From contig NZ_LT607750.1 of NCBI RefSeq assembly GCF_900090235.1, positions 4,827,001 to 4,891,000 of the forward strand: DNA of 64,000 bases. The letters are read 5' to 3'. This document shows positions 1 through 64,000 of this stretch, in pieces. How positions within the stretch are numbered: position 1 is the stretch's first letter; every line of letters begins with the position of its first letter. The notes below the pieces were generated by a model. It was not told the DNA's origin and did not search any database. It saw only the letters and a list, made by a program, of their open reading frames with translations. Both the position numbers and the translations under genes were made by a program. This DNA comes from Micromonospora echinaurantiaca. GTDB taxonomy: Bacteria; Actinomycetota; Actinomycetes; Mycobacteriales; Micromonosporaceae.

Positions 1-3
1 CGA

Positions 4-597
4 TCAGGTCTGCGCGACCCGGCGGACGATGCCGAGCAGGGCCTCCTGCACGTCCTCGATCGGCCGGTCGGGCTGGAAGACCAGCCAGTCCACGGCCACC
101 ACCAGCCCCACCCCGAACAGCGCCGACGAGGCGGTCCGCACGTCCAGGTCGGCGGGCAGGTCGCCGCTGGCCACCCCGGCCCGGACCGTCTCGGCGATCA
201 CCTCGATCGCCTCGCCGCGCAGCAGCCGCAGCGTCTGCTGCCACTCCCGGTTGGTCCGCCACATCTCCGACAGCAGCAGTTGGGCGAAGGCCCGGTAGCG
301 CCGGATGTAGTCGAGTTCGGCGCGGACCAGCGCGGCGAGCGCCTCGCGCGGCGGCAGGCCGGCCACCGCGTCCCGGAACTCGGCGGTGAGCAGCCCGATG
401 CCGTGCCGGAGCAACTCCTCGAAGAGCACCGTCTTGGACTCGAAGTTGTAGTAGACGGTGCCCTTGGCCACACCGGCGCGGGCCGCGATGTCGTCCACCG
501 TGGTCGCGGAGAAGCCCTGCTCGGCGATGAGTTCCACGGCCGCCTCGAAGAGGCGCTGCCGGGTGTCGACCCGCCGCCGCGACCGTCCGTCCGTCAC
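4..597 (-). CDS. TetR/AcrR family transcriptional regulator
   Basis: A 197-residue DNA-binding repressor of the TetR family. The N-terminal helix-turn-helix is clear (TRQRLFEAAVELIAEQGFS..TTVDDIAARAGVAKGTVYYNF, about residues 8-55), and the rest is the helical ligand-binding/dimerisation domain. I chose the GTG at 597 because GGGAGG lies just upstream; an in-frame ATG at 624 begins right after the stop of the preceding gene but lacks a well-spaced ribosome site. It is the third gene of a leftward operon with an ABC ATPase and a YhgE-type membrane protein, so it probably represses that operon through the palindrome at 3760-3773 (inference). The inducer is unknown. Confidence 0.9.
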   Translation of the reverse strand: MTDGRSRRRVDTRQRLFEAAVELIAEQGFSATTVDDIAARAGVAKGTVYYNFESKTVLFEELLRHGIGLLTAEFRDAVAGLPPREALAALVRAELDYIRRYRAFAQLLLSEMWRTNREWQQTLRLLRGEAIEVIAETVRAGVASGDLPADLDVRTASSALFGVGLVVAVDWLVFQPDRPIEDVQEALLGIVRRVAQT

Positions 598-626
598 TCG
601 CCCTCCCGTCCGCGTCCCGCCCATCC

Positions 627-2861
627 TCACATGGTCAGCTCGGGATGCAGGGTGGCCGGGGTCAGCCGCCGGGACCGGCGAGCGGCGGCCACGGTGAGCG
701 CCAGCGCGCCGGCCGCGAAGCCGGCCAGCACTGCCGCTCCGGTCAGCACCGGCCCGACCGGCCCGCCGTTGACGGTGTGCCGCAGGCCGGTCACCAGGTA
801 GCTCATCGGCAACCACGGGTGGATGGCCTGGAAGAAGCCCGGCGAGGTCTGCACCGGGTAGGTGCCGCCGGAGGAGGTGAGCTGGAGCATCAGCAGCGCC
901 AGCGCGGCCAGCCGGCCGGCCGGGCCGAGCTGCGCGCCCAGCCACTGCACGATCGCGGTGAACGCCAGCGACGCCAGCGCGAGCAGCCCGAACGTGGCGG
1001 CCGGGCGGGCCGGGTCCAGCCCGAGCGCCAGGGTGACCACCGCGGAGAGCATCCCGGCCTGGGCCAGCCCGATCGCCGCGGCGGGCAGCCAACCGGCCAG
1101 CGCGACCCGCCAGGCGGGCGCGCCGGACATCACATGCCGCCGGTTGAGCGGCCGCAGCAGCAGGTACGTGATCATCGCGCCGACCCAGAGCGCCAGCCCG
1201 AGGAAGTACGGGGCGAAGCCCACCCCGTACGCGCCGGCCGGGTTGCGGGTGCTGCGTTCCAGCGCCACCGGGTCGCCGAGCACGTCGGCGCGCGCCTCGG
1301 CGTCGTCGTACCCGGGCAGCCGGTCGGCGCCCGCGGCGAGGCCGTCGGCGAGCTCGCCCGCGCCGCCGCCCAGCCGGGTCAGGCCGGCGGACAGGTCACC
1401 GGCCCCGGACTCCAGCCGGGTGAGCCCGTCGGCGAGCCGTTGGCTGCCGTCGCCGAGCCGCGTCAACCCGCCGTCCAGCTCCCGCGCGCCGGTGGCGAGC
1501 CGGAACAGCCCGCCGCGCAGCTCGTCGGCGCCACCGGCCGCCGTACCGAGGCCGTCACGAAGCTCGGCGGTGCCCCGGGCCAGGGTGCCCAGCCCGGTGG
1601 CCAGCTCGTCCACCTTGGCCCGGGCGGCGGCCACGTCGTCGGCCAGGTGCGGCGCGGCCGCGGCGATCTCCCGGGCGGTGGCGGCCACCTGGGTCATCCG
1701 GTCGCGGAGTGCGGTCAGCTCGGCGTCGTCCAGCGTGGTGGTGACCGCCCGGGCGGCCTCGACCGCGGCGGCCGCGGCGGCCCGGGCCGCCACCACGCTC
1801 GGGTCGTCGGCCAGCTCGGGGTGCTCGGCGACCAGGGTGTCCAGCCGGTCGCGCACCTCCTCCGCCCGGGTGACCGCCGCCTCGGCACGGCGGGGCAGGG
1901 CATCGAGGCCGTCGGCGAGCGACTGCGCGCCCTCGGCGATGGCGGTCGCCGCCTCCTCGATCCGTTCGGCGTTGTCCCGCAGCACCGGCTCGATCCGGTC
2001 GGCCGCGCCGTTCACCCGGTCGGCCACGGCTCGGGTCTCGGTGGCCGCGCGGGCGGTGCCGTCGGCGAGCTGGCCGGCGCCGGCGCGCAGCTCGCCGAGG
2101 CCGGCGGCGAGTTCGTCGGCGCCGCGTACCGACCGGTCGAGTCCGGCGGCCAGGGTGTCCGCGCCGGCGGCGGCGCCGCCCAGCCCGTCGGCGAGCTGGC
2201 CGGCGCCCGCCTCGGACGTGCCCAGCCCGTCGGCGATCCTCCCGGCGCCGGCCTCCGACTGGCCGAGCCCGTCGGCGAGCCGCCCCGCCCCGTCGGCCGC
2301 CCGGGCTGTCTCGGCCCGGGCGTCGGTGAAGCCGACCAGCATCCGGGCGAAGTAGTCCTTCGCGGCGGACTCGGCGGCGGCGGCCCTGATCTCGCCGAAG
2401 GCCGAGCGGGCCAGCAGGCCGGAGAGGTAGTTGGTGGCGTCGTCGTTGACCAGCTTCAGCTCGCCCCGGCGGGCCGGCCGGTCCGGCTCCGGACTGGCCA
2501 CCAGGGTGGCGGAGAAGTCCACCGGAATGGCGAAGACCAGGTGGTAGCGGCCGCTGCGCAGGCCGGCCGCGGCATCCCGGGAGTCGGTGACGTGCCAGCC
2601 GAACACCCGCCGGTCGAGCAGTTCGTCGGTGAGGTCCTGGCCGGCCTGTACCCGGCTGCCGTCGGTCGCGGTGGCCGGTCGGTCGGCGTTCACCAGCGCC
2701 ACCGGGATCCGGTCCAGCTTCCCGTACGGGTCCCAGAACGCGTAGAGGTAGAGCGCGCCGTAGAGCAGCGGGATGACGGTGAGCACGGCGAGCGCCGCGC
2801 GGGGCAGCCGCCCCCGGGTCAGCCGGCGCAGCTCGAACCGGGCGAGTGGGAGCACGCTCAT
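627..2861 (-). CDS. YhgE/Pip domain membrane protein (ABC-2 permease-like)
   Basis: A 744-residue membrane protein of the YhgE/Pip (phage infection protein) family. One transmembrane segment sits near the N terminus (about residues 22-44), followed by a large extracytoplasmic region rich in heptad-like GAGQLADGLG repeats and Ala-rich helices (about 180-560), then a C-terminal set of about five membrane helices like ABC-2 permeases. Its ATG overlaps the stop of the upstream ATPase gene by ATGA, after a good GGAGA ribosome site, so the two are translationally coupled and likely form one exporter. The substrate cannot be read from sequence. The pairing of YhgE protein, ATPase and TetR suggests an inducible efflux or cell-envelope system. 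Confidence 0.85.
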   Translation of the reverse strand: MSVLPLARFELRRLTRGRLPRAALAVLTVIPLLYGALYLYAFWDPYGKLDRIPVALVNADRPATATDGSRVQAGQDLTDELLDRRVFGWHVTDSRDAAAGLRSGRYHLVFAIPVDFSATLVASPEPDRPARRGELKLVNDDATNYLSGLLARSAFGEIRAAAAESAAKDYFARMLVGFTDARAETARAADGAGRLADGLGQSEAGAGRIADGLGTSEAGAGQLADGLGGAAAGADTLAAGLDRSVRGADELAAGLGELRAGAGQLADGTARAATETRAVADRVNGAADRIEPVLRDNAERIEEAATAIAEGAQSLADGLDALPRRAEAAVTRAEEVRDRLDTLVAEHPELADDPSVVAARAAAAAAVEAARAVTTTLDDAELTALRDRMTQVAATAREIAAAAPHLADDVAAARAKVDELATGLGTLARGTAELRDGLGTAAGGADELRGGLFRLATGARELDGGLTRLGDGSQRLADGLTRLESGAGDLSAGLTRLGGGAGELADGLAAGADRLPGYDDAEARADVLGDPVALERSTRNPAGAYGVGFAPYFLGLALWVGAMITYLLLRPLNRRHVMSGAPAWRVALAGWLPAAAIGLAQAGMLSAVVTLALGLDPARPAATFGLLALASLAFTAIVQWLGAQLGPAGRLAALALLMLQLTSSGGTYPVQTSPGFFQAIHPWLPMSYLVTGLRHTVNGGPVGPVLTGAAVLAGFAAGALALTVAAARRSRRLTPATLHPELTM

Positions 2862-3739
2862 CGGGTCTCCTCGGCGGTCTCGGTAGCGGGTGCGGCCGGG
2901 CCATCGGGCGCCGGGGCGGCCGGTTCGGTCGTGGTGGCGCTTCCGGTGGCCGCCGGGGAAGGGTCGTCCTCCCGCCGCCGGCCGGCCGGCTCCGGCTCCT
3001 CCGGGTCACCGGCGCCGGCGGCGGCCGGGGCCGGGTGGGCCGAGGCGCGAGGCGGAGCGGGCACGGCGGACGGCGGGTCGGCGGGCGACTCGCCGAGCCG
3101 GTGCACGATCGCCCGGGTGTCCGGCTCGACGGCCCGGGCGCTGGCGACCACGGCGTACCCCTGGTCGGTCAGGCGGGCCAGGGCCGACCAGAGCCAGGCG
3201 CGCTCCGGCGCGTCCGCGCCGGCGTCCACGTCGTCGGCGACGATCAGGCCGGGCCCGCTCAGCGTGGCCAGCACGAGGCCGAGCACCTGGCGCTGCACCG
3301 GGGTGAGGTCGCGGCCCCGGGTGTCCGGGTCGAGCGGCGCGTCGTCGGCGAACCCGGCTCCGCCGAGCGCGGTGGCGAGCGCCTCCCGCCGGTACGCCCG
3401 CCGGGCGCGGACCGCCGCCACCGGCGTCAGCCGGCGGCGCCGACCCGGCACCGGACCGAGCAGCAGCAGCCGCTCGCGGACGTGCTCGGCGACGGTCAGC
3501 GCGGGATCGGGCTCGTGCACCCCGGCGACCTGCCCGAGCGCCGCCGGCCCGTGCCGGAGCAGCCGCCCCTCGCTGGTCGGGAAGCGCCCGGCCAGGGCGA
3601 GCAGCAGCGAGGTGCGCCCGCTGCCCGGCGGCCCGGTCACCGCGTGCAGTTCTCCCGGTGCGGCGGTCAGGTCGACGTCCCGGAACACCCAGCCCCGGCG
3701 GGTACGCAGCCCGATCCCGCTCGCCTCGACGACCACCAT
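2858..3739 (-). CDS. ABC transporter ATP-binding protein with Pro/Ala-rich tail
   Basis: A 293-residue ATPase. Walker A is GPPGSGRT (about residues 37-44, with Arg in place of the usual Lys), Walker B is LIVADD (about 165-170), and the ABC signature is degenerate (DLTPVQRQVLGL in place of LSGGQ). The last 70 or so residues are a Pro/Ala/Glu-rich disordered tail. It is the first gene of the operon with the YhgE-like permease and TetR regulator. The non-canonical P-loop Arg and missing LSGGQ mean ATP hydrolysis may be weak; similar degenerate ATPases accompany YhgE proteins in actinobacteria (family knowledge, from memory). The start ATG is preceded by the TetR-type palindrome. Confidence 0.8.
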   Translation of the reverse strand: MVVVEASGIGLRTRRGWVFRDVDLTAAPGELHAVTGPPGSGRTSLLLALAGRFPTSEGRLLRHGPAALGQVAGVHEPDPALTVAEHVRERLLLLGPVPGRRRRLTPVAAVRARRAYRREALATALGGAGFADDAPLDPDTRGRDLTPVQRQVLGLVLATLSGPGLIVADDVDAGADAPERAWLWSALARLTDQGYAVVASARAVEPDTRAIVHRLGESPADPPSAVPAPPRASAHPAPAAAGAGDPEEPEPAGRRREDDPSPAATGSATTTEPAAPAPDGPAAPATETAEETR

Positions 3740-3759
3740 CGACCCGGCACCCCCTTTGA

Positions 3760-3773
3760 ACTGACCAGTCAGT
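3760..3773. promoter_or_regulatory. Candidate TetR operator
   Basis: The 14-mer ACTGACCAGTCAGT is almost a perfect palindrome (arms ACTGAC and GTCAGT). It lies about 20 bases upstream of the ATG of the ABC ATPase gene, where a repressor would block the operon promoter. The motif resembles operators of the AcrR/QacR type. The likely ligand is the TetR regulator encoded at the end of the same operon. Confidence 0.65.
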
Positions 3774-3824
3774 ACAAAAACATGGCCAGCATAGCCCCGC
3801 CTCGCGCCGGAGGCCGGAGCCGGG

Positions 3825-4664
3825 TCAGAAGAGCACGGTGGCCAGGGTGCCGACCGGGCGGAAGCCGCACCGGTCGTAGACCCGGCGGGCAGGCAGGTTG
3901 AAGTCGTTGACGTAGAGGCTGACGGTGGGCGCCGCGCGCAGCAGCGCGTCGCGTACCACCGCCGCCATCGCCGCGGTGGCGATCCCCCGGCCCCGCCACT
4001 CCGGGGCCACCCAGACCCCCTGCACCTGGGCGGTCCGCCGGGTGACCACCGCCAGTTCCGCCTTGAAGACCACCTGGCCGTCGACGAAGCGGGCGTACGC
4101 CCGGCCGGCCCGGACCAGGTCGGCGACCCGCCGCCGGTAGCTGCGCCCGCCGTCGTCGGCGAGCGGTGAGACGCCGACCTCCTCGGTGTACATCGCCACC
4201 GCCGCCGGGAAGAGGCGGTCGATCTCCCCGCTGCGCACCCGGCGCACCTCGGGGTCGGCGGGCACCACTGGCAGCGCGTCGGTGGCCAGCAACGGCTGGT
4301 TGGGGCGTACGTCCCGGGCGGGTCCCCAGGCCTCGGCGAGGCGGTCCCAGAGCCCGAGCACGGCGTCGGCCCGGCCCACGATCGACGAGCAGAGCCGCTC
4401 CTCGCCGGCGAGCAGGTCGGCGTAGGCGGCCACGGCCGGCTCGCTGGCGAGCACCGGGGTGAGGTTGCCGCCCAGCCAGCAGACCGACTCCAGGTGGCGG
4501 CGGGTGCCGTAGCCCAGCACCCGGCCCTCGGCCCGCCACCAGGCCAGGCCGCGCGCGGCGACCCGCTCGGCGACCTGCGCGCCCGCGAACGGGTCCAGGT
4601 CGAGCAGCCGCTCCACCGCGCGGCGCTCCGATTCCCCCAGTTGCCGTACCGGCACCGTCAGCAC
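3825..4664 (-). CDS. DUF4081-type GNAT N-acetyltransferase
   Basis: A 279-residue protein with a C-terminal GNAT fold (about residues 145-279). The acetyl-CoA binding motif V.PEWRGRGIATAAMAA is visible, followed by the YDRCGFRPVGT motif common in GNAT proteins. The N-terminal half matches the DUF4081 region that precedes GNAT in actinobacterial proteins such as Rv2867c, which also lies next to ispG. I chose the GTG at 4664 (MLTVPVRQLGESE); the reading frame is open further upstream but that part looks like noncoding GC-rich sequence. The substrate is unknown. Two regulators/transporters (MFS, PadR) separate it from ispG here, an insertion relative to Mycobacterium. Confidence 0.85.
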   Translation of the reverse strand: MLTVPVRQLGESERRAVERLLDLDPFAGAQVAERVAARGLAWWRAEGRVLGYGTRRHLESVCWLGGNLTPVLASEPAVAAYADLLAGEERLCSSIVGRADAVLGLWDRLAEAWGPARDVRPNQPLLATDALPVVPADPEVRRVRSGEIDRLFPAAVAMYTEEVGVSPLADDGGRSYRRRVADLVRAGRAYARFVDGQVVFKAELAVVTRRTAQVQGVWVAPEWRGRGIATAAMAAVVRDALLRAAPTVSLYVNDFNLPARRVYDRCGFRPVGTLATVLF

Positions 4665-4719
4665 GCCTACCAGCCTGCCATGACCGACCCCCGGTTCGCG
4701 GGTCGAGTGACGAGCCCGG

Positions 4720-5946
4720 CTAGCCCACGGGGACCGGGTCGGCCGCGGGCCCGGCCACCCGGGTCCGGGCGGCCCACCGGACCACCACCGGCACCAGCGC
4801 CCCGAGCAGCAGGAACAGCCCACCGAGCAGCAACCACCCCGGTACGCCCCAGCCGATCGCCAGCGTGGTCACCACGGCCGGCGCCAGCATCCGGCCCAAC
4901 TCGAAGCCCATGCTGTAGGCGCCCTGGTACTGCCCGTGGGCGTGCTCGGGCGCCAGCCCGAACGAGATGCCCCAGCCCGCGGCGGAATGCCACAGCTCGC
5001 CGATCACGTGCGCCAGCGCCCCGCAGACCAGCAGCGCGATCGCGGCGCCGGTCGGCAGGTCACCCGCGGCGGCGAAGAGCACGCAGGCGACGGCGATGGC
5101 CACGCCCGCCCGCCGGGCCGCCCGGCCGGCCCCGGACAGGCTCTCGGTGCCCCGCGCGGCGCGCACCTGGAACAGCACCACCATGCCGGTGTTGACCAGC
5201 AGCAACGCGGAGATCACCCAGGCCGGCGCCCGGGTGTGCCCGGCGATCCAGAGCGGAAGGGCGATGTTGAGCAGGCTGAAGTGCATCGACATCAGCCCGT
5301 CGAGGACGGTGAACGCGAGGAAGGGGCGGTCCCGCAGCGCGATCAGCCGCGGGCCGTGCGCCGGGACCGGGGCCGGGGCGATCGCCGGAAGCCGGGTGAA
5401 GACCGCGGCGGCGGCCAGGTAGGTCCCCGCGGCGGTGAGGATCAGCGCCACGTAACCGGCGCGGGTGTCGAGGGCGATGGCGAACCCGGCGAGCACCGCG
5501 CCGACCGAGATCCCGACGTTGGTGGTGGCGCGCAGGTAGGCGCGGGTGCGTACCCGCTGGTCGGCGGGGACGGAGCCGGCGATCAGCGCGCCCCGGGCGC
5601 CCCGGTCGGCCGCGTCGGCCAGCGCGGTCGCGGCGCCGACGACGAGGAAGGCCGGAAACGACCCGACCGTCACCAGGGCGGCGGTCAGCACGCCGCCGGC
5701 CACCAGTGCGCCGATCTGGGTGCCGCGGGGGCCGAGCCGGTCGGCGAGGTAGCCGGTCGGGGCGCTGGCCAACAGGCCGACCAGCGCCGAGACGGTCAGG
5801 CCGAGCCCGACCTCGGTGGCGGTGAGCCCCACCGAGCGGGTGAGGAAGAGCGCGCTGGCCGCCAGCCAGAGGCCACGGCCGACGGTCCGGACCAGGGTGC
5901 CGAGGGTGAGGGTCCGGGCCGGGCCCGGTTCTGGGAGCAGTCGCAC
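4720..5946 (-). CDS. MFS transporter
   Basis: A 408-residue major facilitator superfamily permease with about 12 hydrophobic segments. The loop motif between helices 2 and 3 is APTGYLADRLGPRGT, close to the MFS signature GxLaDrxGrkxxl, which suggests proton-driven drug or metabolite export. I chose the GTG at 5946; no strong ribosome site is visible there. It is divergent from a PadR regulator gene 123 bases away, the usual arrangement for a regulator-controlled efflux pump. Two palindromes lie in the shared promoter region, one close to each gene. The substrate is unknown. Confidence 0.88.
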   Translation of the reverse strand: MRLLPEPGPARTLTLGTLVRTVGRGLWLAASALFLTRSVGLTATEVGLGLTVSALVGLLASAPTGYLADRLGPRGTQIGALVAGGVLTAALVTVGSFPAFLVVGAATALADAADRGARGALIAGSVPADQRVRTRAYLRATTNVGISVGAVLAGFAIALDTRAGYVALILTAAGTYLAAAAVFTRLPAIAPAPVPAHGPRLIALRDRPFLAFTVLDGLMSMHFSLLNIALPLWIAGHTRAPAWVISALLLVNTGMVVLFQVRAARGTESLSGAGRAARRAGVAIAVACVLFAAAGDLPTGAAIALLVCGALAHVIGELWHSAAGWGISFGLAPEHAHGQYQGAYSMGFELGRMLAPAVVTTLAIGWGVPGWLLLGGLFLLLGALVPVVVRWAARTRVAGPAADPVPVG

Positions 5947-5960
5947 GCCCGAGAGCCTAA

Positions 5961-5980
5961 CAAGACGTACGTACGGTTTG
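5961..5980. promoter_or_regulatory. Palindrome upstream of MFS gene
   Basis: CAAGACGTACGTACGGTTTG is symmetric at 16 of 20 positions, with a perfect CGTACGTACG core. It lies about 15 bases upstream of the chosen MFS start and is a candidate operator for that gene. Which regulator binds it is not known. Confidence 0.45.
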
Positions 5981-6020
5981 TTGGTGGCCTCCGCCACAGC
6001 CTTGTCGACGACACATTGCC

Positions 6021-6039
6021 GATATATCGTCGATGCATC
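6021..6039. promoter_or_regulatory. Candidate PadR operator
   Basis: GATATATCGTCGATGCATC is an imperfect dyad (GAT..ATCG T CGAT..ATC, 14 of 19 positions symmetric) 30 bases upstream of the padR start codon. ATATATCGTCGAT-like dyads are typical of PadR-family autoregulatory sites in actinobacteria (from memory). It also lies in the shared region with the divergent MFS gene, so it could control both. Confidence 0.55.
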
Positions 6040-6068
6040 AGCGACAGCACGAGAGAAGGTGAGGAACC

Positions 6069-6656
6069 ATGGGGTTCCATCGCAAACTGCACGAACTGCA
6101 TGAGGCGCGGATGCGCGGCTTCGGCTTCCCGCCCGGCCCGCACGGCCACGGCGGCCGGGGAGGTCACGGCGGTTGGGGCGGCGGCTGGGGCGGTCGCGGC
6201 CGGGGCCGGGGACGCCGGCCCAACGTCCGGCACGCCGTGCTGGCCCTGCTCGTCGAGCGGCCGATGCACGGCTACGAGATGATCCAGGAGATCGACTCCC
6301 GCACCGGCGGCGCCTGGCGACCGAGCCCGGGTTCGGTCTACCCCACCCTGCAGCTGCTGGAGGACGAGGGGCTGATCGCGGCGAGCACCGACGAGGCCGG
6401 CGGCGGGCGCAAGCGGTTCGCGCTGACCGAGGCCGGCCGGGCGGAGGCCACCGAGGCGGCACAGACCCCGCCCTGGGCGGAGTTCGCCCAGGACACGGTC
6501 AACAGCTGGCACGACATCCGGGACGCCGGCGCGCAGGCGATGCACGCGCTGCGCCAGGTGATGATGACCGGCACCGACGACCAGCGGGAGCGGGCCGCCC
6601 AAGTGCTCGACGAGACCCGCCGCAAGCTCTACGCGATCCTCGCCGAATCCGAGTGA
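6069..6656 (+). CDS. PadR family transcriptional regulator
   Basis: A 195-residue regulator. The first 55 residues are a Gly/His/Arg-rich low-complexity leader (HGHGGRGGHGGWGG), which may bind metal or just be disordered. The PadR winged helix follows (about 57-130), with typical motifs ALLVERPMHGYEMI, GSVYPTLQLLEDEGLI and GRKRFALTEAGR. The C-terminal helices should mediate dimerisation. AAGGTGAGG precedes the ATG. It is divergent from the MFS exporter and most likely represses it and itself (inference from layout and the 6021-6039 dyad). Confidence 0.92.
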   Translation: MGFHRKLHELHEARMRGFGFPPGPHGHGGRGGHGGWGGGWGGRGRGRGRRPNVRHAVLALLVERPMHGYEMIQEIDSRTGGAWRPSPGSVYPTLQLLEDEGLIAASTDEAGGGRKRFALTEAGRAEATEAAQTPPWAEFAQDTVNSWHDIRDAGAQAMHALRQVMMTGTDDQRERAAQVLDETRRKLYAILAESE

Positions 6657-6696
6657 CCCGGGGCCGCCCCGGGCCGCCCCGGACCCGCTCGCTCAG

Positions 6697-6744
6697 ACAG
6701 CGAAAGAGTGGCCATTCCACGGGGGATGGCCACTCTTTCTCTGT
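6697..6744. terminator. Bidirectional terminator between padR and ispG
   Basis: A hairpin with perfect 13-base arms AAAGAGTGGCCAT (6703-6715) and ATGGCCACTCTTT (6726-6738), extended outward with one mismatch. The A and T tracts at the stem ends make it work in both directions. It sits between the convergent padR and ispG genes. Confidence 0.9.
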
Positions 6745-6790
6745 TGGTGCGTGCGCTCGGCCCGGTCGGGACGGCGAGGCGCCCGGTAGG

Positions 6791-7963
6791 TCAGTGGACG
6801 GTGACGGTGGGGCCGGGGAGCATGGCCCGCAGCTCCTCGGGCAGCTCGGCGCCCATCTCGTCGGCGATGCGCAGCGCCTCCTCGATCAGCGTCTCCACGA
6901 TCTGCGCCTCGGGCACGGTCTTGACCACCTTGCCCTTGACGAAGATCTGGCCCTTGCCGTTGCCGGAGGCCACGCCCAGGTCGGCCTCGCGGGCCTCACC
7001 GGGGCCGTTCACCACGCAGCCCATCACGGCCACCCGCAGCGGCACCGGCAGCCCCTCCAGGCCGGCGGTGACCTCCTCAGCGAGCTTGTAGACGTCCACC
7101 TGGGCCCGGCCACAGGACGGGCAGGAGACGATCTCCAGGCCCCGCTCGCGCAGCCCGAGCGACTCCAGGATCGCCGCGCCGACCTTGATCTCCTCCACCG
7201 GCGGGGCCGACAGCGAGACCCGGATGGTGTCGCCGATCCCCTCAGCCAGCAGCGCGCCGAAGGCGACCGCCGACTTGATGGTGCCCTGGAAGGCCGGGCC
7301 GGCCTCGGTGACGCCCAGGTGCAGCGGGTAGTCGCACTTCTCGGCGAGCAGGCGGTAGGCCCGGATCATCACCACCGGGTCGTTGTGCTTCACCGAGATC
7401 TTGATGTCCCGGAAGCCGTGCTCCTCGAAGAGCGAGCACTCCCAGAGCGCCGACTCGACGAGCGCCTCGGCGGTGGCCTTGCCGTACTTGGCGAGCAGCC
7501 GCTTGTCGAGCGAGCCGGCGTTCACGCCGATCCGGATCGGCACCCCGGCGTCGCCGGCCGCCTTGGCGATCTCCTTGACCTTGTCGTCGAACTGCCGGAT
7601 GTTGCCCGGGTTCACCCGCACCGCGGCGCAGCCGGCGTCGATCGCGGCGAAGACGTACTTCGGCTGGAAGTGGATGTCGGCGATGACCGGGATCTGCGAC
7701 TTCTTGGCGATCGCCGGCAGCGCCTCGACGTCGTCCTGGCTGGGCACGGCGACCCGGACGATCTGGCAGCCGGACGCGGTCAGCTCGGCGATCTGCTGGA
7801 GCGTGGCGTTGACGTCGGCGGTGAGGGTGGTGGTCATCGACTGCACCGAGACCGGCGCGCCACCGCCGACCGGCACCGAACCGACCATGATCTGGCGGCT
7901 GGCCCGGCGCGGTGCGAGCGGCGGGGGCGGTACGGCGGGGATACCGAGACTGACAGCGGTCAC
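6791..7963 (-). CDS. ispG: 4-hydroxy-3-methylbut-2-en-1-yl diphosphate synthase (flavodoxin)
   Basis: IspG/GcpE, a [4Fe-4S] enzyme making HMBPP from MEcPP in the penultimate step of the non-mevalonate isoprenoid pathway. About 390 residues. The cluster-binding cysteines are visible in CPSCGRA and [11 protein letters not shown] near residues 280-325, with the downstream conserved Glu. The N-terminal TIM-barrel motif SVQSMTTT is present. Two GTG starts are possible: 7963 (MTAVSLG, which fits the family better) and 7972, directly after the rseP stop. The gene follows rseP and dxr in one leftward operon, as in Mycobacterium, so two MEP steps are co-expressed with the intramembrane protease. Confidence 0.96.
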
Positions 7964-7972
7964 TTCAGGCAC

Positions 7973-9223
7973 TCACCTTGAGAAGAGCGTGATCGGGTTG
8001 ACGACGTCCGCCGTGATGGTCAGCAGCGTGAACGCGCCACCGATCAGAATCACCGCGTACGTGAAGGGCATGAGCTTGAGGTAGTCGACCCGGCCCGGGT
8101 CGGGACGGCCGATCCGGGCGTAGAGCCAGGAGCGGGCCCGCTCGAACCAGGCGATCGCGATGTGCCCGCCGTCCAGCGGCAGCAGCGGCAGCAGGTTGAA
8201 CACGCCGATGAAGAAGTTCAGCGACACGAACAACATGAAGAAGAGGTACCAGGCGTTGTTCTCCACGGCCTCGCCGCCGAGCCGGCTGGCGCCGACCACG
8301 CTGATCGGGGTGTCCACGTCCCGCTCGCCGCCGGTGATCGCCGTCCACAGGGCCGGGATCTTCTGCGGGATCCGCTGCAGGGCCTTGGCCGTGTTGACCG
8401 CCATGTCGCCGGTGAAGTCGGCGGTCGCGCCGAACGCGGCCACCGGCCCGTACGTCGTCCGCGTGGGGGTGCTGGGGATCAGGCCGACGCCGAGCGCGGC
8501 CACGTCACCGACGGCGCCGTTCGGGTCGTCCAGCGGCCGGCGCTGGGTCTTCGCCAGCACCGCCTCCGTGCCTCCCGGCTGGCCGTCCCGGACGTACGCG
8601 ATCCGCGCCGTCTCGCCCGGCTTGAGCGTGCGCAGCGTGGTGAGCAGGTCGCCGTAGTTGTTGATCGGCGTGTCGTTGACCGCGGTGATCCGGTCGCCGT
8701 CGCGCAGCTGCGCCTGCTCGGCGGGGCTGGCCGCGTCGGCGGGCGTGCACGGGCGGATCGCGTTCTCCGGCACCACGCACTCGGAGAGCTGGATGACGGC
8801 CGGTTCCTTGCGGATCTCGGCCTCGCTGCTCGGGAAGTCGGGGTTGGGCAGGCCGGCGGTGACCGCGATCACCCAGAGCGCGACCAGCGCCAGGGCGAAG
8901 TGGGTGATCGAGCCGGCGGACATCACGATCGTCCGCTTCCAGACCGGGAAGCGCCACATGGCCCGCGGCTCGTCCGCCGGGTCGACGTCGTCGTCCTGCG
9001 GCGTCATCCCGACGATCTTGCAGAAGCCGCCGAGCGGGATGCCCTTGACGCCGTACTCCGTCTCGCCGCGCCTGAACGACCAGAGGGTCGGGCCGAAGCC
9101 GACGAAGTAGCGGGTGACCTTCATGCCGAACGCCTTGGCGGTGAGCATGTGGCCCGCCTCGTGCAGGCTCACCGAGATGAGGATGGCGAGGGCGAAGAGC
9201 ACCACCCCGAGCAGGTACGCCAT
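7973..9223 (-). CDS. rseP: Site-2 protease, M50 family (RseP/Rip1)
   Basis: A 416-residue intramembrane zinc metalloprotease that cleaves membrane-bound anti-sigma factors or signal proteins. The zinc site HEAGH is in the first membrane helix (SLHEAGH, about residues 19-23), and the third zinc ligand motif NLLPLLPLDGG is near the C terminus. A PDZ domain (about 155-240, LRDGDRITAVNDTPINNYGDL) lies between. The ATG overlaps the dxr stop as TGATG, implying coupled translation. The orthologue in M. tuberculosis, Rip1 (Rv2869c), has the same dxr/ispG neighbours. Substrates in this strain cannot be inferred. Confidence 0.94.
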   Translation of the reverse strand: MAYLLGVVLFALAILISVSLHEAGHMLTAKAFGMKVTRYFVGFGPTLWSFRRGETEYGVKGIPLGGFCKIVGMTPQDDDVDPADEPRAMWRFPVWKRTIVMSAGSITHFALALVALWVIAVTAGLPNPDFPSSEAEIRKEPAVIQLSECVVPENAIRPCTPADAASPAEQAQLRDGDRITAVNDTPINNYGDLLTTLRTLKPGETARIAYVRDGQPGGTEAVLAKTQRRPLDDPNGAVGDVAALGVGLIPSTPTRTTYGPVAAFGATADFTGDMAVNTAKALQRIPQKIPALWTAITGGERDVDTPISVVGASRLGGEAVENNAWYLFFMLFVSLNFFIGVFNLLPLLPLDGGHIAIAWFERARSWLYARIGRPDPGRVDYLKLMPFTYAVILIGGAFTLLTITADVVNPITLFSR

Positions 9224-10437
9224 CAAGCTCCTTCCACCGAACCCGCGATGATGATCTCCTGCGCGTGCGCGCGCGCCCACGACTCCGCCGCGAGCACGTC
9301 CTCGACGGTACCTGGTTCGCCGAAATCGGGAGCCTCCTCGAGGACCCGTTCGAGGGTGTCGACGATGCCCAGGAACGGCAGCCGGCCGGCCACGAAGGCG
9401 GCCACGCACTCCTCGTTCGCCGCGTTGTAGATCGCCGGGCGGCAGCGGCCGGCCTCGCCGGCGGCCTTGGCCAGCGCGACGGCCGGGAACGCCGCGTCGT
9501 CCAGCGGCGCGAACTCCCAGGTGTGCGCCGTGGTCCAGTCGACCGCGGCGGCGGCGTCGGCGACCCGGTCGGGCCAGCCGAGGGCCAGCGCGATCGGCAG
9601 CCGCATGTCCGGCGGGCTGGCCTGGGCGAGGGTGGAGCCGTCGGTGAACTCGACCATCGAGTGGATCACCGACTGCGGGTGCACCATCACGGTGATGTCG
9701 GCGTACGGCACGTCGAACAGTTCGTGCGCCTCGATCACCTCCAGCGCCTTGTTCACCATGGTGGCGGAGTTGATTGTGACGACCGGCCCCATGTTCCAGG
9801 TCGGGTGGGCCAACGCCTGCTCCGGCGTGACCCGGGTCAGCTCCTCGCGGCGCTTGCCCCGGAACGGTCCGCCGCTGGCGGTGACGACCAACCGGCGGAC
9901 CTCGCCGCGGCTGCCGCCGCGCAGGCACTGGGCCAGCGCCGAGTGCTCCGAGTCCACCGGGACGATCTGCTCCGGCCGGGTCACCGCGGCCTTGACCAGC
10001 GAGCCGCCGGCGACGAGGGACTCCTTGTTGGCCAGCGCGAGGGTACGCCCGGCGCGCAGCGCGGCCAGCGTCGGCGCCAGCCCCAGCGAGCCCACCACGC
10101 CGTTGAGCACGATGTCGCAGGGCCACTGCGCCAGCTCGGTCATCGCGTCCGGCCCGGCCACGATCTTCGGCAGCTTGAAGTCGCCGCTGGCCCAGCCCCG
10201 GCGGCTCGCCTCGGCGTAGAAGGCGAGCTGGAGGTCCTGGGCGGCGGAGGCCTTCGCCACCCCGACCGCGTCCACGCCCAGTTCGAGGGCCTGGGCGGCG
10301 AGCAGGTCGACGTTGCCGCCGCCGGCGCCGAGCGCGACCACCCGGAACCGGTCCGGGTCGCGCCGCACGATGTCGATGGCCTGGGTTCCGATCGACCCGG
10401 TGGAGCCGAGCAGGACCAGTTCTCGGGGGGAGGTCAC
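9223..10437 (-). CDS. dxr: 1-deoxy-D-xylulose-5-phosphate reductoisomerase
   Basis: DXR (IspC), the NADPH-dependent enzyme that converts DXP to MEP, first committed step of the MEP pathway. 404 residues, normal for the family. The NADPH-binding motif [14 protein letters not shown] starts near residue 10, the metal/substrate motifs [10 protein letters not shown] and PVDSEHSA are intact, and the flexible-loop motif GGPFRG...THPTWNMG-like ([34 protein letters not shown]) is complete. GTG start at 10437. It is first of the dxr-rseP-ispG operon. Confidence 0.97.
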
Positions 10438-10480
10438 CCGGCCATTCTTCCCCAGCCCGTCCGCGCGCCCGCCGGGAGCC

Positions 10481-11134
10481 TCAGCCCTCCCCCGCCGCCG
10501 ACTCCTCCGCCGGCGCCTCCTCGTCGAGCAGATCCGCCGGGTCGACGGCGAAGTCGAACGGCGTCGTCATGGTGAACACGGTTCCCGCCGCGGCGGCGGA
10601 GAGCGGACGGTACTCGCCGTCGGCCAGCTCGAACAGGGCGATGGTCGGAACCCGGTTACGCAGATCGACGCGGAGAAAGAACGGCACACCGGCGGCCGCG
10701 TACTCGCAGGGCCGGTCGATGACGTCCTTGCGCCGGTTGCCGGGCGACACGATCTCCCCGAGCAGCACCGCCTGGCCGATGTCGACAGCGGAGCGGCCAC
10801 CGCCCGAGGACCGGAGCACCGCGATGTCGGGGATGAACAGGTCCTTGCCCGACACCAGGTTGATCTCCGGGTAGACCCAGAGCCCGGCTCGGCGTGCGGC
10901 GCGATGCAGCAGGTAGGGCAGTTCCCGTTCGACCGATTGATGATCGATTCCAGCGTGTGGGGTCACGATGACGCTTCCGCTCAGGACCTCGACCTTGGGG
11001 CCGTTGGTCTCCGGCAAGAGGTCGAGGGCGAGCTGGGCGGTCCACGGCTCGTCGTGCCACCGCAACACGTCGAACGACGGCTCAGTGGGCTGCGGCGTCG
11101 GATCGGGCTCCGGCGTGAACGCGGCCTGGGCCAT
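10481..11134 (-). CDS. Uma2 family (DUF820) putative endonuclease
   Basis: A 217-residue protein of the Uma2/DUF820 family, a PD-(D/E)XK nuclease-like fold that is greatly expanded in actinobacteria and cyanobacteria and mostly uncharacterised. The characteristic residues are seen in [11 protein letters not shown] and [14 protein letters not shown] (Asp and Glu of the presumed active site). The N terminus is Pro-rich. It lies upstream of dxr in the same direction with a 43-base gap, but is not part of the conserved operon in other genera, so it is probably a local addition. The biological role is unknown. Confidence 0.8.
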
Positions 11135-11243
11135 CCAAGCTCACCCCCTCAGCGGACCATCATCGTCAACCCAGCCTAGTGCCGCCGCCCCTCCGGCACC
11201 GGGTCGCACACCGTGTCCGACCTCGGGGAGCTTCGGGTGCCCG

Positions 11244-12560
11244 CTACGCCACCTCGACGAAGTCGAGTTCCGCCCAGCGGCTCCGGTGCGTGAACCGCAG
11301 CGTGTTGAATCCCGCGTTGAGCGTGACGTCGACGCCCGCCTGCCGCCAGACGTCCCACCCGGTGTTGGGATACCTGACGACCTGCGGACTGCCGCCGTTG
11401 ACGGTCAGCGTGTGCTCAGCGTCGCCGTAGCCGGCGGCGTAGGCCACGTGGGCGCGGTACCCACCGGACCTGGGCGCGAAGACGGTCACCTCGACCCAGC
11501 TGTCCGCGTAGTCGATGTACGCCACCGCCTGCCCCTGCGACGCGCCCGGGGCGCTGCGCACCGAGCAGTGGTTGAGCCCGCCGCGCTCCGCCTCGTACCG
11601 CACCCGGCTGCCCCGCACGACGGGATAGCCACCCGCCCAGCCCAGCGCCGCCACGTACATGCCCCGCGCGGAGTAGTTGTTGATCCAGCCGTGGAAGACG
11701 ATGTGGTCGCCGCTCGCCTCGCGCACCACGTCCGCGCCGCCCGGGCCGCGTACGGCCGAATCCAGCGACGCCGTGGTCATCAGCGAGCGGTACGCCTTGG
11801 TGTAAGGACCGGTCAGCGAGGTCGAGGTGGCGTAGCTGGTCTGGTAGCCGTCGCCGCCGTAACCGCCGAGCGAGTAGAACAGCACGTACTGCGCGCCGAC
11901 CTTGGTCAGCACCGGCGCCTCGATGATGCCGGCCTCCTCGGGGCGGCCGCTGCGCAGCAGCTCGACCCGGGCCCCCTGCAGGGTCACCCCGTCGGCCGCG
12001 ACCTGTTGCAGCCAGAGGCTGGTGGGCTGGCCGATGGCGTTGCCGTCGTCCTTGTAGAGCAGGTAGCGCAGCCCGGTGCTGTCGGTGAAGCTCGCCGCGT
12101 CGATGTCGCCGCCCTCGCCGGCGTTGCAGATCAGCGGCTGGGTGCCGACGGCGGTGAACGGCCCGAGCGGCGACGTGGCGAGCGCGGCGCCGATGCACTG
12201 CCGGCCGGTGGCCCGGCTGCGCGCGGTGTAGTAGAGCAGGTAGCGCCCGTCGGCCCGCTGGGACACGTCGGGGGCCCAGGTCAAGCCCCCGTTGGCCCAG
12301 GCGCCGAGGGTCGGCAGCGCGTCGGGCCGCCTGGTCCACGGTCCGGTCAGCGAGCTGGCCGTGGCGACCGGGACGTTCCCGTTGCCGTTGTTGGTGGAGT
12401 ACGCGTAGTAGGTGCTGCCGAACCTGACGACGTCAGGGTCCGGAAAGTCGCTGGCGATGACCAGCGACGGCGTCGCGGTGGCAGCCGCGGCCACGCCCGG
12501 GCTGACGAGCAGGGGACTGGCGACGAGCGCGGCCGCCAGCCAGACGAGACCTCTCCGCAT
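11244..12560 (-). CDS. Secreted glycoside hydrolase family 43-like protein with C-terminal CBM
   Basis: A 438-residue secreted protein. An N-terminal signal peptide (MRRGLVWLAAALVASPLLV..AAAA) is followed by a five-bladed beta-propeller of GH43 type: DFPDPDVVRFGSTYYAYST carries the catalytic base Asp, with WAPDVSQRADGRYLLYYTA and EAGIIEAPVLTKVGAQYVLFYS as later blades (the Glu is a likely acid). The last 135 residues (RVRYEAERGGL...GWDVWRQAGVDVTLNAGFNTLRFTH) look like a CBM35/CBM6 sugar-binding module. It probably acts on arabinan or xylan side chains outside the cell. The gene stands alone between Uma2 and a GNAT gene. Exact specificity is not predictable. Confidence 0.85.
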   Translation of the reverse strand: MRRGLVWLAAALVASPLLVSPGVAAAATATPSLVIASDFPDPDVVRFGSTYYAYSTNNGNGNVPVATASSLTGPWTRRPDALPTLGAWANGGLTWAPDVSQRADGRYLLYYTARSRATGRQCIGAALATSPLGPFTAVGTQPLICNAGEGGDIDAASFTDSTGLRYLLYKDDGNAIGQPTSLWLQQVAADGVTLQGARVELLRSGRPEEAGIIEAPVLTKVGAQYVLFYSLGGYGGDGYQTSYATSTSLTGPYTKAYRSLMTTASLDSAVRGPGGADVVREASGDHIVFHGWINNYSARGMYVAALGWAGGYPVVRGSRVRYEAERGGLNHCSVRSAPGASQGQAVAYIDYADSWVEVTVFAPRSGGYRAHVAYAAGYGDAEHTLTVNGGSPQVVRYPNTGWDVWRQAGVDVTLNAGFNTLRFTHRSRWAELDFVEVA

Positions 12561-12654
12561 GACGAAAGTCAACCACAGACATCGATGCATTGAAAAGTTT
12601 CGCCATCAGGGCGATGGGCGAGGCGGACGTGCCGTCTCGGCCACCGCCGCCCAC

Positions 12655-13230
12655 TCACCGCCGGCCGGAATCCGCCGGGGATGACGTGGCGGGGGCGGCC
12701 AGGACGAACGTCTCCAGCACCTCGCCGGCGTACCAGTCGGTGCGCTGGCCGAGGTGGGTCATGCCGAGGCGGCGGCAGACCGCCATGGACGGGTCGTTGC
12801 CGGGGGCGACCACGGCGTACACCTGTCGGGTGCCGGCGGCGAACTCGCGGGCCAGCACCGCCCGGGCCGCCTCGGTGGCGTATCCGTGGCCCCACGAGTC
12901 GGGGTGCAGGTGCCAGCCCACCTCGATGTCGTCGGTGGGCGTCACCCCGTCCGCGCCGGGCAGCGGCTTGAGGATCAGCGTGCCGGCCACCCGGCCGGTG
13001 TCGCGTACCTCGATCGCCCAGGTGCCGTACCGGCCGCCGTGGTCGGCGTGCCGCTCGCGCCAGATCCGCAACCGGTCGGCGGCCTGCGCCGGGTCGGTCA
13101 GCGGCAGCCCGGACGCGGCCAGCCAGCGGGTGATCTCGACCCGGGAGTAGATGTCCCAGATCCGGGCCAGGTCGGCCGGATCGGCGGTCCAGTCCCGCAG
13201 GACCAGGCGGTCCGTGGTGAGAACGGTCAT
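12655..13230 (-). CDS. RimJ/RimL-type GNAT N-acetyltransferase
   Basis: A 191-residue GNAT acetyltransferase of the acetyltransf_3 type. It starts with the family's common MTVLTTDRLVLRDWT motif. The acetyl-CoA motif is SWGHGYATEAARAVLA (about residues 105-120), followed by VVAPGNDPSMAVCRRLGMTHLG. Such enzymes acetylate protein N termini, antibiotics or small amines; the target here is unknown. The start is the ATG at 13230. It is a single gene. Confidence 0.88.
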   Translation of the reverse strand: MTVLTTDRLVLRDWTADPADLARIWDIYSRVEITRWLAASGLPLTDPAQAADRLRIWRERHADHGGRYGTWAIEVRDTGRVAGTLILKPLPGADGVTPTDDIEVGWHLHPDSWGHGYATEAARAVLAREFAAGTRQVYAVVAPGNDPSMAVCRRLGMTHLGQRTDWYAGEVLETFVLAAPATSSPADSGRR

Positions 13231-13401
13231 GGCCGGCGATCTTAACGAGTCGGGGCGGCCGGGAGGGGAACGGCACGGCCGACCGGGGGTCACCATTCGA
13301 CCGATGCGGATCTATGTAGCTCTCTTACGATCATCGATTGATATTGGTTAAATACCTTCACTCCACCGCCCCTCGCACCCCTGACCCCCGGGAGGGACCC
13401 C

Positions 13402-14373
13402 GTGAAACTCGCCACCGCCGCGCGCGCCCTGGTCGGCGGGCTGACCGCAGCCGCCATGGTGCTGCTCGGCCCGGCCGGATCCGCGTCCGCGGCGACCGTC
13501 ACCGTGGACAACGCCACCGCCGGGCGCTTCACCGCCAGCACCAACTGGGGCACGTCGTCCTGGTCCAGCCAGAAGAACGGCGCGGACTACCGGTTCGCGA
13601 CGCCGTACACCGGTGGCAGCGACGCCGCCTGGTTCAGCGCCTCGATCGCGGCGACCGGCGCGCACCTCGTCGAGGTGTGGTACCCGGCCGACGCCGGCTA
13701 CAACGACGCCACCCCGTTCATCGTCGCGACCAGCAGCGGTAACCAGACAGTTGTGGTGAACCAGCGCGCCAACGGTGGCCGCTGGGTCAGCCTCGGCACC
13801 TTCACCCTGGCCGCCGGCGACCGGCCCGTGGTCGGGGTCAGCCGGTGGACCAACGGCACGGGCTACGTCGTCGCGGACGCCGTCCGGATCACGTCCACCT
13901 CCGGCAACCCCGCCTTCGCCCTGCCGCTGCCGAAGAGCGCGCTGCCGCGCAGCGAGTACGACGACCCGCACCACGACTATCCCGCCATCGACCTCCCGGT
14001 CGGCACCGGCACCCGGGCGTACGCGGTGCGGGCCGGCACCGTGACCATCATCAACGACAGCTCCTGCGGGCAGGGCGTCAACCTCACCGGCACCGACGGA
14101 GCGGTCTACACCTACTGCCACTTCTCGGCCTGGTCGGTCAGCAACGGCGCTTCGGTCGCGCCCGGGCAGCAGCTCGGCCTCACCGGCAACACCGGCAACT
14201 CCACCGGGCCGCACCTGCACTTCGGCATCCGCACCGGCAGCACCCGGCGGTGCCCGCAGAACTTCCTGCTGGCGCTCTACGACGGGGTGACCCCGCCCGC
14301 GGCGACCAGCCTGCCCACCACCGGCTGCTTCTACGCCACCCGCAGCACCAGCGAGGTGCAGCCGCTGGGCTGA
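13402..14373 (+). CDS. Secreted M23 family metallopeptidase with N-terminal golvesin/Xly-type domain
   Basis: A 323-residue secreted protein with GTG start after GGGAGGGA. The signal peptide (about 1-33) is followed by a beta-sandwich domain like the golvesin C-terminal/xanthan-lyase carbohydrate domain (TVDNATAGRFTAS...WYPADAGYNDATPF...VVADAVRI, about 36-160), then a LytM/M23 peptidase domain (about 175-300) with zinc-site motifs HHDYPAIDL and HLHFGI. It probably cleaves peptidoglycan cross-links or a cell-surface protein. The 100 bases upstream are unusually AT-rich for this chromosome and likely hold the promoter. Confidence 0.9.
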   Translation: MKLATAARALVGGLTAAAMVLLGPAGSASAATVTVDNATAGRFTASTNWGTSSWSSQKNGADYRFATPYTGGSDAAWFSASIAATGAHLVEVWYPADAGYNDATPFIVATSSGNQTVVVNQRANGGRWVSLGTFTLAAGDRPVVGVSRWTNGTGYVVADAVRITSTSGNPAFALPLPKSALPRSEYDDPHHDYPAIDLPVGTGTRAYAVRAGTVTIINDSSCGQGVNLTGTDGAVYTYCHFSAWSVSNGASVAPGQQLGLTGNTGNSTGPHLHFGIRTGSTRRCPQNFLLALYDGVTPPAATSLPTTGCFYATRSTSEVQPLG

Positions 14374-14454
14374 CCACCACGCTCCGTCCGCCGACCCCGC
14401 CCGGGCCACCCGGGCGGGGTCGGCCGCCTGTCACGACCGCGGGGATCTTGATGA

Positions 14455-15336
14455 GTGACGGCTGCCGCGAAGGGGTACGGAACCGGGATGGGTGGCGGAT
14501 GGCGGCGAGTGAAGCGGATCGGCGCCGCGGCGTTCCGTCCGGTGCGTGGCCGGGACCTGTCGCTGCACGCCGCCGCCATCACGTTCTACGGCGCGATCGC
14601 CGTGGTCCCGGTGGCGCTGCTGGCGATCTGGTTGACCACCCTGGTCGCGGGCGCCGAGCGGGTCCGCCGGCTCACCTCGTACGCCGTGCGGACGCTGCCG
14701 ACCGAGATCGGCGCGCCACGGGCGATGGCCGCCCTGGTCGAGGCCGGGGTGGAACTGACCCCGCTGCTGGCGCTGGCCTCGCTACTGCCGGCGTCGCTCT
14801 ACGGCGAGGGGCTGCGCCGGGCGTTCGTCTCGGTGGCCGCCCCGCGCACCGACGAGTCGCTGGTCGGCTGGCGGGGCCGGCTGCTGCTGCTTCCGCTGCT
14901 CGCCCCGGCCCCGGCCCTGCTGCTGTCGATCCTGCTGGCGCTGCCGACCACCACCGGGCTGGTCCGCCAGGGCGGCTGGCTCGGGGCGCTCGGGGTGGTG
15001 CTGTCCTTCCTCGGGGTGTGGCTGGTGCTCACCCCGGTGCTGCTCTGGGTGTTCCGGGTGGTCGGGCCGGCGTCGCCGGACTGGCTGTCCGCGCTGGCGG
15101 TGGGCTCGTTCACGGCGGCGAACCTCTCCGGCTTCCTGCACGGGTTCGTGCTCTTCGCGTCGCTCCCGATCGACCTGGGCGCGCCGTTCGGCGGCTTCGA
15201 CGAGATCGGCGCCGGCGTCGCGGTGCTGCTCTGGCTCTACCTCTTCCACGTGATCGTGCTGGCCGGCTACTCCGCCACCCTCGCCCTCTCCCGCTGGCGC
15301 ACCCACCGCACCCACCCCACTCCGGAAGCGCGTTGA
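14455..15336 (+). CDS. YihY/BrkB family inner-membrane protein
   Basis: A 293-residue membrane protein with six hydrophobic segments, of the YihY/BrkB (formerly annotated RNase BN) family; no biochemical role is established for the family. Motifs include LHAAAITFYGAIAVVPVALLAI near the N terminus and AGVAVLLWLYLFHVIVLAGYSATLA in the last helices. The GTG at 14455 is used here; an ATG at 14488 is an equally good start. Its stop codon lies inside a long hairpin shared with the convergent PhoX-like gene. Confidence 0.8.
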   Translation: MTAAAKGYGTGMGGGWRRVKRIGAAAFRPVRGRDLSLHAAAITFYGAIAVVPVALLAIWLTTLVAGAERVRRLTSYAVRTLPTEIGAPRAMAALVEAGVELTPLLALASLLPASLYGEGLRRAFVSVAAPRTDESLVGWRGRLLLLPLLAPAPALLLSILLALPTTTGLVRQGGWLGALGVVLSFLGVWLVLTPVLLWVFRVVGPASPDWLSALAVGSFTAANLSGFLHGFVLFASLPIDLGAPFGGFDEIGAGVAVLLWLYLFHVIVLAGYSATLALSRWRTHRTHPTPEAR

Positions 15337-15394
15337 TCATGAGGTTGGCGGCATCGGGGAGCGCTCGCCGATGCCGCCAACCTCATGATCAACG
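15331..15394. terminator. Long hairpin between convergent genes, TGATCATGA family copy 1
   Basis: A perfect inverted repeat with 27-base arms (15331-15357 and 15368-15394) beginning CGTTGATCATGAGGTTGG, with a 10-base loop. It contains the stop codon of the YihY gene and lies 23 bases past the end of the convergent PhoX-like gene, so it probably terminates both. Its outer part is shared with the hairpin at 56642-56696. Confidence 0.85.
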
Positions 15395-15416
15395 CCGCTA
15401 CCCCCGGCGGGACCGG

Positions 15417-16583
15417 TCAGGAACGGAAGGGGCCGGTGATCTCGTAGGTGACGCCGGCGGAGCCGGTGCGGTCGCCGGTGGTGCCGCGCTGCGAGGAGAA
15501 GTAGAGGCGGGTGCCGTCGGGCGAGAAGGCGGGGCCGGTGAGCTCGGACTCCGGGTGGCCGTGCAGGCGCAGGAACGGGGTGACCACGCCGGCGGGGGTG
15601 ATCATGTTGATCTCCATGTTGCCGCCGTCCTCGGCCACGTACAGGTCGCCGCCGGCGGTGCCGGTGATGTTGTCCACCCCGGTCAGCGGCGCCGCGCCGG
15701 CCGGCACCAGCGAGTCGTCGTACGCCAGGTCGAGGCGCTGCTGAACCGCGTCGTACGCCCAGACCCGGTTGTCGCCCTTCGTGGTGAACCAGCAGGTCCC
15801 GTCGGCGTACCAGCAGCCCTCGCCACCGTCGAAGTGCTTGGCCGCGCCGACCTGCCAGCGGGTGGGCACCGGGAAGCCGTCCCGGTCCGGGACGTCCCGC
15901 CAGGTCACCGGCCCGGCGGTGGCGTCGGCGGGTGCGCAGAGCACCTGCAACCGCCCGGTGCGCAGGTCGCCCCAGGTGTCCGGGAGGAAGCGGTAGAAGC
16001 AGCCGTCGCCCTCGTCCTCGGTCAGATAGACCACCCGGCGGTCCGGGTCGCAGGCCGCCGCCTCGTGCTTGAACCGGCCCATCCGGGTGCGCTCCTCCGC
16101 CTCCCGGCCGCCCTGCGGCCAGGTCTCGAAGACCCGTCCGAGCGGCACCTCCTCGCAGGAGAGCCAGGTGCCCCACGGGGTCGCGCCGCCGGCGCAGTTG
16201 ACGTTGGTGCCACCGAGGATCCGGTACGCCGCGGCGATCGAGCCGTCGGCGGCGAAGCGCACCGCCGAGGCGCCGCCGGCCAGCGGGATCTCCGAGTTGG
16301 AGACGTAGATCCAGCCGGTGCCGGCCGGGTAGCAGGCGCCGCCGTCGGGCGCCCAGTGCCAGACGTACGAGGTGCCGGCGACCCGCTGCCCGGAACGGGC
16401 GATCACCCGGCTGGTGAAGCCGGCGGGCAGCTGGATCCCGTTGCCGTCGGCGGCGAGCAGTTCCCCGTACGGGCCGGGGCCGGGCTGGGCGGGGGCGGCC
16501 AGCGCGGCACAGGCCCAGAGGCTGCCCGAGAAGGCGGCGGTGCCGCCGGCGACGGTGGCGCGCAGGACGGTGCGACGGTCCAT
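15417..16583 (-). CDS. PhoX-like (DUF839) secreted phosphatase/beta-propeller protein
   Basis: A 388-residue protein with a twin-arginine-like signal (MDRRTVLRATVAGG). The body resembles PhoX/DUF839 calcium-iron alkaline phosphatases: GGTNVNCAGGATPWGTWLSCEE contains the Cys and Glu typical of PhoX metal sites, with FKHEAAACDPDRRVVYLTEDEGDGCFYRF and the later VDNITGTAGGDLYVAEDGG and GPAFSPDGTRLYFSSQRG propeller motifs. It is somewhat shorter than classical PhoX, so activity on phosphate esters is an inference. Tat export would fit folding with a metal cofactor. Confidence 0.82.
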   Translation of the reverse strand: MDRRTVLRATVAGGTAAFSGSLWACAALAAPAQPGPGPYGELLAADGNGIQLPAGFTSRVIARSGQRVAGTSYVWHWAPDGGACYPAGTGWIYVSNSEIPLAGGASAVRFAADGSIAAAYRILGGTNVNCAGGATPWGTWLSCEEVPLGRVFETWPQGGREAEERTRMGRFKHEAAACDPDRRVVYLTEDEGDGCFYRFLPDTWGDLRTGRLQVLCAPADATAGPVTWRDVPDRDGFPVPTRWQVGAAKHFDGGEGCWYADGTCWFTTKGDNRVWAYDAVQQRLDLAYDDSLVPAGAAPLTGVDNITGTAGGDLYVAEDGGNMEINMITPAGVVTPFLRLHGHPESELTGPAFSPDGTRLYFSSQRGTTGDRTGSAGVTYEITGPFRS

Positions 16584-16650
16584 CGGAGACCTCCCGGTGA
16601 GAGTCGATGCCCCGTCGACGCTAGAGCCGACGGAGCATCGATGGAAGTCT

Positions 16651-18810
16651 CTATCCGGTGAACGCGGGGTGACGCTCCGCCGGGTCCGACTCGGCGCCCT
16701 CGCGGATGCCGTACCGGCGGTAGACCCGGCCGAGCGGGCCGGGCGCCCACCAGTTCCACCGGCCCAGCAGGCGCATGGTGGCCGGCACCAGCAGCGCCCG
16801 CACCAGCGTGGCGTCGACCACGATCGCCACGATCATGCCGACCCCGATCAGCTTGATGTACGCCATCCCGCCGGTGGCGAACCCGGCCACCACGATGATC
16901 AGCAGCAGTGCGGCGGCGGTGATGATCCGGCCGGTGTGCTGCAACCCGGCGGCCACCGAGGCGGTGTTGTCCCCGGTCCGGTCCCACTCCTCGCGGACCC
17001 GGGAGAGCAGGAACACCTCGTAGTCGGTGGCCAGCCCGAAGAGCACCGCGAGCATCAGGATCGGGTTGCTCGGCTCGATGAACCCGGTCGGGGTGAAGCC
17101 GAGCAGGTCGGCGAGGTGGCCGTCCTGGAAGATCCAGACCACCACGCCGAACGACGCGCCGATCGAGACCAGGTTCATCAGCACCGCCTTGACCGGCAGC
17201 ACCACCGAACCGAAGGCGAGGAAGAGCAGCAGCAGGGTGGCCGCGGCCATCAGCAACGCCATCCACGGCAGCCGGTCGGCGAGGCTGTCCAGCAGGTCCC
17301 GGTCGGCGCCGGGCCGGCCGCCGACCAGCACCTCGGACCCGGCCGGCGCGGGCAGCTCGCGCAGGTGGCGGACCAGGTCCTGGGCGACCTCGCCGGTCGG
17401 CTCGCCCGGGTAGCTCACGGTCAGCAGCGTCGCCTCGCCCCGGTTCGCGGCCACCTGCACGCCGCTCACCCCGGGCAGGCCCGCGATCCGGTCGGCGAAC
17501 GGGCGTACCGCCTCGGCCGGCGCCCCGGTGACCAGCACGTCGATCGGCGCGACCGTGCCGCCGGGGAACTCCGCGGCGATCCGCTCGGAGACCACCCGGG
17601 GCGCGGCGTCCGCGGGCAGCACCCGCTCGTCGAAGCCGCCGAACTCCATCCGCAGCGACGGCACGGCCAGCACGGCGAGCAGCAGCACCACCCCGACCAG
17701 GTAGCGCACCGGCCGGCGCATCACGCTGCGGGCGATCCGGGCCCAGGCGCCGCCGTCGGCCGCCGGCCGCCCACCCCGCCGCCACGGCAGCGGTACGCGC
17801 CCCGCGTCGATCCGCGGCCCGAGCACCGCGAGCAGGGCCGGCAGCACCGTGAGCGCGGCGAGCATGGCGACCAGCACCGCGGCCATCCCGCCGAGCCCCA
17901 TCGAGCGCAGGAAGGACTGCGGGAAGATCAGCAGGCTGGCCATGGCGAGGGCGATGGTCAGCCCGCTGACCAGCACGGTACGGCCGGCGGTGGCCATGGT
18001 GCGCCGGATCGCGGTGGGGGTGTCCCGGCCGGCGGCCAGTTCCTCGCGGAACCGGCTGACCACGAAGAGCGCGTAGTCGACCGCCATGCCCAGGCCGATC
18101 AGCGTGATGATGTTGATCGCAAAGATCGACACCTCGGTGACGAGGTTGACCAGCCGAACCGCGACGAACCCGCCGAGGATCGCCAGCCCGCCGATCAGCA
18201 GCGGGGTGGCCGCGGCGACCAGGCCGCCGAAGATGAGCACCAGCAGGACCAGCAGCACCGGCATGGCGAGCAGCTCGGCCCGGGTGATGTCCTCCGTGGT
18301 CTGCCGGTTCGCCTCGTGCAGGAACGGCACGTTGCCACCCGTCTCGGTCCGTACGCCGGGCGTCTCGATGGCCGGGCGCAGCGCCTCGTACGCCGCCGTC
18401 TTGCCGTCCTCGTCGGCGGGCCGGAGCTGGATCAGCGCGTAGGTGGCCCGGCGGTCGGTGGCGAGCAGCGCGGGCGCCTGGGTGTCGTACCAGGTGGTGA
18501 CGCTAACGACCTCGGGACGCTCGCGCAGCCGGGTGACGGTCGCGGTGACCGGGTCACGGAAGGCCGGCTGGTCGGCCGACACCGAGTCGCTGGACCAGAG
18601 CACGATCACGTCGGCCCCCTGCGGGCCCAGCTCGTCGGTGATCCGCTCGTACGCCCGGCTGGACTCGCTGGCCGGGTCGTCGAACCCGCCCCCGGTGAGC
18701 TGCCCGAAGACCCCCGCACCCCAGGTCGATCCGACCACGACCAGCAGCACGGCCGCGGCGAGCACCGCCCAGCGCAGCCGCACCACCATCCGCCCCCACC
18801 ACGCGAACAT
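16651..18810 (-). CDS. MMPL family RND transporter
   Basis: A 719-residue RND-type permease of the MMPL/ActII-3 family, used to export lipids or antibiotics with proton antiport. The two repeats are visible: a first membrane helix at 12-34, an extracytoplasmic loop, then five helices (about 170-350), and the same layout again (about 365-690). The proton-relay motif of the first half appears as IGLGMAVDYALFVVSRFREE and that of the second as LFGLATDYEVFLLSRVREEW, both with the conserved Gly-Asp-Tyr. It is divergent from a TetR gene with a clear operator between them, so it is probably repressor-controlled efflux. Confidence 0.93.
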   Translation of the reverse strand: MFAWWGRMVVRLRWAVLAAAVLLVVVGSTWGAGVFGQLTGGGFDDPASESSRAYERITDELGPQGADVIVLWSSDSVSADQPAFRDPVTATVTRLRERPEVVSVTTWYDTQAPALLATDRRATYALIQLRPADEDGKTAAYEALRPAIETPGVRTETGGNVPFLHEANRQTTEDITRAELLAMPVLLVLLVLIFGGLVAAATPLLIGGLAILGGFVAVRLVNLVTEVSIFAINIITLIGLGMAVDYALFVVSRFREELAAGRDTPTAIRRTMATAGRTVLVSGLTIALAMASLLIFPQSFLRSMGLGGMAAVLVAMLAALTVLPALLAVLGPRIDAGRVPLPWRRGGRPAADGGAWARIARSVMRRPVRYLVGVVLLLAVLAVPSLRMEFGGFDERVLPADAAPRVVSERIAAEFPGGTVAPIDVLVTGAPAEAVRPFADRIAGLPGVSGVQVAANRGEATLLTVSYPGEPTGEVAQDLVRHLRELPAPAGSEVLVGGRPGADRDLLDSLADRLPWMALLMAAATLLLLFLAFGSVVLPVKAVLMNLVSIGASFGVVVWIFQDGHLADLLGFTPTGFIEPSNPILMLAVLFGLATDYEVFLLSRVREEWDRTGDNTASVAAGLQHTGRIITAAALLLIIVVAGFATGGMAYIKLIGVGMIVAIVVDATLVRALLVPATMRLLGRWNWWAPGPLGRVYRRYGIREGAESDPAERHPAFTG

Positions 18811-18854
18811 GGCTCCCCCTTGACGGCTAAAATGTGACCATCGATCATTTCAGT

Positions 18855-18883
18855 GAACGCCGTTAACTATCGCAACGGCGTTC
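18855..18883. promoter_or_regulatory. Candidate TetR operator between MMPL exporter and TetR gene
   Basis: A perfect inverted repeat GAACGCCGTT (18855-18864) and AACGGCGTTC (18874-18883) with a 9-base spacer. It sits between the two divergent starts (18810 and 18907), where a TetR dimer pair would cover both promoters. The site is probably bound by the adjacent TetR regulator. Confidence 0.75.
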
Positions 18884-18906
18884 GCTTCGGTCAAGGGGGT
18901 AGCCGG

Positions 18907-19629
18907 ATGACCGCACCGACCCGGCGGGAACGCCTGCGTACCGCCACCCTCGCCGAGATCAAGGAGGGGGCGCGCCGGCTGCTGGTGACCGGCGGCGCCG
19001 ACGCGGTCTCGCTGCGCGCCATCGCCCGCGACATGGGCATGACCGCCCCGGCCATCTACCGCTACTTCCCCAGCCTGGAGGCGCTGGTCACGGCACTCGC
19101 CGGGGACCTCTACGACGAGCTGCGACGGTGCCTGGAGGCGGCCCGGGACGCCGCCGGCGGTGAGCCGGTCGACCAGCTGGTGGCCATGTGTCGGGCCTTC
19201 CGCGCCTGGTCGGTGGCGCACCCCGCCGAGTTCGGGCTGATCTTCGGCGCGCCGACCCCCGGGCTGGCCGCCTTCGTCGACGACTGCGTCGACCCGGACC
19301 ATCCCGGCGCCCGGTTCGGCGCGGTCTTCCTCGCGCCGATGATCGAGCTCTGGCACCGGTCGCCGTTCCCCACCCCGCCGGCCGAGTTGCTCCGCGAGCG
19401 CCTCGGCGACCGGCTGGAGCCGCTGCGGCTCAGCCACGGCGACATCCCGATCGAGGTCACGTACACCTTCCTGGCCGGCTGGACCCGGCTCTACGGGCTG
19501 GTCGCTGCGGAGGTCTTCCAGCAGGTGAGCTGGGCGGTCACCGAACCGGAGGCGCTGTTCGAGCTGGAGCTGGAAGCGTTCGCCGCCCAGCTGGGCGGCG
19601 GCGACCGGCCGGGCGGCGCGATCCGCTAG
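18907..19629 (+). CDS. TetR family regulator with WHG-type C-terminal domain
   Basis: A 240-residue regulator. The helix-turn-helix (about residues 10-58) reads IKEGARRLLVTGGADAVSL..IARDMGMTAPAIYRYFPS. The C-terminal part, with AWSVAHPAEFGLIFG and FLAGWTRLYGLVAAEVF, matches the WHG/TetR_C_33-type ligand domain. The ATG at 18907 has AAGGGGG at a suitable distance. It is divergent from the MMPL exporter and almost certainly controls it; a ligand exported by MMPL would be the inducer (inference). Confidence 0.92.
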   Translation: MTAPTRRERLRTATLAEIKEGARRLLVTGGADAVSLRAIARDMGMTAPAIYRYFPSLEALVTALAGDLYDELRRCLEAARDAAGGEPVDQLVAMCRAFRAWSVAHPAEFGLIFGAPTPGLAAFVDDCVDPDHPGARFGAVFLAPMIELWHRSPFPTPPAELLRERLGDRLEPLRLSHGDIPIEVTYTFLAGWTRLYGLVAAEVFQQVSWAVTEPEALFELELEAFAAQLGGGDRPGGAIR

Positions 19630-19719
19630 GCCCGGCACGCGCTGGCTCCGGCGGCACGCCCGGGTGGCGGGCGGCGAAGGGCTGCCCGGCGGGCCCGGCG
19701 GGCACTAGGCTCCCGCGGC

Positions 19720-21312
19720 ATGAGTGACGAGCTGCCGACCCGGGCCGACGTGGTGATCGTCGGGTCCGGGCACAACGGTCTGGTGTCCGCGATCCTGCTG
19801 GCCCGCGCCGGCCTCGACGTGCTGGTGCTGGAGGCGGCCGAGGTGATCGGCGGGGCCACCCGCACGGAGAACCCATTCCCGAAGGTGCCGGGCCTGCGCC
19901 ACTCCACCGGTTCCTACCTGCTCGGGCTGATGCCGCCGGAGCTGCTCGCCACGCTCGACGTACGCATCCCGGTGCTGCGCCGCGACCCGCACTACTTCCT
20001 GCCCACCCCGGGCCCGGAGGGCTCCCCGTACCTGCTCTTCGGCAGCGACGTCGCGGCCACCCGGGCGCAGCTCGCGGAGTTCTTCTCCCCCGCCGACGTG
20101 GCCGCCGACGACGCCCTCCAGGCCGAGCTGGCAGCGCTGCGCGCCGACCTGGCGCCGGTCTGGCTGGCCGACCCGCTGCCCGTCGAGGAGACCGCCGAGC
20201 GGTTCGTCCGGCCGGCGCTGCGGCAGGTCTTCGTCGACCTGGTCCGCGGCTCGGTCGCCGACTACCTGGCCCGCTTCGACTTCCGCTCCGAACTGCTCGT
20301 CTCGATGTACGCGGTCACCGACGGCCTGTCCGGGCTGAACGCCGGCCCGGACGACCCGGGCACCGGCCACAACTTCCTGGTGCACAACATGTGCCGGCTG
20401 CCCGGCTCGGGCGGCACCTGGATGATCGCCGAGGGCGGGATGGGCACCGTCTCGCGGACCTTCGCCGCGGCCGCCCGCGCCGCCGGGGCCACGATCCTGA
20501 CCGGTACGCCGGTCAGCGCGATCACCCTGGCCGGCGGTGCGGCCAGCGGGGTGGTCCTCGCCGACGGGCGGGAGGTGGGCGCCCGGGTGGTGCTCGGCGC
20601 GTGTGACCCGTACCGGCTGATGGACCTGCTGCCCGACGGCGCGCTCCCGGCGCCGCTGGCCGAGCGGATGGCGGCGGTCCGCCGTCCCGGCACCACGCTC
20701 AAGCTCAACCTGGCGCTGAGCGGCCTGCCGCGCTTCTCCTGCCTGCCCGCGGACGCGCCCAGCCCGTTCGGCTCGACCATCCACCTTCTTCCCGGCTCGG
20801 CCTCGCTGATCGGCGGCGGCGAGTCGCCGATGACCGCGCTGCGCGCGATGTGGGCGGACGTGCAGGCGGGCCGGCTGCCCGCGGAGCCGACCATCGAGTG
20901 GTACCTGCACACCACTGTCGACCCGTCGCTCTCCGACGGGCAGGGCCACCACTCGTCGGCGCTCTTCGTCCAGTCCGTCCCCTACGAGCTGGCCGGCACC
21001 AGTTGGGACGAGGCGCTGCCCGGGTACGTCGACCAGTTGATCGCGATCTGCGAGCGGTACGCACCCAACACCGGCGACCTGATCGCCGACGCGGTGCCGC
21101 TGACCCCGGCCGGCATCGAGGCGCACTTCGGCATCACCGGCGGGCACATCCACCACGTCGACAACACCGTCTCGTTCACCGACCGGATGCCGTACGTCAT
21201 CGGGGTCGACGGCGTCTACGCCGGCAGCGCCGGCTGCCACCCGGCGGGCAGCGTCATCGGCGCCGCCGGCCACAACGCCGCCCGTCGCATCCTCACCGAC
21301 CTAGGCCGCTGA
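19720..21312 (+). CDS. Phytoene desaturase-like FAD-dependent oxidoreductase
   Basis: A 530-residue flavoprotein of the phytoene dehydrogenase/NAD(P)-FAD oxidoreductase family. The N-terminal dinucleotide motif VVIVGSGHNGLVSAILLARAGLDVLVLEA ends in the Glu that binds ribose, followed by GGATRTE. The C-terminal FAD motif GVDGVYAGSAGCHPAGSVIGAAGHNAA is complete. Related actinobacterial proteins are annotated as CrtI-like but no other carotenoid gene lies nearby, so the substrate is unknown. It follows the TetR gene in the same direction with a 90-base gap, and could be transcribed with it. The 3' end overlaps the convergent TMEM175 gene by 12 bases. Confidence 0.88.
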   Translation: MSDELPTRADVVIVGSGHNGLVSAILLARAGLDVLVLEAAEVIGGATRTENPFPKVPGLRHSTGSYLLGLMPPELLATLDVRIPVLRRDPHYFLPTPGPEGSPYLLFGSDVAATRAQLAEFFSPADVAADDALQAELAALRADLAPVWLADPLPVEETAERFVRPALRQVFVDLVRGSVADYLARFDFRSELLVSMYAVTDGLSGLNAGPDDPGTGHNFLVHNMCRLPGSGGTWMIAEGGMGTVSRTFAAAARAAGATILTGTPVSAITLAGGAASGVVLADGREVGARVVLGACDPYRLMDLLPDGALPAPLAERMAAVRRPGTTLKLNLALSGLPRFSCLPADAPSPFGSTIHLLPGSASLIGGGESPMTALRAMWADVQAGRLPAEPTIEWYLHTTVDPSLSDGQGHHSSALFVQSVPYELAGTSWDEALPGYVDQLIAICERYAPNTGDLIADAVPLTPAGIEAHFGITGGHIHHVDNTVSFTDRMPYVIGVDGVYAGSAGCHPAGSVIGAAGHNAARRILTDLGR

Positions 21313-21999
21313 CCGATCCTCGGCCGTGGTGGCGGCGCTGGGCAGGGTGCCGGGACCGCGGATGAGGTAGAGGACGACGAGCACGAGGTAGAGGAAGAGG
21401 CTCAGGACCGGGTGGACGAAGACGAACGCGAAGGCGACCAGGTAGAGCAGCGGGCGCAGCAGTAGCCGGCGCGCGATCGCCCGGGTCAGCTGGGGATCCA
21501 GGTCGGGGTGCAGCAGCCGGTGTCGACGCGCGCACCACCAGATCAGGTTGAAGCAGACCGCCTCACCGAGCACGGTGCCGAGGTAGAGCGCGGCGGTCAG
21601 CCGCTGCTCCGCCGCGCTGCCGCGCAGATTGTCCGCGAGCAGGTCGGCGGTGAACGGGATGGCCGCGACGAACAGCAGCAGGAGCAGGTTGAACACCAGC
21701 AGCATCTGGTCGACCCGGACCACGTAGCGCCAGATGTTGTGGTGGCCGAGCCAGACCTGACCGGCGATCGCGAAGGTGATCACATACGCCAGGTAGGCCG
21801 GCCAGGCGTCGACGAGGGCTTCGGGAAGTTCCCTCCCGCCCACCCGGGCCGGACCGTACTGGAGCAGTTCGACGGCCATCACCGTCAGCACGACCGCGAA
21901 GATCCCGTCGCTGAACGTCTCGACCCGGGCGGGGTCCCGCGCCATCTCCTGGTTCCGCCGGTACCGGTACTTCCGCTGCCCAGGTCCAGCCCCGGTCAT
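21301..21999 (-). CDS. TMEM175-like (DUF1211) potassium channel protein
   Basis: A 232-residue membrane protein with six hydrophobic helices. The hallmark RVETFSDGIFAVVLT in helix 1 is the RxxxFSD motif of the bacterial TMEM175/DUF1211 family, which form leaky tetrameric potassium channels (family knowledge). It ends with a short acidic tail. The ATG at 21999 was chosen over one four codons earlier. The gene overlaps the end of the convergent oxidoreductase gene by 12 bases and is otherwise alone. Confidence 0.85.
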   Translation of the reverse strand: MTGAGPGQRKYRYRRNQEMARDPARVETFSDGIFAVVLTVMAVELLQYGPARVGGRELPEALVDAWPAYLAYVITFAIAGQVWLGHHNIWRYVVRVDQMLLVFNLLLLLFVAAIPFTADLLADNLRGSAAEQRLTAALYLGTVLGEAVCFNLIWWCARRHRLLHPDLDPQLTRAIARRLLLRPLLYLVAFAFVFVHPVLSLFLYLVLVVLYLIRGPGTLPSAATTAEDRSAA

Positions 22000-22166
22000 G
22001 CCCCGCCCCACCCTCGTGGATCATGAAGTGGTGGCGTCCCGGTGGGTGCCGGTTAGCGGCTGCTGCCGCCCACCACCCCTGCATGGTCGCCCACCGGGCA
22101 GGCCGCGCGGGTCGGGATCGGGGTACGGGGCCGGGGCGGGCCGGTCGCAGTCGCCCGGCACCGGCG

Positions 22167-23747
22167 TCAGCTGAGGGCTTCGCCGGCGGGGGCGGGAGCC
22201 TCGGCGTCGACCCGGCGGGCCCGGATCTTGTGGCCGACGCTGGTCAGGCAGCGGCCGCTGCTCAGGTCGAACCGCCACCCGTGCAGCTGGCAGGTGAGTT
22301 GGTCGCCCTCCACGATGCCGAACCGGGTCAGGTCCGCCTTCAGGTGCGGGCAGCGCCGCTGCACCACCCAGTCGCCGAGGGTGATGTCCTCGGCGTCGCT
22401 GGTCCGCTCGTGCTCGTCGTACCAGCCCTCGGCGTACTGGAGCCGCTCCTCCGACAGGCACTTGAAGAACGCGTAGACGAACTCGTTGTACTGGCCGATC
22501 CGGGCCGCGGAGAACCGGCAGGAGAGGAAGAGCGAGTTGACCCAGTCCACCTCGCCGATGTGCAGCAGGTGCTCGACCAGCGCCCGCTCGGTGCGGAACC
22601 GGTACCGGACCTTCTCGTCCGCGTACGGCCGGACCTGCTTGCCCGGGAAGTCCACCACGATCGACTCGACGCTCTCCCCGTCGTAGCCGACCAGGTCGAA
22701 GCGGACCGGGCCGCCGACCCCCTTGGCCAGGTAGATCGACTCGTCCAGCAGCGGCTCGACGCGCCGCTTCATCTCCTTCAGGATGTCGATCTCCGGGTGC
22801 CGCCAGGACGCCTTCTCCGCCTCGATGATCGGGCGCTTGCGCTCCCGCATCTCCTCCAGGTGGGCGACCTTGTTCGCGAAGAACTCCTCCACCGGCACCG
22901 GGTGGGTGGTGGTGGCGCCCTCCGTGGTGACCTCGGCGACGCTGCCGGGCAGCAGCACGATGCCGTTGGTGCCACCGACCTTCGCGTACTCGGCGAGGAA
23001 CACCGACTGGTCCGGAAAGATGTTCCCCTCGTCGCCGAAGATGTCGTTGAACTGCCACAGCTCGTCGTCGAGGAAGCACGGCGGGCCGGCGATCGGGAAG
23101 ACGTGCGAGGCGTTCAGGTCGTCGATGTACCGCCAGGTGCGGTCGAACTGCCGGTCACGCTTCTGCTTGCCGAACGCCGTCTTGGCGGCCTGCGGCAGCT
23201 CGTAGACCATCGGGTACCAGATCGCCCCGGAGAACTGGAGCATGTGCGCGTGCACGTGGCCCAGCTCGGCGAAGACGCTCAGGTCGGTGGGGCGGGCGTC
23301 GTTCTGGTTCAGCAGCCGGACACCGTCGTACTCGACCCAGAGCGAGGAGTCGCCGATCGGGCCGTCGGTCGGGCTGGTCAGCGCCTGAATCATGATCTTG
23401 AGGCCGCCGGGCAGCTCCACGACCTGCTCGTTCGGCGCCTTGAGGAACTTGGTGAAGCCCAGCTCCCGGAACTCGTCCTCCATCTCCGAGGTGGGGAACT
23501 CGGGGAGCAGCACGGTCGCGTCCTTCGACACGAAGTCGCGCAGGTGCTTGGCGTCGAAGTGGTCCCGGTGCAGGTGCGAGACGTAGAGGTAGTCGACCTG
23601 GCCGAGGGTCTCCCAGTCGAGCTGCGAATTGTCGGGGAAAGGGAACCATGAGGCGAAATAGGCCGGATTGACCCACGGGTCGCACAGGATGCTGCCCGCG
23701 GCCGTGTCGATCCGCATGCTCGCGTGCCCCGTACCGGTCACTCGCAC
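22167..23747 (-). CDS. Metallo-beta-lactamase fold protein fused to a C-terminal Rieske [2Fe-2S] domain
   Basis: A 526-residue two-domain protein. The N-terminal part (about 1-260) is an UlaG-type metallo-beta-lactamase fold with the metal motif SHLHRDHFD (about residues 58-66). The last 110 residues are a Rieske domain: CPHL (with RRCPHLKADLT) and CQLHGWRFD supply the Cys-His pairs of a [2Fe-2S] cluster. CMP-sialic acid hydroxylase (CMAH) also joins Rieske and metallo-beta-lactamase folds, but in the opposite order. Substrate is unknown. GTG start at 23747 after GGGAG. No redox partner gene is adjacent. Confidence 0.85.
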   Translation of the reverse strand: MRVTGTGHASMRIDTAAGSILCDPWVNPAYFASWFPFPDNSQLDWETLGQVDYLYVSHLHRDHFDAKHLRDFVSKDATVLLPEFPTSEMEDEFRELGFTKFLKAPNEQVVELPGGLKIMIQALTSPTDGPIGDSSLWVEYDGVRLLNQNDARPTDLSVFAELGHVHAHMLQFSGAIWYPMVYELPQAAKTAFGKQKRDRQFDRTWRYIDDLNASHVFPIAGPPCFLDDELWQFNDIFGDEGNIFPDQSVFLAEYAKVGGTNGIVLLPGSVAEVTTEGATTTHPVPVEEFFANKVAHLEEMRERKRPIIEAEKASWRHPEIDILKEMKRRVEPLLDESIYLAKGVGGPVRFDLVGYDGESVESIVVDFPGKQVRPYADEKVRYRFRTERALVEHLLHIGEVDWVNSLFLSCRFSAARIGQYNEFVYAFFKCLSEERLQYAEGWYDEHERTSDAEDITLGDWVVQRRCPHLKADLTRFGIVEGDQLTCQLHGWRFDLSSGRCLTSVGHKIRARRVDAEAPAPAGEALS

Positions 23748-24065
23748 CGCAGTTCTCCCTCGAGAAGACAGACAAGGTGTACGTCAGAACGCTACCGGAG
23801 GCAGTGTGGCCGCCGACCCGCGACGCCGGTAGTGCCGTTCCGCCCTGGTCGCCCTGGCCCCGGATGATCACGTTGGTCCACGTGCGGCGGGGACGGGAAG
23901 GCGCAGTCCCCGCTCCCCGGCGAGCGCGTGGTCCGCGCGCTCGCGCAGTTCGCGGTCGTCGGCGCCGGGGTATGGCCCCGACCCCGTCCGGTCGGACCCT
24001 GCGCCGGGCCCGGCACGGGGCGTGCCAGACTAACCAGAGATCCGATCGCGAGGGAAGGACCGACA
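23748..24065. other. Intergenic region between divergent genes
   Basis: 318 bases separating the MBL-Rieske gene (leftward) from the DUF2631 gene (rightward). It must hold both promoters. I see no gene, clear operator or strong hairpin in it. Confidence 0.5.
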
Positions 24066-24287
24066 GTGGCAGGAAGCGAGCCGGTAACGTCGCCAGACCA
24101 GCACAAGCCCGGGCACCGCAAGTCCGGGCGGATCGGCGCGGTGGTGACCGCGCTGGCGCTGCTGGCGATGATCTGCGGCAACCACGAGGGCAGGGTCGAG
24201 GACATCTGGCTGGTCGGCCTCGCCGTGCTGCTGCTGGTCATCGTCGTCGGCGACGCGGTGCTGCGGCGCAACGGCCTGCGCTCCTGA
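24066..24287 (+). CDS. Small membrane protein, DUF2631 family
   Basis: A 73-residue protein starting with GTG after GGAAGGA. It has a charged N terminus (HKPGHRKSG) and two close transmembrane segments (about 24-40 and 48-65) around a short NHEGRVED loop. The family is found in actinobacteria close to cdsA/rlmN/dxr (for example Rv2876) and is functionally unknown. It is a single gene followed by a hairpin terminator shared with the convergent DivIVA-like gene. Confidence 0.8.
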   Translation: MAGSEPVTSPDQHKPGHRKSGRIGAVVTALALLAMICGNHEGRVEDIWLVGLAVLLLVIVVGDAVLRRNGLRS

Positions 24288-24325
24288 CCGGAACGGCCGC
24301 CGGCTGCGCACCTCCCGCGACACGT

Positions 24326-24364
24326 ACGAAGGGCCCGCCCCCCACCGGGGAGCGGGCCCTTCGT
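24326..24364. terminator. Bidirectional terminator
   Basis: A hairpin with perfect 13-base arms ACGAAGGGCCCGC (24326-24338) and GCGGGCCCTTCGT (24352-24364), between the convergent DUF2631 and DivIVA-like genes. It should stop transcription from both sides. Confidence 0.85.
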
Positions 24365-24372
24365 GACGGCGG

Positions 24373-25452
24373 TCAGCGGCCGAAGAGGATGTCCTGCACG
24401 TCCTTGAGCGCGGCGTCCACCTCGGCCTCGAAGTAGCCGCCCTGCACCAGGCCGAAGCGGAGCGTGTCCAGGTCCTTCGGGTTCACCGGCATCGGGTTGC
24501 GCCCGGCCATCCCGCCGAGCAGGCTCTCGAAGAACCGGTCGACCTGGTCGGGGTCGTAGCCGCTGCCGAACCGGCGCACCTGGAAGCTGCGGCGGATCTG
24601 GTCGACCCGGTAGAGGTCACTGCCGGGCGGGCCGGCCATCGGCGGGCCACCCATCGGCGGGCCACCCATCGGCGGGCCACCGGCCGGCGGGCCACCCATC
24701 GGCGCGCCGCCGAACCCCTGCTGCGGCATCGGCGGCGGTCCGGCCGGGCCACGACCCCGCGGATCCCGCTCCCGCTCCCGTTCCGGCATCCGGATCTCGG
24801 CGGTCATGTCGGTCCGGCCGCGCCGGCCCGCCTCGAAGCCGTCGAACCGCTGCTCGTCCGGGCCGTAGCCCTCCGGACCGTAGCCCTCCGGACCGTAGCC
24901 GCCGGGACCGGCGGGCAGGCCGCGCGGCGGCGGGCCGCCGTGCCCCATCGGGCCCGGGCCCATCGGCGGGTTCGGGCCGGCTGGGCCGCGCGGCGCGTCG
25001 TAGCCCCCACGCGGAGCGTCGTAGCCACCGGCGAAGGCGCCGGTCGGCTCGTCGTAGCGACCGTAGCGGTCCGCCGGCGGCGGGCCGGCCTGCGCCGGCA
25101 TCGGCCGGGGCGGCAGCGGCGACATGCCCCGCTCGTCGCGCATCGGCGGCCCCATCCGGTCCGGCGGGCCGAGCCGGTCGCCCATCCGGGGGTCGCCGCC
25201 GCGCCCGCCGCGCTCCTCCAGCTCGGCGAGCTGCCGCTCCACGCGGTCCAGGTGCAGGTCGACCTGCCACTCGTCGTAGCCGTTGAACCGGACCCGGAAG
25301 ACGACGTCGTGGACCTCCTGCGAGGCCACCGGGGCGCCGACCGGCTGACCGGCGAGTGTCGCCTCGACCCGGTCGAGGAAGGCATCCACCTCGTCGACCT
25401 TGTATCCCCGGCGGAGCGCCTTACGCCGGAAACGCTGACCCTGACTCGCCAC
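24373..25452 (-). CDS. DivIVA-domain protein with disordered Gly/Pro-rich linker
   Basis: A 359-residue cytoplasmic protein with two short DivIVA-like motifs at its ends. The N-terminal one is FRRKALRRGYKVDEVDAFLDRVE (about residues 8-30), and a second RRSFQVRRFGSGYDPDQVDRFFESLLGGM lies near residue 290. Between them is a long disordered linker rich in Gly, Pro, Met and Arg, including tandem PPMGG repeats (24633-24700) and YGPEG repeats. GTG start at 25452 after AGGAGA. DivIVA-like proteins recognise curved membrane and organise polar growth or division; this two-motif form in actinobacteria is of unknown function. It precedes rlmN on the leftward strand and may share its transcript. Confidence 0.82.
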   Translation of the reverse strand: MASQGQRFRRKALRRGYKVDEVDAFLDRVEATLAGQPVGAPVASQEVHDVVFRVRFNGYDEWQVDLHLDRVERQLAELEERGGRGGDPRMGDRLGPPDRMGPPMRDERGMSPLPPRPMPAQAGPPPADRYGRYDEPTGAFAGGYDAPRGGYDAPRGPAGPNPPMGPGPMGHGGPPPRGLPAGPGGYGPEGYGPEGYGPDEQRFDGFEAGRRGRTDMTAEIRMPERERERDPRGRGPAGPPPMPQQGFGGAPMGGPPAGGPPMGGPPMGGPPMAGPPGSDLYRVDQIRRSFQVRRFGSGYDPDQVDRFFESLLGGMAGRNPMPVNPKDLDTLRFGLVQGGYFEAEVDAALKDVQDILFGR

Positions 25453-25483
25453 TATGTCTCCTGGTCTCGTTCGCTACGGCCGG

Positions 25484-26635
25484 TCACGCCGTCGTCTCCG
25501 CGGTCCGGTCGGTGTCCCTGTCCTCGGCGGCGGCCAGCTGCCCACACGCTCCGTCGATCTCGCGGCCTCGGGTGTCCCGCACCGTCGTGGACACCCCGGC
25601 GTCGCGCAACCGCCGGACGAACTCCCGCTCGACCGGCTTCGGGCTGGCGTCCCAGCGGCTGCCCGGAGTCGGGTTGAGCGGGATCAGGTTCACGTGGGCC
25701 AGCTTGCCGGCCAGCAGCCGGCCGAGCAGGTCCGCTCGCCACGGCTGGTCGTTCACGTTCTTGATCATTGCGTACTCGATCGACACGCGCCGGCCCGTAC
25801 GGGCCGCGTAGTCCCACGCTGCGTCCAGCACCTCGGCTACCTTCCAGCGCTGGTTCACCGGCACGAGTTCGTCGCGCAGATCATCATCGGGGGCGTGCAA
25901 CGACAGCGCAAGAGTCACTGAGAGGTCTTCGCTGGCCAGTCGGCGGATGGCCGGAACCAGCCCCACCGTGGAAACGGTGATGTGCCGCTGGGACAGCCCG
26001 AGCCCCTCGGGCGCCGGCGCGATCAGCCGGCGGATCGCGGCGACCACCCGGTTGTAGTTGGCCAGCGGCTCGCCCATGCCCATGAAGACCACGTGCGACA
26101 GCCGCGGCGGCGACCCGGCCACCGCTCCGGAGGCGGCCACCCCGGCCAGGTAGACCGCCTGGTCGACGATCTCGGCGGTGGAGAGGTTGCGGGTCAGCCC
26201 GGCCTGGCCGGTGGCGCAGAACGGGCAGGCCATGCCGCAGCCGGCCTGGCTGGAGATGCAGACGGTGACCCGGTCCGGGTAGCCCATCAGCACGCTCTCC
26301 ACCAGCGAGCCGTCGTGCAGCCGCCAGAGCGCCTTGCGGGTCGCGCCGTCGTCGCAGGCCAACTCCCGTACCGGGGTGAGCAGCCGGGGCAGCAGCCGGT
26401 CGGCCAGCCGCTCTCGGGTCGCGGCCGGCAGATCGGTCATCTCGGCCGGGTCGCGGACCAGCCGACCGAAGTAGTGGGTGGAGACCTGCTTGGCGCGGAA
26501 CGCCGGCTCCCCCAACTCGGCGACCAGCGCCCGGCGACCGGCGAGGTCGAGGTCGGCGAGGTGGCGGGGTGGCATGCTCGCCCGGCGTGCGCCGGGGGCG
26601 TCCGGGTCCACGGGGATCAGGGGCAGGCTCGTCAT
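25484..26635 (-). CDS. rlmN: 23S rRNA (adenine(2503)-C2)/tRNA adenine-37 methyltransferase
   Basis: RlmN, a radical-SAM enzyme that methylates A2503 of 23S rRNA and A37 of some tRNAs. 383 residues. The radical-SAM cysteines are in [18 protein letters not shown] (about residues 128-145), with the SAM motif GMGEPLANY at about 190. The conserved catalytic Cys near the C terminus is in [16 protein letters not shown]. It is leftward in the cdsA-rlmN-DivIVA block, as in Mycobacterium. Confidence 0.96.
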
Positions 26636-26739
26636 GGCGCGTCCAGTCTGTCACGCCGGATGGCGGACGCACCTGTCCGGACGTGCCGAATCGACCCTGG
26701 CCTCGCGGAGGACCCCGGCACCAGGACGTGACCCATGCC

Positions 26740-27936
26740 TCAGCCCGCCACCGGCGCGACGACCACCAGCAGCAGGTACGCGGTCGGCAGGGCGAACAGG
26801 ATCGAGTCGAGCCGGTCCATCAGCCCGCCGTGGCCGGGCAGCAGGTTGCTCATGTCCTTGATGCCCAGGTCCCGCTTGATCATGGATTCGGCGAGGTCGC
26901 CGAGGACCGCCGCGACCGAGACCGCCAGGCCGAAGAGCGCGCCCCACCACGGGGCGACGTCGAGGAGCAGCCAGAGCAGCAGGGCGCTGCCGAGCGCCGC
27001 CGCGGTGACCGAGCCGGCGAAGCCCTCCCAGGACTTCTTCGGACTGATCGCCGGCGCCATCGGGTGCTTGCCGAAGGCCACCCCGGCCGCGTACCCGCCG
27101 GTGTCGGAGAGCACCACCGCGACCAGGGTGACCAGCACCCGCAGGTGGCCGTCGTCGGGCACCGCCGCCAGCAGCGCGGCGAAACCGCCGAGGAACGGCA
27201 CGTAGACCGCGATCAGCGTGGCCGCGGTGAGGTCGCGCTGGTAGCCGCCGGGACCGTCGCCCAGCCGCCAGACCATCGTGCCGAGGACGGTGACCAGCAG
27301 GCCGAGGCTGAGCGCGTCGGGGCCGGCGAACCAGGCCAACCCGACGGTGAGCACCCCGCCGGCGATCAGCGGCACCAGCGGCGGGTGGGCGCCGCTGCGG
27401 CGTACCGCCCGGGCCATCTCCCACACCCCGACGCCGACCGCGGCGGCGACCACCACCAGGAAGGCCGGCCGGTAGAGGAACAGCGGCAGCAGGATCGCGC
27501 CGACGCCGAGACCCAGGCCGACCGCGATGGCGGCGGGCAGGTTGCGCCCGGCCCGGCTCGGCTGGGTCGGCGGGCGGTCGGCGCTGGCCCGGCGCCGCCC
27601 GCGCGCCCGCCGGCCGCGCGGAGGCTCCGGGTCTGGCGCGGGCTCCGGCTCCCGGTCGGGCCGCACCGGCTCCAGTTGGGCGGTCGGGTAGTCGTCCGGG
27701 TCGCGGTGGCCGTTGATGCCGGCCGGCCGCTCGTCGTACGGCTGATCGCGGTACGCCTCCGGGTACGGATCGGCCGGCGGGCGGGTCAGCCCACGCGGCT
27801 CGGCGTACCGGTCCGGAACCGGGCGGCGGTCCCACGGGGCCGGTTCGACGTCCGGCTCGGGCCAGGGCAGGGCGGTCGGGCGGTCCGGGCGGTCCCAGCC
27901 GCGCGGCTCACCACCGTAGGGGTCGAGGTGGGACAT
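26740..27936 (-). CDS. cdsA: Phosphatidate cytidylyltransferase
   Basis: CdsA, which makes CDP-diacylglycerol from phosphatidate and CTP at the membrane, the entry to phospholipid head-group synthesis. 398 residues. The first 125 are a charged disordered extension common in actinobacteria; the rest has eight or so membrane helices. The C-terminal signature S.KRDLGIKD.SNLLPGHGG.MDRLDS (about residues 355-385) is complete. GTG at 27939 and ATG at 27936 are adjacent; I use the ATG. It lies downstream of frr in the same direction, separated by a terminator, so it probably has its own promoter. Confidence 0.95.
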   Translation of the reverse strand: MSHLDPYGGEPRGWDRPDRPTALPWPEPDVEPAPWDRRPVPDRYAEPRGLTRPPADPYPEAYRDQPYDERPAGINGHRDPDDYPTAQLEPVRPDREPEPAPDPEPPRGRRARGRRRASADRPPTQPSRAGRNLPAAIAVGLGLGVGAILLPLFLYRPAFLVVVAAAVGVGVWEMARAVRRSGAHPPLVPLIAGGVLTVGLAWFAGPDALSLGLLVTVLGTMVWRLGDGPGGYQRDLTAATLIAVYVPFLGGFAALLAAVPDDGHLRVLVTLVAVVLSDTGGYAAGVAFGKHPMAPAISPKKSWEGFAGSVTAAALGSALLLWLLLDVAPWWGALFGLAVSVAAVLGDLAESMIKRDLGIKDMSNLLPGHGGLMDRLDSILFALPTAYLLLVVVAPVAG

Positions 27937-28214
27937 CACGCACCGAGCGGAGCCGGTTCGAGATCCACCACATGACGCAAACGCACAACCATCCCCTACA
28001 GGCCCGACTGCTCCTCCGGTCGACCGGCCCGACGACCGGTCGATTCCCGCCGTTCACCGCGAGGTGGCCGGGAATCCTGCCGAGCCTACTGCACCCGCCG
28101 GGCCGGCACGGCGGACGATGTCCCGGCCTCCCGCCCGGCCCACCCGACACCCCGCCGACCAGGCACACAAGCCGGGGCGACGCGTCCCGTCGCCACCGCC
28201 GGCCCGGATCGGCA
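27937..28214. other. Intergenic region upstream of cdsA
   Basis: This stretch, together with the terminator to its right, separates cdsA from frr. It contains two overlapping palindromes around 28016-28042 (CGGTCGACCG and CGACCGGTCG), possibly a regulatory site for cdsA. I see no gene. Confidence 0.4.
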
Positions 28215-28248
28215 CGAGGCCCGCCCCCCGGGCCGGGGACGGGCCTCG
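28215..28248 (-). terminator. Terminator after frr
   Basis: A hairpin with 9-base arms CGAGGCCCG (28215-28223) and CGGGCCTCG (28240-28248), 21 bases beyond the frr stop codon. It should end the pyrH-frr transcript. Confidence 0.75.
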
Positions 28249-28268
28249 CCTGACGACGTACGGCTGGC

Positions 28269-28826
28269 TCAGACCTCGAGCAGCTCGGTTTCCTTGTGCT
28301 TGACCAGGTCGTCGACGTTGGCCACGTAGCGCTGGGTCAGGTCGTCCAGCTCCTTCTCGGCGCGGCGGCCCTCGTCCTCGCCGACCTCACCGTCCTTGAC
28401 CAGCCGGTCGAGCTCCTCCTTGCCGCGGCGGCGGATGTTGCGGATCGCCACCTTGGCCTCCTCACCCTTGTGCCGGGCCACCTTGATCATGTCGCGGCGG
28501 CGCTCCTCGGTCATCTGGGGAAGCAGGATGCGCAGCTGGTTGCCCTCGTTGTTGGGGTTCACCCCGAGGTCGGAATCGCGGATCGCCTTCTCCATGGCGT
28601 TGATCTGCGAGTTGTCGTACGGCTTGATGATGGCCATCCGCGGCTCCGGGATGGCCACGGACGCCATCTGGGTCAGCGGCGTCGGCGTTCCGTAGTAGTC
28701 GATGATGACCTTGGAGAACATGGCCGGAGTGGCGCGGCCGGTGCGGATGGCCCCGAACTCCTCCTTGGCGTGCTCGACCGCACGCTCCATCTTCTCCTCG
28801 GCCTCGAGGAGGGTGTCGTCGATCAC
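28269..28826 (-). CDS. frr: Ribosome recycling factor
   Basis: RRF, 185 residues, the normal length. With EF-G it splits the post-termination ribosome. The family motifs are clear: [31 protein letters not shown] in the helical domain and [45 protein letters not shown] in the long helix. Start is GTG. It follows pyrH leftward, the universal order. Confidence 0.98.
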
Positions 28827-28905
28827 CGGTCTCCTCGCCTCCTTCTGTGCTCGTCGTGGGCTGTGCTGGGTGTCGGAGGACCGTCGGGTGGGCCGCGGAG
28901 CCCGC

Positions 28906-29673
28906 TCAGGCGGTGATCAGGGTGCCGATCTTCTCGCCCGCCACGGCACGGATGATGGTGTCGTCGCCCTGCGCGCCGAAGACCAGCATCGGCAGGCCGT
29001 TCTCCATGCAGAGGCTGAACGCGGCGGCGTCGGCGACCCGGAGGTTGCGCTGCAGCACCTCGGAGAAGGTGACCGAGTCGAACTTGCTGGCGGTCGGGTC
29101 GACCCGGGGGTCGGCGGTGTAGACGCCGTCGACGCCGTTCTTGCTCATCAGCACCACGTCGGCGCGGATCTCCAGCGCGCGCTGGGCGGCCACCGTGTCG
29201 GTGGAGAAGTACGGCATCCCGGCGCCCGCGCCGAAGATCACCACGCGGCCCTTCTCCAGGTGCCGGATCGCGCGCAGCGGGATGTACGGCTCGGCGACCT
29301 GGGCCATCGTGATCGCGCTCTGCACGCGGGTCTCGATGCCCTCCTTCTCCAGGAAGTCCTGCAACGCGAGGCAGTTCATCACCGTGCCGAGCATGCCCAT
29401 GTAGTCGGCCCGGGCCCGGTCCATGCCGCGCTTCTGCAACTCGGCGCCGCGGAAGAAGTTGCCGCCGCCGACCACCACGGAGACCTGCACGCCGCGGCGG
29501 GCCACGGTGGCGATCTGCCGGGCGACGGCCTGTACGACGTCCGGGTCGACCCCGACCGCGCCACCGCCGAACACCTCGCCGGAGAGCTTCAGCACCACCC
29601 GGCGGGCACGGCCGGGAGGCGGCGCCGTCGGATCGTCCGCCGCCAGCGTCCGGTCACTCACAACCTGCGTCAT
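28906..29673 (-). CDS. pyrH: UMP kinase
   Basis: UMP kinase, phosphorylating UMP to UDP with ATP; hexameric, allosteric. 255 residues, about 15 longer at the N terminus than typical. The start of the domain is [15 protein letters not shown], and the UMP-binding and family motifs [23 protein letters not shown] and [24 protein letters not shown] are all present. It is leftward between tsf and frr as usual. Confidence 0.97.
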
Positions 29674-29748
29674 CCGCCCCGCCCTTTCCCACGCGCGCGC
29701 CCCGTGCGCCGCATACCGCGAACCTGCCGCTGCCGACCCTATGTGACA

Positions 29749-29788
29749 AGGAGGCCGCGGTGCCTGTCACGTACACCGGCGGCCTCCT
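29749..29788 (-). terminator. Terminator after tsf
   Basis: A hairpin with perfect 10-base arms AGGAGGCCGC (29749-29758) and GCGGCCTCCT (29779-29788), about 45 bases past the tsf stop and before pyrH. It likely ends the rpsB-tsf transcript. Confidence 0.75.
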
Positions 29789-29833
29789 CGTCGACGTTCC
29801 TGCCCACGGGCGCGTCGCGCCCGATCAGGCGAC

Positions 29834-30688
29834 TCAGGCCTGGCCGACCTCGAACCGCACGAAGCGGGTGACCTCGATGCCGGCCTCGGCCAGCATCTGC
29901 TTCACCGTCTTCTTGTTGTCGGCCACCGACGCCTGCTCGATCAGGACGTAGTCCTTGAAGAAGGCGTTGACCCGACCCTCGACGATCTTCGGCAGCGCCG
30001 CCTCGGGCTTGTTCTCCTCGCGGGCGGTCTGCTCGGCGATGCGCCGCTCCGACTCGACCACGTCGGCCGGCACCTCGTCGCGGGTGAGGTACTTCGGCCG
30101 CATCGCCGCGATCTGCATGGCGACCGCCCGGGCGTCCGAGTCCGACGCCTCGTCGTCCGGGGTCGACCGGCCGGCGCTCGCCGCGGCGGTGGTGTACTCC
30201 ACCAGCACGCCGACGGCCGGCGGCAGGTCCTGGCTCTTGCGGTGCAGGTAGACCGCGGTGGTGCCGTCGACCTTGGCGAACCGGTTGAGCACCAGCTTCT
30301 CGCCGATCTTGGCGGACTGCTCCTGGATCAGGTCGGCGACGGTCTTGCCGTCCAGCTCGCTCGCCAGCAGCTCCTCGGCGTTGGTCACGCCGGTGCGCGC
30401 GCCGTGCTCGACCAGCTGCTGTGCGAGCGCGATGAAGGCGTCGGTCTTGGCGACGAAGTCGGTCTCGCAGTTCAGCTCGAGCAGCGCCTTGTCGGAGTGC
30501 GCGATCAGCCCGTTGGCGGCGGTACGACCGGCACGCTTGCCGACGTCCTTGGCGCCCTTGACGCGCAGGATCTCGATGGCCTTGTCGAAGTCGCCCTCGG
30601 CCTCGGTCAGCGCCTTCTTGCTGTCCATCATGCCGGCGCCGGTGAGGTCGCGGAGCTTCTTGACGTCCGCGGCGGTGAATTGGGACAT
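29834..30688 (-). CDS. tsf: Elongation factor Ts
   Basis: EF-Ts, the nucleotide exchange factor for EF-Tu. 284 residues. The N-terminal signature [28 protein letters not shown] (with the TDFV motif of EF-Tu contact as [12 protein letters not shown]) is intact. The C-terminal core carries [23 protein letters not shown]. It is downstream of rpsB, with a hairpin in the gap. Confidence 0.98.
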
Positions 30689-30772
30689 GGCTCTCTCTTC
30701 GGTGTTGAGACGGCGTGTGGATGGTCAGAGGTGCCGGTTACCCGGATCCGGGCCGGATGTGCCCGGTGGGCC

Positions 30773-30818
30773 CGTCGCCACCCCGCCATCCGCCGAAACG
30801 GACGACGGGGCGGCGACG
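30773..30818 (-). terminator. Hairpin between rpsB and tsf (attenuator)
   Basis: Inverted repeat with 13-base arms and one mismatch, CGTCGCCACCCCG (30773-30785) and CGGGGCGGCGACG (30806-30818), just after the rpsB stop. It is probably a partial terminator that lowers tsf relative to rpsB expression; in E. coli also these genes are separated by an attenuating structure. Confidence 0.6.
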
Positions 30819-30825
30819 GTGCGCC

Positions 30826-31659
30826 TCACTCCGCGGCGGCGGCGGCCGGCTGCTCCGGCTGGTCCTCGGCCTTCTTCGGCTCCTCGAGCAGCTCACGCTC
30901 CCACTCGGCGAGCGGCTCGTCGGCGGCCACGCCCGGCTCCGGCTTCTCGTCGGTGCCCCGGCGGCGGCCGGAACGAGCGATCAGGCCGTCCGCGACGGCG
31001 GCGGCGACGACCTTGGTCAGCAGCTCGGCCGAGCGGATCGCGTCGTCGTTGCCCGGGATCGGGAAGTCGACCTCGTCCGGGTCACAGTTGGTGTCGAGCA
31101 CGGCGATCACCGGGATGCCCAGCTTGCGGGCCTCGTCGACGGCGATGTGCTCCTTCTTGGTGTCGACCACCCAGATCGCGGCCGGGAGCTTCTGCATGTC
31201 CCGCAGGCCACCGAGGGTGCGGGACAGCTTCTCCTTCTCGCGGGAGAGCTGCAGGGTCTCCTTCTTGGTGTAGCCGGCGGCGGTGCCGCTCAGGTCACCG
31301 AGGGCCTCCAGCTCCTTCATCCGCTGCAGCCGCTTGTACACGGTCTGGAAGTTGGTCAGCATGCCGCCGAGCCAACGGTGGTTGACGTACGGCTGGCCGA
31401 CCCGGGTCGCCTGCTCGGCGATCGCCTCCTGGGCCTGCTTCTTGGTGCCGACGAAGAGGATGCTGCCACCCTCGGCGACGGTGCCGCGCACGAAGTCGTA
31501 GGCCTTCTCGATGTAGTCGAGGGTCTGGCGCAGGTCGATGATGTAGATACCGTTGCGCTCGGTGAAGATGAAGCGCTTCATCTTCGGGTTCCAGCGCCGG
31601 GTCTGGTGCCCGAAGTGGACACCGCTCTCCAGCAGCTGGCGCATGGTCACGACGGCCAT
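30826..31659 (-). CDS. rpsB: 30S ribosomal protein S2
   Basis: S2, 277 residues. The signature [27 protein letters not shown] at the N terminus and [26 protein letters not shown] towards the C terminus are typical. It starts with ATG at 31659 after AAGGAG. The C-terminal 35 residues are an acidic Ala/Pro/Glu extension found in actinobacterial S2. Confidence 0.98.
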
Positions 31660-31894
31660 GGTGGGGTACTCCTTGCGTCCCTGGTTGTCCCGCCCGGCCG
31701 GCGGCCGGGCGTCCTGGCGCCCGGTCGCCGGCCATGGCGGGCCCGACCAAGATCGGGACCAGGGAGGCCGTCGCCCCACGACGGCTCGTGGAGAGGGCGC
31801 GCGAGGTCGACCGCGCGAGGCGGTCGCCAGTCGACCAGTGTACGCCCCTTCCCCGCCCGACGACCCCGGGGTGCGCGCGGCACCGGCCGGACGG

Positions 31895-33172
31895 TCAGTT
31901 CGCGGCGAGAGCGGCGGCGACGAAGAGCACCAGGCCGACCGTCAAGTACGCCGTCGGCGGGCGCAGCCAGCCCCGGCCCCCGTCCGCCAGCGCCAGCCCA
32001 CCGGTGCGCAGCCCGTAGAGACCGACCGCGAAGATCGGCAGGCCGCAGACCAGGAACGTGCCGACGACCACGTCGGCGGCCGACACCGGATCACCCGTCA
32101 CGCCGGTGAGCAGCACCCGCAGCGCGGGGATCTCGAAGACCGCCACCAGCACCGCGAAGAGCACAGCCAGCGCCGGCCGGCGGGTCCGGTAGACGCCGTC
32201 GCCGACCGGCACTCCCGGGCCGACCGCCGGCGGGTAGGCCAGCGGTTCGCCGCGCGGACCGACCGACGGCATCGGCCCGGTCGGCATCTCCAGCGGGTGC
32301 GGCGCCTCCGGGACCGGGCTGGCCGGCTGCGCCGGATGCGTCGGCTCGGCCCCCCGTCCGGGCGCCTCCCCGGAGCGGGCCGGCTCGGTCGCGCGGGCGG
32401 GCTCGACGATCGGATACCCGGCCAGCGGGGCCGGCCGCATCGGGTCAGCACCCGCACCGGGCAGCGGGGCCGGCCGCATCGGGCCGGCATCGGCGGCACC
32501 GGCACCGGTCGACGGGTCCGTGGCGAGCATGGCGGGCGTGGCGGGTGTGGCGCTGTCGCGCGATTCCCAGGCGGCCCGACGGCCCGGACGGTCGCCGGGC
32601 AGCTCACCGGAGGTCTCCACCGGGTCCGGTTCCGCCCGGCCCGAGCGGCCCGTCCGGTATCCGTCCGGCTCGCCCCGGCTGTCCCCCCGCGGGTCGACGG
32701 CGGCGTACCGTCCCGGGTCCACCGCGGCGAACCGCCCCGAGTCGGGCTCCGCCCCGAAGCGACCGGAGTCCTGCTCCGCCCTCAACCGCCCGGAGTCTGG
32801 GTCTACCGGGAAGCGTCCGCTGTCCGGCTGGACGAAGCGCCCGGTGTCGGGTTCCGCCCCGAAGCGACCGTTGTCCGGGTCGGCGCCGAAGCGACCGGGG
32901 TCTCCGTTACGGCCAGCGAGGTCGGCGTACCGGCCCGCCTCGGCGGCCCGCTGCTCCGGCGGTCGGAACTCGTCGTCCCGGTACCGCGGCCCGGCCGCCG
33001 CACGCCAGTCCGCTTCGCCGTAGCCGCGCTCCGCTTCACCGGAATACCAGCGCGGCTCCTGATCTTCGGCAGAACTCCGTCGTCCGTCCACGTCCGGCAC
33101 CGTATGTGACCCGTCGGGCAGGCGCCATTCGCCCCCCGGCCAGGCATTCCACCTGCTCGGCCACCACCGCAC
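31895..33172 (-). CDS. Membrane protein with tandem GRF repeats (unknown function)
   Basis: A 425-residue protein I do not recognise. The first part carries about nine tandem copies of a roughly 10-residue unit around D-x-GRF-x-AEPD (about residues 80-150), encoded by imperfect DNA repeats at 32720-32930. A Pro/Ala-rich stretch follows, and the last 120 residues contain about three membrane helices ([60 protein letters not shown]). The GTG at 33172 is a reasonable start ([16 protein letters not shown]). The repeated part should be disordered and cytoplasmic. It lies between rpsB and yraN, where other actinobacteria also keep small membrane proteins. Confidence 0.65.
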
Positions 33173-33313
33173 TCCAAGATCGTCTGATGGTCAGCAGGTG
33201 CGGGTGAGCCGCTCTGTCCTGCTCAGCAGCAGACGATCATGGGCGGCCCGGCAACGCTGAGCGGGGGGCCGGACGGCGTGGCCATAGCACGGCGGGGGCA
33301 TGATCGTCCGTTC

Positions 33314-33342
33314 GTCCACAGCCGCTCCCGCTGTCCACAGCC
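33314..33342. repeat. Paired GTCCACAGCC motifs (DnaA-box-like)
   Basis: GTCCACAGCC occurs at 33314-33323 and 33333-33342, 19 bases apart, upstream of yraN. Each nine-base core differs by one base from the actinobacterial DnaA box TTGTCCACA. A near-identical pair with the same spacing lies in the opposite orientation at 54604-54635. Confidence 0.5.
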
Positions 33343-33391
33343 TGCCGGTTCGGGGCGGCGGGTACGGCCCGGTCCGCGGGACCGTGCCGGC

Positions 33392-33751
33392 ATGACGATG
33401 CGGAACCAGGCGGTCGGCGCGTACGGCGAGCGCTGCGCGGTGCGGCACCTCATCGAGGCGGGGCTGCGCCCGGTGGCCCGGAACTGGCGCTGCCCCGCCG
33501 GGGAGATCGACATCATCGCCTGGGACGGGCCGGTACTCGCGTTCTGCGAGGTGAAGACCCGGGGCACGGGCGAGTTCGGCACCCCGGCCGAGGCGGTCGT
33601 CCCGGCCAAGGCCCGCCGGTTGCGCGGCCTGGCCGCCCGGTGGCTGGCCGAGACCGGCACCACCGCCGACGAGGTCCGCTTCGACGTGATCGCGGTACGG
33701 CTCGGCGACGCCGGGGCGGCCCGGGTGGAGCACCTGAAGGGGGCGTTCTGA
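33392..33751 (+). CDS. yraN: YraN family (UPF0102) nuclease-fold protein
   Basis: A 119-residue protein of the YraN/UPF0102 family, with a restriction-endonuclease-like fold. Motifs: GAYGERCAVRHLIEAGL (conserved Gly-Glu), NWRCPAGEIDIIAWDG and LAFCEVKTRGTGEFG, giving the E..D..ExK pattern of the fold. It is encoded next to comM and dprA in most bacteria and is linked to DNA processing by context only. The ATG at 33392 was chosen; another lies two codons on. Confidence 0.9.
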   Translation: MTMRNQAVGAYGERCAVRHLIEAGLRPVARNWRCPAGEIDIIAWDGPVLAFCEVKTRGTGEFGTPAEAVVPAKARRLRGLAARWLAETGTTADEVRFDVIAVRLGDAGAARVEHLKGAF

Positions 33752-33823
33752 GATGCCTGACGTGAGCGGGTGGTGCGGTCCGGCGGGCGGTCGGGGTGGC
33801 GCCGACGGGAGAGGAGTGCCGGC

Positions 33824-34756
33824 ATGAGCTACGCCAAGGTGCTCTGTGTGGGGCTGGTCGGGGTGACCGGGCACCTCGTCGAGGTGGAGGCCGACCTCGC
33901 GCCCGGCCTGCCAGCGGTGGTGATCTCCGGCCTGCCGGACACCGCCTTGCACGAGGCCCGGGACCGGGTCCGGGCGGCCGTGGTCAACTCCGGCCAGCGT
34001 TGGCCGAACCGGCGGATCACCCTCAACCTGCTGCCCGCCACCCTGCCGAAGTTCGGTTCGGCGTTCGACCTGGCCATCGCGGCGGCCTTGCTGGGCGGCT
34101 CCGGCGAGCTGCCGCTACTCCCGCTGGAGCGGGTGGTGGTCCTCGGTGAACTGGGACTCGACGGCACGGTCCGGCCGGTGCGCGGCGTGCTGCCGATGGT
34201 CGCGGCGGCGGCCCGGGCCGGCGTCGACCGGGTGATCGTGCCGGCCGACAACGCCGCCGAGGCGGCGGTCATCCCCGGGATCCGGGTCCGCGCGGTGGAC
34301 ACCCTGCACCGGTTGGTCAGCTTCGTCCGCGACGGCGAGCCGCTGATCGAACCGGCCGCCGACGAGCCACCGCCGGCCGGGGAGGGCCCCGATCTGGCCG
34401 AGGTCGCCGGGCAGGAGCTGGGCCGGCGGGCGCTGGAGGTGGCGGCGGCCGGCGGCCACCACCTCGCGCTGCTCGGGCCGCCCGGAGCCGGCAAGACCAT
34501 GCTCGCCGAGCGGCTGCCGTCGATCCTCCCCGAACTGGACGACGCGGACGCGTTGGAGGTCACGGCACTGCACTCGATCGCCGGACTGCTGCCGGCGGGC
34601 GGCCGGCTGATCCGCCGCCCGCCGTTCCAGGCGCCGCACCACAGCGCCACCGTGCCGTCGCTGGTCGGCGGCGGCTCGGGGCTGGCCCGCCCGGGCGCGG
34701 TGTCGCTGGCCCACCGAGGGGTGCTCTTCCTTGACGACGCGAAGTCAAACCTTTGA
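33824..34756 (+). pseudogene. comM: comM (yifB) 5' part, interrupted by the integrative element
   Basis: The N-terminal 304 residues of ComM/YifB, a Mg-chelatase-like AAA+ helicase. ComM promotes branch migration during natural transformation in Gram-negative bacteria; the role in actinobacteria is not settled. The ChlI-like domain (about 1-190), Walker A GPPGAGKTML (about 218-227) and the start of Walker B (GVLFLD) are intact. The frame then enters the element and ends after six foreign codons (DAKSNL) at 34756. Walker B lacks its Glu, so the fragment should be inactive. The remaining codons resume at 46669. Precise excision at GACGA restores a 506-residue protein. Confidence 0.93.
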
Positions 34757-34760
34757 CGCC
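34733..34760 (+). other. attL: core GACGA plus element arm
   Basis: The comM sequence GTGCTCTTCCTT leads into the core GACGA (34733-34737), then the element arm ending ACCTTTGACGCC (34749-34760). That arm is the inverted partner of GGCGTCAATGGT at 46649-46660. Joining both ends gives a 48-bp attP centred on GA. Confidence 0.85.
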
Positions 34761-34781
34761 GCCCCCCTGCTCACCTACCCT
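34753..34781 (+). promoter_or_regulatory. Predicted int promoter overlapping the att arm
   Basis: TTGACG (34753-34758), 17 bases, then TACCCT (34776-34781) matches a housekeeping sigma promoter. Its -35 box is part of the attP arm, so integrase bound to its own site would cover the promoter. The int GTG lies 29 bases past the -10. An inverted repeat CCCTGCC/GGCAGGG (34778-34784, 34797-34803) brackets the expected start site. Confidence 0.6.
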
Positions 34782-34809
34782 GCCCAAGCATCCAGTGGCA
34801 GGGGGAAAC

Positions 34810-36381
34810 GTGGGCAGAGTTCTCGGCGTGATCCGGCTCTCTCGGGAGCGCGAAGAGTCGACCTCGGTCGCACGGCAGCGCGCGTACATCACGGCATGGG
34901 CTGAGCAGAACGGACACACGATCGCTGGGTGGGCCGAGGACGAAGGCGTGAGCGGCAGCGTTCCGCCGTGGGAGCGCCCGCAGCTCGGCGAGTGGCTGCC
35001 AACCAGCCTCGGCGGCAGGGCAGACGTCGCCCGGTTCGACATCCTCTGCGCCTGGCGGTTGGACCGGGTGTCCCGCCGGGTGCTGCACCTCGCCGCACTG
35101 ATGGACTGGTGCAAGAGCACGGGCCGGGCCATCGTGTCGACCTCGGAAGGGTTCGACATCAACTCCCCGATGGGTGCGGTGTTCGTCAACATCCTTGCCG
35201 CGCTGGCGGAAGGCGAACTTGAAGCGATCCGGGAACGTGCCCGGTCATCGTTCGCCCACCTGATGAAGCAGGGTCGCTGGCGCGGTGGGTTCGTGCCGTA
35301 CGGGTACCGGGCCGTCAAGGCTGAGACCGGCCAGGGTTGGCGGTTGGAGATCGACCCAGAGACCAGCAAGGTTGCGCGGGAGATCGTGCGCCGGATCATC
35401 GCCGGGGAGTCGGCCAACTCGGTTGTGCGCTGGCTCAATGAGACAGCCACGCCGAGCCCGCTCGACGCTCAGCGGGTACGCGCCGGGAAGGCAACGACCG
35501 GCACCGAGTGGCGCGTGGCCAACCTGCTCAAGATGCTGCGCTCTCACACCCTGCTCGGGTACGCCGAGATGACCGAGACTCGCACTCGGCCGGACGGCAC
35601 CAGGGAGACGTTCGCTCGGCTGGTCCGTGGCGAGGATGGGTTGCCGTTGCAGCGTGCCGAGCCGGTCGTGAGCGCTGCCCAGTGGGAGCAGCTACAGGAA
35701 GCGTTGCGGAAGAACGCCAACCCGAAAGCAGGCAACCGAGTCGGCGGCTCTCCCCTGCTGCGCGTGGCGTACTGCGAGTGCGGGGAACCCCTGTACCGCA
35801 ACCGAGGACGGCACGGCATGTACTACCGCTGCGGTCTGCGTGCCCGCGCTGGCCGGAACTGTCCCGAGGGCATGACCTCGATCCCCGCTCACGTCCTGGA
35901 GCAGATCACCGAACAGACCTTCCTACTCGTGGCCGGCGACCTGGAGGTGATGCGCCGGGTGTTCGTCTCCGGATCGGACCATGCCGCCGAACTCGCCGAC
36001 GTAGAAGAGTCCCTTGCCGAGTTGCGGGAGCACCTCACCGCCGGTCTGTTCCGTGGCGAGCGAGGCAAGGCAGAGTTTGCCCAGATGTACAGCGCGTTGG
36101 AGGCTCGCCGGGAAGCGTTGGAGGCGTTGCCGTCCAAGCCGGATCGGTGGGAGTTGGAGCCGACCGGGCAGACGTACCGGGAGCGGTGGGCGACGCTGAC
36201 CACGGCAGCGGAACGCAACCGGGAGATGCGGGAAGCCGGGCTCAAGGTGATCGTGTACGCGCTCCCCTCGGATGAAGAGTTGGAAGCGATGAACGATCCC
36301 GATGAGTACAAGCGGGTGCGCGTGATCATCCCCGAGGATCTGATGGAGCGGGTGCAGGCGAACGCAGCCAAGGCAGCCTGA
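34810..36381 (+). CDS. int: Large serine recombinase (site-specific integrase)
   Basis: A 523-residue serine integrase. The resolvase domain (about 1-150) has catalytic Ser11 in VIRLSREREESTS and the WRLDRVSR motif around residue 85. It is followed by the recombinase domain (about 165-270, GRWRGGFVPYGYRAV...) and a zinc-ribbon (about 320-350) with CECG, a Cys in YYRCG and NCPEG, then a predicted coiled coil (EESLAELREHLTAG, about 400-440). The GTG at 34810 sits after AGGGGGAAA. It inserts the circular element into the comM attB (Walker B codons) and, with the Xis/RDF, should excise it. Confidence 0.95.
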   Translation: MGRVLGVIRLSREREESTSVARQRAYITAWAEQNGHTIAGWAEDEGVSGSVPPWERPQLGEWLPTSLGGRADVARFDILCAWRLDRVSRRVLHLAALMDWCKSTGRAIVSTSEGFDINSPMGAVFVNILAALAEGELEAIRERARSSFAHLMKQGRWRGGFVPYGYRAVKAETGQGWRLEIDPETSKVAREIVRRIIAGESANSVVRWLNETATPSPLDAQRVRAGKATTGTEWRVANLLKMLRSHTLLGYAEMTETRTRPDGTRETFARLVRGEDGLPLQRAEPVVSAAQWEQLQEALRKNANPKAGNRVGGSPLLRVAYCECGEPLYRNRGRHGMYYRCGLRARAGRNCPEGMTSIPAHVLEQITEQTFLLVAGDLEVMRRVFVSGSDHAAELADVEESLAELREHLTAGLFRGERGKAEFAQMYSALEARREALEALPSKPDRWELEPTGQTYRERWATLTTAAERNREMREAGLKVIVYALPSDEELEAMNDPDEYKRVRVIIPEDLMERVQANAAKAA

Positions 36382-36434
36382 GCGTCGCCTGCCGCCGGAT
36401 CGAGCGTGCCGGTAGCGATGTGAACGGTTGGTAG

Positions 36435-36471
36435 CCTGCCAGCACCGGACAACCGTCGATCCCCTGGCAGG
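36435..36471 (+). promoter_or_regulatory. Inverted repeat upstream of the coiled-coil gene
   Basis: CCTGCCAG (36435-36442) and CTGGCAGG (36464-36471) form an 8-base inverted repeat with a 21-base spacer. The right arm ends 4 bases before the GTG at 36476 and includes the ribosome site, so it could be an operator or an RNA stem that limits translation. Confidence 0.4.
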
Positions 36472-36475
36472 CATC

Positions 36476-37048
36476 GTGACTACCGCCGAAAAGATCAACA
36501 TTGGCATTGCGCTTGTCGCTGCGCTCGGTGTCGGCGCACTGGTTAAGTCATGGGTAGATCACCTGTTGAACCGGCGAACCAGAAGGGTCGACATCGCTGA
36601 CAAGTCAGTGCAAATCGCCGAGGCGATGATGTCCCGGATGGAGAGCGAGCTATCTCGCGCTCAAGAGGCGCTCGCCAAGGCGCAGCAGGAAAGCGATGAG
36701 CTGCGCGCAACGCTGGCAGAGACCAAGACAGCCAAGGGGAAGCTCAGCGAGCAGTTGCAAGAAATGAAGAACTCCCTGCGAGGGGTAGATACCCAGATCA
36801 CGCATGCAAGTACTGCGATCAGCGGGATGCAAGGCGAGGTTCACCATTTCCGGATCAATGCCGCTGGACTGAAAGACCTCGCCCGTCGGGGCCGGTTGGC
36901 GTACACGCCGGAAGCCGAAGAGACGTGGAAGCGTCTGAGGCAGGCCAGCAACGCTGGGCAGGAGCCCGCTCCCGGCTCTGCGGGCGATGTGGCCGCCGGC
37001 TCCGCGCGAGATGTCGCCGATGATCTGGGTAGCGCACGCGAGCGTTGA
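36476..37048 (+). CDS. Membrane-anchored coiled-coil protein (unknown function)
   Basis: A 190-residue protein, not recognised. One transmembrane helix near the N terminus (INIGIALVAALGVGALV, about 8-25) is followed by a long predicted coiled coil (about 55-115, RMESELSRAQEALAKAQQESDEL...), then a globular-looking part and an Ala/Gly-rich tail. It follows int in the same direction with a 94-base gap. It is the least GC-rich gene of the element, suggesting a different origin. Possible roles include surface exclusion or a phage/superinfection function, but nothing in the sequence decides this. Confidence 0.7.
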   Translation: MTTAEKINIGIALVAALGVGALVKSWVDHLLNRRTRRVDIADKSVQIAEAMMSRMESELSRAQEALAKAQQESDELRATLAETKTAKGKLSEQLQEMKNSLRGVDTQITHASTAISGMQGEVHHFRINAAGLKDLARRGRLAYTPEAEETWKRLRQASNAGQEPAPGSAGDVAAGSARDVADDLGSARER

Positions 37049-37282
37049 CCTCGGGGTGGGTGGGGGTATGACCCCCTGAGCAGGGATCTCCCTACCGCCG
37101 AGTCTTAGTCGCGGCCATCGGGCCACCGTCCCAGAGTCGACCGTGACCGGGCCCACGGACCCCCGCGCAGGGCCGATCTACGGGGGTTGCTCGGGAGGAT
37201 CGCCGGGCATGCCGACCCCCAGGGTGTGAGGTGCCGAGAAATTCGGGAGCACCCCGAGGGGGTCGACGTGACATCGGCGGAT

Positions 37283-37444
37283 CTACCGCAGGCCGGCTCG
37301 CTTCATCGCGCGGTGGTTGGCCTGCCGGCAACGATCGCCGCAGAACTCCCGCACGTACGCCCGATCCTCGGGCAGCGGCTCGGCGCACCAGCCGCAGAGA
37401 CCCTGTTGCCAGCGCCGGATGCGCTCGGCATCGGTTGGGATCAC
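37283..37444 (-). CDS. Small zinc-ribbon protein, 53 residues
   Basis: A 53-residue protein, VIPTDAERIRRW..., with two Cys pairs: CGWC at about residues 17-20 and CGDRC at 35-39, typical of a zinc ribbon. Its GTG overlaps the stop codon of the HNH-like gene by GTGA (37441-37444), so it is translationally coupled and is the last gene of that leftward group. The function is unknown; small Cys-rich proteins like this are common in actinomycete elements and phages. Confidence 0.6.
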   Translation of the reverse strand: MIPTDAERIRRWQQGLCGWCAEPLPEDRAYVREFCGDRCRQANHRAMKRAGLR

Positions 37445-38121
37445 GCTGCCACCCCCTCAACCTGGTCGCGGGTCGCCATGAACAGGGCAACGTGAGCGAG
37501 GGACGGACCACCCTCGGGCACCCTGCGGTGCGCGTTGTCGAACCGCTTGTGACAGGGGCGGCACATCGGCGAGTAGTGGTCAGGGTTGGTGCTGTACGGC
37601 TTGCGCGCCTCGCGACCCTTGATCATCGCTCGCTCGTCGTAGTCGGCATGCGAGTAGGCCCAGTCCTCGGCCTGGTTCCCGCAGCGGCAGGTGTAGAGGC
37701 TGGCGCTGCCTCGCTGAGCCTTCACGCGGTTGTGTGCGCCGTCGTACGTGAGCAGTTCCCGTCGCCGACTGTCCGGGTGGTTGGCCCGGTCGGCGCAGTT
37801 GGTCGTGATGCCGTTGGCAACGTTGTTGATCTGCAACGCCTTGACGTTCCCGCACTCGCAGCGGAACAGGGCCCGAGGGTCGCCGCTGGCGCTTGACTCG
37901 ATCCGCTCGACCAAGGTCAGACTCCCGTACACGTTGCCCGGCTTGTGCTTCTGCCGGCTCGGCATGGTCGCAGCCCGAGGGGTCGGGACGTAGGCGCGCT
38001 GATGCTTGGCCTTGCCCTGGCAGATCTTCCCGCAGTAGCGCGGGGCGGGTCCCCGCTTGCCCGCAGGCTTGGGCGGGATGGGTCCGCCGCAGTGCTGGCA
38101 GGTCCGGTTGTCGATGTTCAC
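37441..38121 (-). CDS. HNH-like/zinc-ribbon protein of the element
   Basis: A 226-residue protein with several predicted zinc sites. The N-terminal CQHCGGPIP...RYCGKICQGKAKHQRAY (about residues 7-38) looks like a zinc ribbon. RCECGNVKALQINNV...NC (about 78-105) resembles the AP2/HNH-associated zinc knuckle, and the C-terminal YSTNPDHYSPMCRPCHKRFDNAHRR (about 175-200) has the C..C...H pattern of HNH endonucleases. GTG start at 38121, with AGGAG further upstream. A homing- or packaging-type endonuclease is possible, but the catalytic His-Asn-His is not fully clear. Confidence 0.65.
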   Translation of the reverse strand: MNIDNRTCQHCGGPIPPKPAGKRGPAPRYCGKICQGKAKHQRAYVPTPRAATMPSRQKHKPGNVYGSLTLVERIESSASGDPRALFRCECGNVKALQINNVANGITTNCADRANHPDSRRRELLTYDGAHNRVKAQRGSASLYTCRCGNQAEDWAYSHADYDERAMIKGREARKPYSTNPDHYSPMCRPCHKRFDNAHRRVPEGGPSLAHVALFMATRDQVEGVAA

Positions 38122-38179
38122 TGTCTCTGTCTCCTGTTCGTCAGATAGGCCCGCGCGCCTTGCGCAGCGAGCCGTAGAG

Positions 38180-38199
38180 CCCCGATCCGCGGAGCGGGG
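38180..38199. repeat. 20-bp palindrome between two zinc-finger genes
   Basis: CCCCGATCCGCGGAGCGGGG is palindromic with one mismatched pair and forms a compact hairpin between the 97- and 226-residue genes. It may be a weak terminator or processing site. Confidence 0.35.
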
Positions 38200-38221
38200 T
38201 GGGTTGGTGCCGGTCCTGCTC

Positions 38222-38515
38222 TCAGCAGCCGTCAGAGGCTTGATGCGCAGCGGTGATCTCGCGTTGCTGGCGTCGCGCCCAGCGGTTCCGGTGGTAGTCG
38301 GTGCAGAACTTGGATGCCCTGCCGCTCTTGATCGGCACAGGCTTGCCGCAGTCGAGACACGCCGGACCGTCGCTCGGCTCCTGGCCGATGAGTAGCCCGA
38401 GGTGCCCGTGGTGCCGCCAGCGTCGCCAGTGCGTCTGGCAGAGCCCTCGGGCTCGGTGTGGTCGGGTGCAGTGCTCGACCAGGCACCCCCGGTCGGTGTG
38501 TTCGTTGTTCGCCAT
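38222..38515 (-). CDS. Two-zinc-finger small protein, 97 residues
   Basis: A 97-residue Cys/His-rich protein. The first motif, CLVEHCTRPHRARGLCQTHWRRWRHHG (about 11-37), is the knuckle found at the start of many phage HNH proteins. The second, CLDCGKPVPIKSGRASKFC (about 53-71), is a zinc ribbon like that in the next gene. No clear enzymatic residues are seen. It may bind nucleic acid and work with the adjacent 226-residue protein. The start at 38515 has no strong ribosome site. Confidence 0.6.
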   Translation of the reverse strand: MANNEHTDRGCLVEHCTRPHRARGLCQTHWRRWRHHGHLGLLIGQEPSDGPACLDCGKPVPIKSGRASKFCTDYHRNRWARRQQREITAAHQASDGC

Positions 38516-38580
38516 GTCATGTCCGCAGAGGGAAGGGGAGAGCAGGTGCGGACCTACCTGCCCTCCCCGTTGTCCCTCGG

Positions 38581-39678
38581 TCAGCCAGCCACCTGGGCGG
38601 CAGCCTCAACCCTGACCACCAACCGAACCTCGGTCTTGTGCGCCCGGTTGCTGAACTCCTGCCCCGGCTTGGCGTCCTCGACGGTCCCGTTGCGGCTCAT
38701 CACGCGGGCGGCCTTGATCCGGCCGACGCCAGCGGCGAACTCATCGACCAGGGCGGCAACCGCAGCGTCGGTGTACTCGGCGACCTGGTCGGGCCGGTAG
38801 TGCTTGGTGGTCAGGTTGATCTCGGCCCGGATGGTGCGGCTCACCTTGTCGCCATCGCGAACCTGCTTGGTGACGCTGCACTCGCCGAGCGTCCAGTTGA
38901 TCCGGTTGACGGTCATGTCGTAGAGCGGGTTGCCGCTGTCGTGCTTGACCGTGCCGCCCCGGCGAGCGATCGACTGAGCAAGGGTGCTGGCCAGATCCTC
39001 GACGTGCCGAGCGTTGATCTCCTCGGGCAGCGTCGGCAGGCTCGGCTTGAGGTTGGTGATGTCGACCGTCACCGAGACGCCCTCGGGGCTGAGGCTGGCG
39101 AGTCCCTGCACCTGGTCGGCGACACGCTCACGGTCGACGGCAGCCAGACCAGCCAGGATCGCCCCGCCGTCGATGGTCGCCCGGTTGGGGGTGATCACCC
39201 GCAGGTTGACCCGACCGGACATCAGGCCGGTCGACTGGTTGACCTTCGTCGCGTTCGACTGCGACAGGTACACCCCCGGCTCGCTCGGCTTGTCGGTGGT
39301 CACCCTGACCTGCATGCCGTAAAGACCGAACGCGAACCCGTCAGCCTCGATGCGCTCGGCGAGCCAGCGAGCGAGCGTCGGGTTGTCGATCGCCTCGGCC
39401 TTGTCCAGCTCCCGTTCGGCGGCCGGGACCGCACGCTTGGCAGCCTCGATCAGGTAGCCGAGACGGGCGATCTCAGCCTCGGCCGTCAGCAGGTCGAGAG
39501 CCGACACGCTCTCATCGCCTCGGGTCAGTCGGCCGACCAGCTCGGCGTGAGTCTCCTCGGCGGTCTCCTGTGCGGCCTCGCGGGTGGCGAGCAGGGCCCG
39601 AGCCTCGGCCAGCTTGGCGGCAGCGGTCTCGGTGGCGGTAGCGGTGCGGGCGGTGGTGTTCTTGCGGGCGGTAGCCAC
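38581..39678 (-). CDS. Coiled-coil element protein (unknown function)
   Basis: A 365-residue protein I do not recognise. The N-terminal 100 residues are Ala/Glu/Thr-rich and predicted coiled coil. The rest looks globular, with segments such as FAFGLYGMQVRVTT, GRVNLRVITPNRATIDGG and TVNRINWTLGECSVTKQVRDG. GTG start at 39678 with ACGGAG upstream. It is leftward between a terminator (39724-39748) and the zinc-finger genes, so it probably has its own promoter. It is the largest unknown gene of the element. Confidence 0.6.
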   Translation of the reverse strand: MATARKNTTARTATATETAAAKLAEARALLATREAAQETAEETHAELVGRLTRGDESVSALDLLTAEAEIARLGYLIEAAKRAVPAAERELDKAEAIDNPTLARWLAERIEADGFAFGLYGMQVRVTTDKPSEPGVYLSQSNATKVNQSTGLMSGRVNLRVITPNRATIDGGAILAGLAAVDRERVADQVQGLASLSPEGVSVTVDITNLKPSLPTLPEEINARHVEDLASTLAQSIARRGGTVKHDSGNPLYDMTVNRINWTLGECSVTKQVRDGDKVSRTIRAEINLTTKHYRPDQVAEYTDAAVAALVDEFAAGVGRIKAARVMSRNGTVEDAKPGQEFSNRAHKTEVRLVVRVEAAAQVAG

Positions 39679-39723
39679 GGTGGTTGTTCTCCGTTCTTGG
39701 GTGGCGCCCCATGTCGGGGCATG

Positions 39724-39748
39724 AAAAAAGGCCGGCAGGTAGCCGGCC
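39724..39748 (-). terminator. Intrinsic terminator after the 157-residue gene
   Basis: Read leftwards, GGCCGGC - TACCT - GCCGGCC is followed directly by six T (complement of 39724-39729). It is a textbook intrinsic terminator between the gene ending at 39827 and the gene starting at 39678. Confidence 0.85.
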
Positions 39749-39826
39749 CGAGGGATGGATGGTGCCTGTTCGGTTGTTCGTGCGCTGGTGCCGCTCAGCG
39801 CAAGCGGGAACGCCTCGCCTCGCCGG

Positions 39827-40300
39827 TCACTGCCCGGCTCCCAGCGCGACGGCAGCGGACCAGTAGACCGCGCTGTACGACGGGCACTCGGGACGGTTGG
39901 CGCGGATCGTGGCCTTGTCGGTGGAGCGCAGCTCCATCACCACACCGGGCAGGCCGGCGAGGTAGTCAGGCAGCACGTAACCCCAGCGGTCGATCAGGTC
40001 CCGGTGGTTCGGCATGGGCGGCTCGTTGTCCTGAGCGAACGTGACGATGGTCAGCCGCTGAATCATCCGCCCGTTCGCGGTCCAGGAAGCGGCGCGGGGA
40101 CGAACCCTGATCAGCGGCAGGGACTCAGCCGGGGGGAGGTGGTCACCCCGCTTGATCGCCGTCGCCTCGACAGTGAAGCAGTCACCGTAGGCGTTATACA
40201 ACACGCGGGTCACCAGGGCGGGAACGATCATCATGTCGGCATCCCACTCCCTGGCGGGACGGATGCGACGGGAGCGGGGGCGGTAGGTCTCACGGTTCAC
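39827..40300 (-). CDS. Hypothetical element protein, 157 residues
   Basis: A 157-residue protein, not recognised. It starts with a basic stretch (NRETYRPRSRRIRPAREW), then a globular-looking domain with ALVTRVLYNAYGDCFTVEATAI and WGYVLPDYLAGLPGVVMELRSTD. GTG start at 40300 with AGGAGA upstream. It is the third gene of a short leftward group (81-, 76- and 157-residue products) closed by the intrinsic terminator at 39724-39748. Confidence 0.55.
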   Translation of the reverse strand: MNRETYRPRSRRIRPAREWDADMMIVPALVTRVLYNAYGDCFTVEATAIKRGDHLPPAESLPLIRVRPRAASWTANGRMIQRLTIVTFAQDNEPPMPNHRDLIDRWGYVLPDYLAGLPGVVMELRSTDKATIRANRPECPSYSAVYWSAAVALGAGQ

Positions 40301-40336
40301 AGTCGGTTGGTTTCTCCTGTTCGGGGTTGCGGGTGG

Positions 40337-40567
40337 TCAGTAGTTGGCGGCCCGAGCGGCTGCCTCGGCTTCCCGGTAGAGCGAGGTAGCCCGGCTCAGC
40401 GCCTCGGTCGCCTCGGCGATGTCGGCAGGGGTGGACTCGGGGTCAGCCATGATCCGGGCGAGCCTCGCAGCGGCATCGGACTTGGCATCGTGGGCGAGCG
40501 CCCAACGCTGGTGGGCGAGGTTGCGTGCCGCCTCGCGTTCCCGCTTGCCCTGCTTCGGGCTGCTCAC
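40337..40567 (-). CDS. Small helical protein, 76 residues
   Basis: A 76-residue, charged, mostly helical protein (KREREAARNLAHQRWALAHDAKSDAAARLARIM). Its GTG overlaps the stop of the upstream 81-residue gene by GTGA, so the two are coupled. No family is recognised. Confidence 0.55.
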   Translation of the reverse strand: MSSPKQGKREREAARNLAHQRWALAHDAKSDAAARLARIMADPESTPADIAEATEALSRATSLYREAEAAARAANY

Positions 40568-40809
40568 TGGTCACCCCGGATGCGCCGCACAGCGGCAGTC
40601 GCGTCGGCGAGCAACCGGCGAGCGATGGCAACCGCCTCCATCGCGTCGCCGATGTCCTGCTGAGTGCCGGTGGCGTAGGCACGGACCAACCGACGCTCGG
40701 CCTCGGTCTGCCGATCGAACGCAGCGGCGTAGAACAGCTCGGCCAGGTCGAGAGCGTCGATGTCGTCGGTGGGTCCGGTGATGGTGAGGGGAAGAACGAT
40801 CGGGGTCAC
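40564..40809 (-). CDS. Small helical protein, 81 residues
   Basis: An 81-residue acidic-helical protein with GTG start and GGAG about 10 bases upstream. It has two predicted helices (LDLAELFYAAAFDRQTEAERRL and QQDIGDAMEAVAIARRLLADATAAV) similar in character to the next gene's product; the pair may form a complex. Function unknown. Confidence 0.55.
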   Translation of the reverse strand: MTPIVLPLTITGPTDDIDALDLAELFYAAAFDRQTEAERRLVRAYATGTQQDIGDAMEAVAIARRLLADATAAVRRIRGDQ

Positions 40810-41115
40810 GGTGAGGGGTCTCCGTTCATGGGTGATGGCCGGCTCTCGCCGGCCCCATCGGTTGATCGGGTGTGCTGTCGTGCCGTCGATGCCCGCTCAC
40901 GCGGGCCCATCGGGTGACCTGATCTGTTGCTTGCTCTCGCCGCCGCATCAGTCCCGCAGGGACGGCCGTCGCGCAGCCGCACGGGGCAGCCGGCCCGTAC
41001 CGGGCCGATCAGGGCAGGTCGCGACCGAGCGTCAGTCGCTCTCCGAGGCAGGCATGCAGGTGGGGGTAGATAGAGATAGAGGCGGTTTGCGTTTCCGCAG
41101 GTCAGCCGCTATCCC
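40810..41115. other. Noncoding region with two similar hairpins
   Basis: About 300 bases without a convincing gene. Two hairpins of the same design lie near its left end: GGCCGGC-TCTC-GCCGGCC (40837-40854) and GCCCGC-TCAC-GCGGGC (40891-40906), each flanked by GATG and CCATC. They may form the leader of the 81-residue gene. A purine-rich stretch lies near 41070-41085. The region also adjoins the tandem palindromes at 41116-41158. Confidence 0.5.
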
Positions 41116-41158
41116 TGTCCCCCTCACAGGGGGACACTGTCCCCCTCACAGGGGGACA
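41116..41158. repeat. Two tandem 21-bp palindromes
   Basis: Each copy (41116-41136 and 41138-41158) reads TGTCCCCCT - CAC - AGGGGGACA, a perfect 9-base inverted repeat, and the two are identical with one base between. The right copy contains the stop codon of the 129-residue gene. Tandem identical palindromes are unlike a simple terminator; they could be a protein-binding control site, partition site or part of an origin. Confidence 0.8.
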
Positions 41159-41535
41159 ACCGGGCTACGGACGCCAGCAAGGTCCCGGATGTCGATGCCG
41201 TGGAACTTGCAGTAGGTGGTTCCCTTGCCGGTCTGAAACAGGGTGTGCGGCAGGATCAGGCAACGGATGCCGGACTCAGGCAGGATCAACCCCATCTGCT
41301 TGGCAGCCGCAACCGCCTTGTCGGTCGCCTTGTCTGCCTGCCGGCCGTAGCCGATGCTGAGCGCCTGAGCCAGCTCGCCGGGTCCGAACTCGGCGTGTCC
41401 GATCTGGTTGGCGTAGCCGAGCGCAGCGAAGTGGACTCGGAAGGCTCGGGGGTTGATGTTCTCGTCTCTCGCCATGCGGCGGTACTCGGGTTGATGGATC
41501 GCACCGAAGTTGCCGGCGAACTTGAAGCGGCTCAC
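41146..41535 (-). CDS. Hypothetical element protein, 129 residues
   Basis: A 129-residue protein with GTG start overlapping the preceding stop by GTGA. Its middle part (FGPGELAQALSIGYGRQADKATDKAVAAAKQMGLI) could form a winged-helix or helix-turn-helix region, and the sequence suggests a cytoplasmic DNA-binding protein, but I do not recognise a family. It is the last gene of the xis group, and its stop codon is inside the tandem palindromes, which it might bind. Confidence 0.55.
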   Translation of the reverse strand: MSRFKFAGNFGAIHQPEYRRMARDENINPRAFRVHFAALGYANQIGHAEFGPGELAQALSIGYGRQADKATDKAVAAAKQMGLILPESGIRCLILPHTLFQTGKGTTYCKFHGIDIRDLAGVRSPVVPL

Positions 41536-41867
41536 CGAGCGACACCCGTACCCACGGCGATGATCATCGCCAGGTTGCGCCGCCAGTAGTCGCGCATGGC
41601 GGCAAGCTGCTTGCCGGTGATGTCGCGCGAGCCGTCGCGGTGCCGCTTGCCTCGCCACTGCAAGGTGACCTCGGGCGGACACTCGTTGCAGTAGCCAACT
41701 CCCCAGACCAGGAAGTAGTTCACGGCTTGCGCCTCGTCGGCAGTGACGGTCACTCGCCGGCTGTCGGTGTTGGCGATGCGGTCGGCGGTCTCGCACCCGA
41801 GGCTCATCAGCCGGTTGTCGGGGTAGATCACGCCGTCTTCGTCTTCGATGGACACTGACTGACTCAC
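41532..41867 (-). CDS. Hypothetical element protein, 111 residues
   Basis: A 111-residue protein, fourth in the coupled xis group (GTGA overlap at 41864-41867 with the zinc-finger gene and 41532-41535 with the next). It has a CNECPPEV motif that may hold metal with nearby residues, and a basic helical C terminus (GKQLAAMRDYWRRNLAMII). No family recognised. Confidence 0.55.
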   Translation of the reverse strand: MSQSVSIEDEDGVIYPDNRLMSLGCETADRIANTDSRRVTVTADEAQAVNYFLVWGVGYCNECPPEVTLQWRGKRHRDGSRDITGKQLAAMRDYWRRNLAMIIAVGTGVAR

Positions 41868-42040
41868 CTCCTGGTCGTGGTTGGCCTGCCGCTCTTGCAG
41901 GGCAGGCAGGCTGTCAGGTCCCGCTCGCCGGTGATCCGGTCGACGTAGCGGAACAGGTACTCATGCAGTCGCTCCCGGCAGACCGGGCAGCGGTGGTAGA
42001 TGTGGCGGAACGGCTCGACGGTCACGGGGTGCCGCCTCAC
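41864..42040 (-). CDS. Zinc-ribbon mini-protein, 58 residues
   Basis: A 58-residue protein with CPVC and CLPC pairs about 27 residues apart (HRCPVCRERLHEY...DLTACLPCKSG), a clear zinc ribbon. I chose the GTG at 42040 because it overlaps the stop of the 34-residue gene by GTGA; a later GTG at 42025 is also possible. Function unknown. Confidence 0.55.
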   Translation of the reverse strand: MRRHPVTVEPFRHIYHRCPVCRERLHEYLFRYVDRITGERDLTACLPCKSGRPTTTRR

Positions 42041-42141
42041 TCGCCGCTGAGCAAGCCACGTAGCCGGGCTCGCTGGTCGGGTGTCAGGGGTGGTGCCTCG
42101 CTGGCGATGCGCTCGGCGATGCGCCGCAGTTCCTCGCTCAA
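42037..42141 (-). CDS. Small helical peptide, 34 residues, next to xis
   Basis: A 34-codon frame starting with TTG that overlaps the xis stop as TTGA, and ending with a TGA that overlaps the next GTG. The product is two short helices (SEELRRIAERIASEAPP and TPDQRARLRGLLSG). Peptides of this kind, with an APPLTP-DQR-RL pattern, often follow xis in actinomycete elements (from memory), so I regard it as a real gene despite its size. Confidence 0.5.
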   Translation of the reverse strand: MSEELRRIAERIASEAPPLTPDQRARLRGLLSGE

Positions 42142-42326
42142 CGGCCGATCTCCCGTGCGTACCGCTCAACCTCGCTGACCGGGTAGAGCACCCTGCCGAG
42201 CTGCCGGATGTAGGTCATGGGAGAGCGAGCCTCGCTGCGCTGGTTCCGCAGGGTGCCGACGCTCAGCCCGAGGTGTGCCGCTGCCTCGCGGGCGGTCATG
42301 TACTCGGTGCCGTCGATGATGATCAC
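42138..42326 (-). CDS. xis: Excisionase-like helix-turn-helix protein
   Basis: A 62-residue MerR/excisionase-type DNA-binding protein. The winged helix reads YMTAREAAAHLGLSVGTLRNQRSEARSP, followed by RVLYPVSEVERYARE. GTG start at 42326 with GAAGGA upstream. Such proteins in AICEs and phages act as directionality factors for excision or as regulators. It is first in the leftward chain xis, 34 aa, 58 aa, 111 aa, 129 aa. With a serine integrase the true RDF can be any small protein, so the name is tentative. Confidence 0.75.
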   Translation of the reverse strand: MIIIDGTEYMTAREAAAHLGLSVGTLRNQRSEARSPMTYIRQLGRVLYPVSEVERYAREIGR

Positions 42327-42439
42327 GGGTGGTGTCCTTCCCGCCCGTTGCCGGGCATGGCTCGATGGGGACAGCCGGGATGGCTGCCCCCTGGTGGGTG
42401 GTGGTGGTTGATGCCCCGGCATCACTGGTCAGGGCCATG

Positions 42440-42471
42440 AAAAAGCGCCGCATCCCTGGTGGGACACGGCG
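42440..42471 (-). terminator. Intrinsic terminator downstream of the transfer operon
   Basis: Read leftwards, CGCCG-TG-TCCC-ACCA-GGGA-TG-CGGCG is followed by C and five T (complement of 42440-42444). It lies between the 93-101 bp repeat block and xis, so it should end the transcript of the translocase operon after the repeats. Confidence 0.75.
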
Positions 42472-42505
42472 TGCGTGGTGGTGCTGGTGGGTGCTCGGTG
42501 AGATG

Positions 42506-42853
42506 CCCTCACTATTGAGTCCGGCTCAGCTCGGCGTTCTGGCGGGCATCGTGACTGGGGTCACTTCCCGTCGCCTGGTCGCCTGCTCGGCGGGGTCTCG
42601 CTCAACCCCTCACTATTGAGTCGGTCCCAGGTCGGCGTTTTGGCGGAACCTGTGACCGGGGTCACGCGGGCCGCCTGGTGCGCAGGGGTCTCGCTCAACC
42701 CCTCACTACTTATTCGATCTCAGGTCGGCGTCAGGCAACGTCGGCGTGACCGGGGTCACTGGTCGACCTGGTGAGCAGTGGTCTCGCTCGAACCCCTCTA
42801 CCTAGATATCGCGGGCAGACCGGCGTTTCAGGCGCAAGCGTGACCGGGGTCAC
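42506..42853. repeat. Four tandem 93-101 bp repeats, candidate cis-acting transfer locus
   Basis: Four degenerate units start at 42506, 42607, 42700 and 42794. Each begins with CCCTCACTA (partial in the last), continues with AGGTCGGCGT-like sequence and contains GTGACYGGGGTCAC at 42551, 42652, 42746 and 42840, a 14-mer that is a perfect 6-base inverted repeat in the last three copies. The units end in GGTCTCGCTC. No gene is present. The block lies just beyond the translocase/113-residue genes and before a terminator, which fits a binding region for the translocase. Confidence 0.85.
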
Positions 42854-42914
42854 TCACGACAACTGCCCGCCACCCCGAGGACCAGGGCGACGGGCAGCCG
42901 GTCTGCCGGTCGGG

Positions 42915-43256
42915 CTACTCGGTGACCACCTGGGCGACGGCAAGGAGATCCCGCCATGCCTCGGCAGCCTGGTCGACGCTCGGCAGCGAGGTGACCGGCT
43001 GTCGCCCGTACAGACCGATGACCGGGCGACCGTCAGCCGTCGTGCCGATGTGGACCAGGTCCCCGTCGTCATCCTCGCTCGGCTGCCAGCCTCGCCGACT
43101 CAGGTCACCGATGACGTGATCCCAGTCGGCAGCGTGCAGGCTGACCATGCCGCCGAGGTCGATGTCATCGGCCACCCGAGGCAGGACCAACAGACCCTCG
43201 CCGGTCATCGGGTCAAGGTGCGCGGTGTGGCTGGCGTAGGTCAGGGTCTCGATCAC
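42915..43256 (-). CDS. Hypothetical protein coupled to the translocase
   Basis: A 113-residue protein with GTG start overlapping the translocase stop by GTGA (43253-43256). It is acidic (ADDIDLGG, SEDDDGDL) with HTAHLDP and VSLHAADWDHVIGDLSRRGW segments. No family recognised. Its position as the last gene of the transfer operon suggests a helper role in DNA transfer. Confidence 0.6.
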   Translation of the reverse strand: MIETLTYASHTAHLDPMTGEGLLVLPRVADDIDLGGMVSLHAADWDHVIGDLSRRGWQPSEDDDGDLVHIGTTADGRPVIGLYGRQPVTSLPSVDQAAEAWRDLLAVAQVVTE

Positions 43257-45013
43257 TGGCTGATCCTCTCTCCGGTCTCGCTGCCCGCCCACCGGGCAAG
43301 ATCTGCTCTCGCGTACAGGTCTGCGTTGCCGCTCTTGCCCCTCGGCGTAGGCACCTCGCCCACCTTCCGCTGTAGACGCTTCTTCGCTGCATCCAACTTC
43401 CACGGGATCACCCCGGCGTCGATCGCCTGACGCAGCGTCAGGAAGTCCCCGGCAGGGCTTGATAGGCCGCTGACCTGGGAAGTCCCCGAGGACCGGGGAC
43501 ATGCCAGCCGGCGAGCGTCGGCAGCGGACAGGTACGCCACCTGCACCTCGGTCGCCTGCCCACCGATGACCACCTGCCACCGACCGAGGGTCCGGGATGC
43601 ACGGGGCATGGCTGCCTCGGGAACCAACATCTTCCAGTTGTTCGCCGTGTATCGGGCGAGGCAACGGATGCCGAAGTTCTCCCGTGCCTCGGGTCCGCCA
43701 ATGGCGCGAGCGGTCAGCATCTGCGCGATGGCCAGCACGTTGACCTTGGCGCTGCGCCCCATGAACAGCAGGTCAGCCAGAGCCGAGACAGCCGGCGACC
43801 GCTTGGGGTCACCCTTGCCGCGCACCTCGGCCCAGAAGTTGACCAGTTGCCCGATGGTGGCGTTCAACTCCTCGGCGATGACCAGGACTCGGGGACCGCA
43901 GTCCCAGTCTTCCGGCTCGTGCAGGGCCAGCGTGTTCCGCTCATCGGCAAGCGCAGCCAGCCTGACCAGGGCGTCATGCATCTGTGCCGGGCGGGTGCAG
44001 TAGTCGACGCCAGCCAGACCGAGCGCCCAGCGGTGCGAGCCCTTGCGGTCGAGGATGACCACCCGCCCACCTCGGGCGAGCACCTGCACGGCGACCAGCT
44101 CGGCAAGCACGCTCTTGCCCGCACCCGTCCCGGCAGAGACCGCGATGTGCGGGGAATCGTCCCGCAGGGACAGGATCACCGGCTGATCGCCTGCACCCTG
44201 CCCGATGTAGAACTCCCACTCAGCCAGCCGGGGCAGGTGCTCGGCGACCTGGTCGACACCGACCCGAGCCGGCGGACGCTTACGCACCGTCCACGTAGCC
44301 GTTACCCGCGGACCGACCTGGTGCCAGGACTCGACCAGGTCAGAGACCGGGATCTTGCTGCCGATGATCGAAGAGACCAGGTGCCGTTGCTCCTTGGTTA
44401 GATACGGGGTGTCGGCAACCAGCTCGATACGCGGACCCTTGTCGGGATCGGTCGGCCGGCGGAACACAGCCAGCCGAGAGGTGACCGGCTCTGCCTTGCG
44501 CTGGATCGCCCACGCTGCCCGCTGAGCCTGGTCGGGCAGCCACCGGATCACCGGCTCTACCCGCTCGCCGTACCAGGCACGCACGGCCACCTCAGCGGGT
44601 GACAGAGGCTTGGCCAGCCGAGGGGTGAGGTTGCCCAACGTCGGATCAACGTGCAGCCGTACGCCGGTCTGTAGACCCATCGCCGGGGCAAGGGCAGCCA
44701 GGGTCGGGGTGACGTACTCCCGGTTGAACCGGCGCATGGTGAACCGGCGACGCGCTCGCCAGCCGGCGACCAGTGCAGCCGAGCCGACCAGTGAGCCGAC
44801 CTGCTCGGGCTGAGCCACTGCCAGCGCAGCCGTAGCCGGCACGCTGAGCCGGATCACCTGACGCTGCCAGCCGGCGAGCCGACCAGCACCCCGGCTCAGG
44901 TACGGGTAGCCGTCCCTGCCGGTGATGGGTCGACCCGACACGTAGCGGTAGACCAGCCGGGGCACGGTGTGCTTGCGCCGTAGCCGGCGGATGGCTCGCT
45001 CAAGCTCGGTCAT
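43253..45013 (-). CDS. FtsK/SpoIIIE-like DNA translocase (TraB-type conjugal transfer protein)
   Basis: A 586-residue hexameric-ATPase type protein. The N-terminal half has a hydrophobic region (about 53-85) that should anchor it in the membrane. The RecA-like motor has Walker A GTGAGKS (295-301) and Walker B RVLVIAEEL (375-383). The C-terminal LTLRQAIDAGVIPWKLDAAKKRLQR (about 530-555) could be a winged helix that reads DNA repeats. Single FtsK-like Tra proteins pump double-stranded DNA between mycelia in Streptomyces plasmids and AICEs, and bind 8-bp repeats in the clt locus (family knowledge). The ATG overlaps the SpdB stop by ATGA. Confidence 0.9.
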   Translation of the reverse strand: MTELERAIRRLRRKHTVPRLVYRYVSGRPITGRDGYPYLSRGAGRLAGWQRQVIRLSVPATAALAVAQPEQVGSLVGSAALVAGWRARRRFTMRRFNREYVTPTLAALAPAMGLQTGVRLHVDPTLGNLTPRLAKPLSPAEVAVRAWYGERVEPVIRWLPDQAQRAAWAIQRKAEPVTSRLAVFRRPTDPDKGPRIELVADTPYLTKEQRHLVSSIIGSKIPVSDLVESWHQVGPRVTATWTVRKRPPARVGVDQVAEHLPRLAEWEFYIGQGAGDQPVILSLRDDSPHIAVSAGTGAGKSVLAELVAVQVLARGGRVVILDRKGSHRWALGLAGVDYCTRPAQMHDALVRLAALADERNTLALHEPEDWDCGPRVLVIAEELNATIGQLVNFWAEVRGKGDPKRSPAVSALADLLFMGRSAKVNVLAIAQMLTARAIGGPEARENFGIRCLARYTANNWKMLVPEAAMPRASRTLGRWQVVIGGQATEVQVAYLSAADARRLACPRSSGTSQVSGLSSPAGDFLTLRQAIDAGVIPWKLDAAKKRLQRKVGEVPTPRGKSGNADLYARADLARWAGSETGERISQ

Positions 45014-45762
45014 GCCGCCACCCCCGCAAGCTCGGGCGTACCGCCGTTGACCGCAGTCGACGCAGGCTGCGCCGGGGAAGGCGAGCCAGCCGAGCGGGTC
45101 GGCCGGTACCGCTTCACCGTCGCCACCGAGACCCCGGCAAGCTCAGCGATCCGGGCGTGCGTCGCATCCGGCTCGGCGAGGTGAGCCGACATGATCCGGT
45201 CAGCCGACGTGAGCGAGCGGGGAACAGGCTTGCGGCTCGGCTCACTGGTCCGCTTGACCGGCTGAGCCTTGCTCGGGGTAGGGGTCACCTCGGCCGGCTC
45301 GGCTACGGGCTCAGGCGCAAGCGGCTCGACCCGCTCGACGGCCACCGGCTCAGCAACCTTGACCGGCTCGACCTGGTCGACCGGCTCAGGCCGGATCAGC
45401 TTGCCTCGACGGGACAGCACCTCGACGGCAAGCAGGAAGGCGACCGGGGAGACAGCGGCGACCAGGCGGGCAGTGATGGTCGGCTGCGCGCTGGCGATGT
45501 TGGCAGCCAGGGTCGCCACCACACCGAACGCCACGGCGAGCCGAGCGGACAGGCGAGGCTTCCGGCCGTTCCGCTTGTCGTCAAGCATCGCGAGCGTGCC
45601 GACCAGGATCAGCCCGTCGATGGACAGCGGGAGCACGGCAGCGACCGACGCTCGCTCGCCAGCCTCGCGGGCTACGTCGTAGATGTGGGTGAACGATGCG
45701 TAGCCGGCGACCAGGGCGACCAGGCCGGTAGTCAGTCGAGAGGTGATGGCAGTACGGGACAC
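45010..45762 (-). CDS. DUF2637 (SpdB-like) membrane protein with C-terminal HTH
   Basis: A 250-residue protein. Four membrane helices (about 10-118) hold the DUF2637 signature GYASFTHIYDVAREAGE...VLPLSIDGLI. A Pro/Val/Glu-rich linker leads to a C-terminal helix-turn-helix (about 200-225, THARIAELAGVSVATVKRYRP). DUF2637 proteins are common next to traB in Streptomyces plasmids and are thought to spread the plasmid inside the mycelium (Spd). GTG start at 45762. Its partner is the translocase that overlaps its end. Confidence 0.88.
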   Translation of the reverse strand: MSRTAITSRLTTGLVALVAGYASFTHIYDVAREAGERASVAAVLPLSIDGLILVGTLAMLDDKRNGRKPRLSARLAVAFGVVATLAANIASAQPTITARLVAAVSPVAFLLAVEVLSRRGKLIRPEPVDQVEPVKVAEPVAVERVEPLAPEPVAEPAEVTPTPSKAQPVKRTSEPSRKPVPRSLTSADRIMSAHLAEPDATHARIAELAGVSVATVKRYRPTRSAGSPSPAQPASTAVNGGTPELAGVAA

Positions 45763-45773
45763 GGCAGGACTCC

Positions 45774-45941
45774 TCAGAAGCGGGTGGGGACGTTGGGAAC
45801 GTCCGAGAGGTGGGCGATGTCGTCGGCGACCTGCTCTGCGTGCCGCTCAGCCAGCCGGCGAGCGATGACGAACGGCGCGAGCATCACGACGGGTCCGCCG
45901 ATCAGGACCAGGACCAGGGCGTAGGCAGCGGTGTCGGTCAC
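45774..45941 (-). CDS. Small single-pass membrane protein
   Basis: A 55-residue protein with one transmembrane helix (AYALVLVLIGGPVVMLAPFVIARRL, about 5-28) and a charged tail. Its GTG overlaps the stop of the iteron-bearing gene by GTGA (45938-45941). It lies between that gene and the SpdB-like gene, and may be a small Spd protein. Confidence 0.6.
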   Translation of the reverse strand: MTDTAAYALVLVLIGGPVVMLAPFVIARRLAERHAEQVADDIAHLSDVPNVPTRF

Positions 45942-46570
45942 GCCGCACCCCCGATCGCCTCGCTGCGGCAAGGTCCGCAGTTGTTGGCGGGAGATCCCCG
46001 GTGCTTGGGGCACTGCTCGGCGCGAGGGTCGGTCGGCAGCGCAGCGCCGCCCCGAAGGGAGCGGCTGCGCGGGGATGGTTCTTGATGGTTCAAGGACGGT
46101 TCGTAGGAAGCCTGCTTCCGGCCGGTGCGGAAGCCTGCTTCCGGTCGCTTGGAAGCCTGCTTCCGGTCGGTCGGTACCGGGGGGAAGCAGGCTTCCGGGC
46201 GGTTATCCACAGGCTCGGGAACCTCGTTGGGTCGACCAGGCTGCGGCTCGGCGAACGGGTCGAGCGAGGTGGGTAGGGTGCGCCGACGCTCCATCGCGAG
46301 ATCCCAGACAACCGGCCGCCGGTCGGTGGGCAGGTGCGCTACGTGCCGCTGATCGCCACGGCGGATGATCCCGAGCCGTTCCAGCGTCGCCAGGTCGGTA
46401 CGCACCGAGCGGGTCGACTTCCGGGCGTAGTGGGCGAGCCGTTCCTGAGACGGGTACGCGGCTCGGCCGTTGGCGTGCGCGTGGTTGGCGAGACCGATCA
46501 GCACAGCCAGGCAGGCGGGGGGTACGTCGGGCGCATCGTTCAGCGCCCACGAGACAGCTTCTACACTCAA
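45938..46570 (-). CDS. Winged-helix protein, candidate replication initiator with internal iterons
   Basis: A 210-residue protein. The N-terminal winged helix (about 15-75) reads ACLAVLIGLANHAHANGRAAYPSQERLAHYARKSTRSVRTDLATLERLGII, of the kind found in phage O-type replication proteins and plasmid initiators. A disordered Pro/Arg-rich linker (about 95-175) is encoded by a stretch with four palindromic iterons and a DnaA box. The C terminus has CPKHRG...CGPC, a likely zinc site. I chose the TTG at 46570, 9 bases after a perfect GGAGGT. It is first in the transfer operon, beside attR. Alternatively it is a transcriptional regulator of that operon. Confidence 0.7.
   Translation of the reverse strand: MSVEAVSWALNDAPDVPPACLAVLIGLANHAHANGRAAYPSQERLAHYARKSTRSVRTDLATLERLGIIRRGDQRHVAHLPTDRRPVVWDLAMERRRTLPTSLDPFAEPQPGRPNEVPEPVDNRPEACFPPVPTDRKQASKRPEAGFRTGRKQASYEPSLNHQEPSPRSRSLRGGAALPTDPRAEQCPKHRGSPANNCGPCRSEAIGGAA
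46074..46211. repeat. Iteron block and DnaA box inside the initiator gene (candidate oriV)
   Basis: Four 14-mer palindromes of type GGAAGCCTGCTTCC lie at 46106-46119, 46129-46142, 46151-46164 and (inverted) 46183-46196, spaced 23, 22 and 32 bases, about two or three helical turns. A perfect DnaA box TTATCCACA follows at 46203-46211. On the other side are three short direct repeats GATGGTTC/GACGGTTC (46074, 46084, 46095). The layout is that of an iteron-type replication origin. Confidence 0.75.
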
Positions 46571-46648
46571 GGCGGGTCGACCTCCACTGTCGGCCAAGGC
46601 CCCGGATCACAGGTGTTGGCGCACCTGCCGGGGCCGCTTTGTAGATGT

Positions 46649-46673
46649 GGCGTCAATGGTGATCGCTCGACGA
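46649..46673 (+). other. attR: element arm plus core GACGA
   Basis: The element arm GGCGTCAATGGT (46649-46660) leads to the core GACGA (46669-46673), after which comM resumes as GGCGCCCGAGTTC. The arm matches the reverse complement of the attL arm at 11 of 12 bases. Confidence 0.85.
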
Positions 46674-47280
46674 GGCGCCCGAGTTCAGCAAGGGGGCGCT
46701 GGACGCGCTGCGCCAGCCGTTGGAGAACGGCCGGATCCAGCTGGCCCGCAGCCGGGGCGGCACCGAATATCCGGCCCGGACCCAACTGGTCCTGGCTGCC
46801 AACCCGTGCCCGTGTGCCAAGCCGGGCGGCGACACCTACTGCGAGTGCTCACCGCTGGTGCGCCGGCGCTACCTCGGCCGGCTCTCCGGTCCGCTGCTGG
46901 ACCGCATCGACGTGCAGGTGCGGCTGCCCCCGGTCCGGGCGGCCGAGCTGATGCAGGCGACCGTTGCGAGCGAGTCGTCGGCGGCGGTCGGCCGGCGGGT
47001 GGTGGCGGCCCGGCAGGCGGCGGCCGCCCGCTGGTCGGCGATCGGTCGCCGGCTCAACGCGGAGATACCCGGCCCGTTCCTGCGCCGCCCGCCCTGGCGA
47101 CTCGCCGCCCCGGACACCGCCGAGCTGCGAGCGCGACTGGACTCCGGGTCGATCTCCGCCCGCGGCTTCGACCGGATCATCCGCCTCGCCTGGACCATCG
47201 CCGACCTGGACGGGCGGGACCGGCCCGACCGGGAGGACGTCCGGGAGGCCATCGGACTCAGGACGGGGGAAGGATCGTGA
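46669..47280 (+). pseudogene. comM: comM (yifB) 3' part, after the integrative element
   Basis: The C-terminal 203 residues of ComM, starting at Asp-Glu of Walker B (DEAPEFSKGALDALRQPLENGR). It keeps the zinc-like Cys motif ANPCPCAK...CECSPL, the arginine finger region and the C-terminal Mg-chelatase domain (DTAELRARLDSG...SARGFDRIIRLAWTIADLDG). An in-frame TGA lies in attR just upstream (46660-46662), and the first possible start is the TTG at 46720, past Walker B, so no useful ATPase is expected. Its stop overlaps the dprA GTG by GTGA. Confidence 0.92.
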
Positions 47281-48509
47281 GCGGGGACGAGGAACGACTG
47301 GCCCGGGTGGCGCTGACCTGGCTCACCGAGCCCGGCACCCGCGCGGTGTACCGGCTGGTCCGGCGGCTGGGGCCGGTCGCCGCGCTCGACCTGCTGCTCG
47401 ACGGCGGAGCGCCGGACGAGAAGCTGCGGGCCGCGGTGGCCGCCCGGTCGGCCGGCGGGGACGCCCGAGCCGTGGCCGCCGAGGCGGTGGAGCGCACCGA
47501 GCGGCTCGGCGCGCGGATCGTGGTGCCCGACGACGACGAGTGGCCGGCACGCATCGAGCAACTCAGCGACCTGCGGCTGCCGGAGGCGTACCGGCGGGTG
47601 GACGTCGAGACCGATCCGCCGCTTTGTTTCTGGGTACGCGGCTGCTGGCCGCTGGCCGAGGCGTTCGACCGGTCGGTGGCCGTGGTCGGCGCGCGGGCCG
47701 CCACGGCGTACGGCACCCACGTCGCCACCGAACTCGGGTACGGGCTGGCCGACCGGGACTGGACGGTGGTCTCCGGTGGCGCCTTCGGCATCGACGCGGC
47801 GGCGCACCGGGGCGCACTCAACGCCGGCGGCATGACCGTGGCGGTGCTCGCCTGCGGGGTGGACCGCCCCTACCCGATGGGCAACGCGGCGCTGTTCGAC
47901 CGGATCGCCGACACCGGGTTGCTGGTCAGCGAGTGGCTTCCCGGTGCGGAACCGCTGCGGCCACGGTTCCTGATCCGCAACCGGGTGATCGCGGCGGCCA
48001 CCCGCGGCACCGTGCTGGTGGAGGCCGCGGCGCGCAGCGGCGCGGCCCAGACCACCCACCGCGCGATCGCCCTCGGCAAACCGGGGATGGTGGTGCCCGG
48101 GCCGGTGACCTCGGCGATGTCCGTCGGCGCGCACGAACTGCTGCGCGAGTACCCGAAGGCCCGGGTGGTGACCGGCGTCGCGCACGTGCTGGAGGAGGTG
48201 GGGCCGATCGGTGAGCTGGCCCCCGTCGCGCGCGGTCCGCAGCGGCCGGCCGACCTGCTCGACGACGAGGCACGGTCGGTCGTCGAGGCATTCCCCCGGC
48301 GGGGCACCGTCGCGGTGGACGTGCTGGCCGCGCGGGCCGGCGTCGACGTGCGGACCACGCTGCGGAAGCTGTCCATGCTGGAGGAACTCGCCCTGGTGGT
48401 CCGCCGCGAGGACGGCTACCGGCTCGCGCCGCCACCGGCCGGGAGGGCCACCGGTGGCCGGGCACCGGACCGTGACGCCTCAGGGGCGGCCCGGCGGGCC
48501 ACCGATTGA
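47277..48509 (+). CDS. dprA: DNA-processing protein DprA
   Basis: DprA/Smf, which loads RecA on incoming single-stranded DNA during transformation. 410 residues. The Rossmann-like core has VVGARAATAYGTHVATELGYGLADRDWTVVSGGAFGIDAAAHRGAL (about 140-185) and RFLIRNRVIAAATRGTVLVEAAARSGAAQTTHRAIALGKPGMVVPGPV (about 230-280). The C-terminal winged helix (about 325-385) follows. The GTG overlaps the comM stop by GTGA, so it would normally be translated with comM; the element has cut the operon 600 bases upstream. Confidence 0.95.
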   Translation: MSGDEERLARVALTWLTEPGTRAVYRLVRRLGPVAALDLLLDGGAPDEKLRAAVAARSAGGDARAVAAEAVERTERLGARIVVPDDDEWPARIEQLSDLRLPEAYRRVDVETDPPLCFWVRGCWPLAEAFDRSVAVVGARAATAYGTHVATELGYGLADRDWTVVSGGAFGIDAAAHRGALNAGGMTVAVLACGVDRPYPMGNAALFDRIADTGLLVSEWLPGAEPLRPRFLIRNRVIAAATRGTVLVEAAARSGAAQTTHRAIALGKPGMVVPGPVTSAMSVGAHELLREYPKARVVTGVAHVLEEVGPIGELAPVARGPQRPADLLDDEARSVVEAFPRRGTVAVDVLAARAGVDVRTTLRKLSMLEELALVVRREDGYRLAPPPAGRATGGRAPDRDASGAARRATD

Positions 48510-48705
48510 CGACGGGTCCGACGGTGAGGTCAGGCAGCGGAGGAAGTGGCGGAACCGTCGCCGTCCGGTCGCGGCCCCGGCCGGCCGGTGGTGCACGACC
48601 CGTGCGGTGACGGGCGCCGCACCGGGATCGACCCGGATGCGGCGCCCGTCGCGGTGGTGCCACCCGCCCATGCCGTCAGCTCCCGTGGCACGGGCGGGAT
48701 CCGGC

Positions 48706-50133
48706 TCAGCGGGCGGTCGCGTACGCGGCGCACCCGATCAGCTCGAGCGACACCTGGAGCCGCTCGAGGCTGATGTTCTTGGCGATGGTGTCCTCCGGGG
48801 TGTGGTACGGCGGCTCCAGGAGGGCCGGGGTTTCCTCGCCCCGCCAGGAGAAGTTGGCGCTGGCGATGCCGACCTCCTGGAAGGGCTGGTGGTCGCTGGA
48901 GCCGCGCTGCGTCACCGGCGAGATCCGCGGGTCGTAGCCGAGACGGGCCGCGGCGGCCGCCACCTCGTCGGTGGCCCGGTTGGCCTCGCCGGTGTAGGAG
49001 AGCAGCCAGTACCGGGTCGCCGGGTCCCAGCTGGTGGCCACCATGTCGTTCTGGTACACCGCGAGGATCCGGTCCCGCTCCGCCTGCGGGAGCTGCCGGA
49101 CGTGGTAGCGGGAGCCGACCAGCCCCTGCTCCTCCGAACCCCACAGGGCGAACCGGAGGTTGGCTTCGACCGGGATCGCGCGCAGCACCCGGGCCAGCTC
49201 GAGACAGAGCACCGTGCCGGAGCCGTCGTCGTTGGCGCCGGGCGCGCCGATGACCGTGTCGTAGTGGGCGCTGACCATCACCACCGGTCCGCCGGCACCC
49301 GAGCGCCCCGGCCGGTCCGCGAGGACGTTGTGGGAGGTGAGGCCGTGGTGTGCGGAGGTGGTGACGCTCAGCGTGAGCCGACCGGCGGCGAGCAGAGCAC
49401 GCAGCCGCTCCTTCTGCGCCTGCGCGACCCCGACCACCGGGATCGGTACCGGTGAACTGGCCGAGCCCGGCAGCGTCGGCGAGAACGTCCCGCTCCGCCG
49501 CGGGGGTACGCCATCGGCGGCGAGGAGCACGACGGCGGCAGCCCCACGGGCCAGCGCGGTGGCCACCAGTTGTTCCCGGCGCGCCGCCACGTAGTCGACC
49601 AGCACGACCCGGCCGGTCACGTCCGGGGGATAGTTCTCCGGCGCACCGGCGCCCACGTCCACCACGTCACCGCTGACCGTGGTGTCCAGCGCGGCGTGCG
49701 GGGAGGCGCCGACCTGCCAGTTCAGGTCGGCGGGAAGCCCCGCCGGCGAGGCGAGCTGGCCGAGGAACTTGTCCGCCACGGCGAACGGTTCCAGCTGGAC
49801 GTCGTACCCCAGGTGGTCCAGCTCCTTGGCGATGTAGTCGGCGGCGCGGCGCTCGGACGCCGTCCCGCCGATGCGCGGCCCGATGTCCTCGCTGAGGACG
49901 CGCAGGTGCGACAGCGCCCGCTCGGCCGACACCTGCGCGATGACCTTGCGGTCGTCCGGGGTCAGCGCCGGCGGGCGGTACGCGCCGGGACGCTGGTCGT
50001 CGGCCGCCCACGCCGGTGCGGGCAGGGCCACGGTGGCGGCGCCACCGAGGGCGATGGTGAGCATCCGCCGTCGGTTCACGGTGGAGCGAACTGGGTCGGT
50101 TGAGGATGTAAGGGGATGGCCGCCGTTGGTCAT
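48706..50133 (-). CDS. Secreted M28 family aminopeptidase
   Basis: A 475-residue secreted zinc exopeptidase. The Tat-type signal NRRRMLTIALGGAATVALPAPAWA ends near residue 44. A PA-type inserted domain (about 150-290) precedes the M28 catalytic part, where the two-zinc site is visible: SAHYDTVIGAPGANDDGSGT (His-Asp and bridging Asp) and LWGSEEQGLVGSRYH (catalytic Glu-Glu). A His near the C terminus (GSSDHQPFQEVGI) completes the set. It probably degrades peptides outside the cell, as in Streptomyces aminopeptidase S. GAGGA precedes the ATG. Confidence 0.93.
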   Translation of the reverse strand: MTNGGHPLTSSTDPVRSTVNRRRMLTIALGGAATVALPAPAWAADDQRPGAYRPPALTPDDRKVIAQVSAERALSHLRVLSEDIGPRIGGTASERRAADYIAKELDHLGYDVQLEPFAVADKFLGQLASPAGLPADLNWQVGASPHAALDTTVSGDVVDVGAGAPENYPPDVTGRVVLVDYVAARREQLVATALARGAAAVVLLAADGVPPRRSGTFSPTLPGSASSPVPIPVVGVAQAQKERLRALLAAGRLTLSVTTSAHHGLTSHNVLADRPGRSGAGGPVVMVSAHYDTVIGAPGANDDGSGTVLCLELARVLRAIPVEANLRFALWGSEEQGLVGSRYHVRQLPQAERDRILAVYQNDMVATSWDPATRYWLLSYTGEANRATDEVAAAAARLGYDPRISPVTQRGSSDHQPFQEVGIASANFSWRGEETPALLEPPYHTPEDTIAKNISLERLQVSLELIGCAAYATAR

Positions 50134-50580
50134 GGGTCCTCCTGATCTTTCGCGGAGCCCGTCGACCGATGGTGATCGGGCTCACGGAAACTTGAACCTA
50201 TCCACTCTTCCGCCGTCCTCCAAGATCCGATCGGAGGGCCGCCGGAGGACCGTGCAGCCGCCCTGACCAGGCCGGCTGGCCAGGTCAGAGCGGCGGAGCG
50301 CGCTGCGGTTCGGCGGCGAACTCCGTACGCCGACGACGCTGCCGGGCACACCGGGGAGAACGAGCAGAGTGGCCAGAGCACCGGTCGCGCCGACCGCTGA
50401 GGCATCAGCGTCCGCCATGGACGGCCGACGACCGCTGCGACCAGTAGACGACCGACGAGGGCACACCCAGCCAGCTAGCCACCGCTGGCGACCCGGTCCT
50501 CCTCACACGGGAAGTGCTGCCGCACGTGGCTGTGCGACAGGCGGTCCGAGCCCGATGAGGAGCGTCCCGTGGGCGGCCAG
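50134..50580. other. Intergenic region upstream of the M28 gene
   Basis: 447 bases without a convincing gene. Close to the M28 start it has an inverted repeat GAGCCCG (50155-50161) and CGGGCTC (50177-50183), possibly in the 5' leader. Otherwise I see nothing notable. Confidence 0.4.
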
Positions 50581-50919
50581 TCAGTCGCCCTCGAACCGGA
50601 TCTCCATGTCCCGGTTCTGGCACCGCCGGGCGAGCCGGTCCAACCGGCGCACGTGGGTCAGTTCCGGGGTCGTCCGGGCCACCTCGGCCAGGCAGCGTAG
50701 TTCGGCGAGGAGCTGGACCACCTGCTCCGCGGGGACCAGCAGCTCACCGATCGGGTCCACCCGGTCGAGCAGCGGGGTACGGCCGCCACCCTGGACCCGC
50801 CGGACCAGATCCAGCAGCACGTCGTCCGGGTCGGGCAGCACCTCGGCCGGCACGTACGACGTCCGCCGCCGGCCAGGACCGGCACCGATCACCCGGTAGA
50901 GGACGACTTCCACCCCCAT
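50581..50919 (-). CDS. Hypothetical protein, 112 residues
   Basis: A 112-residue protein starting MGVEVVLYRVIG at the ATG 50919, with GGGGG upstream. It contains LPDPDDVLLDLVRRVQ and a Leu-rich helix QVVQLLAELRCLAEVAR. No family is recognised. It is a single gene upstream of the M28 gene in the same direction but 450 bases away. Confidence 0.55.
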   Translation of the reverse strand: MGVEVVLYRVIGAGPGRRRTSYVPAEVLPDPDDVLLDLVRRVQGGGRTPLLDRVDPIGELLVPAEQVVQLLAELRCLAEVARTTPELTHVRRLDRLARRCQNRDMEIRFEGD

Positions 50920-51089
50920 GGCCGGTCCCCCTTCGTCGAGCTCGGCCGGGTCGCACGGGTGGAGCCGATCCGGGCTCACCGCGCCCCGTGCAACAAGTCT
51001 GCTCGTACCGGCGGCCGGAATCCATCACTGGTGGGTGTGGACAGTCGAAGGAATCCCATATCCGCACCCGTGATCCGGCCCGGAGGGGC

Positions 51090-51310
51090 GGGCAGGGCCA
51101 TCCAGCACTGCGCCGAGCCCGGCCGCGCACAAGGCGGACCCAGGGCTCCGACCGAACGCACGCACTGACGTGGGCAGCGCCGTCCAGCACTGCACAGAGG
51201 TGGGCGGGGCCATCCAGCACTGCGCCGGGGAAACCGTGTCGCGCCCGGACGCCAGGGCTCCGGCGATTCGCACTCAGCCGAAGGCGGGCAGAGCCATCCG
51301 GCATGGCGCG
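51090..51310. repeat. Degenerate tandem repeats upstream of xerC
   Basis: A motif like GGGCRGNGCCATCCAGCACTG occurs at 51090, 51172, 51202 and (weaker) 51286, alternating with CAGGGCTCCG (51141, 51253) and CAGAGCTTCGG (51343). The larger unit is about 84 bases. This fills much of the 645-base gap between the 112-residue gene and xerC, which holds no convincing gene. Confidence 0.7.
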
Positions 51311-51564
51311 GGAGCCCGGGTCGCGTATCCGGACCGGACCCAGAGCTTCGGCTGCAGCACTCACCGAGCGGGAGCGTGAGGGTGATCGGGCTGAGGTGGC
51401 CCGGCACTGGTCCTCGGCCGGCGGCTGCGCCGACCGTAAGGTGGGTCTGTGCGATGTACCGCTACGGCTGGGCCACCAAGCCGACGTGACAGCGTGAGCC
51501 GGCCGGTCATGCGGGCGTGGGCGCCGGTCGTTTCGGTCGCGGGCCAGCCGGGAGCGGGGCAGGG

Positions 51565-52575
51565 GTGAGCCGGGAGTCGCACAGCACCCGGGCCATCCAC
51601 GAGGCGCTGCCCGCGGCGATGCGCGAGGCGGTGGACGACTTCGCGGCCCACCTGGCCGGCGTGCGTAACCGCTCCGCGCACACCGTGCGGGCGTACGTCG
51701 CCGATGTGGTGTCGCTGCTCGACCACGCGCGCCGGATGGGCTGCGCCCAGCCGGCCGACCTCGATCTGACGGTGCTGCGCAGCTGGCTGGCGAAGCAGCG
51801 CACGACGGGTGCCGCCCGGTCGTCGCTGGCCCGGCGGGCGGCCGCGGCGCGGACGTTCAGCGCCTGGGCGCACCGGTCCGGGCTGCTTCCCACCGACGTG
51901 GCGGCGGCCCTGGCCAGCCCCCGCGCGCGGCGAGAACTACCCACCGTGCTCCGCGCCGACCAGGCGGCCGCCCTGGTCGAGGCCCCCGGCACGCCCGAGC
52001 GGACGCCGCCGGACGGGAACGCCGATGCGTACCCCGGTGGCGGCGACGCACCGGCGGAGCCGACAGCCGAGGCGGTGCTGTTGCGTGACCGGGCCCTGCT
52101 CGAGCTGCTCTACGGCACCGGGGTCCGGATCAGCGAGGCGTGCGGGCTGGACACCGCCGACGTGGACCACGGCAGGCGGGTGGTCCGGGTGCTCGGCAAG
52201 GGCAGCCGGGAGCGCGCCGTGCCGTACGGGATCCCGGCACAGCGGGCGCTCGACGAGTGGTTGCGCCGGGGCCGTCCGGTGCTGGCCGCGCCACACTCCC
52301 GGGACGCCCTCTTCCTGGGTGCCAGGGGCGGCCGGCTCAACCCGACCACCGCCCGGCGGATCGTCGGCACGTATGCCGAGGCGGCGGGTCTGCCCCGGAT
52401 CAGCCCGCACGGGCTGCGCCACTCGGCCGCGACCCACCTGGTGGAAGGCGGCGCGGACCTGCGTGCGGTGCAGGAGCTGCTCGGCCACTCGTCACTGGCC
52501 AGCACCCAGATCTACACGCACGTCTCGGTGGAGCGGCTGCGAGCGGCGTACCGCCAGGCCCACCCCCGCGCCTGA
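51565..52575 (+). CDS. xerC: Tyrosine recombinase XerC
   Basis: A 336-residue tyrosine recombinase that resolves chromosome dimers at dif with XerD. Catalytic residues are visible in order: Arg in GTGVRISEACGLD, Lys in VLGKGSRERAVP, His-x-x-Arg in HGLRHSAATH, His in LLGHSSLAS and Tyr in IYTHVSVERL. The N-terminal core-binding domain is typical. About 25 extra Pro/Gly/Asp-rich residues (PERTPPDGNADAYPGGGDAP) lie just before the catalytic domain. GTG at 51565 follows GGAG. The neighbourhood with dprA matches the Mycobacterium order. Confidence 0.94.
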   Translation: MSRESHSTRAIHEALPAAMREAVDDFAAHLAGVRNRSAHTVRAYVADVVSLLDHARRMGCAQPADLDLTVLRSWLAKQRTTGAARSSLARRAAAARTFSAWAHRSGLLPTDVAAALASPRARRELPTVLRADQAAALVEAPGTPERTPPDGNADAYPGGGDAPAEPTAEAVLLRDRALLELLYGTGVRISEACGLDTADVDHGRRVVRVLGKGSRERAVPYGIPAQRALDEWLRRGRPVLAAPHSRDALFLGARGGRLNPTTARRIVGTYAEAAGLPRISPHGLRHSAATHLVEGGADLRAVQELLGHSSLASTQIYTHVSVERLRAAYRQAHPRA

Positions 52576-52646
52576 CGCCCACGGTGCCGTCCCGTGGCCC
52601 GGTCGAAGCGGGCAGTGGAAGATCGTCCAGCGGCTACGATCATCGG

Positions 52647-53828
52647 GTGAGCGTCCCGCAGCCGCCCGAGCCGATTCCGGGCGCCCGCCTGCTCTTCTCC
52701 CTCGACCCGGCGGTCAGCCACCTCAACCACGGCTCGTTCGGCGCGGTGCCCATCGGCGTACAGCGGGCCCAGCAGCGGCTGCGCGACGAGATGGAGGCCA
52801 ACCCGCTGCGGTTCTTCACCCAGGGGCTCGTCGACCGGATCACCCACACCCGCCGGCACCTGGCGACCGCGCTCGGCGCCGACCCGGACGGCACGGCGCT
52901 GGTCGCGAACGCCACCACCGGAGTGGCGGTGGTCCTCCAGTCGCTTGGACTACGCCCCGACGACGAGGTGCTCACCACCGACCACGGCTACGGCGCGGTC
53001 GACCTGTCCATCCGGCGCGAGTGTCACCGCACCGGGGCGGTGACCCGGACCGTGCGGGTGCCGCTGGCCGCCACCGACGAGGAGCTGGTCGAGGTGATCC
53101 GGGCCGCGCTGCGCCCCGGCCGGACCAGGCTGCTCGTGGTCGATCAGCTCACCTCGGCCACCGCCCGGCTCTTCCCGGTCGCCGCGATCGTCGGGGTGGC
53201 CCGCGAGCACGGCGTTCCGGTGCTGGTCGACGCCGCGCACGCGCCCGGCATGCTGCCCACCCCGGTGGACAGCATCGGCGCCGACTTCTGGGTGGGCAAC
53301 CTGCACAAGTGGGGCTACGCGCCGCGCGGCACCGCGGTGCTCGTGGTGGCCCCGTGGTGGCGGGAGCGGATCGAGCCGCTGGTGGTCTCCTGGGAGCAGG
53401 ACACCGGGTTCCCGCAGCGGGTCGAGTGGCAGGCGACGCAGGACTACACCGCCTGGCTGGCGGCGCCGGCGGGCCTGTTCACGCTGCGCAGCCTCGGGGT
53501 CGACCGGGTACGCGCGCACAACGCTGCGCTCGTCGCGTACGGCCAGCGGGTGCTGGGGGACGCACTCGGGGTGGCGCCGGCCGACCTGCCGGACCCCGGC
53601 GGACCGGGGATCGCCATGCGGATCGTGCCGCTGCCACCCGGCCTGGCCACCACCATCGACGCGGCTCGGGCGCTGCGCGCCCGCGTCGCCGAGCGGATCG
53701 CCACCGAGGTGGCGATCATGGCCTGGGACGGGCGCGGCTGGCTGCGCCTCTGTGGGCAGGTCTACAACTCCGCCGACGAGTACGAGCGGCTGTCGGTGCG
53801 GCTGCCCCCGCTGCTCGCCCTGCGCTGA
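52647..53828 (+). CDS. Class-V aminotransferase-fold PLP enzyme (isopenicillin N epimerase-like)
   Basis: A 393-residue PLP-dependent enzyme of fold type I, class V. The PLP Asp is in VLVDAAHAPGML and the Schiff-base Lys in GNLHKWGYAPRGTAVLVV (about residue 221). The start SHLNHGSFGAVP is characteristic of the isopenicillin-N epimerase/kynureninase-like branch (CefD-like). The substrate is unknown; no beta-lactam genes are nearby. The GTG at 52647 has no obvious ribosome site and could be leaderless. The gene is 71 bases after xerC. Confidence 0.88.
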   Translation: MSVPQPPEPIPGARLLFSLDPAVSHLNHGSFGAVPIGVQRAQQRLRDEMEANPLRFFTQGLVDRITHTRRHLATALGADPDGTALVANATTGVAVVLQSLGLRPDDEVLTTDHGYGAVDLSIRRECHRTGAVTRTVRVPLAATDEELVEVIRAALRPGRTRLLVVDQLTSATARLFPVAAIVGVAREHGVPVLVDAAHAPGMLPTPVDSIGADFWVGNLHKWGYAPRGTAVLVVAPWWRERIEPLVVSWEQDTGFPQRVEWQATQDYTAWLAAPAGLFTLRSLGVDRVRAHNAALVAYGQRVLGDALGVAPADLPDPGGPGIAMRIVPLPPGLATTIDAARALRARVAERIATEVAIMAWDGRGWLRLCGQVYNSADEYERLSVRLPPLLALR

Positions 53829-53923
53829 CCCCGGCGGGCCACCCGCCGCCCACGCCACCGCTGACCCGACGACACCAGCGGGGGCCGCGCCGCCGGCAGA
53901 CCCGCCGCGAACCCGGCCACCGG

Positions 53924-54554
53924 TCAGCGGCAGCAGCCGCACCGGCCCGAGGCCGAGCAGCACCAGCGGGTCGAGGTACTCCGCGCCGCGCCGCAGTCCC
54001 CAGTGCAGGCAGGCCGGCGCCGGGCAGCCGGCGTGCCCGGCCAGCAGCGTGCCCAGCGGAGTGCCGGCCGAGACCGGGGTGCCCGGGCGGACCGCCGGCT
54101 GGACCGGCTCGTGGGTGGTGCGCAGGCCACCGCCGTGCCCGACGGTGACCACCGGGCGGCCGGCGACCAGCCCGGCGAAGAGCACCGCGCCGGGGCCGGC
54201 GGCCCGCACCGTCGCGCCTGGCGCGGCGGCCAGGTCGACGCCCCGGTGGCCGGGCAGCCACGGCTGCGGCGGCGGGTCGAACCGGCGTGCCAGGGGCGGC
54301 GGGCCGTCCAGCGGCCACCGGAACCGCGCCTGGGCGGCACCGGTGGCCGGTGCCGCCGGACGATCCGTCGGGGGCGCTGTCCGCCGCCGGCCCGGCGGAG
54401 CGGCGGACCTGGGTGCCGCGCCCATCGGCGCAACGATCGCGGCCGTGGTGGCCCGCGCCGGCCCGGCGGTCGGTGGACGGGCGAGCGGCTCCGGTCCACC
54501 GGCCAGCAGGGCGGCGCAGAGCGCGGCGACGGTGCGGAACGAGGTGGGTCGCAT
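53924..54554 (-). CDS. M23 family metallopeptidase (frame runs past expected end)
   Basis: A secreted peptidase with signal peptide (MRPTSFRTVAALCAALLAG) and a LytM domain (about 95-200): HRGVDLAAAPGATVRAAGPG and HWGLRRGAEYLDP carry zinc ligands. The first zinc His-Asp (GHRGVDL) and the final HWG are present. The family normally ends near LVLLGLGPVRLLPL, and a stop lies in the next frame at 53924. In this frame there is no stop until 52950, far inside the convergent aminotransferase gene. I give the conserved extent. Either a one-base indel (real or sequencing) or a very long antisense overlap explains it. Rv2891, near rpsB in Mycobacterium, is a similar M23 protein. Confidence 0.65.
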
Positions 54555-54603
54555 GGGCGCAGCCTGCCCGGGGAGCGACGGACTTCGCCGCCCTCGGGCG
54601 GCC

Positions 54604-54635
54604 GGCTGTGGACGGCGAAGCCCGCTGTGGACGGC
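54604..54635. repeat. Paired GCTGTGGACGGC motifs
   Basis: GCTGTGGACGGC occurs at 54605-54616 and 54624-54635, 19 bases apart, between the divergent M23 and methyltransferase genes. Its core GCTGTGGAC is the reverse complement of the GTCCACAGC pair at 33314-33342, with the same spacing. Confidence 0.55.
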
Positions 54636-54696
54636 CGCCGATCCGGCCGACGATCTGCTATGTGCCGGCAGCCGACCCCGCCCCTAGGCTGGCTCG

Positions 54697-55341
54697 ATGA
54701 CCAAGGACTGGTACGCGTGGCACGACGACTACGACGAGCCGGCATCGGCGCTGTCCCGCCGGTTGGCCGAGCTGCGGACGCGGCTGCGGGAGGCGCTCGA
54801 CAACGCCCGGCCGGGGCCGCTGCGGGCGGTGAGTCTCTGTGCCGGGCAGGGTCGGGACCTGATCCCCGTGCTGGCCGCGCATCCGCGTCGGGACGACGTG
54901 ACCGCCCGGCTGGTCGAGCTGGATCCGCGCAACGCGGAGGTGGCCCGGGCGGCCGCCGCCGACGCCGGCCTGACCCGGGTGGAGGTGGTGGTCGGGGACG
55001 CCGCCAGCACCGACGCGTACGCCGACCTGGCGCCGGCGGACCTGGTGCTGGTCTGCGGGGTGTTCGGCAACATCTCGGAGTCGGACATCCGGCGCACCGT
55101 GCGGCACTGCGCGGCGCTCTGCGCCACCGGCGGGACCGTCTTCTGGACCCGGCACCGGCGCAGCCCCGACCTGGTGCCGACGATCTGCGACTGGTTCGCC
55201 GAGGAGGGCTTCGTCCCGGTATCGGTCAACAGCCCGGCGGACGGCGTCGGCGTGGGCGTGCACCGCTTCGCCGGCGAACCCCGGCCGCTGCCGGCCGGGG
55301 TGACCATGTTCGAGTTCGTCGGTCACGACCACCTGCCGTGA
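54697..55341 (+). CDS. Class I SAM-dependent methyltransferase
   Basis: A 214-residue methyltransferase. Motif I is VSLCAGQGRDLIPVLA (about 44-59), the acidic residue after strand 2 is in ARLVELDPRNAEVA, and motif IV is PADLVLVCGVFGNIS. The C-terminal beta strands (VFWTRHRR, VSVNSPADGVGVGVHRF) are complete. Many such proteins in actinobacteria methylate small molecules; the substrate is unknown. It is divergent from the M23 gene. Confidence 0.88.
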   Translation: MTKDWYAWHDDYDEPASALSRRLAELRTRLREALDNARPGPLRAVSLCAGQGRDLIPVLAAHPRRDDVTARLVELDPRNAEVARAAAADAGLTRVEVVVGDAASTDAYADLAPADLVLVCGVFGNISESDIRRTVRHCAALCATGGTVFWTRHRRSPDLVPTICDWFAEEGFVPVSVNSPADGVGVGVHRFAGEPRPLPAGVTMFEFVGHDHLP

Positions 55342-55523
55342 CCCGGAACGGGGCAACCATCCCGAGGCGGCCCGCCATCCCGATCCGGAACAGGCAACCA
55401 CCCCGAGGCGGCACGCCCAGCCCGGCCCGAACCGGGCAGCCACCGGCCGGATCGGCGGCTGGCCGGAGGTTCTAGGCTGGGCCGGGTACGGCGGGCGCCG
55501 CCGCCGCGGACCGGGAGGCCACC

Positions 55524-56630
55524 ATGACCACTGTGGACGAGGTGAGCCGGCCGTCCCGGCTGGCCGAGCCGGACGAGGCGATCAGCGCCGAGGAGCTGCA
55601 ACTGGCGGCCCGCAACCACGGCATCCCGCTGGAGGCGCTCCGCTACGACCTGACCCCGGCGGGGTTGCACTACCTGCTCATCCACTACGACATTCCGGAC
55701 CTCGACCCGGCCGGTCACACGCTGCGGGTGGACGGCGCGGTGGCGCGGCCGCTCACCCTCGACCTGGCCGACCTGCGGGCCCGGCCCCGGGTCACCCACC
55801 GGGTGACGCTGGAGTGCGCGGGCAACGGGCGGGCGCTGCTGCACCCGCGCCCGGTGAGCCAGCCGTGGCTGGTCGAGGCGGTCGGCAACGCGGAGTGGAC
55901 CGGCACCCCGCTGGCCCCGCTGCTGCGCGAGGCGGGCCTCGACGCCGACGCCGTGGACGTGGTCTTCACCGGCGCCGACCACGGCGTCGAGCGGGGTGTC
56001 GAGCAGGACTACCAGCGGGCGCTGCCGGTCGCCGACGCGCTACGCGAGGAGGTGCTGCTGGCGTACGAGATGAACGGCGCTCCCCTGCTGCCGCAGCACG
56101 GCGCTCCGCTGCGGCTGATCGTGCCCGGCTGGTACGGCATGGCGCACGTCAAGTGGCTGCGCTCGATCAGCGTGCTGACCGAGCCGTTCACCGGCTACCA
56201 GAACGCGGTGGCCTACCGGCTGCGGCAGGACGCCGGGGACCCGGGCGTGCCGGTGACCCGGATCGAGCCGCGCGCGCTGGTCCGACCGCCCGGCTTCCCG
56301 GACTTCATGTCCCGCACCCGGGTGCTCCGGCCGGGACCGTGCACGCTGGACGGTCGGGCCTGGTCCGGGCACGCCCCGGTGGTGGCGGTGGAGGTGACCA
56401 CGGACGGCGGCGCGACCTGGGCGCCGGCCACCCTGGACGAGCCGACCGGCGGCGAGTTCGCCTGGCGGCGCTGGCGCTACGAGTGGGACGCGCGGCCGGG
56501 TCGGTACGTGCTGAGCGCCCGGGCCACCGACGCCTCCGGCCGGACCCAGCCCGTCGAGCAGCCCTGGAACCGCGGCGGATTCGCCAACAACGTCGTCCAA
56601 CGAGTGGAGGTCGCGGTCATCTCCACCTGA
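55524..56630 (+). CDS. Sulfite oxidase-like molybdopterin-dependent oxidoreductase
   Basis: A 368-residue molybdoenzyme of the sulfite oxidase family. The catalytic Mo-binding Cys is in VTLECAGNGRALL (about residue 97). The oxidoreductase domain (about 30-240) has HYDIPDLDP...VGNAEWTGTPLAPLL and GAPLRLIVPGWYGMAHVKWL, and the C-terminal dimerisation domain (about 255-365) has VAVEVTTDGGATWAPATLD. It lacks a haem b5 domain and a signal peptide, so it is probably cytoplasmic and passes electrons to an unknown acceptor. Start ATG at 55524 after GGGAGG. Confidence 0.9.
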   Translation: MTTVDEVSRPSRLAEPDEAISAEELQLAARNHGIPLEALRYDLTPAGLHYLLIHYDIPDLDPAGHTLRVDGAVARPLTLDLADLRARPRVTHRVTLECAGNGRALLHPRPVSQPWLVEAVGNAEWTGTPLAPLLREAGLDADAVDVVFTGADHGVERGVEQDYQRALPVADALREEVLLAYEMNGAPLLPQHGAPLRLIVPGWYGMAHVKWLRSISVLTEPFTGYQNAVAYRLRQDAGDPGVPVTRIEPRALVRPPGFPDFMSRTRVLRPGPCTLDGRAWSGHAPVVAVEVTTDGGATWAPATLDEPTGGEFAWRRWRYEWDARPGRYVLSARATDASGRTQPVEQPWNRGGFANNVVQRVEVAVIST

Positions 56631-56641
56631 CCGTCGGGGTC

Positions 56642-56696
56642 GATCATGAAGTTGTTGTCGGCCGCCACGGCGTGTCGCGACAACAACTTCATGATC
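56642..56696. terminator. Hairpin between convergent genes, TGATCATGA family copy 2
   Basis: Perfect 19-base arms GATCATGAAGTTGTTGTCG (56642-56660) and its complement (56678-56696), with a 17-base loop. It lies 11 bases past the sulfite-oxidase stop, before the convergent DUF2469 gene. The outer GATCATGA and following TTG are shared with the hairpin at 15331-15394. Confidence 0.85.
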
Positions 56697-56771
56697 AACG
56701 CGGCCGTCTACCGGCGGCGCAGCGCGGGGAGGGTGGGGTGGGGCCGGCGGTGGGGGTGCCGACGGGGTGGG

Positions 56772-57095
56772 TCAGCCGCCGAAGCCGGAGTCGGCGGGCA
56801 GCGAGATGTCGGGCTTTTCCAGCTCCTCGACGTTGACGTCCTTGAACGTCATCACCCGGACATTCTTCACGAACCGCGCGGGGCGGTACATATCCCACAC
56901 CCAGGCGTCGTGCATCTCGACCTCGAAGTAGACCTCGCCGTCGGAGTTGCGCACGTGCAGGTCGACCTGGTTGGCGAGGTAGAAGCGGCGTTCCGTCTCC
57001 ACCACGTAGGAGAACTGGCGGACAATGTCGCGGTACTCCCGGTAGAGCTGCAGCTCCATCTCGGTCTCGTACTTCTCGAGATCTTCCGCGCTCAT
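56772..57095 (-). CDS. DUF2469 family protein
   Basis: A 107-residue protein of the DUF2469 family (Rv2901c-like), found in actinobacteria next to rnhB. Motifs: SAEDLEKYETEMELQLYREYRDIVRQFSYVVETERRFYLAN (N-terminal helix) and VYFEVEMHDAWVWDMYRPARFVKNVRVMTFKDVNVEEL. The function is unknown. The ATG at 57095 overlaps the rnhB stop by ATGA, so the pair is coupled. Confidence 0.92.
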   Translation of the reverse strand: MSAEDLEKYETEMELQLYREYRDIVRQFSYVVETERRFYLANQVDLHVRNSDGEVYFEVEMHDAWVWDMYRPARFVKNVRVMTFKDVNVEELEKPDISLPADSGFGG

Positions 57096-57904
57096 CGCAC
57101 TCCGCCTTCCATGACCACATCTTCCCCCACCGGCGCCGAGGGCCGAGGCTGCTCGCCCAACGCCACGCCGACGGTACCCCTTGACGCGCCGAAGTGCTCC
57201 ATCGGCTCGTCCGGGCTTGCGCCCACCGGTCGACGCGAACGCGGTGGGCGGCCGTCGCGCCCCGACACGGCGGCCACGTTGACGTACGAGAACCGGTGCT
57301 CCCGGCACGGCCCGCGCTCGCGCAGCGCCGCGCTGTGCTCCGGCGTGATGTAACCCTTGTGCTCGGCGAACCCGTAGCCGGGGAAGGCCCCGTCCAGCTC
57401 GACCATGATCCGGTCCCGGGTCACCTTGGCCAGCACGCTGGCCGCCGCCACGCAGGCCGCGACCCGGTCGCCCTTCCAGACGGCCAGCCCCGGCACGTCC
57501 AGGCCGTCCACCCCGAAGCCGTCGGTCAGCACGTACTCGGGCCGGGTGGTCAGCGAGGCCAGCGCCCGGCGCATCGCGGCCAGGTTGCACACGTGCAGGC
57601 CGCGGGCGTCGACCTCCTCGGCCGGGATGACCACCACGGCGTACGCCAGCGCCCGGGCGATCACCTCGTCGTAGACCCGCTCCCGGCTGGCCGGGGTGAG
57701 CAGCTTGGAGTCGGCGAGCCCGTCGATCTCGCCGCGCCGCCCCTCGGGCAGGATCGCCGCGGCGGCGACCAGCGGCCCAGCGCAGGCCCCCCGGCCGGCC
57801 TCGTCGGCCCCGGCCACGTGCCGGAAGCCGCGCCGCTGCAGCGCCCGCTCCAACGCGTAGAGCCCGGCCTCGCGGCGCACCACGGTGCGCGGCGGGGTCA
57901 GCAC
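57092..57904 (-). CDS. rnhB: Ribonuclease HII
   Basis: RNase HII, which removes ribonucleotides from DNA and degrades RNA-DNA hybrids. 270 residues. The catalytic motif GADEAGRGACAGPLVAAA (about 27-44) carries Asp and Glu; the next Asp is in LTDGFGV and the last in KVTRDRIMVELD. GTG start at 57904, overlapping the end of the nudix gene. A C-terminal extension of about 55 residues (after NVAAVSGRDGRPP) is not part of the enzyme core. Confidence 0.95.
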   Translation of the reverse strand: MLTPPRTVVRREAGLYALERALQRRGFRHVAGADEAGRGACAGPLVAAAAILPEGRRGEIDGLADSKLLTPASRERVYDEVIARALAYAVVVIPAEEVDARGLHVCNLAAMRRALASLTTRPEYVLTDGFGVDGLDVPGLAVWKGDRVAACVAAASVLAKVTRDRIMVELDGAFPGYGFAEHKGYITPEHSAALRERGPCREHRFSYVNVAAVSGRDGRPPRSRRPVGASPDEPMEHFGASRGTVGVALGEQPRPSAPVGEDVVMEGGVR

Positions 57905-58374
57905 GGCGCACCCCCGGCGACCTCCGGCAGCACCCGGGCCAGCACCGCGGGCAGGTCGACCGGGTAGTAGCGCTCGCCGGCGCCGAGCAGTTCGTCGACC
58001 GGCCACCAGCGATGCCCGTCGACGCTGGCCCGCTCGACGTCGCTGAAGCCGGTCGTGTCCACCTCCCAGGTGGGCACCCGGACCAGGAAGAACTCCTGCT
58101 CCTGCCGGTACCAGACCCCGTCGAAGGTGAACTCGATGGTGTCCCGCCAGACCGGCTCGCCGAGCTGCTCGGGGGTCAGCCGCAGCCCGGTCTCCTCGAC
58201 CAGCTCGCGGGCGGCCCCGACCGCCGGGGACTCCCCCGGGTCGAGCCCGCCGCCCGGGGTGAACCAGTAGCGGTGCTCGGGCCGGGCCGGGTCGAAGCCG
58301 GCGAAGAGCAGCACCCGACCGGCCGCGTCGACGAGCAGCACGCGGGCCGCGCGCCGAGGGGTGTAGACCGTCAC
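57898..58374 (-). CDS. NUDIX hydrolase
   Basis: A 158-residue nudix protein. The box reads GGGLDPGESPAVGAARELVEETGL (about 43-66), matching Gx5Ex7REUxEExGU. Nudix enzymes hydrolyse nucleoside diphosphates linked to other groups; the substrate here is unknown. The GTG at 58374 was chosen (MTVYTPRRAARVLLVD). The 3' end overlaps rnhB by 7 bases, so both are in one transcript. Confidence 0.92.
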   Translation of the reverse strand: MTVYTPRRAARVLLVDAAGRVLLFAGFDPARPEHRYWFTPGGGLDPGESPAVGAARELVEETGLRLTPEQLGEPVWRDTIEFTFDGVWYRQEQEFFLVRVPTWEVDTTGFSDVERASVDGHRWWPVDELLGAGERYYPVDLPAVLARVLPEVAGGAPC

Positions 58375-58435
58375 CGCACCAGCCTGCCAGACGCCGCCGA
58401 CAACGCCCACGCCCCCGCCGGGATCGGCCCGCCGC

Positions 58436-59071
58436 TCAGGAGTTGGGGATGCCCTCGTACTGCTTCGGCACGCTCAGCCAGGTGGCCCGGCTGACCGGCC
58501 AGAAGACGGTGAACGCCCGCCCGACGACCTCGTCCTCGTCGATGGTGGCCACGGTGATGTCCTGCCCGGACTGCTGCCAGTGCTCCAGCGAGTCGCCGGA
58601 GGCGGACCGGTGGTCGCCCATCACCCAGAGCCGGCCCTCCGGCACGGTGATGTCGAACTCCTGGTCGGCCGGCTTGTCCCGGTGCCCGTCGGCGGAGAAG
58701 ATGTACGGCTCGTCGAGCGACTTGCCGTTGATCACCAGCCGGTCCTGCGGGTCGCAGCAGACCACGTGGTCGCCGCCGACGCCGATCACCCGCTTGATGA
58801 AGTCCTCGCCGTCGGGGTTGCTGCTCCACTCCAGCGGCGCCTTGAACACGATGACCTCGCCCCGGCGGGGCGAGCGGAAGTCGTACACCAGCTTGTTGAC
58901 CAGCACCCGATCGTCGATCTGGAGCGTGTTCTCCATGGACGGCGAGGGGATGAAGAAGGTCTGCAGCACGAAGGCACGCACCAGTACCGCGACCAGGATC
59001 GCCACGCCCAGGAGGATGGGCAGCTCCTTCCAGAAGGAGCTGCGGGGCTTGTCGGTCTGCTCGTCAATCAC
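58436..59071 (-). CDS. lepB: Signal peptidase I
   Basis: A 211-residue type I signal peptidase, S26 family. A membrane helix (about 15-38) precedes the catalytic Ser in FIPSPSMENTLQIDDRVLVNKL (Ser about 43) and the general-base Lys in DFIKRVIGVGGDHV (about 93). The final box GRLWVMGDHRSASGDS is complete. It cleaves signal peptides on the outer face of the membrane. It lies 10 bases after a second signal peptidase gene in the same direction. Confidence 0.95.
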   Translation of the reverse strand: MIDEQTDKPRSSFWKELPILLGVAILVAVLVRAFVLQTFFIPSPSMENTLQIDDRVLVNKLVYDFRSPRRGEVIVFKAPLEWSSNPDGEDFIKRVIGVGGDHVVCCDPQDRLVINGKSLDEPYIFSADGHRDKPADQEFDITVPEGRLWVMGDHRSASGDSLEHWQQSGQDITVATIDEDEVVGRAFTVFWPVSRATWLSVPKQYEGIPNS

Positions 59072-59081
59072 GGGATGGAGC

Positions 59082-59954
59082 CTACGTTGCCCGGCTGGAC
59101 GTCACCGTCCGGAACGCGCGAGAACCCCACAGCGCGGCCGTGAGCGGGAGGAGCAGGACGACACCACCCTCCGGGGTGGGCCGCACCGGCGGCGGCGCGT
59201 CCGGGGCGGCCACGGCCGGTCCGCGTACGTCGGCGAAGGTCTCCGGCACCGAGAGGGCGCTCCACCGCGACGACGGCCAGACCACCGTGAAGGCCCGGCC
59301 GACCACGTTCTCGATCGGCACCGGGCCCTGGCAGCGGGCGTCCTGGGAGACCAGCCGGTGGTCGCCCATCACGAAGATCTGCCCGGGCGGTACGACCACC
59401 TCCTCGAAGCGCCGGGAACGGCACTCGCGGGGGTTCGGTGGGATGTCCAGCGGGGAGTCGCGCACCACGTACGTCTCGTCGAGCGGGGTGCCGTTGACGG
59501 TCACCCGGCCCTGCGCGTCGCAGCACTTCACCCGGTCGCCGGGCAGCCCGATGACCCGCTTGATGAAGTCCTTCTCGCCGGGGCGACTCACCCCGACCAG
59601 GTCGCCGACGGTGCGGCCGAGCTTGCCGACGAAGCCCGGGGCGGGCTCCTCGTCGACCTGCGGGGCCCACCGGTCGGTGCCCCGGAACACCACCACCTCG
59701 CCCCGCTTCGGGTCGCGGACGTCGTAGACGACCTTGTTGACCAGGACCCGGTCGCCGACCAGGAGGGTGTCCTCCATCGAACCGGAGGGGATGAAGAACG
59801 CCTGGAGCAGGAAGGTGCGGATCAGCACCGCGAGGCAGAACGCGACGACCAGCAGCAGCGGCAACTCCTGCCAGAGCGGCATCTGCCGGCGCCCGCGGCG
59901 GGACCGCCGGCGCCACGGATCGACCGCGCCGCCCTCGTCAAGCGTCTGCACCAC
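59082..59954 (-). CDS. lepB: Signal peptidase I, longer paralogue with C-terminal membrane helix
   Basis: A 290-residue type I signal peptidase. The N terminus is basic, followed by a membrane helix (about 28-48). Catalytic Ser is in FIPSGSMEDTLLVGDRVLVNKV and Lys in DFIKRVIGLPGDRV; the last box is GQIFVMGDHRLVSQDARC. About 20 C-terminal hydrophobic residues (GGVVLLLPLTAALWGSRAF) could form a second membrane segment. Tandem lepB genes also occur in Streptomyces, where the copies differ in specificity (family knowledge). Confidence 0.95.
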   Translation of the reverse strand: MVQTLDEGGAVDPWRRRSRRGRRQMPLWQELPLLLVVAFCLAVLIRTFLLQAFFIPSGSMEDTLLVGDRVLVNKVVYDVRDPKRGEVVVFRGTDRWAPQVDEEPAPGFVGKLGRTVGDLVGVSRPGEKDFIKRVIGLPGDRVKCCDAQGRVTVNGTPLDETYVVRDSPLDIPPNPRECRSRRFEEVVVPPGQIFVMGDHRLVSQDARCQGPVPIENVVGRAFTVVWPSSRWSALSVPETFADVRGPAVAAPDAPPPVRPTPEGGVVLLLPLTAALWGSRAFRTVTSSRAT

Positions 59955-59979
59955 GCCACTCCCCGGTCCGCAGAAATGA

Positions 59980-60023
59980 CACTACCGCCCGGGAACCCTG
60001 TCGAGGCTCCCCGGGCGGTAGTG
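59980..60023 (-). terminator. Terminator between rplS and lepB
   Basis: Inverted repeat with perfect 14-base arms CACTACCGCCCGGG (59980-59993) and CCCGGGCGGTAGTG (60010-60023), between the end of rplS (60138) and the start of lepB (59954). It should end the rpsP-rplS transcript. Confidence 0.8.
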
Positions 60024-60137
60024 GACGTCTCCCCGCCGCTGTCGCGGGGTGACCGCCCCGCCGCGCCCGTACGCCCAGCGTAGTGCGGGCCGGGTGGTAC
60101 GACATACGCGCAGCTCGGGCGGCGTGGCGAGCAGAAG

Positions 60138-60494
60138 TCAGCTGGGCTGCTTCTCGCGCTTCTCCTTGATCTTGGCCTTCTTGCCCCGCAGCTCGCGCAG
60201 GTAGTAGAGCTTGGCACGCCGGACGTCACCGCGGGTGACGACCTCGATCCGGTCGATGGCCGGGCTGTTGACCGGGTAGGTCCGCTCGACGCCGACACCG
60301 AAGCTCACCTTGCGGACCGAGAAGGTCTCGCGCAGACCGTCACCCTGGCGGCGGATGACCACGCCCTGGAAGATCTGGACACGGGACCGGTTGCCCTCGA
60401 CCACCCGGGCGTGCACCTTGACGGTGTCACCGGCCCGGAAGTCGGGGAGGTCGGTCCGCTTCGACTGGGCGTCAAGGGCGTCCAGGATGTTCAT
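60138..60494 (-). CDS. rplS: 50S ribosomal protein L19
   Basis: L19, 118 residues, at the subunit interface. Signature motifs: [31 protein letters not shown] and [50 protein letters not shown] at 60494. Fifth and last gene of the rpsP-khpA-rimM-trmD-rplS operon. Confidence 0.98.
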
Positions 60495-60637
60495 CGCAGC
60501 AACCTCGTGAGGCTCACGGCGCACCGTCAGTCGGTGCGCGGATGGGTGATTCTGATCCTCGGGTGGTGATCGGTGGCGCCGACCCCGGTCGGGGATCCTC
60601 GCAGCCGTCCGCGGCGCGGCCGGATGCGGCAACCCCT

Positions 60638-61411
60638 CTACTTTGCCACATCCCCCGGTGGCGGCTGAAATCCGGCCCGCTCCAACGCCGCGACGTCCCG
60701 TTTGTCCAGGCGCTCCGGGTCCAGCGCGGCGAGCAGGTCGGGCCGGCGGCGCGCGGTACGGACCAGCCCCTCCTCCCGCCGCCAGCGGGCGATCCGGCCG
60801 TGGTCGCCGGAGCGGAGCACGTCCGGCACGTCCAGGCCGCGCCAGCTCGGCGGCTTGGTGTAGACCGGGGCCTCCAGCAGGCCGTGCGCGTGCGACTCCT
60901 CGTCCAGCGAGCCGGCGTTGCCGAGCACCCCGGGCAGCAGCCGGGTGACCGCCTCCAGGATCACCAGCACCGCGACCTCACCGCCGAAGAGCACGTAGTC
61001 ACCGAGGGAGACCTCGTTGACCGGCATCCGGGTGGCGGCGTGGTCGAGCACCCGCTGGTCGATGCCCTCGTACCGGCCGCAGGCGAAGAGCAGGTGCGGC
61101 TCGGCGGCCAACTCGTGGGCCAGCGCCTGGGTGAACGGAACGCCCACCGGGGAGGGCACCAGCAACCGCGGCGGGGTCAGCTCCGCCGGCGCGAGCGCGT
61201 CCAGCGCCTCGCCCCACGGCTCCGGCCGCATCACCATGCCCGGTCCGCCGCCGTACGGGGTGTCGTCGACCGTGCGGTGCACGTCGTGGGTCCAGGTGCG
61301 CAGGTCGTGTACGGCCAGCCGGAGCGTGCCGTTGGCCCGGGCCTTGCCGATGAGCGACAGCTCCAGCGGAGCGAGGTACTCCGGGAAGATCGACACGATG
61401 TCGACGCGCAT
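60638..61411 (-). CDS. trmD: tRNA (guanine(37)-N1)-methyltransferase
   Basis: TrmD, which methylates G37 of tRNAs to prevent frameshifting. 257 residues, SPOUT fold. Motifs: [16 protein letters not shown], the conserved [18 protein letters not shown], the trefoil knot region [18 protein letters not shown] and [35 protein letters not shown] at 61411. Next to rimM as usual. Confidence 0.97.
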
Positions 61412-61430
61412 GCGGGGATGCTCCGGCGGG

Positions 61431-61991
61431 TCAGAGGTCGAGCAGACCGGCTGGCGGGTCGACGACCACGCGACCACCGGCCAGGTCGACCTCGGGAACG
61501 ATCGCCTTGACGAACGGGATCAGCGCGGTCTTCCCCTCGGGCCGGCGCAGCACCAGCAGGTCGGAGGCGGGTGCGTGGTCGATCCGGGCCACCTCGCCGA
61601 GCCGCTCACCGGCCGGGGTGACCGCGGCGAGCCCGACGAGCTGGTGGTCGTGGAACTCCTCCGGGTCCTCCGGCGGGGCCACGTCGGCGCTGTCCACCCC
61701 GAGCAGGGTGCCGCGCAGCGCCTCGGCGACGTCCCGGTCCAGCACGCCTTCGAACGCGACCAGCAGGCGGCCCTGGTGCCACCGGGCGGACTCCACGGTC
61801 AGTTCGGCGGGCACCCGGAACGGCACCCCCGGCCCCGCGGCCGGCGGGGTGGGCGAGGGCGTCGCCCCCGGCTCGGTGCGCAGCACCATGCCGGGGGCGA
61901 ACCGCGCTTCGGGTTCGTCGGTCCGCACCTCCACGGTGACCTCACCGCGGATGCCGTGCGGCTTACCGATCCTGCCGACGATGAGCAGCAT
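61431..61991 (-). CDS. rimM: Ribosome maturation factor RimM
   Basis: RimM, which assists 30S head maturation by binding S19. 186 residues. The N-terminal domain starts [27 protein letters not shown]; the PRC-barrel domain has [36 protein letters not shown] and [36 protein letters not shown] at 61991 overlaps the khpA stop as TGATG. Confidence 0.97.
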
Positions 61992-62224
61992 CAGTACGAG
62001 TCGACGATGTCGACGCGTACGCCGCGCCCACCGATGGAGCCGATCACCTGGCGCAGCGCCTTGGCGGTCCGGCCAGACCGCCCGATCACGGTGCCGAGGT
62101 CCTCCGGGTGCACGCGGACTTCCAGCCGCTTGCCCCGGCGGTTGTCGACCAGCCGGACACGGACATCGTCCGGGTGGTCGACGATGCCCTTGACCAGGTG
62201 CTCCAACGCCGGACGCAGAGCCAC
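61991..62224 (-). CDS. khpA: KH-domain RNA-binding protein
   Basis: A 77-residue KH-domain protein (KhpA/YlqC). The KH motif VIGRSGRTAKALRQVIGSI (GxxG as GRSG) is clear, with the final RVDIVDS. KhpA with KhpB binds RNA and affects cell envelope genes in Firmicutes; in actinobacteria it is encoded between rpsP and rimM. GTG at 62224 is one base after the rpsP stop. Confidence 0.93.
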   Translation of the reverse strand: MALRPALEHLVKGIVDHPDDVRVRLVDNRRGKRLEVRVHPEDLGTVIGRSGRTAKALRQVIGSIGGRGVRVDIVDSY

Positions 62225-62225
62225 G

Positions 62226-62684
62226 TCAGGCCTGCTCGCCGGAGTCCGCACCGGCCTGCTCCTCAGTCTTCGGCGCCTCCTCGGCGGCCGGAGCCTCGGC
62301 CTTGGCGGCCTTCTTGGCCGGCTTGGCCGGAGCCTCGGCCAGCCCGGCGGCGGCCTTCGCCTCGGCCTCGTACGCCGCGGTGCGGTCGGCCCGCTCGGGG
62401 GCGACCTTCAGCGGCGGCGGGGCCGGCAGGCCCTTGAACTTCTGCCAGTCACCGGTCAGCTCCAGCAGCCGCTGCACCGCCTCGCTCGGCTGGGCGCCGA
62501 CGGACAGCCAGTACTGGACCCGGTCCGACTTGACCTCGATCACCGAAGGGTCTTCCTTCGGCTGGTAGATCCCGACGAACTCGATCGCCCGGCCGTCGCG
62601 CTTGGTGCGCGAGTCGGCGACGACGATGCGGTACTGCGGGTTGCGGATCTTGCCCATCCGCAGAAGCCGGATCTTTACGGCCAC
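62226..62684 (-). CDS. rpsP: 30S ribosomal protein S16
   Basis: S16, 152 residues with a long Ala/Lys/Glu-rich C-terminal tail (after about residue 90) as in other actinobacteria. The core: [49 protein letters not shown] and [20 protein letters not shown] start at 62684. First gene of the operon. Confidence 0.98.
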
Positions 62685-62948
62685 AGTTGTTTCGCTCCTG
62701 TTGCGATCTCACCGGCCCGATCGGGCGGTGTGCACGGGTGAGCGCCGACCGGCACAGTGGGGTTGGGCCGGAGACTCTCGGTGGACTGGCGACGTGCCCG
62801 GGTTAGAGGGCGCCGGGCACACGCCGGATACCAGCCAGCCATTCTGCCAGATCCGACCCGGATCTCTCACACCGGACCGGCACGGGTCACCCGACGGGCG
62901 GTCGAGGTGACCGAGAACACACCTCCGGCCCACGGGTCGGCGGACCGG

Positions 62949-63596
62949 TCAGCGCACCGGCGGGCGGTCCCAGCCGGCCGGCAACGCCTCGGGGACGGCC
63001 CAGTCCGGCGGCGGGGTGAAATCGCACCAGGTGCCGTCGAACGGGAACTCCCCCGCCTCGGCCAGCGCGATCACCCGCTTGCCCTCGGCCCGGACCGCGT
63101 ACTCGTCCGCCACCCAGTAGTCGTCGGGGTACGCCAGCCGCTCGACGAACTCCTCCTCGTCCTTCCACTCCCAGCTCCGGTCCGGGCGAACGAGCACGTC
63201 GAGGTCCTGGTCGACCACGTCGACCCCGGCGAGCGCGCCGTCGTCCCAGCGCACCCCCGGCTCCTCGAGGTTGACGTACCAGGTGGCGAACTCGTCGCGC
63301 GCGTCGCGGAACCACCAGACCGAGTGGGCCGCGCCGGTGGGCAGGAACTTCAGCAGCGGCGGCCCGTTCCACCGGCCCACCGCCAGCCGGTACGACGCGG
63401 CGATCCACTCGGCGAACGGCATCGCCCGCATGCCCAGCCCGGCCACGGTGACCTCGTTGGCCACCGGGGTGTCCCGGGCGATCCAGAGCAGCAGGCCCCG
63501 GTCGTCGTCGCTGACCACGCGGGCCGGGCGGACCCAGCCGATCCGGCCACGCCGCACGTTGCGGTGCACGATCAACCGCCCCGGTTCGAACCTCAC
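62949..63596 (-). CDS. DUF402 domain protein (nucleoside phosphatase-like)
   Basis: A 215-residue protein of the DUF402 family. The typical motif WYVNLEEPGVRWDDGALAGVDVVDQDLDVLVRPDRSWEWKDEEEF (about residues 105-150) carries the metal-binding Asp residues. Family members include Ntdp nucleoside tri-/diphosphatases and FomD. It stands alone between rpsP and proS. The ATG at 63596 was chosen. Confidence 0.85.
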   Translation of the reverse strand: MRFEPGRLIVHRNVRRGRIGWVRPARVVSDDDRGLLLWIARDTPVANEVTVAGLGMRAMPFAEWIAASYRLAVGRWNGPPLLKFLPTGAAHSVWWFRDARDEFATWYVNLEEPGVRWDDGALAGVDVVDQDLDVLVRPDRSWEWKDEEEFVERLAYPDDYWVADEYAVRAEGKRVIALAEAGEFPFDGTWCDFTPPPDWAVPEALPAGWDRPPVR

Positions 63597-63761
63597 GGTG
63601 CGACCCTACCGGCGGCCGCGAACGGCCACCGGGGGCCGCGCGAGAAGCGGGCCCGACGCCGGAAACGCTCCGGACGGGCACGGTCCTGCCGAAGCGAGGC
63701 CGCGCCCCGCGTGACGCGACAGGCGGCCCCGCGAGGCGGGACCGGCTGCCGGCCGGGTGGG

Positions 63762-64000
63762 TCAGTAGGCGCGGGCCAGGATGGCGACCAGGTCGGGCTC
63801 GTCCTCGCTGTCCGGCACCGAGCCGTCGGCACGGACCAGGCAGCGCACCGTCACGCCCTGGCCGTTCGCCTCCGCCTCGCCCTCGACGCCGACCGCCGAC
63901 CACGGCACCCGGGCCCAGCCGGTGGCCGCCGCCTCGATCGCCTCCGCGAGGGTGCCCACCTCCACGGTCCGGGACTTCCGGTGGGCCAGCGCCTGGTCGT
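63762..64000 (-). CDS. proS: Proline-tRNA ligase, C-terminal end (partial, runs off the window)
   Basis: The last 78 codons of a gene that continues beyond base 64000. The sequence (RTVEVGTLAEAIEAAATGWARVPW, VTVRCLVRADGSVPDSEDEPDLVAILARAY) matches the C-terminal domain of archaeal-type prolyl-tRNA synthetase, which ends in a conserved Tyr. The zinc-binding and catalytic parts are outside the window. Confidence 0.8.
   Translation of the reverse strand, partial: DQALAHRKSRTVEVGTLAEAIEAAATGWARVPWSAVGVEGEAEANGQGVTVRCLVRADGSVPDSEDEPDLVAILARAY

Follow-up and report, generated by a model that had tools for sequence, protein, structure and literature searches.

A candidate iteron origin within a putative phage-related HTH_36 initiator gene of an AICE-like element in Micromonospora echinaurantiaca

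An AICE-like element and the sites within its last gene

We analysed a 64,000-nucleotide stretch of Micromonospora echinaurantiaca DNA (the window), in which an integrative element of ~11.9 kb interrupts a comM/YifB gene and carries, as its last gene, a putative HTH_36 initiator. The features of the element and of this gene are as follows, in window coordinates (a dot marks a feature with no strand assigned).

34753..34760, + strand: left arm of an 8-bp inverted repeat bounding the element, TTGACGCC (sequence)
34753..36381, + strand: large serine integrase (Resolvase, Recombinase; Pfam PF07508, E 9.2e-13; phrog_95, E 4e-110)
42138..42425, - strand: small HTH_17 protein, candidate excisionase (Pfam, PHROG)
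43253..45013, - strand: FtsK/HerA-like motor, candidate transfer protein (DUF87, E 5.4e-8; phrog_1358, FtsK/SpoIIIE-like, E 5.6e-5)
45010..45762, - strand: DUF2637 protein (Pfam, E 7.4e-20)
45938..46570, - strand: putative HTH_36 initiator gene, 210 aa from TTG at 46570 (219 aa from 46597 in the ORF finder)
45941..46030, - strand: C-terminal module, residues 181-210, with a CxxH..CxxC pattern (sequence pattern, predicted structure)
46031..46285, - strand: linker, residues 96-180 of the 210-aa protein, predicted disordered and containing the candidate origin
46074..46102, + strand: three GA[TC]GGTTC repeats where the gene is lowest in GC, candidate unwinding element
46106..46119, strand.: iteron palindrome, fourth in coding direction, perfect GGAAGC-NN-GCTTCC
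46129..46142, strand.: iteron palindrome, third in coding direction, perfect GGAAGC-NN-GCTTCC
46151..46164, strand.: iteron palindrome, second in coding direction, perfect GGAAGC-NN-GCTTCC
46183..46196, strand.: iteron palindrome, first in coding direction, perfect GGAAGC-NN-GCTTCC
46203..46211, + strand: DnaA box TTATCCACA (motif scan of the window)
46397..46402, - strand: codons of the recognition-helix residues x1 and x2 (Arg-Thr), R66 T67 in 219-aa and R57 T58 in 210-aa numbering
46649..46656, + strand: right arm of the inverted repeat, GGCGTCAA (sequence); comM resumes right after it

The likely start codon is the TTG at 46570, which was also the boundary given in the original prediction, and an identical protein of 210 aa (P0002) is among the matches listed; the ORF-finder start adds nine residues. 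The four palindromes, each of 14 bp, are spaced 23, 22 and 32 bp from start to start (from 46106 upward), and the GA[TC]GGTTC copies read GATGGTTC at 46074 and 46084 and GACGGTTC at 46095. The lowest-GC 40-bp segment of the gene (46078-46117, 50% compared with a gene mean of 70%) overlaps part of the GATGGTTC repeats. Every site that had been proposed was found in its place, namely the four palindromes with their spacing, the perfect DnaA box beside them, the three repeats on the other flank, and the location of all of them in a linker predicted to be disordered.

The element carries a site-specific integrase (PF07508), one of the AICE criteria of PMC3218068, and the FtsK/SpoIIIE domain PF01580, another of those criteria, is absent among the seven Pfam families matched by the motor at E up to 1; since the motor instead matches DUF87/HerA and an FtsK/SpoIIIE-like PHROG, we term the element AICE-like. 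As had been claimed for the known AICE replication modules, none was recognisable here: a Pfam scan of 16 element ORFs found no Rep family of RepSA, RepAM or Prim-Pol type, and Pfam and PHROG scans of the element recognised no helicase loader. RepSA was present in all 18 genomes examined, its closest copy on the contig of a homologue lying 113 kb away, and the corresponding distance for Prim-Pol was 204 kb; in 7 genomes the homologue had a serine recombinase domain at a distance of 8.5-11.5 kb, and DUF2637 lay at most 0.4 kb from it in 7/18, all these distances being limited by draft contigs. Twelve other DUF2637 matches in the same genomes were within 1 kb of RepSA, so that the HTH_36 gene occupies the slot held elsewhere by RepSA. 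Blast placed full-length relatives of the motor together with a homologue in three loci (L005, L006, L052) and found nothing similar to the other element proteins in 18 of 25 long homologous loci; the initiator is thus not tied to the transfer module and occurs in other settings too. Neither of two short contigs had overlapping ends.

Several minor observations concern the element and its location. The motor matches PADLOC mad8 (E 3.9e-8) and the small HTH protein matches mad1 (E 4.9e-5), probably on account of common AAA and HTH folds. Comparison of M. arborensis L005:9013-10010 with window positions 34690-34770 and 46620-46700 places a related element apparently in the same comM gene but reversed: where the window element has its initiator end next to the 3′ part of comM, that of the M. 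arborensis element adjoins the 5′ part. Symmetry of the serine-integrase core could account for this. The closest homologue from a named genome (L051:8698-11006, 87% identity) adjoins a ComEC-like competence gene, not comM.

Protein family and DNA-level selection on the sites

The product of the gene matches HTH_36 (Pfam, E 3e-10) and, over residues 11-180, comprising most of the winged helix and linker, the PHROG family phrog_1032 'replication initiation protein' (E 2.6e-21). Its weaker PHROG matches are to O-like families, and the phage replication O domain, which we take to be the Pfam name of the lambda O family, is absent among its four Pfam families at E up to 1. An AlphaFold2 model (22-row alignment, mean pLDDT 59) has a winged-helix region that extends to about residue 91; residues 96 to about 180 form a low-confidence linker, after which an ordered C-terminus bears the CxxH..CxxC pattern, which recurs in 21/24 Micromonosporaceae loci (set defined below). 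The phage-type C-terminal domain (YPRK..WLN) was not found in the window gene, which has the Cys/His module instead; Andrew-type phages have the YPRK..WLN pattern and mostly lack the DnaA box. A protein search returned 226 matches at E 0.001 or better, of which 120 were listed, and a family search matched 56 of 354 genomes, 25 plasmid records and 77 phage records, the name 'replication initiation protein' standing on 5 of the 40 phage records listed from those 77. At least 21 Pseudomonas-named phage records are among the matches listed, and Pseudomonas phage vB_Pae_CF183a (L063:3001-3840) is a family member with five GGGTGCAA repeats in the corresponding linker; the initiator type therefore extends beyond Actinomycetota.

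A scan of the window at up to two mismatches gave six palindrome matches against a shuffle mean of 4.0, the perfect ones being these four only, and in the whole host genome (7,203,133 bases, one contig) the perfect palindromes are again exactly these four. TTATCCACA is the sole window match to the DnaA box at up to one mismatch, a single match being no rarer than chance (at least one in 77 of 100 window shuffles), and TTATCCACAGG occurs three times genome-wide. Three codon models (a shuffle of codons within the gene, element usage and host usage) then served to recode the gene with its protein preserved, 5,000 times apiece. Four palindromes with the same arms, as observed, arose in 0/5,000 recodings under every model, and three were reached in 3, 1 and 0 recodings, respectively; the DnaA 9-mer arose in 74, 50 and 11. 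On the coding strand the palindrome is translated twice as RKQAS and twice as RPEA[C/G]F, one DNA word thus being read in two frames. The recoding result and the two-frame reading together mean that selection acts on the DNA, and the sites are kept by it.

Codon conservation across homologues, computed on 17 of the 24 Micromonosporaceae loci, gave a mean codon identity of 0.57 at conserved residues. Six-column windows exceeded 0.8 at two places only: residues 129-135, which correspond to the DnaA box, and residues 160-173, which correspond to the fourth iteron and the AACCGTCC element. At the DnaA box, CCT is used in 10/11 and GAT in 10/10 homologues, codons that make up 3% of Pro and 8% of Asp codons in the host genes of the window. 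In one locus (L025) TTGTCCAC is present in the opposite orientation, coding VVHS as against PVDN in the others, and the AACCATCAA element is translated SLNHQEPS or SLTIKEPS, a one-base difference apart.

The original prediction had asked whether homologues are plain regulators without iterons. The outcome was the opposite and speaks against a plain regulator: many, including annotated phage initiators, carry phased linker repeats, although such repeats could not be demonstrated in every member. In the Micromonosporaceae set (24 loci retained out of 37, each with 48% identity or more and none of them among nine dropped by name), the linker repeats are mostly similar within one gene and different between genes, and the chains are frequently spaced 30-33, 22 and 22-23 bp. 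Repeats occupy the equivalent place in the linker in phages Andrew, RedFox, CF183a and Bbif-1 and in a Thermobispora plasmid; they are mostly 22-24 bp apart and are followed by AACC-type repeats, which in Andrew and RedFox are GAACCGTC at 11-13 bp spacing. Compared with synonymous shuffles at the 5% level, an exact 8-mer statistic was passed by 25/42 viral loci, 9/24 Micromonosporaceae loci, 4/4 named phage and plasmid loci and 0/5 negative genes; for an approximate-repeat statistic the corresponding counts were 23/42, 17/24, 3/4 and 1/5. The window gene itself stood at 2 of 200 shuffles by the first and was not significant by the second (18 of 100 shuffles). These pass rates mean that linker repeats are common and not demonstrable in all members. 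The negative-gene ORF 37441-38520, which has a weak HNH endonuclease PHROG match, passes the approximate-repeat statistic with 0/100 shuffles.

The core DnaA box is a lineage feature, occurring in 18/24 Micromonosporaceae, 7/42 viral and 1/4 named loci; it was not found in six of the 24 close loci. Two loci (L023, L044) have three core DnaA boxes in one initiator gene, one of them reversed and coded by different residues.

Covariation of the recognition helix with the repeats

In the close family the recognition helix has the motif R[SAT][VI]-x1-x2-DL, with x1 being R or Q, and the two variable residues follow the repeats of the same gene. Arg at x1 goes with an outer GGA and Gln with an outer GGGG[CT]G, while Arg at x2 goes with an inner AC and any other x2 residue with an inner AA. 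This rule was derived from the Micromonosporaceae, where 23/23 scorable loci agree at x1 and 23/23 at x2, and was recorded before any phage or other viral locus was seen. On the 46 viral and named loci, whose scoring patterns were broadened after the viral repeats had been seen so that these comparisons are not fully blind, x1 agrees in 14/15 loci with Gln and 16/20 with Arg (11 have another residue and fall outside the rule), and x2 agrees in 16/16 scorable loci with Arg and 20/20 without it (10 unscorable). The x1 misfits, 5 of 35 viral or named loci with Gln or Arg, are L088 (Gln, scored GGA) and L099, L105, L111 and L065 (Arg, scored GGGGYG). Fisher tests on the 46 loci, in which relatedness is ignored, gave 2e-5 for x1 and 1e-10 for x2. 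Overall, the x2 rule holds in 59/59 scorable loci (70 examined) and the x1 rule in 53/58 scorable loci with Gln or Arg. At the protein level, the helix motif was present in 68/121 proteins, 62 of them classified, with x1 fitting in 59/60 and x2 in 62/62, in a table whose patterns were set after viewing the family and whose rows overlap the DNA loci.

A scan of all alignment columns identified x2 (T67, 219-aa numbering) as the top predictor of the inner class at all three redundancy levels, with leave-one-out agreement in 56/56, 34/34 and 24/24 testable rows and corrected information of 0.72-0.86 compared with 0.23-0.34 for the next column. The lead persists among loci below 65% identity, where the corrected information is 0.72 for x2 and 0.31 for the runner-up. 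For the outer class, x1 (R66) is the top column in the full set (55/60) and below 80% identity (31/36), and ranks third below 65% identity (21/26). A tree from which the helix was left out requires at least five changes at x1 and at least three at x2, with just one independent pair on well-supported branches; the specificity of the column is a stronger argument for covariation than the tree. Given this covariation, the winged-helix protein very probably binds the repeats within its own gene, and direct contact of x1 and x2 with them would be the simplest explanation.

A likely replication module and its alternatives

Taken with the phrog_1032 match and the repeats of homologues, the covariation supports the replication-initiator reading of the original prediction: the gene is likely to encode an initiator with an embedded origin in the manner of lambda gene O, and to form the replication module of the AICE-like element. 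The winged helix, probably as dimers, would bind the four phased palindromic iterons in the DNA of its linker, and their helical phasing would allow a single nucleoprotein complex to form. The AT-richer repeats beside the iterons would then melt, host DnaA at the adjacent box aiding DNA opening or helicase recruitment, and the excised circle would replicate, most likely by the theta mode, leaving a copy behind while the FtsK-like motor exports DNA. We infer the theta mode and the dependence on DnaA, and the origin is probably DnaA-assisted. One suggestion is that DnaA may substitute for a helicase-recruiting domain that has been lost.

The strongest competitor, which we consider unlikely, gives the protein a role in transcription: it would regulate the element, with the in-gene palindromes as operators tuning the downstream DUF2637-FtsK genes. 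Winged-helix folds are common among regulators, the gene probably heads an operon that includes DUF2637 and the motor, and a regulator would predict identical binding data; set against this, the sites lie within the coding region together with a DnaA box and AT-richer repeats, annotation and PHROG family both mark the phage relatives as replication initiators, and the gene sits in the RepSA slot beside DUF2637. Autoregulation on top of origin function is possible. Much less probable is a transfer locus recognised by the FtsK-like motor and not by the winged-helix protein: the clt locus of pWTY27 has direct repeats and lies partly in traA (PMC3583192), yet the repeats considered here vary with the helix of the winged-helix protein and not with the motor, and are present in phages such as Andrew and CF183a. 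The least probable explanation, to which we give hardly any weight, is that the repeats belong to the protein sequence of the disordered linker and covary through shared ancestry only, since linkers are often repetitive and the helix-free tree supports few independent changes, but one DNA word is read in different frames, recoding never restored the four sites (0/5,000), and one column stays far ahead even below 65% identity (0.72 against 0.31).

The preferred reading, an initiator gene that contains its origin, finds a close parallel in lambda, whose ori is located within gene O (PMC7157519) and whose O protein binds as dimers to four 19-bp iterons to assemble the O-some, with two DnaA-box-like sites downstream of the pO promoter (PMC3985674). 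Both initiator genes contain their own four iterons. Unlike lambda O, the window protein has an HTH_36 winged helix and no match to the lambda O Pfam family; its sites are 14-bp palindromes, a P-like partner was not recognised, and the carrier is an integrative element. Another close system is the phrog_1032 initiators of Arthrobacter phages Andrew and RedFox, which share the homologous winged helix and in-gene repeats at 22-bp spacing followed by GAACC-type repeats. They differ in their repeat class (GGGGYG), in the core DnaA box, present in RedFox and absent from Andrew, and in the YPRK..WLN domain that stands where the window gene has its Cys/His module, a domain we assume to define that family. 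In the Streptomyces linear plasmid pSLA2, a phage-like origin lies near rep1.

Three further systems are compared here at the level of their published descriptions. SGI1 is an integrative element with an iteron origin and a DnaA box (PMC7433901), but it is enterobacterial and its oriV lies downstream of rep, not within it. The Paracoccus plasmids pAES7, pMARC3, pMOS2 and pAES1 encode HTH_36 replication initiation proteins and have iteron-like repeats (PMC3832669); these plasmids are alphaproteobacterial, and the description places the iterons in separate oriVs and does not state that they lie within rep. In mycobacteriophages Miko and Jeeves, which form extrachromosomal prophages, an HTH RepA is necessary and sufficient for replication and the origin is thought to lie within or beside repA, although the authors report no repeats in the region they searched (PMC7157519). 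With the AICE modules, the window gene shares the kind of host and the DUF2637 neighbour; of those modules, RepSA initiates by the rolling-circle mode, which is also the prediction for RepAM (PMC3218068). RepSA and Prim-Pol are not near the window gene, and RepAM is absent from the Pfam scans of the element ORFs.

The claim that an iteron/DnaA-dependent module in an AICE would be new stands in part. No iteron module in an AICE was found in the titles and abstract openings of the literature searched, most subscription journals lying outside its scope; the novelty is nevertheless narrower than first stated, because the SGI1 iteron origin with its DnaA box and HTH_36 plasmid Reps with iterons are already in print. 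The AICE survey describes replication by RepSA, RepAM or Prim-Pol and searched for those, so by its criteria elements like that of the window would be missed (PMC3218068). With less assurance than for the gene itself, we lean towards a broader reading: actinomycete integrative conjugative elements would include a further class that replicates by means of a phage-related HTH_36 initiator carrying the complete origin (DnaA box, four phased iterons, unwinding repeats) in its own linker. Initiator and origin would change together through a two-residue recognition code, which would allow the iteron sequence, and with it incompatibility, to be predicted from the protein in phages, plasmids and integrative elements alike. 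Such an embedded origin, with sites that track the recognition helix, would make binding sites and incompatibility predictable from sequence, and would allow a direct test of joint initiator-origin change where both occupy one piece of DNA. It would also represent a replication module common to phages and integrative elements, and points to a route of element copying absent from the survey's description (PMC3218068).

Two observations concern the number of such modules per genome. One Micromonospora genome (G242) has eight initiator matches, two with internal stops (contigs C126, C68, C106, C95, C91, C62), and several copies with similar repeats coexist there. The host genome of the window element (G000) has five RepSA matches elsewhere, so that one cell may contain several AICE-like elements that replicate by different modules.
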